36,039 nucleotides of DNA from Fimbriimonadaceae bacterium. GTDB lineage: Bacteria > Armatimonadota > Fimbriimonadia > Fimbriimonadales > Fimbriimonadaceae. Numbering within the stretch: the first letter of the stretch is position 1; the number at the start of each line of letters is the position of its first letter. The translations under genes were made by a program, and so were the position numbers. The notes beneath the pieces were generated by a model, which made no database searches, had not been told where the DNA came from, and saw nothing but the letters and a program-made list of their open reading frames with translations. Positions 1 through 36,039 of the stretch are shown here, piece after piece. The stretch covers positions 1 through 36,039 of the forward strand of contig JAHBTC010000016.1 in NCBI GenBank assembly GCA_019638835.1. Direction: 5' to 3'.

Positions 1-183
1 CGATCCATGAGTCGGAGTCTTGAGGCCGCTCATAAGGTAGAGAAGGGACGACTTTCCGCTTCCACTAGGGCCGAGAATGCCGAGATACTCGCCGTCTTCC
101 ACATCAAGGTCAATGTCGCGGCAGGCATAGACAGGGCGGCCGTGATCTTGGTACACCAGCGATGCCGCACGAACGGAAATCAT
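1..183 (-). CDS. ABC transporter ATP-binding protein, N-terminal part (cut by window edge)
   Basis: Only the first 61 codons are inside the window, read leftward from the ATG at 183-181. The peptide begins [20 protein letters not shown] and contains a Walker A motif, GPSGSGKSS, at about residues 38-46, preceded by the usual beta-strand pattern ([13 protein letters not shown]). This is the LolD/MacB-type ATPase that powers an FtsX-fold permease. Its start codon overlaps the stop codon of the permease gene in an ATGA arrangement, so the two are translationally coupled and surely form one transporter. The Walker B and signature motifs lie outside the window, so the substrate cannot be judged. 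Confidence 0.9.
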
Positions 184-1325
184 ACGAGCCTCCTTTCGAC
201 TACGCCGACCGGATCAAACTTCTTGAAGCGGAGAATCATTGTAGAAACCGCAACGATGAAGATCATCACCGGAACAGGGATCGTATAGATGTAAGCTGAT
301 TGATCCCAAATGTCGAGGGCGAAGGCGTTTGGATCCATCAACCGAGCCTTGACGTAGTTGAGCATTCCATAGGCTGCCGCGAGGCCGCAGACCCAACCAA
401 CGAACACGACCAATACACTTTCGCCTAGCACTCGCCGGATGAGCGCATTCTTCGTGTATCCGAGCGCTTGCAACAAGCCGAACTCTTGGATTCTCTGGCT
501 CAGGTAGATGTTGATCAGCATTCCCATCATCAGCGTGATCACGATGACCAGCGTGAAAATGACGACATTCAAAATCTTGTAGAGGATCTGGAACATCTCA
601 TTTGTCTCCTCTTCGAGAAGGAAGTAGGCGAACACACGCACTTGCTCCCCCTTCATGCGCTCGTCGATCCAGCGGTCCAGTCGGTCTTGGTCGGAGTCGT
701 TCTGCGCGAATACCAAGAGCGCGTCGCTCGGTGGAAAGTGGAACTGCCGATGATATTCGATCGGTGCGAGCATCAACCAGTAGTCGGTTTGGGCGATCCC
801 CACCACTTTCACTTCCATAGGCGAGTAGGAGTCGGGGTTTTCTGGGCCGAGGACGGTGTCACCGATCTTGACTTTGAGGTTACGAGCGACAGGTTCACTG
901 ATCAGAATCTCGGGCATCCCCGCTTTTGGAGTGCGACCCGTGATCGGCGGATCTCCCATTCGCTTCAAGTAGTAGGGGATGTCGGCTTGCTCCATCGCCA
1001 AGACGACAAACGGCCAGCCGCCTACGATGCTTCGGACTTGCGCTTGGCTCCCTCGAGCGCGAATGATCCGACCGAGGGGCACGGGAGCTTCCTTCTTTAC
1101 GATCGCGAACATCTTGTCCGTCACTTCCGTGTTCGACCGCGAGGCGATTCCCGTGTACTTTGCGCTGTACTTGTAGATGGTTCTTATCGAATAGGGGATG
1201 GAGTTCATCAAGGCGACGATGCCAGTAATGAGCAGGATTGCCAAGACGATCACGCCGATCAATGGCAGCGTTCGAGCCGCATTGCGTATCAGATATGTGC
1301 GAGGGGCGAGGGGGTTCCGCGTCAT
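180..1325 (-). CDS. FtsX/MacB-family ABC transporter permease
   Basis: A 381-residue membrane protein with the FtsX-like layout. One transmembrane helix lies near the N-terminus (about 17-40), followed by a large extracytoplasmic domain (about 45-240). Three more helices follow at about 245-275, 300-322 and 348-368. The segment between helices 2 and 3 carries the family hallmark [16 protein letters not shown], the coupling region that contacts the ATPase. Proteins of this fold move lipoproteins, peptides or drugs, or transmit mechanical signals; nothing here fixes the substrate. Its start overlaps the stop of the RibD-C-type gene by four bases, and its own stop overlaps the ATPase start, so the three genes are one operon. 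Function as a permease is sure; cargo is unknown. Confidence 0.88.
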
Positions 1326-1939
1326 TCCTCGCCTCGCCTCCTTCGGTACCTCAGGAATAGTTCGCTCTCATGCTGATGGAGCGATTGCAGTTCAAACTCG
1401 TTCATCATGCGCCCCGGCAAAGGGTCGCCGCCGGCAACGGTAGCCAAGTCTCGGCCCAAACGAATCTTTGGCGCTAGAGTCAGAAACACTTCATCAACTA
1501 CGTCTGCCGCAAGAAAGATCGCGTTGATCTCGCTACCGCCTTCCACAAGGAGTGACTTCACGCCGAACTTGTTCTTGAGAGTCCGCAGCAATGTCGCGAG
1601 CCAAATCTTTTTGTTCTCCGTACGCAGAACGGGCAATGCTTGGGGAGTTGGTTGCCCTTCCCTGACGAGTGCGAATGTGCGACCTTCTGGACCTCGCTGA
1701 AAGAAATCGTGACCGGGGTCCAATTGGCCATAGCGCGAGAGAACGAGTCGCATGGCTGTCGAGGGCCAGTTGAACCGGGGAGTTGCGCGCAATGTCCCTG
1801 CTCCGACTAAGATAGCGTCCGCGTGCTCTTCCAGTTCGTGCATCACCGACTGGTCCATTTTTGAACCTAGTCCAACCACGGGCGTTCCCCGCTCCACTTC
1901 GGTTTTTCCGTCAAGAGTGCTCACCATATTCATGAACAC
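1322..1939 (-). CDS. RibD C-terminal-domain reductase (riboflavin/dihydrofolate reductase fold)
   Basis: A 205-residue stand-alone RibD_C-type protein. Family signatures are NMVSTLDGK at the N-terminus, ADAILVGAGTLRATPRF (the pyridine nucleotide and substrate region), and LLVEGGSEIN followed by VDEVFLTLAPKIRLG near the C-terminus. In riboflavin synthesis this domain reduces the ribosyl side chain of the pyrimidine intermediate with NADPH. The deaminase half is absent, so it may be a paralogue with another substrate. The start given is a GTG. The same frame stays open upstream and encodes family-like sequence (DDRPWVF before NM), but holds no ATG, GTG or TTG before a stop at about 2060. The true start is therefore uncertain. 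It overlaps the permease start by four bases. Confidence 0.8.
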   Translation of the reverse strand: MFMNMVSTLDGKTEVERGTPVVGLGSKMDQSVMHELEEHADAILVGAGTLRATPRFNWPSTAMRLVLSRYGQLDPGHDFFQRGPEGRTFALVREGQPTPQALPVLRTENKKIWLATLLRTLKNKFGVKSLLVEGGSEINAIFLAADVVDEVFLTLAPKIRLGRDLATVAGGDPLPGRMMNEFELQSLHQHESELFLRYRRRRGEE

Positions 1940-1971
1940 CCACGGACGATCGTCGGGGGCAGGAGGGAAGA

Positions 1972-2604
1972 CTAAGTCGTGGTAGAGGCGGCTAACGGTT
2001 TGACTCCTAATGCACCGGCGACGGCACGCTCTAATGTAACGTACGGCTGTTCGGCATATCTACGATTCCCAATCCAAAAGGTCGGCACGTTATAGACGCC
2101 GCCGGCATATGCTTCTTCATCGAAACCCACAATCCGGTCCGAATACTTACGTGCAAGGAGAGCCTCTTCCAACCCTTTGGTTGAGAGTTCGTTTGCCTCA
2201 GCGAGCCCGTGCAACACGGGGATCTCACCAATTGCCTCGCCGCGCAACCAATATGCGTCGTAAAGGGCCTCCACCCAATCCTGCATCGGTTCTCCGGCAT
2301 CGCGCATAAACTCGACGGACTGCAACGCATGGTGGATCCGCATCCGCCTTGGCTTCTGTACGGCAGGCAACTTGATCCCTTCGGCGGCCAATGCGAGTTC
2401 GAATCGTGACGGCGTGGGAGGGCGATTTGCCGGCATCTCTTCTCGGGGCGACGGTTCCGGCCAAGGAAGTGATTCGGGATAGAGTTCGTATCCAAGCCAG
2501 TCGAACTCGACATCAAACTGGTCGCGTAAACGCCGAACCTGGGAAATTGCAATCCAGCACCAGGGGCAAGTTGGGTCGTGGGCGACCGGAATCACGAGGC
2601 TCAT
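1972..2604 (-). CDS. DsbA-family (FrnE-like) thiol oxidoreductase
   Basis: A 210-residue thioredoxin-fold protein of the DsbA/2-hydroxychromene-2-carboxylate isomerase group. The N-terminal strand is followed by a CPWC redox motif at residues 13-16 (DPTCPWCWI). The helical insertion and the late strand with the cis-proline region (GVYNVPTFWIG, about 168-178) are as expected. There is no signal peptide, so it acts in the cytoplasm, like the FrnE proteins. It is the first gene of the operon that continues into the RibD-C-type reductase and the ABC transporter. A CATACT box lies seven bases before its ATG, with no Shine-Dalgarno sequence. The physiological substrate cannot be told. Confidence 0.85.
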   Translation of the reverse strand: MSLVIPVAHDPTCPWCWIAISQVRRLRDQFDVEFDWLGYELYPESLPWPEPSPREEMPANRPPTPSRFELALAAEGIKLPAVQKPRRMRIHHALQSVEFMRDAGEPMQDWVEALYDAYWLRGEAIGEIPVLHGLAEANELSTKGLEEALLARKYSDRIVGFDEEAYAGGVYNVPTFWIGNRRYAEQPYVTLERAVAGALGVKPLAASTTT

Positions 2605-2611
2605 ACCAATG

Positions 2612-2617
2612 AGTATG
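2612..2617 (-). promoter_or_regulatory. Possible -10 box, leaderless start of DsbA-like gene
   Basis: On the minus strand the sequence CATACT is followed by seven bases and then the ATG at 2604. No purine-rich ribosome-binding site lies between. It fits the spacing pattern seen before several other genes of this window but is one of the weaker matches, since the first base of the TANNNT pattern is C. Confidence 0.35.
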
Positions 2618-2685
2618 TCGTTGGGGACAGAGGTTGTCTCAGGGGCCCGGGGCGACGATAGACCATCGCCCCAGTTCCGAGAGGT

Positions 2686-3969
2686 CTATGCGGCGCGTCG
2701 AGAAGGATCGACGGCCGCATTTTGTAGGCCGACTTCGCGAGCGGATCGCAAAAGCTCCTTCAGACTACGCCCATCGTCGGGAGCGACTGCATGTACGACC
2801 GACACCTTGACGGGAGTTTGAGGACCAAGTCGTCGAGCAGCCCAAGACTCGAAGCGGGTCACGAGGCGTTCGCGAACGACAGCGACACTTGGGCCGGTTG
2901 CGGGCAAAATGATCCCGAAGCCGTCCTTTCCATACCGGCACACGATATCTAGAGCGCGAGTCTGTCCCTTGATCAGGTCTGCGGCATCGGCGAGGATGTC
3001 ATCAACGCTTTGGGCGCCGAAGAATCCGGCCAAACGATCGAGCCCCTCAAAGCGAATGAACATTGCCGAGACTACGCCACCATTCGCAACTGCGCGGTGG
3101 ATCTCCTCGGTAAGTCGGCGTCGGAAGTATCGGTCTCCATAGACGCCCGTGACTTCGCATGATGTTTCGGGATCGTCACCCGTTCGCAACCTCATTGCGG
3201 CTTCCTCTGCTTGTTGCCGCGTTAGAATCCTTCGTAGTTTGCTCAGGGATTGCCGAAGAATGTGGGACACGTAGTTGCACGAGATGCCAAGTTGGTTCGC
3301 AATTTCCGTTTGGTTCAGCGACTCAAAGTGAAAGAGCATCAGCACATCCCTTTCAAGGTCTCGGAGTTCTGACATCGCGTGCTCAAGCATCAGTCGGTCT
3401 TCGACACTGAGTTGATCTACCGAGAAGTCGGCTGCGTCGAGGCGGTCAACGTCGCTCTCGCCTTCCTCATCGGCCGTCGGAGTGGCATCAAGGGACGCCA
3501 CGCGGAGCAGATCATGCGTTTGAAGAACGTCGGTCACCGTATCTTCATCGAGCCCAAGATGCTCAGCGATTTCGCGTGCCGTCGGCACCCGGCTCAGTTC
3601 GGCTTGAAGCGCAGTTGCTCCGCGATTGATGCGCGTACGCAATTCTTGTAGCCACGCTGGTGTGCGGATCGTCTGCGATTTGTCTCGCAAATAGTGCTTG
3701 ATTTCGCCTGCCACAAGATGCGTTGCGTACGTATTGAAACGAACGCCTGCATCCGGGTCGAACTTACTGAGAGCGTTGAGCAAACCGATGTAGCCGACTT
3801 GCGTCAGATCATCGACAGGCTCAAGGCCCGCGAACTTGCGAGCCGTGCGCTCGACGAGCGATGCGTAGTGAACGATAATCAGGTCTTTGAGATCGGCGCG
3901 CGGGTTGCGCACGTAATCAGCGACCAAGTTTTCGCCTTCGTTACCACTTTGACCGAGGTTTTCCGTCAT
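2686..3969 (-). CDS. Sigma-70-family RNA polymerase sigma factor fused to a degenerate GGDEF domain
   Basis: A 427-residue two-part protein. The N-terminal 255 residues are a group 3 (FliA/SigB/WhiG-like) sigma factor. Region 2 is at about 30-100, including DDLTQVGYIGLLNALSKFDP. Region 3 is at about 105-165 (PTAREIAEHLGL). Region 4 is at about 190-250, ending in the helix-turn-helix TEIANQLGISCNYVSHILR. The C-terminal part (about 270-405) aligns with a GGDEF domain: TGVYGDRYFRRRL, then RALDIVCRYGKDGFGIILP. The GGDEF signature reads GKDGF (347-351) and the metal-binding DxD-F region reads RFEGLD, so cyclase activity is unlikely. The RxxD inhibitory-site motif (RALD, 338-341) is kept at the canonical distance. 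I infer that the domain binds cyclic di-GMP or another ligand and gates the sigma factor. A purine-rich GGAAGG precedes the ATG. It lies downstream of pilC. Confidence 0.9.
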   Translation of the reverse strand: MTENLGQSGNEGENLVADYVRNPRADLKDLIIVHYASLVERTARKFAGLEPVDDLTQVGYIGLLNALSKFDPDAGVRFNTYATHLVAGEIKHYLRDKSQTIRTPAWLQELRTRINRGATALQAELSRVPTAREIAEHLGLDEDTVTDVLQTHDLLRVASLDATPTADEEGESDVDRLDAADFSVDQLSVEDRLMLEHAMSELRDLERDVLMLFHFESLNQTEIANQLGISCNYVSHILRQSLSKLRRILTRQQAEEAAMRLRTGDDPETSCEVTGVYGDRYFRRRLTEEIHRAVANGGVVSAMFIRFEGLDRLAGFFGAQSVDDILADAADLIKGQTRALDIVCRYGKDGFGIILPATGPSVAVVRERLVTRFESWAARRLGPQTPVKVSVVHAVAPDDGRSLKELLRSAREVGLQNAAVDPSRRAA

Positions 3970-4037
3970 TTTCCTTCCAATGGATTGCAGAGTTGGTTCA
4001 ACTTCCTGTCGAACCGAGTATTGAGTTGTAAGTCGTG

Positions 4038-4055
4038 GGGGCGGAATCCCGCCCC
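4038..4055 (-). terminator. Hairpin after pilC (possible terminator)
   Basis: A perfect seven-base stem (GGGGCGG paired with CCGCCCC) with a four-base loop lies just after the pilC stop codon and before the sigma-GGDEF gene. On the minus strand no T-run follows, so termination may be partial. It would uncouple or dampen readthrough from pilC into the sigma gene. Confidence 0.5.
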
Positions 4056-4064
4056 AAAGCGTGT

Positions 4065-5270
4065 TTACTCTTGGACTGCGTTGACCATCTTGAAGATGGG
4101 CGACATGACCGAGATTGCGATGAAGCCGACAACGACGCCGAGGAAGATGATGAGCGCGGGCTCGATCATCGAGGTCAATCCTTTGACCGTCGATTCCACT
4201 TCGCTGTCATAAAAGTCGCCAACTTTGACGAGCATTTCGGATAGACGACCGGTTTCCTCACCGACGTCAATCATTTGGGTGACCATCATCGGGAATAGCC
4301 CCGAATCGGCAAGGGGTTGACTCAATTTGTTACCTTCACGGATGCTGAGTCGAGTCTTGTCAATCGCGCCGATAAGCACCGCGTTTCCGAGCGTTTCGCC
4401 TACGATTTCAAGGCTACGCATCATAGGGACACCCGAATTGATCAATGTCCCAAAGGTGCGGCAGAACCGAGCCACGCTCATCTTGAGCGCAAGCTCGCCA
4501 ACGATCGGAATCTTGAGGCGGATGAAATCCAGTTGATAGCGGCCTTGCGGGGTCTTTCCGTAGACCTTCATGCCGAAGATGAACCCACCGATCAGCATGA
4601 GGATGACCCACCAGAACTTTTGCATGAAGTCGCCCATCGCAAACAGAGCGGCTGTGATGGGAGGCAAGTCCACAGACATGCCGTCAAAAATTGCCTTGAA
4701 GCGGGGAAGCACAAAGGAAAACAGTGCGAACAACATGACCTGGGAGAAGATCAATACCAAGACCGGGTACATCATCGCGCCCTTGATCTTTGCCTTCACG
4801 TCAGCTTCGTATTCCAAGAACCCGGAGAGGCGGTCCAAGATGAGATCAAGAATTCCCCCTAGTTCTGCCGCGCGAATCATGTTCACGTATAGCTTGTTGA
4901 ACACGTGCGGGTGCTTTGCCATCGCTTCATTGAGGGTCAATCCACCCTTAACGTCCACCGTGATTTGGCGCACCGCCTCCTTGAGCGGAATGTCTTTGGT
5001 TTGTTCGGCAAGGATCTCCAGGCACCGTAGAATCGGAATGCCCGCATCAATCATCGTGGCGAACTGACGAGAGAAGATGACCAGCGCTTTCGGCTTCATC
5101 TTCTTTTGGAACATGGAGTTCTTCGTGGCCTTCTTGGTTTCCTTGATCTCAAGGACCTGAAGGTTTTGATCGCGAAGTTTGCCAAGGACCAAGGCTTCGT
5201 TATCGGCTTCGACAAACGACTTGATTTGGCGTCCCGTCGAGTCGAGGGCCGTGTAGGCGAAATACGGCAT
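4065..5270 (-). CDS. pilC: Type IV pilus / type II secretion inner-membrane platform protein (PilC/GspF)
   Basis: A 401-residue protein with the usual family length and layout. A short N-terminal region beginning PYFAYTALDSTGRQ is followed by two copies of the T2SSF domain (about 70-195 and 270-395). Each copy has the typical FSRQFATMIDAGIPILRCLE or FCRTFGTLINSGVPMMRSLE opening. Three hydrophobic segments lie at about 170-195, 220-240 and 375-395. The protein forms the platform on which the PilB ATPase acts; a pilB gene is at 29354-31093 of this window. The tail ISVMSPIFKMVNAV is typical of PilC. The gene is followed by a hairpin and by the sigma-GGDEF gene. I call pilC rather than gspF because the pilB homologue and pseudopilins here belong to a pilus-type set, but the distinction is not certain. 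Confidence 0.93.
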   Translation of the reverse strand: MPYFAYTALDSTGRQIKSFVEADNEALVLGKLRDQNLQVLEIKETKKATKNSMFQKKMKPKALVIFSRQFATMIDAGIPILRCLEILAEQTKDIPLKEAVRQITVDVKGGLTLNEAMAKHPHVFNKLYVNMIRAAELGGILDLILDRLSGFLEYEADVKAKIKGAMMYPVLVLIFSQVMLFALFSFVLPRFKAIFDGMSVDLPPITAALFAMGDFMQKFWWVILMLIGGFIFGMKVYGKTPQGRYQLDFIRLKIPIVGELALKMSVARFCRTFGTLINSGVPMMRSLEIVGETLGNAVLIGAIDKTRLSIREGNKLSQPLADSGLFPMMVTQMIDVGEETGRLSEMLVKVGDFYDSEVESTVKGLTSMIEPALIIFLGVVVGFIAISVMSPIFKMVNAVQE

Positions 5271-5412
5271 GAGTTCTGGCTTCTCCAGGCACCCCTATCA
5301 AGGAGGCCCAAAGAGATTGTCGGAGCACCGAGCCCCGATCCTCTAGGGTGCAAGTACCGTGTTTCTCGCAGTCCTGGGCCGCTCACTCTGCCAGGTTCGT
5401 CTCTTCCTCGCC

Positions 5413-5418
5413 ATAATG
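5413..5418 (+). promoter_or_regulatory. -10 box CATAAT placing fabI start at 5425
   Basis: CATAAT (five of six matches to the -10 consensus) is followed by seven bases and the ATG at 5425. This places the transcription start at or next to the start codon. The earlier in-frame ATG at 5416 overlaps the box itself, which argues against it as the start. No Shine-Dalgarno sequence is present. Confidence 0.5.
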
Positions 5419-5424
5419 CCGGTT

Positions 5425-6189
5425 ATGGTGCTCCAGGGCAAGAAGGGCCTCGTCCTCAACGTCACGAACAAAAATAGTATTGGGTGGGCCGTCGCAGAAG
5501 CCGCAGTTGCGCAGGGAGCACTGGTTGGCGTTGGCGCCCAAACGGAAAGATTCGCCGAAAAAGTCGGGGAAATGGCCGGTGAGCACCCGAATATGAGCGT
5601 CTTGACGGTGGATTTTAGCGAGGAGGCGCAGTTGGAAGCCCTCGCCGAAACGGTCAAGGAGCGGTACGGAAAAATTGACTTCCTCGTCCACAGTGCGGCT
5701 TTCGCGAAGCGAGAAGACCTTTCGGGGCGCTTTATTGACACGAGCCGAGATGGGTTTGCAACGGCTTTAGACATCAGCGCATATTCGCTTGTCGCTTGTT
5801 GCAAAGCCCTTGAAGATTGCTTCAACGAAGATGCCAGCGTCGTAACGATGAGCTACCTCGGCTCCACCCGTGCGGTCGGCAACTATAACGTGATGGGTGT
5901 CGCGAAGGCCGCTCTGGAGGCCGCCGTCCGGTATCTCGCGATTGACCTTGGTCCAAAAGGAATCCGAGTGAACACGGTAAGCCCTGGGCCGATCAATACG
6001 GTGGCAGCACGTGGCGTAAAAGGACTGACCGAGATGATTCACTACGTCCACGACCGCGCGCCCCTCAAACGGGAGTTCGGCCAAACGGAAGTCGCCGGGA
6101 CGACCGTTTATCTTCTCAGCGATTTGAGCCGGGGTGTCTCCGGTCAAATCATTTTTGTGGACAACGGCTACAACACGGTCGGAATGTAA
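5425..6189 (+). CDS. fabI: Enoyl-[acyl-carrier-protein] reductase (NADH)
   Basis: This enzyme reduces the trans-2-enoyl-ACP in the last step of each fatty acid elongation cycle. With the start at 5425 it has 254 residues and opens MVLQGKKGLVLNV, as FabI proteins do. The short-chain dehydrogenase Rossmann fold shows the FabI-specific glycine-poor nucleotide motif (NVTNKNSIGWAVAEAA, 12-27). The active site is complete: SYLGSTRAVGNYNVMGVAK contains Tyr144, Tyr154 and Lys161, matching Tyr146/Tyr156/Lys163 of E. coli FabI. The C-terminal GVSGQIIFVDNGYNTVGM closes the fold. An ATG at 5416 would add three residues but overlaps the likely -10 box. It is divergent from pilC and is followed after six bases by the formiminotransferase gene. 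Confidence 0.95.
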   Translation: MVLQGKKGLVLNVTNKNSIGWAVAEAAVAQGALVGVGAQTERFAEKVGEMAGEHPNMSVLTVDFSEEAQLEALAETVKERYGKIDFLVHSAAFAKREDLSGRFIDTSRDGFATALDISAYSLVACCKALEDCFNEDASVVTMSYLGSTRAVGNYNVMGVAKAALEAAVRYLAIDLGPKGIRVNTVSPGPINTVAARGVKGLTEMIHYVHDRAPLKREFGQTEVAGTTVYLLSDLSRGVSGQIIFVDNGYNTVGM

Positions 6190-6195
6190 CGAAAG

Positions 6196-7104
6196 GTGAG
6201 CGAAGAAGATCCCGGACAGGTTTTGACGGTCCCGAACTGGTCGTTCGGACGAGATCGTCGTCTGCTCGCGGCCGTTCAAGAATTGCTTGTCTCCGCTCCG
6301 GTTAACCTCCATTTTGCGGAGAGTGACCCAGACCATAACCGCACCGTGACGGCATTCTCAGGGCGGCGCGAGGATGTAGGGAAGGCGTTGCTTGACCTTT
6401 GCGCATTGATTTTGCCTGCGGTAGACCTCAATCGGCACATGGGGGTGCATCCACGGATTGGAGCGCTCGATGTATGCCCTTTTGTGCCGCTTTGGCAGCC
6501 TGTATCTCCGGGGGAAGCGGCTGACCTGAACCTTTGGATCCGTGGTTTCGGTCGCACTTTCGCTGAGCAGTTTGAAGTACCCGTTTTCCTATACGAGCAT
6601 AGTGAAACAGGAAATCACGCTTCCGACCTCCCTTCTCTCCGTCGGCTTGGATTTGGCGGGCTAATGGATCAAACTCTGGCGCCCGATTTTGGCCCAGATT
6701 GCATCCACCCGTTCTGCGGTGCAACCGTGATGGGGCACAGAGACTTTCTTCTTGCCGTCAACGTCAACTTGCAGAACCCGGACGCATCGGCGGCCCAGAC
6801 GGTTGCCTCGGTGATTAGGCGAAAGCGTCGGCTTGGCGACCCTCTGTTTACCGGGGTCAGAGCGCTGGGTCTTGCCCTTGGGATTCAAGGGATCAGCCAG
6901 GTGAGCATGAACATTACGAAGCCTGACCTCATTCAGTTAGATCCCCTTTTGGAGTGGGTGAGTGGGGAATGTGATCGGCGTGGCGCAACCACGGCATTCT
7001 ATGAACTAATTGGGGTGATTCGGGACCGGGATATGGAGCACACCACCCGCCTCCACCCTCACCCTGAGCAGATAGTCAGGATCGAAACTCATCATGAAGT
7101 CTGA
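6196..7104 (+). CDS. Glutamate formimidoyltransferase (FTCD N-terminal type)
   Basis: A 302-residue protein matching the formiminotransferase half of FTCD. It moves a formimino group from formiminoglutamate to tetrahydrofolate. The signature HMGVHPRIGALDVCPFVP starts at His81, which corresponds to the catalytic His82 of the mammalian enzyme. The second subdomain (about 180-300) has ALGLALGIQGISQVSMNI. The N-terminal motif is NWSFGRD where the family usually has NFSEGR, so one conserved acidic residue is replaced by Phe. The start is a GTG six bases after fabI. Its end overlaps purK by eleven bases. No histidine-degradation genes are adjacent. Some bacterial members also act on 5-formyl-tetrahydrofolate, and the purK neighbour fits a folate/purine housekeeping role better than histidine catabolism. 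Confidence 0.85.
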   Translation: MSEEDPGQVLTVPNWSFGRDRRLLAAVQELLVSAPVNLHFAESDPDHNRTVTAFSGRREDVGKALLDLCALILPAVDLNRHMGVHPRIGALDVCPFVPLWQPVSPGEAADLNLWIRGFGRTFAEQFEVPVFLYEHSETGNHASDLPSLRRLGFGGLMDQTLAPDFGPDCIHPFCGATVMGHRDFLLAVNVNLQNPDASAAQTVASVIRRKRRLGDPLFTGVRALGLALGIQGISQVSMNITKPDLIQLDPLLEWVSGECDRRGATTAFYELIGVIRDRDMEHTTRLHPHPEQIVRIETHHEV

Positions 7105-8212
7105 ACCAATGTCTTTTGATTTGGGATTCGTTGGCGGAGGTCAACTCGCCCGTATGAGCATCATGGCGGCCCAACGGATGGGATTACGTTGCCTCTCACT
7201 GGATCCAGGACGAGATACTCCTGCCTCGCAGATTGCCGCCTCAATTGAAGGCGATCTAGGAGATGTTGAGAGACTTGCTGTCCTGATGAGACGCTGTCGC
7301 AGAATCACTTTGGAGAACGAATTCGTTCCCGCAGAAGCGCTGGAATCGGCTTTGCTTGAGTCGGGCCGAGAGCCCGATTGCCTCATCCCAGGATTCGATT
7401 GCCTCGCGGTGGTTCAAGACAAATTGCGTCAGCGAGAAGCGTATGCGAGGGCTGGAGTGCCATCCCCGTGTGCGGTTCCCGCCGATCGTGCCAACGAATT
7501 GCCACTGCCCCGCGTTTACAAGGCGCGCTTTGGAGGCTACGACGGCAAGGGCACCCGCACGGCTCGTACACATTCCGAAGTAGATGAGATCAACCAGAAG
7601 GTTGACTTGTCACTGTGGCTGGCGGAAGAGTTTGTGCCGTTTCATCGAGAGTTAGCCGTAATGGTGTATCGAACGCCCGTAATCACAGGATGCTTTCCGA
7701 CGATGGAAACGATCCAGGTAAACCACGTTTGCGATCTGGTGTTTCCCGCGGAAACCGATGCAAGTGGGATTGCGATCGCGGCAGTAGAGGCGGTCAACGG
7801 CTTTGGGCTTTTCGGAGTGGAGTTGTTTGAGAGTGCGGACGGCTCTTTGAGCGTCAATGAGATCGCCCCTCGGCCCCATAATACGGGCCACTACACCTTG
7901 GATTGGGGCGGCATTAGTCAGTTTGAACAGCACGTGCGGGTCGCAACCCATTTGTCACCCATGGTGCCCGCCGGTTCTCCGACCGCGATGGCAAACTTGT
8001 TGGGACAACACGGTGCTGTAGATTGGCGAAAAGGCCTTCGCAATGCGCTGTCCGTTGAACCTCGTGCCCACGTTCACTGGTATGGCAAGTCCGAGTCTCG
8101 GCCCGGCCGCAAGATGGGCCACATCAACGCGGTTGGTAACAATGCTCGTGAGATGGTCGAAAGGGCCCGCTCTGCATTCTATGAAGCGTGGGTCTCTCCG
8201 GACTCAGATTGA
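7094..8212 (+). CDS. purK: N5-carboxyaminoimidazole ribonucleotide synthase
   Basis: An ATP-grasp enzyme of purine synthesis that makes N5-CAIR from AIR, bicarbonate and ATP. The 372-residue length is normal. The N-terminal nucleotide-binding region reads GFVGGGQLARMSIMAAQRMG (about 11-30). The ATP-grasp domain shows VYKARFGGYDGKGT (about 140-153), and the metal and phosphate residues appear in FGLFGVELFESADGSLSVNEIAPRPHNTGHYT (about 235-268). The final HWYGKS...GRKMGHINAVG block is diagnostic for PurK. The ATG at 7094 lies within the end of the formiminotransferase gene; a second ATG at 7109 is possible. purE was not seen in the window. Confidence 0.95.
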   Translation: MKSEPMSFDLGFVGGGQLARMSIMAAQRMGLRCLSLDPGRDTPASQIAASIEGDLGDVERLAVLMRRCRRITLENEFVPAEALESALLESGREPDCLIPGFDCLAVVQDKLRQREAYARAGVPSPCAVPADRANELPLPRVYKARFGGYDGKGTRTARTHSEVDEINQKVDLSLWLAEEFVPFHRELAVMVYRTPVITGCFPTMETIQVNHVCDLVFPAETDASGIAIAAVEAVNGFGLFGVELFESADGSLSVNEIAPRPHNTGHYTLDWGGISQFEQHVRVATHLSPMVPAGSPTAMANLLGQHGAVDWRKGLRNALSVEPRAHVHWYGKSESRPGRKMGHINAVGNNAREMVERARSAFYEAWVSPDSD

Positions 8213-8293
8213 AGCCGAAAGGTACAATCACCTTCCCGTAACGCCGACTGGTGACCGTGAATTGGGTCACAAAGGACGGAAGGAAGTTTTACT

Positions 8294-8935
8294 ATGCCGA
8301 CCCTGCAAGCCACTATTCGCGAGACCAATTCGAGCGCAGAAGTGAATCGTCTCCGCAAGTCGGGCCACATGCCCATGGCTTTGATTACGCCCGAGAAAGA
8401 AACACGTCTTCTTCAGGCCAACACTCGAGAGATTCGCGACGTTATGAGATCCATTACCGGTGTGCCGTTATTCGATCTTTCGCTTGATGGAGGTAAATGC
8501 AAGGTGGTGGTAAAGGACGTACAACGAGATGCGTTGAGCAAGTACGTCACGCACATCACGCTCCAGCAGATTCGAGACACCGATAAGATTCGCGTCCAGT
8601 TGCCGATCCACGTTCACGGAACGCCGGTGGCCGTAGACAAGAACGAAAGCACTCTCGCCACGTCGCTTACTTCGATTGAAGTCCAGTGCATCGTAAACAA
8701 GATGCCTGACTCGGTTGAACTTGACATCAGCCATCTCGGTGAGTCGGACAAGATCACCGTGGGTGACCTAGAGTTGCCGGAAGGGGTTGAGCCGATGGTG
8801 AGTGCGGAAGCGGTCATCGTAACTACGATTCCGATTCGACGACAAGCGGAAGAAGAGACCGCAGTCGAAGGCGAAGAAGAGGGCGTCGAGGGCGAAGCCA
8901 CCGAGTCCGAAGAGTCGACCGAAGAGTCTGAGTAA
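8294..8935 (+). CDS. rplY: 50S ribosomal protein L25 (TL5/CTC type)
   Basis: This protein binds 5S rRNA on the large subunit. The 213-residue form is the long TL5/CTC type. The L25 N-terminal domain (about 1-92) begins PTLQATIRETNSSAEVNRLR with the LRKSGHMPMALI loop. The beta-rich CTC domain (about 95-185) contains DISHLGESDKITVGDLELPEG. The last 28 residues are a Glu-rich tail, common in this form. A GGAAGGAAG ribosome-binding site sits nine bases before the ATG. The gene is preceded by an 80-base leader after purK and closed by a strong terminator at 8944-8980. Confidence 0.93.
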   Translation: MPTLQATIRETNSSAEVNRLRKSGHMPMALITPEKETRLLQANTREIRDVMRSITGVPLFDLSLDGGKCKVVVKDVQRDALSKYVTHITLQQIRDTDKIRVQLPIHVHGTPVAVDKNESTLATSLTSIEVQCIVNKMPDSVELDISHLGESDKITVGDLELPEGVEPMVSAEAVIVTTIPIRRQAEEETAVEGEEEGVEGEATESEESTEESE

Positions 8936-8943
8936 AAAGCGAG

Positions 8944-8980
8944 AATCGCCCCGCTTCCCGATTTGGGAAGCGGGGCGATT
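8944..8980 (+). terminator. Strong intrinsic terminator after L25
   Basis: A perfect 16-base stem (left arm 8944-8959, right arm 8965-8980) with a five-base loop GATTT lies nine bases after the L25 stop codon. The junction with the O-GlcNAc-transferase-like gene is convergent. On the minus strand the stem is followed by CTCGCTTTTTAC, so it probably works in both directions. Confidence 0.9.
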
Positions 8981-8999
8981 TCATGTCTTCCATGTCTCG

Positions 9000-11027
9000 T
9001 TACGAGCGACGCGCGAGTTGGATCAGTGCATCCGCGACGCCCTTTCCCCGTGGTTCACTCGCCATGACATAGTCATTTCGGATCGAGCCGGGGTCAAGAC
9101 AAAGTCCGGTTTCCCAGTCATCAGGTGTCAGCACCGCTCCAGTTCCTTCTCCAACGCTTAGGGCCATGCGTTGGGTGTAGCGGTCGCCAGCCCAAGAGAT
9201 CACCGGAGTTCCCATCCAAAGCGCTTCTGCAGTCGTCGTGGCTCCTCCGTAGGGGAATGGATCCAGGGCGAAGTCAATGTCGTTGTAGGCGGCCAGGTGT
9301 TCGTCGAATCCCTTGTTGCCCCAGAACGCCACTCGACTCTCATTGAGTCCCGATCCACCGAGGGCCTCCAGAACACGGTTACGGAAGCCTTCGCTTTGAG
9401 CCGCGAAGTTCTTCAGAATCAATCGGGCACCGGGAATAGGTGCGACGAACTCACCCCATTCCCGAAGGCACAGGTTGTTGAGCTTTGCGGGGTTGACGAA
9501 CGCACCAAAAGTGATGTGCCCGGTCTCGTTTCGCGGTGGCGCGGCAAGCGAAACGTCAGGAAGTTCCAAAAGTGGGTAGACCGATTGGTCAGCGCGGACA
9601 ACCCGTTCTGTAAAGTGGGCGTCGTCCTTGGCCGCGATTACGTCGGCAAGAAAAGCGTCCATCGTCGGGATTCCCGTTGTGCCGCTGAATCCCAGATAAC
9701 TGACTTGCACCGGAGCGATTCGCGCGGCGAAGAGGTCTAGGCGGTGCCCGGAGGTGTAACCGTTGAGGTCGACCGCAAGGTCAAAGTTTTGCTGACGAAG
9801 CCACTCCGTCTGCGATTCTGGGCTACCACCCGGCAATATCTCAAAAGAGGTTGCGCCCGATCTCAATCGTTCGGTCCAAGAGTCGCGGCGTTCGGACAAC
9901 GAAATGAGATGTACCGTGGCATCTTCGGGCCACGCTTCCAAAACGCCCCGCAGAAACTGCCCAACGGGGTGCCAGCGCAGATCGGACGAGAGAATGGCAA
10001 TCTTCGGCTTAGCGCTAGATTGGCCCCACTCAAACTCTGTCTCTGCTCCTTGACTCGTCGCGGCAATGATTGCGTCATTTTTCAGATCATCAGCAGAAAC
10101 CATGGGACCATACTGCCGAGCCATCATCCGGTTGCTGACGTAAACGGATTCACTTGGATTGAGCGTAATCGCCGTGTCGAAGGCATCAACGGAGTCTTCG
10201 GGTTGACCGGCTCCCATCAATACGTTTCCGAATCCGGCCCATGCTTCGGGAAGCATCGGATTTCGCTCCAAAACCGCATTGAGTAGATTCGCGGCCCCAT
10301 CCATGTCGCCCACGGCTCGCAAGGAGTTGCTCAAGTTGACCTGCGCCTTCTCGTGATCAGGGGCGATTTCGAGTACGGTTCGGTAGCACTTCTGCGCCTC
10401 ATGTGGCTTGTCCAAGGCGTCGAGAGTGACCCCCTTGGTGTTCAAAGCCGGAGTCAAGTTTGAATCAAGGAGAAGCGCCCGCTCTGATGCTTCCAAGGCG
10501 GAGTCGTATAGATGGAGTCCAAAGTAAACGTCCGCAAGATTTCCCCATGCGGGGGCGAAATCAGGCTGAAACTTGATCGCGTTCTCATAGGCTGAGACGG
10601 CGTCCATCGGTTCTCCTTGAGTCCGTAATGCGTTGCCGAGATTGAACCAGTTCATGGCGTTTGTGGGGTCTGACTTCAACCCCTCGCGGCAGGCTGCGGC
10701 CGCTTTGTCCACCCAACCGCAATCCATGCAGGCAGTCGCTAAGTTCCCCCATGTAGGTGCATGGTCGGGATCCACGCGCAACGCCTCTGTAAAGAACTTG
10801 AGCGACTCTTGAGCTCGACCCTCTTGCAGCAGTGTCACTCCCGTGAGTTGGAGGGCATCGAAATGCTCCGGCTGTTGCATCAAAGCGTTTGCATAGCTGT
10901 CTCTGGCGGTCTCAAGATCGCCTTGCTGATGCGCGATGAGCCCTGTTTGCACCCACTGATCACTTGATTGGATCGGCGCAGTGTTGTTCTGGGCGAATTG
11001 TCTCGTTGCTTTCCTCAACGCGCTCAT
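9000..11027 (-). CDS. TPR protein with O-GlcNAc-transferase (GT41/SPINDLY-like) domain, copy 1
   Basis: A 675-residue protein. The first half (about 27-310) is a run of tetratricopeptide repeats with the A-x-x-x-P-x-x-x-x-A-W-x-N-L spacing (for example HAPTWGNLATACMDCG). The second half (about 335-675) is the GT41 catalytic region. HPVGQFLRG carries the catalytic-region His, and DLNGYTSGHRLDLFAARIAPVQV is the conserved acceptor/UDP segment. FGAFVNPAKLNN contains the UDP-binding Lys, and DPFPYGGATTTAEALWMGTPV is the UDP-sugar motif. Such enzymes add a sugar, GlcNAc in characterised members, to Ser/Thr of proteins in the cytoplasm. Its start overlaps the stop of a homologous upstream gene in an ATGA arrangement, so the two are a coupled tandem duplication. 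The target is unknown. Confidence 0.87.
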   Translation of the reverse strand: MSALRKATRQFAQNNTAPIQSSDQWVQTGLIAHQQGDLETARDSYANALMQQPEHFDALQLTGVTLLQEGRAQESLKFFTEALRVDPDHAPTWGNLATACMDCGWVDKAAAACREGLKSDPTNAMNWFNLGNALRTQGEPMDAVSAYENAIKFQPDFAPAWGNLADVYFGLHLYDSALEASERALLLDSNLTPALNTKGVTLDALDKPHEAQKCYRTVLEIAPDHEKAQVNLSNSLRAVGDMDGAANLLNAVLERNPMLPEAWAGFGNVLMGAGQPEDSVDAFDTAITLNPSESVYVSNRMMARQYGPMVSADDLKNDAIIAATSQGAETEFEWGQSSAKPKIAILSSDLRWHPVGQFLRGVLEAWPEDATVHLISLSERRDSWTERLRSGATSFEILPGGSPESQTEWLRQQNFDLAVDLNGYTSGHRLDLFAARIAPVQVSYLGFSGTTGIPTMDAFLADVIAAKDDAHFTERVVRADQSVYPLLELPDVSLAAPPRNETGHITFGAFVNPAKLNNLCLREWGEFVAPIPGARLILKNFAAQSEGFRNRVLEALGGSGLNESRVAFWGNKGFDEHLAAYNDIDFALDPFPYGGATTTAEALWMGTPVISWAGDRYTQRMALSVGEGTGAVLTPDDWETGLCLDPGSIRNDYVMASEPRGKGVADALIQLARRS

Positions 11028-12751
11028 GGGGCTACCTCCAGCGCATGGAGAAATGCATCGACAAACCCAGATGCATCAAAAATGTGACTGCTCTCGACAT
11101 CTGGAATCAATTGACGGCGGATTTCGGTGAGCGCATCGGGGTCGCGCACGAGTGACTCGGCGATGCGCACGAAGTCTGTCTCTGACTCGGCTACCCATTC
11201 GGAGTGTCCAATGGCATCCAAGAAGGAAGCACTCATTCTCGAGGCGTATCGGTCACCGCACAGGGTTACAACAGGAATGCCTGCTTTGAGCAAATCAAGG
11301 GTCGTGGTCGCGCCCGAGTACGGATAGGGATCGAGAGCAATATCCACCTTTCCGTAGTCTGATTCTCGTCCCGCCGAGTCTGTCCAACCCTGGAATAGGA
11401 TCCGCGCCGGTTCAATTCCGAATTCTCCCCAAACTTTCGTCCAGTGGGCACGCGTCTCTTCATCGTCAAAGACCCGGTACTTCATACGAAGTCTGCTTTC
11501 CGGTACGGAGTGCAAAACAGATGCCCAGAGTGCGCGGGTTCGGGGACCGATCTTTGCCGGGTTGTTGAAGCTTCCGAATGTGATCGGTGCGCCAGAGGCG
11601 GATGGGGCTGGGCTCGCGACTGCGTTACCAGCAAGATCCGCTAAGAAGAGCCCGTCGAGGGTAAGCGTTGGCTCAAGCCCGGCGTTCTCGGCTGAACGCG
11701 TCGGTACCATGTTTGATCCCACAATCCATCCGTCTATCGCGGGAATGCCGGTAGGGGCACTGTAGCCAAGCCACGTGTATTGTCGAGGTGCAACCCTTTC
11801 CGCGAATAAATCGAGTCGGTGATGGGAGGAGTGACCGCTAAGGTCAATCGCCACGTCAAGACAAAGCGCGCTTACCGAGTCAAACGCTTCATCGGTCGAT
11901 TTGCCCCAGACGTCAATGACAGCGAACGCGTGTGACTCCAACAACTTAGTGATCTCATCGTCTGCTGGCTGATTCTTGATCAATGCAACCTGAACGCCTC
12001 GCAAAGCCAGTTCCGGGAGAATCGCGCCGACAAATCGACCGACAGGGTGTCCCCGAAAGTCACCAGATACAAAACCGATTCGCTGGACCTTCTCAGACTT
12101 TTCAATGGCAATTGACTCTGGCTGCGCCCGCCCCCAGGCGGCTCCCAATCCCGCAAGTACCTCGGGCGAAAGCGAGTCTACATACTGCGCAGTGAACAGT
12201 ACATTGCTCCAACACTCCGGGTGTTCTGGTTGTAAGTGAAGCGCGTTATAGAAGGCCGAAAGCGCGGCATCTGATTCGCCCAGGTCTAAGCGTGACGCAC
12301 CCAGATTTCGCCACGCTTCGGCATTGTTTCGGTCGAGTTCGGTAGCGCGTTCGGCGGCAGTCACGGCGTCTCCAATCCGGCCAACGGCGCGGAGACATGC
12401 CGCCCAATTTGACCACGCATTGGAGTTCTCATTCGCTCGAAGCACAGCCTGCTGGCCGGTAGCGACGCCATCTTCAAATCGCTCCGCGATCCGTAAAGCG
12501 TTGGTCAGATTCACCCAAGCGTCTGCGTTCGTGGGCTCCAATTCGGTGACTCGCTCAAGATAAGGGAGACCCACGGCGAACTTGCCCAATTGGACGGCTA
12601 TGATTCCCAGACCCATGAGGGCGTTGGGTTCGTCGGGCCACGACCGCAACACCGCCTCATAGGCGGACTGGGCGGCATCTAGCCGTCCCGCCTGGTGGTG
12701 TTCGACGGCTTTCTTTAGGCTCGTTTCGGGGGCAAAGGCTCCAGCGCGCAT
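11024..12751 (-). CDS. TPR protein with O-GlcNAc-transferase (GT41/SPINDLY-like) domain, copy 2
   Basis: A homologue of the next gene with fewer repeats (575 residues from the ATG at 12751). TPR units span about 10-195 (LKKAVEHHQAGRLDAAQSAY and following). The GT41 region spans about 225-575, with HPVGRFVG, DLSGHSSHHRLDLFAERVAP, FGSFNNPAKIGP and DPYPYSGATTTLDLLKAGIPV. All residues used to recognise the family are kept, so it should be active. The frame is open upstream to 12841, but that stretch would run into the divergent methyltransferase gene and does not look like TPR sequence, so I chose 12751. It is translationally coupled to the second copy. Only 23 bases separate its start from that of the divergent gene. 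Confidence 0.86.
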   Translation of the reverse strand: MRAGAFAPETSLKKAVEHHQAGRLDAAQSAYEAVLRSWPDEPNALMGLGIIAVQLGKFAVGLPYLERVTELEPTNADAWVNLTNALRIAERFEDGVATGQQAVLRANENSNAWSNWAACLRAVGRIGDAVTAAERATELDRNNAEAWRNLGASRLDLGESDAALSAFYNALHLQPEHPECWSNVLFTAQYVDSLSPEVLAGLGAAWGRAQPESIAIEKSEKVQRIGFVSGDFRGHPVGRFVGAILPELALRGVQVALIKNQPADDEITKLLESHAFAVIDVWGKSTDEAFDSVSALCLDVAIDLSGHSSHHRLDLFAERVAPRQYTWLGYSAPTGIPAIDGWIVGSNMVPTRSAENAGLEPTLTLDGLFLADLAGNAVASPAPSASGAPITFGSFNNPAKIGPRTRALWASVLHSVPESRLRMKYRVFDDEETRAHWTKVWGEFGIEPARILFQGWTDSAGRESDYGKVDIALDPYPYSGATTTLDLLKAGIPVVTLCGDRYASRMSASFLDAIGHSEWVAESETDFVRIAESLVRDPDALTEIRRQLIPDVESSHIFDASGFVDAFLHALEVAP

Positions 12752-12774
12752 GAACTCTGCCGAATATTGTCGGT

Positions 12775-13548
12775 ATGGCGGCCCCGCAAAAACACTGGGA
12801 TGCGACTGACGATGCAACAATTGCTCAACTTGAATCGACAATTCAGGGTCATCCCTTTTGGTATCACAAGATCCAACTCCCAGGTGGTGTCGTCACTCCT
12901 GGCTGGGCACCGATTGCTCCGGAGGCGTATCGAATCCCCGACGACCTTTCGGGAAAGAGAGTGCTTGACGTTGGCGCGTGGGACGGGTACTGGACCTTTG
13001 AGGCCCTTCGGCGAGGAGCATCGCAAGTCGTCGCGATTGACGACTTCAGCGACTATTTAGGGTTACTCGAAAACCAGGATCGAAGCGCATGGGCGACCTT
13101 TGATCTCTGCCGAGAAGCGCTAGGGTACAGCGACGAGCAGTGCCAGCGAATCGAGATGTCGGTCTACAACGTCAACCCTGATCAACTGGGCAAGTTTGAT
13201 TGCGTTTTCTTCTTCGGCACTCTCTACCACTTGCGGTACCCATTACTTGCTCTGGACATGCTCTCAAGTGTTTGCGATGGCGACATCTTCATTGAGACGG
13301 CGGTTTGTGATGATTTCAGTCCGTACCAAGGTGGCTTCGGTCACGGATACCCTGGGGGCCAAGCCGTGATGGAGTTCTATCCGACAACCGAGTACGGCAA
13401 TAACACCACCAATTGGTGGGCGCCAACGACGGCATGTCTCGGACTGATGACGATGGCGGCGGGTTGGCCCGACACCGACGTTTGGAAGCTTATGGATAAC
13501 CCACCTGAACTGCCATATTGTCGGGGCTTCGCCCACGGCCGCCGCTAA
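12775..13548 (+). CDS. CmoB-like class I SAM-dependent methyltransferase (DUF1698 type)
   Basis: A 257-residue Rossmann-fold methyltransferase. SAM motif I is VLDVGAWDGYWTFEALRRGA (about 63-82), followed by VVAIDDFSD with the acidic residue for the ribose. DCVFFFGTLYHLRYPLLALD (about 142-161) is the motif IV/V region typical of the CmoB/DUF1698 group. CmoB itself carboxymethylates wobble uridine using carboxy-SAM, but this protein lacks the long CmoB N-terminal part, and several short relatives act on sugars or other small substrates. Being divergent from two GT41-like glycosyltransferases, it could modify the same glycan or protein; that is inference. Its stop shares bases with that of the convergent membrane protein gene (CTAA at 13545-13548). 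Confidence 0.8.
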   Translation: MAAPQKHWDATDDATIAQLESTIQGHPFWYHKIQLPGGVVTPGWAPIAPEAYRIPDDLSGKRVLDVGAWDGYWTFEALRRGASQVVAIDDFSDYLGLLENQDRSAWATFDLCREALGYSDEQCQRIEMSVYNVNPDQLGKFDCVFFFGTLYHLRYPLLALDMLSSVCDGDIFIETAVCDDFSPYQGGFGHGYPGGQAVMEFYPTTEYGNNTTNWWAPTTACLGLMTMAAGWPDTDVWKLMDNPPELPYCRGFAHGRR

Positions 13549-14183
13549 TCAGCACTAGACTCAGAGACCGTTTCCGGTTCGGAATTGGGTTCGGGTGACA
13601 TTGTTAGCCATTCCAAGAGTCTCTTCTTGAGTTGTTTTCGGGCAAGCGCGTTGAGGAACTGGATTGAGTTGGGTCGCGGCTCAATTTGGAGGCGAATCGG
13701 CTTTCCATCTCGGTGGCCTTCGACACTGACCCAACCGCCCAGACCGAGCAGACTATGAATGTTGGGTCGTTTGCGCACTACCTTTGCATGTTCTCGCATA
13801 AGCGATACATGATTGGCCTCGCCAAAAAACTCCAGCCGATCGGGATGGAGGATCAGATATCCGACGTCGTCGTGCGGGTCGAACAGACCTTTCGTGTTGG
13901 GAGGAGCGAACCCCACAAAGTACTTCTCGGTGTTATCAAAGCCTCGGTCGTGATGAAGTGCCTCACCCACGCCATCTTTGAGGTAGTCGTTTCCGATTGC
14001 GCCGAATAGCCCGGTGGTGAACCAACCGATAACCGCGAACGCACCGAGCAGCAAGAACAGTTTTCCAGTCGGACCATGTTCGGCCGCCTCACTCGCGGCG
14101 AGAACCAGCAAAGGCACGGAAAAGACAAGCGGGAGCAGATTGCCCGCAAACTTCCGGGTCGTAGACCACCTTCGACCTGCCAC
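13545..14183 (-). CDS. Unknown two-helix membrane protein
   Basis: I do not recognise this 212-residue protein. It starts with GTG and a basic N-terminus. Two hydrophobic helices follow at about 13-31 and 41-60. A soluble region of about 130 residues comes next, with strands such as GYLILHPDRLEFFGEA and a GGWVSVEGHRDGKPIRLQIEP stretch. That pattern resembles a pleckstrin-homology-like sheet, but I cannot show it. The tail is rich in Pro, Glu and Ser. A TAGAAT box six bases before the GTG supports the chosen start. The gene is divergent from the AddB-like gene and convergent with the methyltransferase. Confidence 0.7.
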   Translation of the reverse strand: MAGRRWSTTRKFAGNLLPLVFSVPLLVLAASEAAEHGPTGKLFLLLGAFAVIGWFTTGLFGAIGNDYLKDGVGEALHHDRGFDNTEKYFVGFAPPNTKGLFDPHDDVGYLILHPDRLEFFGEANHVSLMREHAKVVRKRPNIHSLLGLGGWVSVEGHRDGKPIRLQIEPRPNSIQFLNALARKQLKKRLLEWLTMSPEPNSEPETVSESSAD

Positions 14184-14189
14184 GCAGTT

Positions 14190-14195
14190 ATTCTA
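14190..14195 (-). promoter_or_regulatory. -10 box of leaderless type for membrane protein gene
   Basis: Minus-strand TAGAAT followed by exactly six bases and the GTG at 14183. There is no ribosome-binding site. It mirrors the box for the divergent AddB-like gene 22 bases away. Confidence 0.55.
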
Positions 14196-14217
14196 CGGCG
14201 TTTCTTCGTACCGGGGA

Positions 14218-14223
14218 TAAACT
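14218..14223 (+). promoter_or_regulatory. -10 box of leaderless type for AddB-like gene
   Basis: TAAACT followed by exactly six bases (CGGGAC) and the ATG at 14230. The transcription start would fall on the A of the start codon. The same box and spacing occur before the GH20-like gene. Confidence 0.6.
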
Positions 14224-14229
14224 CGGGAC

Positions 14230-17124
14230 ATGGCGAAGCGGGGACTGCAAGTCGTAGGGGTACGCCCGTCGGCTTCCGAGACCGCGACCTTCCTCGCCAA
14301 TCATCTCAAATCGGATTGGATTGTTACGGCCTTTGATGACGCCCGCCTGCGTGTCGCTCGCGACTTGATTCCCGAGCAGTTGTTCGATGAGGTCGAAGTT
14401 GCTCCGCTTGGTGACCTTGCTGGACGAGTTCTGATGATGCACGGAGTGCCGGCCCCGCGCATCGCGACCCGGGGCCAAATGCGAGCCGCATTCGCCAAGG
14501 TGCTTGGCGAATTGCCTGACGACAACCCATTCTCTGCAAGCGCACAACTGCCTGGACTTGCTGAGCAACTCGCGGAAGAATGGCCGAAGTGGTGCCATTT
14601 CGGTCTAACCCCAGAGTCATTGCGCTCTGCCTCGATTGCACTAGCGGGTCAAGAACGACCGTTCTTGGCGGAGCACGCGGCGAGCCTCGCCGAGATCATT
14701 GATGCCGCCGAGAAGGAACTGGGTGAAAAGGGACGATCCGCTGCGACCCAGCGCATATTGTCAGGATTGAACCGTGAGCCCGACGCAAACCTAACGTTCG
14801 CGGGACTTGTTGTGCTTGGCGGGGCGACGGAGCACCCAGTTGCGGAGAGGTGGTGCCAATGGGTCGCTGATCACGGTCTCCCCGTGGTGCTGGCGCTTGA
14901 CCAACTTGCGAGTCCGTCGAAGTTGTTCGGGACAGGAGACCGGATCGCGAGCCGACTTGGTAAAGAGGTTTCGGCCCCCCCAGGCGATAACTGGTTGGAC
15001 GCTTTGTTCACGGAGGAGGTTGGGAGCAACCCACCATCAGTTGCTTTGGAGCCCGCCTTCGATGCATTGGCCGAATGTGAGTGGGCGTTGCGGGGTGCGC
15101 TCGCCAAGATGAAGGAAGGTGCGAGTCCGAGCGAGTGCGCGATTATTGTTCCCAGCGGAGTCGAGTACGCACCTCTCGCAAGCGCCGCGGCTCAGAGATT
15201 GGGTGTGCCGCTTGTCGCGCCTCTCACGGTGCCACTTTTGACGAACGGCTTTGCCAGATTCATACAAGACGTCATGCGGGCCATTGTGGGAGACGATGTT
15301 CGTGACTGGGGGCGAGTTGCCAAGAGGAGTTACATCGGTCATCAGCCGCTGATGTGGACAGCCCTTGACCAAGCGATACGAAGTGCTTTCGCCCAAGACG
15401 GGCAAGCGTATGAGGCTCTCGCCGAGTGGGTTACCGAGCGTCCGCAACCATACGGTTGGCTCGGCACATGTCTCCAATGGCGTGAAGACCATCGACTGAC
15501 ATCAATGGAACTCAGTGAGTGGATCAATCAGTTCCGTAACTTGATTGGTGACGCTGGGCTTGCGGAGGTCGCCGGTAAAGGCGAAGGCACGGCCGCCGAT
15601 CGCGACCGAAACGCGATGACGGCACTTCAGCGGCCACTTGCTGACGAGGCCACGCTGTACGGGAATCGCCTTGTCACATTAGAGCAGTTCGTAAGCCTTG
15701 CGCTTACCCGTTGGGAGCAAGAGACGGTAACGATCCCGGCGCGAACGGATGGCGGCGTAAGTCTAGTCCAGATGAATGCGGCCCTTTCTTCTTGGAAGTA
15801 CGTGTGGGTCTTGGGGATGCTTGAGGGAACCATCCCTTCCCGCCGTCGCGAGAATGCGTTGATGTCGGATAGGCTCATCCATCAACTTAATGCACAGGGG
15901 ATTGCATTACCTGACAGCCATGAAAGTGCCCGTGAAGAGCGTGATCGCTTGGCGCGGATTTGCGCCTCGGCGGAAGTCCAACTGACGCTGTCCTATCCCT
16001 TGGAAAACGACGACCGAGACACGGTGCCGACCGCCTACATTGACGAAGTGCACCGCACCGCTGGGGTGGAGAGACACCCTCGAATCTACGATCGGAGCTA
16101 CACCCTCCCCCCGCTCTCCGATTGCTTAGCGCTCAGTGACTTTCAACAACGTGAGGCGAGGCAAGGAACGACCGTTCACCTCCCGATCCCGAGACTCAAC
16201 CACCCAGATGCGATGGACGCTGTGCGTCCGAAACCAAAGGATGGCATTGCAATCGAAGTCCTTGATGACGCTGCTGAATGCATCTTTCGGGCCACGACTC
16301 GCCATCTCCTCGGGCTCTATCCGACGAGGGCGTTACGGCACGATTCCGTGTTCCGTGGCTTACCGAAGAAAGCCGAACTTCATGCCGCGCCGGATCAACG
16401 GATCGCGAGAGAGCGACTTCAAGAATATCTGGAGTCCAGACTTACAGAAGTGATGCCCGATGTAGAACCCGCAGAGGCCAGCCTGATGAGGAGACGGGGG
16501 CGCCGGGCGATCACAGACTGGATCGATCGCGAGTTCACTGCCCGGGACATGTTTCAGCGTGGCCCCGCTTCGATTCCAGAAATTGCCCTTGGGTCACCTT
16601 CTCTTGGTCTGACCCTAGACACGCGGGCGGGGGAAGTGAACCTGACGGGAAAGGTGGCGATCGTTGCGCATGATGCAAAGCGAATCGAATTGGTCACGTA
16701 CGTGCCATCGGTTGAGCGATTTAGGGGTGTGCGCAACGGAAAGTGGGAAAAGAAAAAGAATGACGGATCTGAACCGCCGCTTCATTTCAATCTCCTAGTG
16801 TTGCTTGCTGGGGCTGCCTACTTGCCGACTCGGGAAGAAATTCTGATTGAACTAATCGGCCCGCGTGGACAACACATGCGAGTACGTGTTGCGCAGTCTG
16901 GACCAACCAAACGGTTCTATCAAGAAGATTTGTATCAAGACTGGACTCTTATTGCGTCCCCGCTCAGTATCCGATCAGCAGCCCTGCGATACGGAACCCG
17001 CGCCTACAATTCACTCCTCGATGCGACAATGGAGGCACGCCCTGGCGAACATTGCCGCCGATGCCCGTATGCGGACTTATGTCGTAGCGCCACCGACATT
17101 GGTGATCTCGGAGGAAGTGATTAG
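14230..17124 (+). CDS. AddB-like double-strand-break repair protein with Fe-S cysteines and a degenerate nuclease site
   Basis: A 964-residue protein of the AddB (RexB-like) type, the partner of a UvrD-type helicase in RecBCD-like end processing. The helicase-like N-terminal part lacks Walker motifs, as in many AddB relatives. Four cysteines match the AddB iron-sulfur ligands: Cys684 (in ECIFRATTRHLLGL), then Cys942-x2-Cys945-x5-Cys951 at the C-terminus, the same spacing as in Bacillus AddB. The nuclease motif between them is not intact. The position of G-R-I-D is GKVA (807-810), and the position of V-D-Y-K is VTYV (822-825), so the metal-binding Asp residues and the Lys are missing by eye alignment. 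It overlaps the next gene by one base (TAGTG). The structural role is probable; nuclease activity is doubtful. Confidence 0.82.
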   Translation: MAKRGLQVVGVRPSASETATFLANHLKSDWIVTAFDDARLRVARDLIPEQLFDEVEVAPLGDLAGRVLMMHGVPAPRIATRGQMRAAFAKVLGELPDDNPFSASAQLPGLAEQLAEEWPKWCHFGLTPESLRSASIALAGQERPFLAEHAASLAEIIDAAEKELGEKGRSAATQRILSGLNREPDANLTFAGLVVLGGATEHPVAERWCQWVADHGLPVVLALDQLASPSKLFGTGDRIASRLGKEVSAPPGDNWLDALFTEEVGSNPPSVALEPAFDALAECEWALRGALAKMKEGASPSECAIIVPSGVEYAPLASAAAQRLGVPLVAPLTVPLLTNGFARFIQDVMRAIVGDDVRDWGRVAKRSYIGHQPLMWTALDQAIRSAFAQDGQAYEALAEWVTERPQPYGWLGTCLQWREDHRLTSMELSEWINQFRNLIGDAGLAEVAGKGEGTAADRDRNAMTALQRPLADEATLYGNRLVTLEQFVSLALTRWEQETVTIPARTDGGVSLVQMNAALSSWKYVWVLGMLEGTIPSRRRENALMSDRLIHQLNAQGIALPDSHESAREERDRLARICASAEVQLTLSYPLENDDRDTVPTAYIDEVHRTAGVERHPRIYDRSYTLPPLSDCLALSDFQQREARQGTTVHLPIPRLNHPDAMDAVRPKPKDGIAIEVLDDAAECIFRATTRHLLGLYPTRALRHDSVFRGLPKKAELHAAPDQRIARERLQEYLESRLTEVMPDVEPAEASLMRRRGRRAITDWIDREFTARDMFQRGPASIPEIALGSPSLGLTLDTRAGEVNLTGKVAIVAHDAKRIELVTYVPSVERFRGVRNGKWEKKKNDGSEPPLHFNLLVLLAGAAYLPTREEILIELIGPRGQHMRVRVAQSGPTKRFYQEDLYQDWTLIASPLSIRSAALRYGTRAYNSLLDATMEARPGEHCRRCPYADLCRSATDIGDLGGSD
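17109..17117 (+). promoter_or_regulatory. Ribosome-binding site fixing GTG start of the helicase gene
   Basis: A GGAGGAAG run ends about seven bases before the GTG at 17124, inside the last codons of the AddB-like gene. It supports the unusual one-base-overlap GTG start. Confidence 0.65.
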
Positions 17125-19343
17125 TGTCGTTGATCTTCAGTGATGAACAACGGGCGATCATTGATTCGCGAGTGCCGAAGTTGCTCGTCCGTGCGGGTGC
17201 CGGAGCAGGAAAGACAACTGTTCTAACGGAACGCTATTTCAGTCTGGTGACGGATCGCGGGATGCGCCCCGATCAAGTCCTCACGATCACTTTTACGCGG
17301 AAAGCCGCTGCGGAAATGAAGGGCCGCATCGTCAATCGCCTGAAGGACACGGGACATTCCGAAATCGCCCAAATGGCGGAAACCGGACCGATTCAAACAA
17401 TTGACTCGTTCTGCGAACGTGTATTGCGAGAAAACGCCCTTGCGGCCGGACTTGACCCAGGATTCGAGGTGTTGACTGGCCAACTCGAAAGCATCCGTCG
17501 TCGCACTCTCCTTCAGCAGATAGTCGATGAGCAGATTGACGCAGACGAGATGGTCGAGGCGTTTGTCGACCGGAATCTAGACCTTCGTAAGTTTGAGGGT
17601 GGTCGAATGCGAGAGTACTTCTTCTCCATGCTGCTTGATCTTATGAATGCGATTCGATCGAGTGCTCTGCCCCGGTCGTTCTATCGTGACCTGATCAAAG
17701 ACAAGACCGTGATTCGGGCTTCTTGGCAAAAAGAGTGGGAGCGAAGTCATCCCCGTGAACTGGAGGTCTTCGATCAATTGATGACCAGCGATGCGGGTGA
17801 AGATGCGGCGATCTCAACACTTTCGGCGCTTCGGATCGCGATAGAAGCCGCCGATCGATATGACGCTGACCTGAAGAATTCGCAGGAGTTGGATTTCGCC
17901 CTCATGGCGTCTTGGGCGGTGCAGCTGATCCGTGAACGACCGGATGTAGAGGAGAGATTGGCCGATCAGTACCGGGTCGCAATGGTCGACGAGGCGCAGG
18001 ATCTGAGTCCAATTCAGCACTCACTCGTTGACGCTCTGCCCGTTGAAGAGATGCTCTACGTGGGCGATGCTCAGCAAAGCATTTTTGGTTTTCGGGGAGC
18101 TATTTCCGAACGGTTCGTCGAGTTAGAGTCCAGTTGTATGACTTTGCCTCTAAGTAGGAACTACCGCTCCACGCCGGATCTTCAGCGTTTCTTCGATCGG
18201 CTGTTTGCTTCGAAATGGGGAGAGCGTTACCTCCCGATGAACCCGGATCGGGCACCTTCCGACGACCCGTTCGCGCTTGGTAGTGTGAGTGGTCTCGAAC
18301 TGTGGGAAGTCGGAAAGAACGAGTCCCTAGAGGACTCGATCGCTCAAGGCATTGAACAACTGGGTGAAGACGGCATCAAGTGGGGTGACATGATCGTGCT
18401 TGCACCCAACGCTTGGGACATTGAAGCAATCGGCGTCGCGTTGGCGAAACGCAACATTCCTCACCGACGGTCGCGCGGCACCAAGTTCTATCTTCGACAA
18501 GAAGTGCGAGATGTCGCCAATCTTTTGGCAGCAGCAGCGGAGCCACGCAACGACTTCGCAATGCTGGCGATGCTGAGATCTCCGTTTGTGGACCTCACGC
18601 TCGACTCGATCGCGATACTCGCGGCCGCCGGCGATGTTCTCGCCCTGCTAGACAGCTGGGAAGCCCCATACGAGCACGACCGAGCGCGAATTGAGTTACT
18701 ACAGACTTGGTGGCCAGAGTTAGTTTCGCGAGCCGATCGCTTGACTGCCTGGGAAGTACTCGCCGAAGCGTTTGCGAAGTCACCGTACTTGGTAAATATC
18801 GCATCTCGACCCCGCGCCGAAGAGATCCTGGCAAATGTGAGAAAGCTTCAAATGCGGGCCGCCGAAGACCCCGTGATGGATGCTGGACGATTCGCCGAAC
18901 TTATCAACCAAACGGAGGACTTCGCGATCAAAGAGAAGGACGCCGACACGCTGGACGCCGAAGCCGACGCTGTAACGGTTATGACGTTCCACCATGCGAA
19001 AGGACTTGGTGCAAAGTGCGTCATTACCGTGTTGCCGAAGAATCGCACCTCACTTGACGTACTCTATGTGAGCCAAGACGGAAGCGTGATTGTTGTGGAT
19101 ACGAATAAATCGGACGTGATCAAGCGTCTTCGCACCCGACAAAATCAACTTGACGAAGCCGAGAAGGAGAGACTCGTATACGTCGCTCTCACCCGGGCGA
19201 AGGAGAGACTAGCCATCGTCCATTCGGAGAAAGATGCCAATCGCGTGTGGGCAAACGAAGTGAGGTTCAGCCTTCAGGGGCTCGAAGGCTTGAAAGTCCG
19301 GACATTCAAGCCCGTACCAGATGCGGGCCCCTCGGTACACTGA
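17124..19343 (+). CDS. UvrD/AddA-like superfamily 1 DNA helicase without nuclease domain
   Basis: A 739-residue SF1A helicase with every motif visible. Motif I is VRAGAGAGKTT (22-32), Ia is TFTRKAA, II is VDEAQDLSPIQ (DEAQD at 289-293) and III is YVGDAQQSIFGFRG. Motif IV is SRNYRS, V is VMTFHHAKGLG and VI is RLVYVALTRAK. ATP-driven 3'-to-5' translocation is expected. The protein stops soon after motif VI. It therefore lacks the C-terminal RecB-type nuclease domain that makes AddA about 1200 residues long. Coupling to the AddB-like gene makes an AddAB-like complex the obvious assignment. A strong GGAGGA site precedes the GTG start. Confidence 0.88.
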   Translation: MSLIFSDEQRAIIDSRVPKLLVRAGAGAGKTTVLTERYFSLVTDRGMRPDQVLTITFTRKAAAEMKGRIVNRLKDTGHSEIAQMAETGPIQTIDSFCERVLRENALAAGLDPGFEVLTGQLESIRRRTLLQQIVDEQIDADEMVEAFVDRNLDLRKFEGGRMREYFFSMLLDLMNAIRSSALPRSFYRDLIKDKTVIRASWQKEWERSHPRELEVFDQLMTSDAGEDAAISTLSALRIAIEAADRYDADLKNSQELDFALMASWAVQLIRERPDVEERLADQYRVAMVDEAQDLSPIQHSLVDALPVEEMLYVGDAQQSIFGFRGAISERFVELESSCMTLPLSRNYRSTPDLQRFFDRLFASKWGERYLPMNPDRAPSDDPFALGSVSGLELWEVGKNESLEDSIAQGIEQLGEDGIKWGDMIVLAPNAWDIEAIGVALAKRNIPHRRSRGTKFYLRQEVRDVANLLAAAAEPRNDFAMLAMLRSPFVDLTLDSIAILAAAGDVLALLDSWEAPYEHDRARIELLQTWWPELVSRADRLTAWEVLAEAFAKSPYLVNIASRPRAEEILANVRKLQMRAAEDPVMDAGRFAELINQTEDFAIKEKDADTLDAEADAVTVMTFHHAKGLGAKCVITVLPKNRTSLDVLYVSQDGSVIVVDTNKSDVIKRLRTRQNQLDEAEKERLVYVALTRAKERLAIVHSEKDANRVWANEVRFSLQGLEGLKVRTFKPVPDAGPSVH
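19336..19341 (+). promoter_or_regulatory. Possible -10 box before nitrilase-fold gene
   Basis: TACACT followed by eight bases and the ATG at 19350, overlapping the end of the helicase gene. It could let the amidase be transcribed on its own as a near-leaderless message. Readthrough from the helicase gene is also likely. Confidence 0.35.
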
Positions 19344-19349
19344 TCCCTG

Positions 19350-20219
19350 ATGGCATCTCCCGCCCAACCGTGGACGCTTGGAGTCGCTCAATTTGCACCC
19401 AAAAAGGGTGATGTCCCCGCGAACCTTGATCGAATTGCGGCGTTATGCCGTCAAGCGGCAAGGGAAGATGCTCGACTCCTCGTGATGCCCGAGTCAGCGG
19501 TTTCGGGCTACTTCTTAGAGGGCGCAGCGCACCTTCATTCGCTATCTGGGCCGGAACTTGGTTCCATGTTGACAGCAAGACTTGGTGAGCTAACCAACCC
19601 GGTTGACCTTTTGGTTGGCTTCTACGAAAAGAACGAAGGTAGGCCGTACAACAGCGTTGCCTATCTTCGGCTTGACGAAGGGAAAGCCGAACTTGGTGGG
19701 GTGTACCGAAAGATTTTCTTGCCGACTTACGGAGTGTTTGATGAGGCTCGCTTCCACGCTCCCGGTAACGAGTTGGGCTTATTCGAAACCCGCGTGGGCA
19801 AAGTTGGGTGTTTGATTTGCGAAGACGTTTGGCACTCGATCATGGGTTCGCTCCTCGCCCTTCGAGGGGCCGAAGTGATCGCTGTACCGAGTGCGTCCCC
19901 GGCAAGGGGATTCGCTCACGAGAAGCCGGGCAATCTTCTTCGGTATGAACGAATGTTAAAGGGGCTAGCCGACGAGCACGGAGTCTATGCCGTCGCCTCG
20001 ATGCTCTGTGGATTCGAAGGTGGGAAGGGATTCACCGGTGGTTCGTTCGCCTACGGGCCGGACGGGGAGATGCTCGATCAAGCACCTCTCCACGAAGAGG
20101 CTCTGATTCTTGTCCCAATTCACCCAGGGGCGATTGAGACCGAGCGTCGCCAGACTCCACTGCTGGAAGACCTCAAAGAGATTTGGCCACTTATCAAAGA
20201 CTGGATCGCGGCTGAATAG
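19350..20219 (+). CDS. Carbon-nitrogen hydrolase (nitrilase fold), NadE-glutaminase-like
   Basis: A 289-residue nitrilase-superfamily amidase with a complete Glu-Lys-Cys triad. Glu48 is in VMPESAVSGY, Lys121 in YRKIFLPTYGVFDE and Cys157 in GCLICEDVW. The Lys and Cys motifs resemble those of the glutaminase half of glutamine-dependent NAD synthetase more than those of omega-amidase or NIT proteins. The synthetase half is absent. It may be a free-standing amide hydrolase, or it may supply ammonia to a separate NAD synthetase encoded elsewhere. It lies six bases after the helicase gene, without an obvious functional link. Confidence 0.85.
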   Translation: MASPAQPWTLGVAQFAPKKGDVPANLDRIAALCRQAAREDARLLVMPESAVSGYFLEGAAHLHSLSGPELGSMLTARLGELTNPVDLLVGFYEKNEGRPYNSVAYLRLDEGKAELGGVYRKIFLPTYGVFDEARFHAPGNELGLFETRVGKVGCLICEDVWHSIMGSLLALRGAEVIAVPSASPARGFAHEKPGNLLRYERMLKGLADEHGVYAVASMLCGFEGGKGFTGGSFAYGPDGEMLDQAPLHEEALILVPIHPGAIETERRQTPLLEDLKEIWPLIKDWIAAE

Positions 20220-20240
20220 GCGGAAGCTCAGTTTGACCAC

Positions 20241-21353
20241 CTATTTGAGTGGTGCAAATGAAGGAAATTCGTTGATGATATCCTTAAATTTAGAAGTGTC
20301 AGTTTCGCCCTGAACTGAGAGATTGGATCCTGAACGTCGCAACACTACATCTTTGAACTTGCTGAAAAAGGACACTGAGTTATCGACTGTTGGCTTGTCA
20401 ATGTTCCCAATCACAATACGAAGGTCTCTGTTAATCTCCCGCTGTGTCAGGGCCATCCGAAGCAAAGACCGGAGGCCCAAATCAGTTTCTGAGAGCGAGC
20501 ATCCAAAAATACAAATCGCATCGCATGTTCGTAATGCTTCGAATGCAACGTTGTAGAGAAACTGAAATGTACGATTTGCATCATACTGCTTCATTGCTAT
20601 CAAATCCTGAAGCATAGGATTCATGTCCGACCCGCACGCGGAACAGAATAGCTCATGACAATTGAGAACACTTTCCTCGTGATGTACTGAAACTGTTTCT
20701 GGAATGTCTGGTCGCGAATAAGTTAAGAACGGGACATGATGCTGGGGACAGTAAGAATTATAGCAATGCATCCAGTGAATTGATCCATGCAGCTTCAATA
20801 GTCTTTTCTCGCCAAACATACTAAATCGAGAGGCCGGTGCACTCGCTCCAGTAAGTTTTTGAGTGTAGTGGGTAGTTGGCACTAATTGCTCGAACCAGCC
20901 CCTGCAATGCATCCCAACATTGTTGCATGCAATATGTTCAAACAGGGTATCCCAATTCAATGAAATCGCTAGCGACTCTTGATCTAGGGAAAGCAGAAAG
21001 TGATAAACCGATTCCTCATTCAATGGAACGCTAATAGGTTCAGTAAAGGCCCGATGACCTTGTAACTTGATCAGTCGCATGCGAACTGCTCTCTTGACCT
21101 CGGACTCAACTTGCCTCGCAAAGTGCCTTGCCGAAGCATGATCTTTCATACTTCGAATCTGCGACATTAGGAGCTCAATGTTAAATCCAGTACCCTTATA
21201 ATCTGGAAACAAATCTTCGAGATGTCGGGTACGGAACCACTCAACTTGGTCTGACTCAACCAGGCTGATACCATCGGGGAAGAGGTTGCTCACGCCGGGC
21301 ATCTCCGGACGCGCATCAATGCTTGCGCCAGCCCCTAACAGAAAAACTATCAC
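20241..21353 (-). CDS. SIR2-family NAD-binding protein, probable horizontally acquired defence gene
   Basis: A 370-residue SIR2-fold protein. GAGAS (7-11) is the NAD-binding loop, SLNWDTLFEH contains Asn133, LKLHGSIHW contains the catalytic His189, and FGCSLSETD (284-291) is the ribose-binding motif. A zinc ribbon of the form C-x4-C (197/202) and C-x2-C (237/240) is inserted. Lone bacterial SIR2 proteins of this kind are often NAD-depleting antiphage effectors, but no second effector domain is present here. The DNA is clearly AT-richer (40-45% GC in lines I counted, against about 60% nearby), which points to recent transfer. The GTG start lies one base after the asnS stop, with a GGCGGAG ribosome-binding site in the end of asnS, so it is expressed from the asnS transcript. 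Confidence 0.82.
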   Translation of the reverse strand: MIVFLLGAGASIDARPEMPGVSNLFPDGISLVESDQVEWFRTRHLEDLFPDYKGTGFNIELLMSQIRSMKDHASARHFARQVESEVKRAVRMRLIKLQGHRAFTEPISVPLNEESVYHFLLSLDQESLAISLNWDTLFEHIACNNVGMHCRGWFEQLVPTTHYTQKLTGASAPASRFSMFGEKRLLKLHGSIHWMHCYNSYCPQHHVPFLTYSRPDIPETVSVHHEESVLNCHELFCSACGSDMNPMLQDLIAMKQYDANRTFQFLYNVAFEALRTCDAICIFGCSLSETDLGLRSLLRMALTQREINRDLRIVIGNIDKPTVDNSVSFFSKFKDVVLRRSGSNLSVQGETDTSKFKDIINEFPSFAPLK

Positions 21354-21354
21354 T

Positions 21355-22758
21355 CTAAAACTCCGCCTGGCCCGCCGCGCGGTGGAACGGGATCACATCC
21401 CGCACGTTTTTCATTCCCGTCAGATACATCAAGAGTCGCTCAAATCCCAAACCGAATCCGCTATGCGGCGCGCTACCGAATCGACGTAAGTCGAGATACC
21501 ACCAGTACGCGGCCTCGTCCAAGCCACTTTCAAGGATGCGCGCCTTCAGCACATCAAGTCGCTCTTCGCGTTGACTGCCGCCGATGATCTCGCCGATCCG
21601 AGGCACCAAGATGTCCATCGCGCGTACTGTTTTCCCGTCCTCGTTTTGCCGCATATAGAACGCTTTGATCTCCTTGGGATAGTCGGTGAGGATAATTGGT
21701 CGGCCAACGTGCACTTCCGTCAGCCATCGTTCGTGCTCGCTTTGCAGGTCTGTTCCCCAAGCGACCGGGAACTCAAATGTCTCTCCACTTTTCCCTAGTG
21801 CCGAGACCGCATCGGTGTATGTCATTCGCTCGAATCCGCTGTTCACCACATGGTTGAGTGTTTCAAGCAGGGTCGGTTCAACGCGCTTGTTGAAGAACTC
21901 CAGATCAGATTCACAATGGTTCATCACGTCACCGATAATCGCTTTGATGAACTCCTCGGCGAGATTGGCATTCCCCTCAAGGTCACAGAAGGCCATTTCT
22001 GGCTCAATCATCCAGAATTCGGCAAGGTGTCGGACGCTATGACTATTCTCCGCGCGGAAGGTTGGGCCGAACGTGTATACGTTCGTCAATCCCATCGCAT
22101 AGGTTTCGACATTGAGTTGACCACTCACGGTCAGGTACGCCGGCTTACCAAAGAAGTCATCTTTGGCTTCCTTCGACTTGAGTACGAACTGTGACTCAGG
22201 GCCGTGACCTTGCGCTTCCATCAGCGTGGTTACCGCAAACATGGCGCCCGCACCTTCGCAGTCGCTGGCCGTGATGATGGGGGTGTGGATCCATTGGAAA
22301 CCACGGGACTGGAAGAAATCGTTGACCGCCCATGCCGCCCGGTTTCGGACTCGTGAAACGGCACCAAAAGTGTTGCCGCGAACTCTTAGGTGCGCGATTT
22401 CTCGAAGAAACTCCATCGTAGCGCCTTTCTTTTGGAGCGGATAACTCGTCGCATCTGCTTCGCCGTAGACTTCGACTCCTGATGCTTTGAGTTCTACGGA
22501 TTGGCCCGAACCAGGGCTCTCGACGAGAACTCCATCAAACCGGACGCAGGCGCCGGTAGTGATCCGCTTGAGTTCGCTGTCCGGAATGGTTCCGGCGTCA
22601 ATTACGACCTGGAAGTCGGCCATGCAGGATCCGTCATTCAACTGGACAAAGGAGACCTCCTTACTGTCGCGTCGCGTCTTGACCCAACCGAAAACGGAGG
22701 TTTCTGCTCCGGGAGACGCCGCAAAAAGGTCGCGAATGTAGGAACGACGGTAGTCCAT
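21355..22758 (-). CDS. asnS: Asparagine--tRNA ligase
   Basis: A class II aminoacyl-tRNA synthetase that charges tRNA-Asn. With the ATG at 22758 it has 467 residues, almost exactly the length of the E. coli enzyme. The OB-fold anticodon domain opens [21 protein letters not shown]. The catalytic core shows motif 2 in [26 protein letters not shown] and motif 3 in [15 protein letters not shown], with [11 protein letters not shown] and [15 protein letters not shown] typical of AsnS rather than AspS. The frame is open to 22803, but the added residues do not resemble the family. The SIR2 gene follows after one base. Confidence 0.95.
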
Positions 22759-22768
22759 TGTTTTGGGA

Positions 22769-22774
22769 AGTGTA
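22769..22774 (-). promoter_or_regulatory. Possible -10 box for asnS
   Basis: Minus-strand TACACT, ten bases before the ATG at 22758. No Shine-Dalgarno sequence lies between. The spacing would give a leader of at most a few bases. It supports 22758 over the upstream in-frame ATG at 22803. Confidence 0.4.
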
Positions 22775-22821
22775 CCGATGGGTCCGCAACCTGATATCTC
22801 CATCTGGGCTATGACAGAGTG

Positions 22822-23226
22822 ATGTACCGAACGGTCGCAATTGCGTCGCTTCTCTCCGTTCTTTCATTGATTGGATGTCAACCCGGTCTTACGGAGAAGG
22901 ACATTGTCGGCACATGGAATGGTCAACTCTCGGCTGCTGACATCGCCCCTGCCGACGTGCCCCAGCAATTCAAAACCATGCTTGCCGGACAAACGCTTGC
23001 GTACAACGTGACTTTCAACGAAGACAAAACGTGGTCGGTGCCTATCTCATTGGGTCAGTTCTTCAACACCACCGTCTCGGGAACGTGGTCGCTTAAGGAA
23101 GGCAAAGTCGAAACGGTTACGACTACGGCTGGGGGTGAAACAACGCTCTGGACGGTCGCACCCGATAAAAAGTCGATTACAGGGATGATTCGGAACGCAA
23201 GCGTCACTCTTGCCAAGTCACCCTAG
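22822..23226 (+). CDS. Small secreted lipoprotein of unknown function
   Basis: A 134-residue protein starting at the ATG at 22822; a GTG directly before it is less likely. Residues 1-18 are a lipoprotein signal peptide ending in a lipobox LSLIGC, with Cys19 as the lipidated residue. The mature part begins [12 protein letters not shown] and contains a beta-rich pattern ([31 protein letters not shown]). It resembles the small lipocalin-like or copper-resistance-type lipoproteins that open with a GTW strand. I assign no function. Its stop is shared with the convergent M48 protease gene (CTAG at 23223-23226). Confidence 0.8.
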
Positions 23227-24095
23227 ACTCCAGCCGGGGCGACGCCGTATTTCTGAATGATCCGTTCGTACTCACCGCTCAGGTGCCACTTCTCTAGTTC
23301 CTGGGTGCGATGAACGGGCATTGGGTGCGTCGTCCACATGCTGTAAAGGAATGCAATTAGCAGTTTTCCAAACGCGTCTGCCGTGTTCATGTCTTGATAA
23401 GCCCGACTCTGGTCAAGGAATGCGTCCGGATTTGCTTCGTGACTGAGGCGATTGGGCCCTCCACACAAGTGTAGGTTGGCGGCAAGACTCGTGTCGAAGT
23501 TCTGAGCCACCAAGAGTCCGGCGCGGTCGGCACTGACTTCCGCGTTCCGGCTCCACTCCATGAAGGCCGCCACCAATGCTAACTGGGCTGCATCACCTAA
23601 TCCAAGGGTACGGCGACCAATCATCTCTAGGAGTGGCATGAGAATGCGCGCCACGGAAAAATAAAGGACGTGCCCGCACTTGATGTGGCCGAGTTCATGA
23701 CCGATGAGGTGATACAACTGTTCATCGTCAAGGGTGTCGATGATGCTGGATCGCAACGTAATGTAAGGGCGCTCCACTCCGCCCGCGGAGGCGTTCGGGA
23801 ATGGGTTGCTTGTGAGATAAAGTTCCGGCTCGGGTACGTCAAGAGTCCGGCAACTTTCTTCTAGAATCCGATGAAGAGTGGGGTACTGGTTTGGCCCGAC
23901 GCGAACGCTGACCGCCATGTTCCAGCAGTAAAGCCACCGATCGGCCCCAATCTCATAAAATTTTCGCACAAGTTGAGGCAACAACGGCAATTTTTTGAGG
24001 CCGTCCAAGGCTTTCCTGTCCAAGTCCGATTGGAAGTCTATCGTCTGCAATCCCGTGAGGCGTACGCGATCCATGATGTGATTCTGATTACGCAC
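23223..24095 (-). CDS. M48-family zinc metallopeptidase
   Basis: A 290-residue protease of the Ste24/HtpX family. The zinc motif is HELGH (133-137) and the third ligand is Glu186 in NAEVSADRAG. The segment ASAGGVERPYITLRSSIID before the active site is typical. Only one weakly hydrophobic stretch (VLYFSVARILMPLLEMIG, about 143-160) is seen, so unlike HtpX it is probably soluble or peripheral and has no signal peptide. The GTG at 24095 or the ATG at 24074 could be the start; neither has a good ribosome-binding site. Its substrate is unknown. Confidence 0.85.
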   Translation of the reverse strand: MRNQNHIMDRVRLTGLQTIDFQSDLDRKALDGLKKLPLLPQLVRKFYEIGADRWLYCWNMAVSVRVGPNQYPTLHRILEESCRTLDVPEPELYLTSNPFPNASAGGVERPYITLRSSIIDTLDDEQLYHLIGHELGHIKCGHVLYFSVARILMPLLEMIGRRTLGLGDAAQLALVAAFMEWSRNAEVSADRAGLLVAQNFDTSLAANLHLCGGPNRLSHEANPDAFLDQSRAYQDMNTADAFGKLLIAFLYSMWTTHPMPVHRTQELEKWHLSGEYERIIQKYGVAPAGV

Positions 24096-24179
24096 AAGGA
24101 GACAACTCGTTGCACGTTCAAAAACATTATCGGCCCGTTTCTGAGAATTGAACCGTTTTCATCCTTCTGCCTAACTGGG

Positions 24180-24995
24180 TTAGCTTGCGAGTCGCGTACC
24201 GTCTCGGCTTGCTTGGGTCGTGATTCGTCTATAGAAATTGCCTTCAACATGCTCTAGGTTCAGTTCGATGGGATCGGAGATGATCTCGGTGCGACCGAGA
24301 AAAAGCACTCCGCCTGGCCGGAGAGCGAGCGCAAGCCGCCGGTACACGTCGCGTTGGACGTCGGCCGAAAAGTAGATCGCGACATTACGGCATGCGACCA
24401 AGTCAAATTCGCTTTGCCGAAATGGGCTAAGTACGTCTAGTTTGCAAAAAGTGACCGTAGATCGAATCAAAGGGGACACCGACCATCGCTCTTTCTCGCG
24501 GCGAAGGTAGTTACGGCGATATTCGTCTGGGATCTTTGCGGCTACTGAGTCAATGAGCCAGCCATCCTTTGCGCGCTTGAGCGACCCACTGTGGATATCT
24601 GTAGCAAGAATCTGGTGGGCACCTTCGAACGAGTAGTCCAGCATCATCGCGAGCGAGAATGCCTCTGCCCCATGACTACACCCTGCACTCCATACTCGCA
24701 GAAACCTGTTCTGTGCAACCAGTGAGGGAAAAATTCTTGACTTCAAGATGCCCCACTCTTGCGTGTCCCGGAACATCTCGGTGGAGGCCACAAGAAGCAG
24801 GTCCGCTACTTCGGCGGGCCGAGCGGGATTGCCCGATAACCATTTGGTAAGTTCGGCAATGGTCTTGCAGTGAGTTTGCTTCAGCACCCGCGCAATACGG
24901 GGCTGAAGCAATCGTTGGTCGTACCCCAGAAGGTCAAGACCGAGTTGTTTGCTGAGTTCTGAGAGAATAGAGTCTGGTTCAGCGGAACTAGGCAA
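24180..24995 (-). CDS. cheR: CheR-family protein-glutamate methyltransferase
   Basis: A 271-residue chemotaxis methyltransferase, which uses SAM to methylate glutamates of chemoreceptors. The N-terminal helical domain (about 1-75) is followed by the SAM domain. WSAGCSHGAEAFSLAMML is motif I, ATDIHSGSLKRAK is motif II, and FDLVACRNVAIYF followed by LRPGGVLFLGRTE are later family motifs. The more usual motif I is C-S-T-G-E-E-P-Y; here it is C-S-H-G-A-E-A-F, a moderate deviation. It overlaps the HDOD gene by eight bases and sits in an operon with cheD. No receptor, CheA or CheW gene is nearby. Confidence 0.9.
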   Translation of the reverse strand: MPSSAEPDSILSELSKQLGLDLLGYDQRLLQPRIARVLKQTHCKTIAELTKWLSGNPARPAEVADLLLVASTEMFRDTQEWGILKSRIFPSLVAQNRFLRVWSAGCSHGAEAFSLAMMLDYSFEGAHQILATDIHSGSLKRAKDGWLIDSVAAKIPDEYRRNYLRREKERWSVSPLIRSTVTFCKLDVLSPFRQSEFDLVACRNVAIYFSADVQRDVYRRLALALRPGGVLFLGRTEIISDPIELNLEHVEGNFYRRITTQASRDGTRLAS

Positions 24996-25851
24996 CCATC
25001 TCTCCGACGGATTGGGTTTGCGCCCAGAACTCGCGCTCTAACTCGTCGGCAACGTAGTCCAGATCTTCAGGAGTAAGCCCGAGGCGTAAGAGCGCGCTAT
25101 CGCAGAGCGCGTACTTCAGTCCATCCACGCCAAGGCCAAATCCCAGTGCCATCGTGAGGTAGTTCCCCACGTGGACCGCGTCCGCAACAAGTGAGGGTGT
25201 CTCCGCTCGGTCAGGTTCATGATGGAACCGTGCTGAATCGACCATCTCTTGCGGAAGGTTCCATTTTTCCGCAAGGTGTCCCCCAACTTGTCCGTGATCG
25301 AAACCGAGCACGGTTCTTTCGGCTTCAACAAACGTCCATCCGTTGAGGTCGGCCAATCGGGCGAGTGCATCCGCCTTGCGATCAAGTGACGCATTGAGAG
25401 CGAGTTTGCCAATGTCATGGAGCAACCCTCCCGTGAATGCAACGTCAGGATTCAGTCGACCGCTCTTCTGTGCGACGTACTGGGATCCAAGTGCCGTGCT
25501 GTGAGAGTGTTGCCACAACATGAGCGGGGCGAGCCCATACCCTTCGAGAGGCTTGCTCAACCACGGATAAGTCGCTGCGACCATCGCCAGGTTACGGACG
25601 CACCGTAAACCGAGAATGACGACGGCATCTTGGATCGTGTTCACTTTACGACTCAGTCCGTAGTACGCGCTATTGGAAAGCCGAAGCACGCGGGACGAGA
25701 GTGCCGGGTCTTGCCCTAGCCAGTGGCTCAACCGAGCCGCCGTCGTATTTGAGTTGTCTGCCTCTCTCATCACACGCAAGGCGACCGACGACATCACCGG
25801 GAGGTCGGACGTCTGCTGAATAATGTCTTCAATCGTAATCTGCGTGGGCAT
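24988..25851 (-). CDS. HDOD-domain signalling protein
   Basis: A 287-residue protein that is almost entirely one HDOD domain (about 15-215), a relative of HD hydrolases lacking their catalytic metal site. Family features are LPVMSSVALRVMREADN, LSHWLGQDPALSSRVLRLSNSAYYG, VILGLRCVRNLAM, GGLLHDIGKLALN and LGFDHGQVGGHLAEKWNLP. It still carries an HDIGK and an H-G-Q-V-G motif, typical of HDOD. Such proteins link chemotaxis, motility and cyclic di-GMP circuits. The ATG at 25851 follows the cheD stop by two bases, so I prefer it to the upstream in-frame ATG at 25890. Confidence 0.88.
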   Translation of the reverse strand: MPTQITIEDIIQQTSDLPVMSSVALRVMREADNSNTTAARLSHWLGQDPALSSRVLRLSNSAYYGLSRKVNTIQDAVVILGLRCVRNLAMVAATYPWLSKPLEGYGLAPLMLWQHSHSTALGSQYVAQKSGRLNPDVAFTGGLLHDIGKLALNASLDRKADALARLADLNGWTFVEAERTVLGFDHGQVGGHLAEKWNLPQEMVDSARFHHEPDRAETPSLVADAVHVGNYLTMALGFGLGVDGLKYALCDSALLRLGLTPEDLDYVADELEREFWAQTQSVGEMVA

Positions 25852-25853
25852 CT

Positions 25854-26366
25854 TTAACCAGCCTTGGCGACCTTTTCGCCGAATGTGCAAAGGACACTGG
25901 TGCCCTCCGCGAGCCGAGTGACCTTGATCGTGCCGGCTGGCAAGTCAAGGGTAAGACTCCGCCCCTTAGTTCCCCCTAAGTCGTGGGCTTCGGGTCTCAA
26001 GCCCAACTTTGCCAGTTCTTGAATCACCGCCTCCCCGTTGCGGCGACCAAAATCCGGCCCTGAACCAGATCGGAAACTAAAGATCTGGGCTCCCCCAACC
26101 AGTGCGATCCGGATTTCGTCTCGTGAAGCGCCAAGTTCTTCAACCTGTCGGAGGAGTTCTGGCACTCCCGTCGTTGCGTACTTGCCGGGACGGTCATCGT
26201 CGCGTTCCGTGAACTTCGCGGGCAACATGATATGGGCGACACCAGCGACCCTAGCGATTGGGTCGCACGCGATCAAAACGACGCAACTGCCGACACTCTT
26301 ACATCGAAAAGTGCCCGGACCGTGCATCGTCTTGATTTCGCCGACTTCCACATCATAGGTTCTCAT
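25854..26366 (-). CDS. cheD: Chemoreceptor glutamine deamidase CheD
   Basis: A 170-residue CheD, which deamidates glutamines of chemoreceptors. The active-site Cys28 is in VGSCVVLIACD and His45 in AGVAHIMLP, at positions one residue later than in Thermotoga CheD. The third catalytic residue, Thr21 in that protein, aligns with Cys22 here. ALVGGAQIF and GGTKGRSLTLDLPAGTIKV are typical of the C-terminal part. The start at 26366 is fixed by a GGAGGG ribosome-binding site seven bases upstream; an earlier in-frame ATG at 26396 lies ahead of that site. Confidence 0.9.
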   Translation of the reverse strand: MRTYDVEVGEIKTMHGPGTFRCKSVGSCVVLIACDPIARVAGVAHIMLPAKFTERDDDRPGKYATTGVPELLRQVEELGASRDEIRIALVGGAQIFSFRSGSGPDFGRRNGEAVIQELAKLGLRPEAHDLGGTKGRSLTLDLPAGTIKVTRLAEGTSVLCTFGEKVAKAG

Positions 26367-26383
26367 GGATAACCCTCCGCTGG
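26367..26383 (-). promoter_or_regulatory. Ribosome-binding site deciding the cheD start
   Basis: The minus strand reads GGAGGG, seven bases from the ATG at 26366. This near-perfect Shine-Dalgarno match excludes the longer reading from 26396. Confidence 0.65.
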
Positions 26384-26410
26384 GAGCGATCCACAACCGT
26401 GTCGGCAGCC

Positions 26411-26431
26411 GAACACAAGAAAAATGTGTTC
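26411..26431. promoter_or_regulatory. Inverted repeat between divergent cheD and accB-like genes
   Basis: A perfect seven-base inverted repeat, GAACACA-N7-TGTGTTC, with an A-rich centre. It lies 45 bases upstream of cheD and about 155 bases upstream of the accB-like gene. The shape fits a dimeric repressor operator at the cheD promoter. It could also be the stem of a small hairpin. Confidence 0.35.
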
Positions 26432-26574
26432 AGAAGTCCATCCTTGAACCCGCCAACTTCGCCGTGAAGCACTCGATTGCCCCAGACATCGGGTTCTCAC
26501 CCGAACGTCTACTAGGGTTTTCCATGTCAAGCAAGCAAGTGGCCCCCGTAAAGGAACTAGGTTCGACCCTTTGG

Positions 26575-26580
26575 TAACAT
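26575..26580 (+). promoter_or_regulatory. -10 box of leaderless type for accB-like operon
   Basis: TAACAT followed by exactly six bases (AGCGTC) and the ATG at 26587. No ribosome-binding site is present. It would start transcription of the accB-like, pseudopilin-like, accC, nusB operon at the A of the start codon. Confidence 0.6.
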
Positions 26581-26586
26581 AGCGTC

Positions 26587-26997
26587 ATGGACGGCCTTGA
26601 CCCCTCAGCAATCCGGGATGTTCTTGAAACGGCAAGTCAAGGCGGATTTCGCTTTGTCCGCGTACGTCAGGGTAAGGACGAGTTTGAAGCGGTCATTGCT
26701 CCGAGCATCACGGTTGCAGATGAGGAGGAAGAGTTTGACGACGTGGAATCGACAAACGGTGTTGCCGAGGCGAAGACGAAATTAGTCAATAGCGGTCATG
26801 TCGGGCAACTCAAGTGGGTGGACGGCATCGAGCCCGGCGTCAGCGTCCATGAAGGCGACCGACTTGGCGAGATTACTGCCCTTGGGATCAGCAACGAAAT
26901 CGTCAGCGCAATGAGTGGTCAGATCGCTACTGTATTCGAACCAAATGGAGCGACGGTTGACTTTGGTCGCGTGCTCTTAGAGGTGACCGTCGAATGA
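26587..26997 (+). CDS. AccB-like biotin-carboxyl-carrier-fold protein lacking the biotinylated lysine
   Basis: A 136-residue protein with the layout of the acetyl-CoA carboxylase carrier protein. A short N-terminal helix (DPSAIRDVLETA) is followed by an acidic linker (about 40-65) and a C-terminal biotinyl domain (about 66-136). The domain aligns without gaps to E. coli AccB: EGDRLGEI, then TALGISNEIVSA, then GATVDFGRVLLEV. The biotin acceptor motif EAMKM reads TALGI (97-101), so the modified Lys is Gly100. I checked the DNA codons and no Lys lies nearby in the hairpin. The protein cannot carry biotin at the usual place. It overlaps the next gene by four bases (ATGA) and shares an operon with accC. 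It may be a regulatory or structural paralogue. Confidence 0.85.
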   Translation: MDGLDPSAIRDVLETASQGGFRFVRVRQGKDEFEAVIAPSITVADEEEEFDDVESTNGVAEAKTKLVNSGHVGQLKWVDGIEPGVSVHEGDRLGEITALGISNEIVSAMSGQIATVFEPNGATVDFGRVLLEVTVE

Positions 26998-27374
26998 GAA
27001 GAAATCACGGGCGCGGCATGGTCGAAGTGCTGATCGTTATGGTGATTATTGTCGTGGGGGTCATCGTATGGTCCAACGGCGGACTCCCGGGGATGGGTGG
27101 CACATCCAAACCGCGCGCGGACGGAGTTGGGGAAACCGTGGTGGGACGCAGCATGGCAGCGGCCAAGGATGACAAGTGCATTTCCAATCTCAAGCAGGTG
27201 CGCATGGCCATTTCAATGCAAACTGACCCCGTAGATGAGATACATCCCACGAGCCTCACGGAACTAAAGTTAGGAAGCGACTTTGAGAAGTGTCCGTTGG
27301 GCGGTGAGCCCTACACCTATGACCCGGCGACCGGTACCGTCAAGTGCCCGCACTTGGGTCACGAGAACTACTAA
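26994..27374 (+). CDS. Small pseudopilin-like membrane-anchored protein
   Basis: A 126-residue protein with one N-terminal hydrophobic helix (VEVLIVMVIIVVGVIVW, about 10-26) like type IV pseudopilins. Cleavage after Gly6 (NHG/RGMVEV) would put Glu at mature position 5, as prepilin peptidase substrates require. Cleavage after Gly8 would not. Further on, CISNLKQVRMAISM is the conserved Cys-x-x-N-L-K-Q-x segment of Armatimonadota and Planctomycetes pseudopilins. The end, CPLGGEPYTYDPATGTVKCPHLG, has the paired Cys of small competence-type pseudopilins. It is translationally coupled to the accB-like gene and three bases ahead of accC, an unexpected place for a pilin. Confidence 0.75.
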   Translation: MRRNHGRGMVEVLIVMVIIVVGVIVWSNGGLPGMGGTSKPRADGVGETVVGRSMAAAKDDKCISNLKQVRMAISMQTDPVDEIHPTSLTELKLGSDFEKCPLGGEPYTYDPATGTVKCPHLGHENY

Positions 27375-27377
27375 GTT

Positions 27378-28739
27378 ATGTTTGAACGAGTCTTGGTCGC
27401 TAATCGCGGCGAAATCGCCTGCCGCATCATCCGGGCTTGTCACGACCTCGGAGTGGAGGCCGTGGCGATCTACTCGCAAGCAGATAAAGACAGTCTGCAT
27501 GTTTCGATGGCTGACCAAGCGATCTGCGTGGGGCAAGCGACGAACACCGAAAGTTATCTCAACCTTGCCGGAGTTCTTGCTGCTGCTGAAGTGACGGGAG
27601 TTGACGCGGTACATCCCGGATACGGTTACTTCTCAGAACGAGACCGCTTCGCGGAAGCGTTAGAGTCTCTCGGAATCACGTTCATCGGTCCGCCGGTGGA
27701 GGCGATTCGCGCGATGGGTGACAAGGCATCGGCAAAGCAAGCCGCGATCCGCGCGAACTGTCCGGTGGTGCCAGGATCGTCTGGCACGGTTGAGAATGAA
27801 TCGGAAGCGCAAAAAGTAGCCGCAGAAATTGGATACCCCGTGCTGCTGAAGGCCGTTGCCGGCGGCGGAGGCAGGGGAATCCGGCGAGTCAATTCGGACG
27901 AGGATCTAGCACGGAACTGGAAGACCGCGCAGGCCGAATCGCTCGCGAGTTTTGGCAACGATGAGATGCTCGTCGAAAAGTGTGTCGTCGAGCCCCGTCA
28001 CGTTGAGATTCAGGTGCTAGGCGATCAGCACGGAAATATGGTTTATCTCGGGGAGCGAGAGTGTTCAGTTCAAAACCTTCGCCACCAAAAGATCGTAGAG
28101 GAAGCCCCCTGTGTTGTGCTTTCGCCGGAGACGCGGCGCGAGATGGGTGAAGCGGCCGTTCGAGTTGCCCAACTGGTCGGCTACACGAATGCCGGGACAG
28201 TTGAGTTCCTGCTTGACAAGGATGGAAAGTTCTACTTCCTCGAAATGAACACTCGTATTCAGGTCGAGCACCCTGTGACTGAACAGATCACCGGACTCGA
28301 CTTACTCCAATGGCAACTCAAGATTGCCTCGGGTGAAAAGCTGCCGTTCACTCAGGACGACATCACTCTCACCGGTCATGCGATCGAAGCCCGCATCACC
28401 GCGCAAGACCCGGATAACGATTTCGCTCCCTCGACGGGCCTGATCACCAAATGGTGTGCGCCGGGCTTTGGCGGTTGTCGGATGGACACTCACGTCTTCG
28501 CCGGGTTCACGATCTCGCCCTTCTACGACCCGATGATTGCGAAGTTGATCGTGACGGGGCGGGACCGAGACGAAGCTGTCCGGAAGCTCACGGTTGCCCT
28601 TGACGAGTTCCATGTCGAAGGAATCTGCACCAACATCCCGTTCTTGCGACGGCTAGTGAGGCATCCTCGCTACATCTCCGGCGACGTAAGCACGGCGTTC
28701 GTGCCAGAGTTTCTGAATGAGCAAACCGTCAGCGTCTGA
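27378..28739 (+). CDS. accC: Biotin carboxylase subunit of acetyl-CoA carboxylase
   Basis: A 453-residue enzyme of the usual length that carboxylates biotin on the carrier protein using ATP and bicarbonate, the first step of fatty acid synthesis. It begins MFERVLVANRGEIACRIIRA. The ATP-grasp glycine-rich loop is KAVAGGGGRGIRRV (about 158-171). The metal and bicarbonate site is FLEMNTRIQVEHPVTEQITG (about 288-307), including the catalytic Arg of the RIQVEHPVTE block. CIPNxPF-like CTNIPFLRRL is near the end. All key residues are intact, in contrast to the carrier-like protein two genes upstream. The last 23 bases overlap nusB. Confidence 0.96.
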   Translation: MFERVLVANRGEIACRIIRACHDLGVEAVAIYSQADKDSLHVSMADQAICVGQATNTESYLNLAGVLAAAEVTGVDAVHPGYGYFSERDRFAEALESLGITFIGPPVEAIRAMGDKASAKQAAIRANCPVVPGSSGTVENESEAQKVAAEIGYPVLLKAVAGGGGRGIRRVNSDEDLARNWKTAQAESLASFGNDEMLVEKCVVEPRHVEIQVLGDQHGNMVYLGERECSVQNLRHQKIVEEAPCVVLSPETRREMGEAAVRVAQLVGYTNAGTVEFLLDKDGKFYFLEMNTRIQVEHPVTEQITGLDLLQWQLKIASGEKLPFTQDDITLTGHAIEARITAQDPDNDFAPSTGLITKWCAPGFGGCRMDTHVFAGFTISPFYDPMIAKLIVTGRDRDEAVRKLTVALDEFHVEGICTNIPFLRRLVRHPRYISGDVSTAFVPEFLNEQTVSV

Positions 28740-29298
28740 CCCTCCGCTGATCCGCTCTCGCCGTGCCGCGCGCGAGGCCGCATTCCAGGCACTGTACGCC
28801 ATCTTTGTGGGTCATCAACCGGAAGAGCAAGTCCTTGCCGACCTGAAGGCAAGCACCCGTTTTCACCCTGATCTGTGGCCTTTTATCGAAAATTTGGTGG
28901 AAGCCGTTCGACGAGATCCAGAGGGCCACGACGAGCGTTTTTCATCGTTCTTAGCGAAAGGTTGGCCGCTCGCGCAAATTGCGATCGTGGATCGCATTAT
29001 CCTTCGCCTCGCGGTGGAGGAGTTGTGGTCTCATGTGGACGTACCGCCAAAGGTGACCATCATCGAGTATGTGAATTTGGCAAACAAGTACGGTAGCAAA
29101 GATAGTCAGCGTTTTGTCCATGGAGTTCTGGGAAATGTCGTCGCCGTTAGCCCAAAGGCAAACTGGGTCGAACCTGAGACACCGAACTACGAAGAGATTG
29201 AGCCGGAGCTTACGTCGGGGGACGACGACGAAATTGAGGCACCGAAGCCGACGGCCCCGTGGGTTTTGCGTCCCACGGCCGAACCCGACGCCGACTAG
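28717..29298 (+). CDS. nusB: Transcription antitermination protein NusB
   Basis: A 193-residue NusB, an RNA-binding helical protein that, with NusE, prevents premature termination in rRNA operons. The core (about 14-145) is typical: RSRRAAREAAFQALYA, then LAQIAIVDRIILRLAVEEL, then KVTIIEYVNLANKYGSKDSQRFVHGVLGNV. The last 50 residues are an acidic, proline-containing tail not found in E. coli NusB. The ATG lies within the end of accC, so translation is coupled. It is the last gene of the operon and is followed by a terminator hairpin. Confidence 0.94.
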   Translation: MSKPSASDPPLIRSRRAAREAAFQALYAIFVGHQPEEQVLADLKASTRFHPDLWPFIENLVEAVRRDPEGHDERFSSFLAKGWPLAQIAIVDRIILRLAVEELWSHVDVPPKVTIIEYVNLANKYGSKDSQRFVHGVLGNVVAVSPKANWVEPETPNYEEIEPELTSGDDDEIEAPKPTAPWVLRPTAEPDAD

Positions 29299-29305
29299 AC
29301 GCAAA

Positions 29306-29337
29306 GAGCCCCCCAGCCATCCATGGCCAAGGGGCTC
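29306..29337. terminator. Hairpin between convergent nusB and pilB
   Basis: An outer seven-base stem (GAGCCCC with GGGGCTC) encloses an inner GCCAT-CC-ATGGC stem, eight bases after the nusB stop. On the plus strand no T-run follows. On the minus strand the stem is followed by TTTGCGT. It probably terminates both converging transcripts. Confidence 0.65.
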
Positions 29338-29353
29338 GCGTGTCGTCCGTTGT

Positions 29354-31093
29354 TTAGGCGGCAAGCTTGAGCGGAGTCGGCTTCAGAAGTCGCTCGAAGG
29401 CGATCAACCGCATGGCTTCTTCCAACGTGGTCTGCCCCGCGAGTACTCGCTCTAGTGCATCCTCTTGAAGAGAACGGAATCCGTAGTCTTCGGCAGCAAG
29501 CTTGATTTGTTCAACGCCCGCACGATCAGCGATGAGGCTCGCCACCTCACTTGTCACTGGCAACACCTCGTGGACGGCCTGCCGTCCGGAATAACCGGTT
29601 CCGTAGCATTCGTTACAGCCATTGGCGCGCCATACGGAACTCACTCCTTCAGCGCCGAAGTAATGGCGCATCAGAATCTGTTCTTCGTCTGTCGGCTTAT
29701 CTTCTCGCTTACAGTCCGGGCAGAGGTTTCGAAGCAATCGTTGAGCCGTGACACCGATGAGCGAAGAACTCAACAGGTAGGGATCCACGCCTAAGTCGAG
29801 AAGGCGGGGCACAGCACTCGCCGCATCATTACAGTGCAACGTAGACAACACGAGGTGTCCGGTCATTGCGGCCCGGACGGCGGTTTCGGCCGTTTCTAGA
29901 TCGCGAATCTCGCCCACCAGGATTACGTCCGGGTCTTGGCGGAGGATTGCTCGCAACTGCTTCGGGAACGAGACACCAATCGATTCGTTGATTTGCGACT
30001 GGTTGATACCGTCCAATCGATACTCAACCGGGTCCTCAACGGTCATCACGTTGTTCGCGGTGTCTTTGATCTCTTCTAGCGCCGCGTAAAGGCTCGTTGT
30101 CTTTCCGCTTCCGGTTGGTCCGGTCACCAGGAAGAGTCCGTAAGGTCGTCGGATGAGCGACTGGAACATCTGGAAGTTATGTAGCGTGAATCCGAGTTCT
30201 TCCATACCCTTCAGGCCGATGGCTTGGTCAAGAACTCGGAGAACGATCCGGGCGCCATGTACGTTCGGAACTACGCTTACGCGGACATCAACCGACTGGC
30301 CATCAAGATCAACCGTCATGCGACCATCTTGCGGGTGTCGTTGCTCAACGATGTCCAACTCGGCCATGATCTTGAGGCGCGTGGAAAGCATCGGCAACAG
30401 TTCATCTGGAAGGTCGCGTAGTTTGACAAGACGACCGTCAATGCGGTACCGAACATCGATCCGATCCATGCGTGGCTCAATGTGAATGTCACTGGCATGC
30501 ATGCGGATGGCGTCGCTGATGATCTGGTTGACAAGATTGACAACGGGTCGCGATTCTTCGTCCGCGAGATTCGTATGCTCGTCTCGCTCCGGACCTCGAT
30601 CCTTGATCTCGTACTCGGCCATGGCCTTTTTGACCACGTGATCCATGTTGGCGTTGACTTTGCGTCGATTTTGCGCCCACTGTCGGACTTGCGACATCAT
30701 ACGTGACTCATCCACCAGTACGGGCTCAACCCGCATCTTCACCAATTGGTGAATAAAGTCGAGCGCAGAAGTGTCAAGTGGATTGACCATTCCGAGCACC
30801 AGCAAGTCGCTTCGCTTTTGGATGGGCAAGACTTGGTATGACTCACAGACATCCATCGGGATGAGTTCTGCAAGTTCTTGCTTCGGCGGGTCGCGCCGTA
30901 AATCCCACGCCTGAACGCCAATCTGCGTAGCAAGAGCCGTGAGAAGTCGTGATTCATCAATCACACCCATGCGAACCAAAATGGATCCGATGGGTGCAAA
31001 ATTTCGCTGTTGCGTCGCGATGGCACGTTCAAGTTGCTCATTCGTGACGAGTCGTTGTTCTAAGAGAATATCCCCGATTTGTTTTCGCCGCAT
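29354..31093 (-). CDS. pilB: Type IV pilus assembly ATPase PilB (GspE family)
   Basis: The motor that drives pilus extension. From the ATG at 31093 it has 579 residues. The N-terminal MshEN/GspE-N domain begins RRKQIGDILLEQRLVTNEQL. The ATPase core shows Walker A VTGPTGSGKTTSLYAALEE, an Asp box around TVEDPVEYRLDGINQSQIN and Walker B DPDVILVGEIRDLETAETA, with the His box GHLVLSTLHCNDAASA. A zinc-binding C-x2-C...C-x2-C module (CPDCKRE...CNECYG) follows, as in PilB. A GTG at 31126 with AAGGA just before it is an alternative start. Its partner platform protein is at 4065-5270. No other pilus assembly gene lies beside it. Confidence 0.94.
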   Translation of the reverse strand: MRRKQIGDILLEQRLVTNEQLERAIATQQRNFAPIGSILVRMGVIDESRLLTALATQIGVQAWDLRRDPPKQELAELIPMDVCESYQVLPIQKRSDLLVLGMVNPLDTSALDFIHQLVKMRVEPVLVDESRMMSQVRQWAQNRRKVNANMDHVVKKAMAEYEIKDRGPERDEHTNLADEESRPVVNLVNQIISDAIRMHASDIHIEPRMDRIDVRYRIDGRLVKLRDLPDELLPMLSTRLKIMAELDIVEQRHPQDGRMTVDLDGQSVDVRVSVVPNVHGARIVLRVLDQAIGLKGMEELGFTLHNFQMFQSLIRRPYGLFLVTGPTGSGKTTSLYAALEEIKDTANNVMTVEDPVEYRLDGINQSQINESIGVSFPKQLRAILRQDPDVILVGEIRDLETAETAVRAAMTGHLVLSTLHCNDAASAVPRLLDLGVDPYLLSSSLIGVTAQRLLRNLCPDCKREDKPTDEEQILMRHYFGAEGVSSVWRANGCNECYGTGYSGRQAVHEVLPVTSEVASLIADRAGVEQIKLAAEDYGFRSLQEDALERVLAGQTTLEEAMRLIAFERLLKPTPLKLAA

Positions 31094-31253
31094 AGCCGAA
31101 ACCCCATGCGGATGTTCGGGCAGCACGTTCCTTACGCCAGACGCAAGATATACGGGGTTTTTCGGATTCGTTGTTGATTTGGCATGATCGCAGGGCCCTA
31201 CCTGAACGTGCCGCCTCCGTGACTTTCAGGCTCGGTGCGACTGCAGATTGGCG

Positions 31254-31259
31254 TAGCAT
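31254..31259 (+). promoter_or_regulatory. Possible -10 box before ferredoxin-NADP reductase
   Basis: TAGCAT followed by eight bases (CAAGAGGC) and the ATG at 31268. The AAGAGG in the spacer also resembles a ribosome-binding site but lies too close to the ATG to be well placed. The rest of the 174-base gap to the divergent pilB start shows no other clear signal. Confidence 0.4.
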
Positions 31260-31267
31260 CAAGAGGC

Positions 31268-32260
31268 ATGCAGCGCGTTGACACGACGATCATTGGAGGT
31301 GGACCGGCCGGATTGTTTGCCGCGTTCTATGCGGGCCTGCGTGGAATGTCGGTGCGGATTGTGGACAGCCTTCCCGATCTGGGGGGGCAACTCACTGCAC
31401 TGTATCCCGAAAAGTACATTTACGATATGCCAGGATTCCCGGCAGTCTTGGCAAAGGATTTGGTTACCCAAATGGTCAAGCAGGGACTTCAGTTCTCGCC
31501 GGACCTCGTCCTCGGCGAGACGGCGGCCCATTTACACCGCGACGATGACGGATATAGCATTGAAACCGATCAGGGCAACTCGCTTCCCACCCGAACGGTG
31601 ATCATCAGTGCAGGTGCAGGCGCGTTTTCTCCTACCAAACTTGGCATCGAAGGTGAGTCCGAATGGGAAGGTCGCGGGCTCGCGTACGGCGTGCGCAACC
31701 CCGCTGAATACCAGGGCAAGCAAGTGCTGGTGATTGGCGGTGGAGACAGCGCATTTGATTGGGCGATTGCCCTTCACGATCACGGTGCACAAGTGACACT
31801 CGTACATCGGCGCGATGTATTCCGCGCCCACGAAGAGACCGTGCGAAGCTTTCACGCGCGTGGAATCCAGATGCGACTGTGGGAGTCGGTCGTTGGGATT
31901 GGAGGCGACGATTGTGTTCGTTCGGCAACTCTAGAAAACAATCAGACAAAAACACGAGAGTTGGTGACCACGGATGCGGTCATCGTCAATATCGGATTCA
32001 AGTCATCTCTCGGTCCGATCAAAACATGGGGAGTTGAGATCGAAAAGAACCAAGTCAAAGTGGACCATCTCTACCAAACCAATCTGCCCGGAGTATTCGC
32101 TGTCGGTGATGTTTGCACTTTCGATGGGAAGATTAAGCTAATCGCAACAGGGGTCGGTGAAGCAGCCACGGCAGTTTGTGTGGCGAAGCAGTTGATTGAC
32201 CCTAGCGCGCGGCTCTTTCCCGGTCACTCCAGTGACATGGATTTGCCCGTCAACGCTTAG
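31268..32260 (+). CDS. Ferredoxin/flavodoxin--NADP reductase (thioredoxin-reductase-like, YumC type)
   Basis: A 330-residue flavoprotein from the ATG at 31268. The FAD-binding fold starts TTIIGGGPAGLFAAFYAG, and GGQLTALYPEKYIYDMPGFP is a hallmark of the YumC group. The NADPH fold starts VLVIGGGDSAFDWAIAL, with LVHRRDVFRAHE for the phosphate. The C-terminal FAD motif is GVFAVGDVCTFDGKIKLIATGVGEAA. The CxxC pair of thioredoxin reductases is absent; that region reads GLAYGVRNPAEYQGKQ. It should pass electrons between NADPH and ferredoxin or flavodoxin. A longer in-frame reading from 31235 is unlikely. The stop shares bases with the convergent gene (TTAG). Confidence 0.92.
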   Translation: MQRVDTTIIGGGPAGLFAAFYAGLRGMSVRIVDSLPDLGGQLTALYPEKYIYDMPGFPAVLAKDLVTQMVKQGLQFSPDLVLGETAAHLHRDDDGYSIETDQGNSLPTRTVIISAGAGAFSPTKLGIEGESEWEGRGLAYGVRNPAEYQGKQVLVIGGGDSAFDWAIALHDHGAQVTLVHRRDVFRAHEETVRSFHARGIQMRLWESVVGIGGDDCVRSATLENNQTKTRELVTTDAVIVNIGFKSSLGPIKTWGVEIEKNQVKVDHLYQTNLPGVFAVGDVCTFDGKIKLIATGVGEAATAVCVAKQLIDPSARLFPGHSSDMDLPVNA

Positions 32261-33762
32261 TCACGTCCCCACTGATTGACGATCCACCAGCAACCTTGGT
32301 CATGCGGCATAAAGTTGGGGTGAGTCAGCACCTCCCAAGCCGGGCGATAGCCGAGGCTGAGATCGCCGTACTTGCGGACTCGCTGGATCACCGTCTCAAC
32401 ATGATCTTTGGCCCGGCGACATCGTTCGATGTCGGCCAGACTTCCTCCAATTCGTTCATGAGTGCGGCTTGCCTGAACCTCCAGCGATTCGAAAAGATAT
32501 CGCATAGGCACGAGTGCCGCGACGGCTCGTTCGGTTTCTCCCGCCGCATATTGATGGCGGGCCGCTTCAGCCATTTCGACGAACTCAACCAGTGCGCGCA
32601 ACAAAATTGGGGCGACCTTGAACTCCGGTTCGGTTGCCATTGCGAGCGACTCCTCGGCGAGGTGCTTTGCTTTTGCACCGGTCGGGCCGAGAAGCTCTGC
32701 AGCATGATGTCTCTGCACTAAGAAAGGATTCGCATAAAGTAAAAAACGCGAGCGGTGCTTGCTGCGGTGCTTCGAATGAGCGAAATCACCGCCAAGTTCG
32801 GTAACTCCCTTGCTCATCCGCGATACCCATTCATCGTCGTATCCAACCGAAAGGTGGGGAGATGTGCTAGGACTCTCCATAATCGGTGCTGCGCCCTTGA
32901 TCGCAGGCAGGATCGAGTCATAGGGGCATAACATCGTGCTCTCCCACGTTGTGAGGCAGTGACCCGCCAACTCGAGACTCGCCACATCTTGGGCGAGGTT
33001 GCGGATGTTCTCGTCGCTCGCCTCGACATTCATCCATAGCGAATTGTACATGTGCAAAGTTGAGCAAGCCACGACTTCATTTCCGTTTCTAGCGAGCATC
33101 GGGGCAGATTCCTTGACCGAGCCGAAGTACTGCCAATCAAAGATCATTGCTTCGCGGGGCAGGACATTAAGTGCGTCGGGATGTTCGAGAAACATATCGC
33201 CCCACAATGCAGGTCGACGGCCCGTGTCAACCACTTGGTGAATGAGCGGCGCGAAGTGGGTGGCGTAAATCTGTGCTTTTCCGTCGCCCGGGGCGGAACT
33301 CACTCTCTGGGCGCAGGTCGCGCATACGCCGAGTTGATTTGTTTCGTCTCCTCCCAGGTGGACAAGTTCGTCATCAAACGCCTCCAGCGTGTCCTGGACA
33401 ATCCGTCCGCAGAACTCGACGAACCCTCGGTGCGACGGGCATGCTTGGAGTCCACGCATGGTTTCTTCGCGGAACGCCTTGCCCTCCTCCGTATACAAGA
33501 AGCCTTCAACATGGCCTAGCAGATTAATGAACGGAATGATGCGCAGGCTAGGGAACTCCCGGCGAACATCACGGACTGTTTCGGGAGTGAGAACGCCTAC
33601 TCCATGCGACCATGGGGTACTCGGATACGCGAAGCGATGCTCAAGATAGAGCCCGAGCGCGTCGTATCCGGCGTCAAGGCTCTCCGATGCGTACCGAAAG
33701 AGATGCTCCCGAGTGACGCATTGCTCGCGGGCAACATCAAGGGTCCACATCCGTAGCGGCAT
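32257..33762 (-). CDS. Glycoside hydrolase family 20-like protein (putative cytoplasmic hexosaminidase)
   Basis: A 501-residue protein with a GH20-like TIM barrel in its first 330 residues. The catalytic pair is Asp139-Glu140 in LVHLGGDETNQLG, where Glu is the acid/base. RIIPFINLLGHVEGFLY (about 74-90) is the second barrel segment and ALWGDMFLEHPD carries the active-site Trp. The last 170 residues are helical. No signal peptide or second GH20 domain is present, so it is predicted to act in the cytoplasm, on beta-linked N-acetylhexosamine or an intracellular conjugate. The HLGGDE motif is firm; substrate is a guess. A TAAACT box six bases before the ATG overlaps the hemW stop. Confidence 0.78.
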   Translation of the reverse strand: MPLRMWTLDVAREQCVTREHLFRYASESLDAGYDALGLYLEHRFAYPSTPWSHGVGVLTPETVRDVRREFPSLRIIPFINLLGHVEGFLYTEEGKAFREETMRGLQACPSHRGFVEFCGRIVQDTLEAFDDELVHLGGDETNQLGVCATCAQRVSSAPGDGKAQIYATHFAPLIHQVVDTGRRPALWGDMFLEHPDALNVLPREAMIFDWQYFGSVKESAPMLARNGNEVVACSTLHMYNSLWMNVEASDENIRNLAQDVASLELAGHCLTTWESTMLCPYDSILPAIKGAAPIMESPSTSPHLSVGYDDEWVSRMSKGVTELGGDFAHSKHRSKHRSRFLLYANPFLVQRHHAAELLGPTGAKAKHLAEESLAMATEPEFKVAPILLRALVEFVEMAEAARHQYAAGETERAVAALVPMRYLFESLEVQASRTHERIGGSLADIERCRRAKDHVETVIQRVRKYGDLSLGYRPAWEVLTHPNFMPHDQGCWWIVNQWGRD

Positions 33763-33768
33763 GGCTTG

Positions 33769-33774
33769 AGTTTA
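33769..33774 (-). promoter_or_regulatory. -10 box of leaderless type for GH20-like gene, inside the hemW stop
   Basis: Minus-strand TAAACT is followed by exactly six bases and the ATG at 33762. Its first three bases are the hemW stop codon TAA. The same hexamer and spacing occur before the AddB-like gene at 14218. Confidence 0.55.
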
Positions 33775-34890
33775 GGCGAGATGAGTGGCCACTTCCGAGC
33801 AGAAGTGCCGACCCGCAGGAGTGAGACGCAGACGGCCGTTCTCGTTCGTGATCCAGTTTCGCTTAAGGCACGTGGCGATTCCCGTTTGATCCAAAGTAAC
33901 TTTGTCTGTGGGCAGACCTTCCTTTAGCCGGATTCCTAACATGATCCGTTCGAGGCGCACAGCATCTTCGTCCAGCCATTCTTCTTCACAAATCAAGTTC
34001 AAACCGGACTCAATCGACTCGCAATATCGCTCGGGATGCTTCATTTTCGTGGTCCGATGCCGCTTTCCTTTCTCTGACACACATCCGACGGCCCCTGGGC
34101 CATATCCGAGATACTCCTCGCCCCGCCAATAACAGAGGTTGTGCTGACTTTGGTGACCCGGTTGAGCGAAGTTACTAATCTCGTAAAGGGGGTAGCCCGC
34201 CTCCTCCATCCGCGCAACCGCGTTGTCATACATCGCTACTTGCATGTCTTCTCCCGGTTGATCGAGGGTGCCTCGCAGAAAGTGTCGATAGAAGCGCGTA
34301 TTCGGTTCGATCGTCAGGCAGTAAAGACTCAGATGATCTGGTTTCAATGCAAGCGCGAGGTCCAAGTTCGCATTCCAACCTCGAAGGTTTTGACCTGGGA
34401 GAGCAAACATCAAGTCCAGATTGAGGTTTTCAAAGCCGGCAGAGCGGGCCGCACCAACCGCTCGGGCAACATCTGACGCTTCGTGAACTCGCCCCAATCG
34501 CAAGAGGTCATCCGATTGAAATGACTGTGCCCCAAGGCTGATCCGATTAAAACCGGCTTCTCTCATGGCGGCGAACTTCGGCCAGTCAACCGTGCCGGGG
34601 TTGCCTTCGCTCGTGATTTCCGCTCCTTCAATGGGCGGGTGAACCTCTATTACGGTTTTGAGAAGCAATGTGATCTGCTCGGCGGCCAGAAATGTAGGTG
34701 TGCCACCGCCAAAAAAGATTGTCTTCGCAGAGCGACCTGCATGCGGACTGGATTTGAGTTCGGCAACCATTGCCCGAACGGTTCGCCCATGAATGTTGCC
34801 GGTCATCGCATAGCTATTGAAGTCGCAGTAGCCGCACTTGCTGGGGCAGAACGGTACGTGGACATAAACCGCGATGGGCGAAGAACTCAC
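33772..34890 (-). CDS. hemW: Radical SAM heme chaperone HemW (HemN-like)
   Basis: A 372-residue radical SAM protein. The cluster motif is FCPSKCGYCDF with Cys15, Cys19 and Cys22, the HemW form; true HemN has a further Cys after one residue. FFGGGTPTFL is the SAM-binding GGGTP motif, and RISLGAQSFQSDDLLRLGRVH is typical. HNLCYWRGEEYLGYGPGAVG is the heme-binding family block. HemW moves heme into respiratory enzymes rather than decarboxylating coproporphyrinogen. The start is GTG at 34890, with a TATCAT box eight bases before it and no Shine-Dalgarno sequence. The stop is nine bases from the GH20-like start. Confidence 0.93.
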   Translation of the reverse strand: MSSSPIAVYVHVPFCPSKCGYCDFNSYAMTGNIHGRTVRAMVAELKSSPHAGRSAKTIFFGGGTPTFLAAEQITLLLKTVIEVHPPIEGAEITSEGNPGTVDWPKFAAMREAGFNRISLGAQSFQSDDLLRLGRVHEASDVARAVGAARSAGFENLNLDLMFALPGQNLRGWNANLDLALALKPDHLSLYCLTIEPNTRFYRHFLRGTLDQPGEDMQVAMYDNAVARMEEAGYPLYEISNFAQPGHQSQHNLCYWRGEEYLGYGPGAVGCVSEKGKRHRTTKMKHPERYCESIESGLNLICEEEWLDEDAVRLERIMLGIRLKEGLPTDKVTLDQTGIATCLKRNWITNENGRLRLTPAGRHFCSEVATHLA

Positions 34891-34898
34891 TATTCAAA

Positions 34899-34904
34899 AT
34901 GATA
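34899..34904 (-). promoter_or_regulatory. -10 box of leaderless type for hemW
   Basis: Minus-strand TATCAT followed by eight bases and the GTG at 34890. It lies directly after the terminator stem of the preceding lipoprotein gene, so hemW should have its own transcript. Confidence 0.5.
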
Positions 34905-34933
34905 GCGGCAACCGAACGCTGTCCGGTTGCCGC
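34905..34933 (-). terminator. Intrinsic terminator after the lipoprotein gene
   Basis: A perfect ten-base stem (GCGGCAACCG with CGGTTGCCGC) with a nine-base loop, 17 bases past the lipoprotein stop on the minus strand. It is followed by TATCATTTTG, a moderately T-rich tail that doubles as the hemW -10 region. Confidence 0.8.
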
Positions 34934-34950
34934 ATCAGGGAAAGGTCCGA

Positions 34951-35166
34951 TTAATTCTCGGACGTTGGCGCGCCGATAACGGGGCTACCATCTTCGGACT
35001 GGGGCGGCGTAGTGCTTGGCTTGGAGTCCGCGCCGGGAGGCGCTCCGTTATAGTCTTGGGAGTTGGCCGCATCGCCACCGCCCTCGGTCTTACCTCCCCG
35101 ACATCCCACCAAAGGGATGGCAAGGAGCACTGCACCTAAGACGAGAACCAGTGAGAATCGATTCAT
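34951..35166 (-). CDS. Small lipoprotein, Gly/Pro/Ser-rich
   Basis: A 71-residue protein from the ATG at 35166. A hydrophobic signal peptide (FSLVLVLGAVLLAIPLVG) ends in a lipobox LVGC, with Cys22 as the lipidated residue. The mature part of about 50 residues is low-complexity, rich in Gly, Ala, Pro, Ser and Asp, with no recognisable domain. It starts seven bases after the pseudopilin stop, so the two are probably co-transcribed. A longer in-frame reading up to 35406 exists only as the antisense-phase shadow of the pseudopilin gene. The function is unknown; an envelope anchor or pilus accessory role is only a guess. Confidence 0.72.
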   Translation of the reverse strand: MNRFSLVLVLGAVLLAIPLVGCRGGKTEGGGDAANSQDYNGAPPGADSKPSTTPPQSEDGSPVIGAPTSEN

Positions 35167-35173
35167 GCCGAGA

Positions 35174-35989
35174 TTAGAACCCAATGTTTCGGCTGTCGTA
35201 GAGTGGCGGACACACTCCGTTTGAGCCAACGCTCGGTCGGGTGAATGCGCCCACAAAGATTCCCGCGTACAGGTTGTTTGCTCCGTTGCCGAACTGCGGG
35301 TCCGGAGTTCGCGAGAATTTGGAGAACTTTGCGTGACTATCCGCATAGACGAAGTTGGCACCGCCGGAATAACCTCGATCCGGGAAGCCCCACCATTCGT
35401 AACCAATCTCCGGATTGCCGTTGCTCACGCTCCAAAGCATGTCCACCCGGCTTCCTTGCAAGCGGCACGATGAGTACGAATACCAGTTCTGGCTCGGCCC
35501 CATCAACACGGTTTCGGCCTGAAACTCGATTGAAGTGTCCGAAGCGACCGACGTGGCAAGCGGATCGTCATCGCTCTGCGAGATCAAGTGGTTGTATGTG
35601 TAGGTCACTCGGTAGATGCGAGCCGGATCAGTGTCAGTCGGGCTGTTCGCGCCGGGTCGCCAGTAACCGCCGTCTTGGAACAGCGCTTTTTGGTTGCTAC
35701 CATCCGCAAAGATCTGCTTGTTCTTCACGTACGGTTGCAACCGGTCTGCCCAGTGGATGCCTGCCGCACCAGTGTTGCCACCGACATACGGGATCGCCAT
35801 ATGGGTGTCATCGTAGTCGCTCAAGTAAATCTTCGTGGCCGTACCCAGTTGTTTCATCTGGTTGAGGTCCGCCGTCTTCTTTGCGGCTTCCTTCGCCTTC
35901 GCAAAGACGGGGAAGAGGATTGCCGCGAGGATCGAGATGATCGCAATCACGACAAGAAGTTCGATCAGGGTAAAGGCAGTACGTCTCAT
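35174..35989 (-). CDS. Type IV pseudopilin / DUF1559-like protein
   Basis: A 271-residue protein with the class III-like signal MRRTA/FTLIELLVVIAIISILAA. Glu is at mature position 5, but the residue before the cleavage site is Ala instead of the usual Gly. The helix is followed by FPVFAKAKEAAKK and LNQMKQLGTATKIYLSDYDD, the pattern of the very large Armatimonadota/Planctomycetes H-x-G-type pseudopilin families. The C-terminal part contains WWGFPDRGYSGGANFVYADSHAKF; G-x-N-F-x-x-x-D-x-H is the conserved late motif. It is probably processed by PilD and inserted in a pilus-like fibre or envelope assembly. A hairpin lies directly upstream at 36002-36021. Confidence 0.9.
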   Translation of the reverse strand: MRRTAFTLIELLVVIAIISILAAILFPVFAKAKEAAKKTADLNQMKQLGTATKIYLSDYDDTHMAIPYVGGNTGAAGIHWADRLQPYVKNKQIFADGSNQKALFQDGGYWRPGANSPTDTDPARIYRVTYTYNHLISQSDDDPLATSVASDTSIEFQAETVLMGPSQNWYSYSSCRLQGSRVDMLWSVSNGNPEIGYEWWGFPDRGYSGGANFVYADSHAKFSKFSRTPDPQFGNGANNLYAGIFVGAFTRPSVGSNGVCPPLYDSRNIGF

Positions 35990-36001
35990 TGGAACTCAAA
36001 A

Positions 36002-36021
36002 GGCGGCGCAAACCCGCCGCC
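36002..36021 (-). terminator. GC-rich hairpin with T-run just upstream of the pseudopilin gene
   Basis: On the minus strand a seven-base stem GGCGGCG/CGCCGCC with a six-base loop is followed by TTTT and then, 12 bases from the stem, the pseudopilin ATG. It could terminate a gene beyond the right edge. Too little room is left for a promoter between it and the ATG, so it may instead lie in the 5' leader as an attenuator or stabiliser. Confidence 0.6.
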
Positions 36022-36039
36022 CTGAATTGTTATGATGCC

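Follow-up and report, generated by a model that had tools for sequence, protein, structure and literature searches.

PopA and PelD are receptors of cyclic di-GMP (c-di-GMP) in which a GGDEF fold has lost catalysis and kept the RxxD inhibitory site (I-site), and the output of PopA runs through ClpXP proteolysis, in trans for CtrA (effector passages of the 2025 review PMC12564702). Among the receptors of this type named in those passages none is a sigma factor, PopA being a response regulator, and no fusion of a sigma factor to a GGDEF domain is named there. In Actinobacteria, c-di-GMP controls the group-3 sigma factor WhiG, the ligand lying between WhiG and the separate coiled-coil anti-sigma factor RsiG; in Rubrobacter the WhiG-RsiG regulon is that of type IV pili (PMC8325347). 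PleD, an active, feedback-inhibited diguanylate cyclase with receiver domains, holds a c-di-GMP dimer between two GGDEF domains, the first contributing R359, D362 and R390 and the next R313 (PMC7288161). The secondary arginine may sit elsewhere in other cyclases, as discussed in the DgcR paper (PMC8041772).

The gene described here, from a Fimbriimonadaceae bacterium, encodes a group-3 sigma factor fused to a GGDEF domain that appears catalytically dead. We consider it quite probable that c-di-GMP bound at the I-site of this domain gates the sigma factor directly. The fusion has in common with PopA and PelD a GGDEF fold devoid of catalytic signature and a retained RxxD, but its effector part belongs to RNA polymerase itself and it carries a degron-like tail of its own. 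As in the WhiG-RsiG system, a group-3 sigma factor would be under the control of c-di-GMP; the predicted binding site is, however, in cis and of another fold, and the sigma part is nearer to SigB/F/G than to WhiG, a separate WhiG/FliA-type sigma factor being encoded in the same genome. PleD is the closest solved structure, and each of its four I-site residues has a counterpart in the fusion, which lacks the receiver domains of PleD and, judged by sequence, its activity. Each part is already known; what appears new is that receptor and sigma factor are united in one protein, and that this protein has been retained across the phylum with its I-site spared. A search of open-licence papers returned none describing a sigma-GGDEF fusion.

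The fusion gene (P0001) lies on the minus strand at positions 2686..3969 of the window, the whole stretch of 36,039 nucleotides that was analysed. The preliminary description of this DNA had claimed one uninterrupted frame of 427 residues with sigma regions 2, 3 and 4 followed by a GGDEF-like domain. A single minus-strand ORF was indeed recovered at this place, and its product matches Sigma70_r2 (residues 32-98), r3 (109-170), r4 (198-246) and GGDEF (273-412), each above the Pfam gathering score. The arrangement is far from accidental: all four domains are matched in the 29 divergent members scanned, and 39 of 41 close relatives have the frame at full length. The sigma part (residues 30-250; 3220..3882, minus strand) has the make-up of group 3 of the sigma-70 family, with regions 2, 3 and 4 and no region 1.1, region 2 starting at residue 32. 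The nearest NCBIfam subfamily is SigB/SigF/SigG (TIGR02980), which scores 189 bits for a cut-off of 234.35, while the FliA/WhiG subfamily (TIGR02479) reaches 121.9 bits for a cut-off of 189.6. Being closest to SigB/F/G yet below its cut-off, the sigma part is therefore taken as a group-3 sigma factor on a branch of its own. Three further sigma-70 proteins of the same genome (2.74 Mb, 98% complete) match the fusion, namely a FliA/WhiG-type factor (L002), a RpoD/SigA-like one (L003) and RpoD (L004).

The carboxyl-terminal domain (residues 268-412; 2734..3168, minus strand) belongs to the GGDEF superfamily, with a PF00990 score of 63.2 bits for a cut-off of 23.8. Structure prediction agrees with the fold assigned to it at the outset: the AlphaFold model of the domain alone has a mean pLDDT of 90.8, and its best solved match is PleD with bound c-di-GMP (2wb4_B; VIA Z 19.6 over 159 residues, 3.0 A), other diguanylate cyclases being also found among the best structural matches. 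The motifs listed in the preliminary description, GKDGF (347-351), RFEGLD (306-311) and RALD (338-341), are all present at these positions. GKDGF (2917..2931, minus strand) is a degenerate signature, and an intact GG[DE]EF occurs in none of 118 distinct fusions. The metal site is lost as well, RFE (306-308; 3046..3054, minus strand) standing in place of D327-I-D329 of PleD. Conservation was ranked over the 144 columns of the domain after down-weighting similar sequences. The equivalents of PleD D327, D329 and N335 rank 121, 108 and 124, the first two being columns 306 and 308 of the fusion, and those of G369, E370 and E371 rank 107, 112 and 52. An aspartate is found at the D327 equivalent in 11/118 fusions and an asparagine at the guanine-binding N335 equivalent in 4/118, and the active-site region is partly deleted in several families. 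The fusion has neither the intact GG[DE]EF nor the metal-binding aspartate of a diguanylate cyclase; judged by these motifs, the domain is catalytically dead and no longer makes the messenger.

The residues that bind c-di-GMP in PleD had the opposite fate. The phmmer alignment to PleD pairs R313, R359, D362 and R390 with R292, R338, D341 and R368 of the fusion, and RAIDLPCRYGGEEF of the fusion aligns without gaps to RALDIVCRYGKDGF of PleD, with identical spacing between RxxD and the signature. This bears out the initial claim that RALD (2947..2958, minus strand), which holds the primary I-site residues R338 and D341, lies at the RxxD place with normal spacing. Two arginines left unnamed at that time are also conserved: R368 (2866..2868, minus strand), equivalent to R390, the third primary I-site residue, and R292 (3094..3096, minus strand), equivalent to R313, the secondary arginine provided in trans in PleD. 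R338 and D341 are each kept in 117 of the 118 fusions (both together in 116), R292 is an arginine in 117 and R368 in 113. D341 and R338 head the conservation ranking of the domain (ranks 1 and 2), followed by R292 (rank 3) and R368 (rank 5), in a set of sequences whose mean pairwise identity is 31% in the GGDEF domain versus 52% in the sigma part.

As a control we took active GGDEF domains of Fimbriimonadales, 33 distinct sequences in all. In these the active site is intact in 33/33, RxxD (in a count whose pattern did not presuppose the aspartate) is found in 23/33 and the R292 equivalent in 5/33. Ranks 1, 2, 3 and 5 out of 144 correspond to a hypergeometric P of ~3e-7, and the presence of all four I-site residues in 110/118 fusions versus 2/33 active domains to a Fisher P of 2e-22, values to be read as guides rather than exact because the sequences are related. 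A chance occurrence of RxxD was rejected on the basis of the column ranks and of this control. Ordinary GGDEF domains, as the control shows, often carry RxxD too, and its conservation in the fusions could therefore be in part inherited. Among Fimbriimonadales orthologues RxxD is present in 60/60. The proposal that the I-site is kept while catalysis is lost is hence supported phylum-wide, and the fusions display the sequence pattern of degenerate GGDEF receptors of the PopA/PelD type. The contrast between the two sites is what would be expected if selection had dropped synthesis and kept binding.

The fusion is widespread in the phylum. A profile search over 291 Armatimonadota genomes, in which a strong full-length relative was defined by E 1e-80 or better and the table was counted by hand, found it in ~97 of 113 Fimbriimonadales genomes and in ~88 of 178 others. 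A scan of contigs by peptide patterns, with a reach limited by these patterns, returned only records that their titles assign to Armatimonadota. In a maximum-likelihood tree built from the sigma domains alone, all fused copies group in one branch (support 100/98) that stands apart from unfused sigma factors; four shortened copies are nested inside it. The simplest reading of this tree is a single early fusion in the phylum, inherited vertically with few losses. The GGDEF domain is absent or reduced in L244, L246 and L247 (families f6 and f17) and in L243 (family f30), and L245 is a degenerate copy that kept its length but not the RxxD arginine. The whole fusion is missing in eight genomes of genus g19 that are at least 98% complete, close relatives in the same genus retaining it. 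Some genomes therefore dispense with the protein or with its GGDEF domain, a point that weighs against direct gating by c-di-GMP.

The gene stands next to pilC, as had been claimed from the sequence. The pilC product is the inner-membrane protein F of type IV pilus and type II secretion systems (4065..5270, minus strand; T2SSF match, 1.3e-62), encoded 95 bp upstream of the fusion on the same strand, and the two genes probably form one operon. This neighbourhood is conserved in 45/45 assessable Fimbriimonadales loci; in other families, 21 fused loci extend far enough to be judged, and 12 of these show it. Loci with a lost or decayed GGDEF domain have pilC adjacent in 0/5 cases, including the shortened fusions L243, L244, L246 and L247. 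Two genomes of family f5 encode a diguanylate cyclase with intact GG[DE]EF divergently from pilC (L106, 7857-8828, plus strand; L107, 3196-4077, minus strand), and in a third genome the coordinates place a PilZ match just upstream of pilC. Matches to GGDEF, HD-GYP and PilZ above cut-off are found in all 25 genomes searched, and to EAL in 11 of them; other GGDEF proteins of the genome under study bear an intact GG[DE]EF. With such cyclases and HD-GYP and PilZ proteins, these cells probably both make and remove c-di-GMP. Farther along the window, a PilB-type ATPase with a MshEN domain is encoded at 29354-31126 (minus strand), its product ending in -LAA. The MshEN domain binds c-di-GMP in MshE, and this PilB is likely another c-di-GMP sensor for pili. 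The window also carries clustered CheR, HDOD and CheD genes (24180-26396, minus strand) and two adjoining long repeat proteins (9000-12841, minus strand) that, judged by eye, may consist of TPR plus O-GlcNAc-transferase-like domains.

Other explanations can be given for the spared I-site. The domain could be a protein-protein or dimerisation scaffold in which R292, R338, D341 and R368 serve salt bridges or contacts with a partner rather than c-di-GMP binding. The charged neighbours R285, E288 and E289 are highly conserved too and could mark a protein interface, and so is R345, which is structural in all GGDEF domains (33/33 active ones). We nevertheless find a scaffold unlikely: the active domains of the control set include many that lack R292 or RxxD, hence the fold does not need these residues, and the conserved set coincides with the four residues by which PleD is known to contact its ligand. 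Quite improbable, too, is that the sigma factor reads another signal because its site binds some other nucleotide, such as (p)ppGpp, pGpG or a different cyclic dinucleotide. What is conserved is the site alone, from whose sequence the ligand cannot be read, and crystal structures of PleD contain (p)ppGpp in addition to c-di-GMP (entries 9g85 and 9g86). Against this, RxxD with two arginines makes up the site of the c-di-GMP dimer in PleD, and enzymes of c-di-GMP are encoded in all 25 genomes searched.

It is very hard to credit that RxxD is a leftover of phylogenetic inertia in a decaying domain. The few lineages that lost the whole domain and the degenerate L245 would fit such a decay, which would not, however, spare exactly the ligand contacts while erasing the active site, nor leave four columns near-invariant at so low a mean identity over 118 sequences. 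The chance that the domain has kept diguanylate cyclase activity by means of an unusual active site is practically nil. Its similarity to PF00990 above cut-off would speak for this, but an active cyclase was rejected on the absence of the intact signature from every fusion, the rarity of the D327 and N335 equivalents and the deletions seen in several families pointing the same way. We thus hold to the reading that this gene-switching sigma factor probably reads c-di-GMP directly, without a go-between.

A conserved motif precedes pilC. GCCGAYAAT, matched at 8/9 positions or better, is found before pilC in 25/42 loci (mean of 1.6 and maximum of 6 in shuffles), a count that is descriptive because the motif was noticed by eye in the same data. 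Its background upstream of other genes is 9/136 in sense and 5/136 in antisense orientation, and it usually lies 43-72 nt before the pilC start codon. The copy of the present locus, TCCGACAAT (5316..5324, minus strand), lies 54 nt upstream of pilC. The motif resembles the -10 element of WhiG/FliA promoters, GCCGATAA (PMC8325347). Upstream of pilC, there is no clear -35 element and almost no match, with two mismatches at most, to the full FliA/WhiG and SigB consensus sequences. Perfect copies of GCCGAYAAT are also seen before unrelated genes at window positions 22911 and 24134 (minus strand). The box may be read by the fused sigma factor or by the separate WhiG-like one. The idea that it proves autoregulation was rejected because the FliA/WhiG-type factor L002 could read it.

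The fusion ends in a degron-like Ala-Ala (2689..2694, minus strand), placed behind a variable linker and unstructured in the full-length model. The end is exactly -AA in 57/60 Fimbriimonadales fusions and -VA in the other three; among other ORFs of the same loci -AA is found in 2/197. In a larger set, 68/73 Fimbriimonadales fusions and 15/16 of the sister clade have it, and it is absent in deeper families. In these genomes the tmRNA tags terminate in -AYAA, -AFAA or -ALAA (e.g. ANDNFAYAA), and ClpX is encoded in the genome under study (603.9 bits). Those of L112-L131 are very short, with 8-9 residues (ANNNFAYAA, ANQYAYAA). Since the tail matches the local tmRNA tags and ClpX is present, a ssrA-like degron is its natural reading, and the conserved -AA would probably act as a ClpXP degron.

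If the fusion behaves like PleD, one protomer would contribute R338, D341 and R368, and a second one R292, to the binding of a stacked dimer of c-di-GMP. As R292 would come from the second protomer in the geometry of PleD, dimerisation bridged by the ligand is the most economical output. When c-di-GMP is abundant, two sigma factors would be cross-linked and kept from core RNA polymerase, and its fall would free active sigma factor. We lean slightly towards this sign, with the bound form inactive as in WhiG-RsiG, the opposite sign being nearly as probable. ClpXP could remove the fusion via its -AA tail, possibly hidden or exposed according to the ligand state, adding turnover as a second layer of control, to be compared with PopA acting in trans for CtrA. 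The full-length model has a pTM of 0.41 and an uncertain arrangement of domains, therefore no route of coupling from the GGDEF domain to the sigma part is readable in it. The switch in promoter recognition suggested in the preliminary description is one output among several, and no more likely than dimerisation, sequestration or ClpXP turnover. We infer that the regulon likely comprises the pilC operon of the fusion itself, together with further genes for type IV pili or attachment.

With less assurance than for direct gating itself, we favour the broader view that these proteins form a phylum-wide class of sigma factors acting as c-di-GMP receptors by means of a dead GGDEF domain, in which ligand-bridged dimerisation sets activity and the ClpXP tail perhaps sets lifetime, so as to control type IV pili without an anti-sigma factor. 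It leads to direct predictions for four point mutants and for a change of two residues in the tail. It would also provide an entry to gene regulation in the Armatimonadota, for which we found none described in this respect. Known control of sigma factors by c-di-GMP runs through a separate protein, RsiG in the case of WhiG. If our reading is correct, the built-in receptor would be the shortest path from second messenger to promoter choice, retained as this poorly studied phylum diversified.
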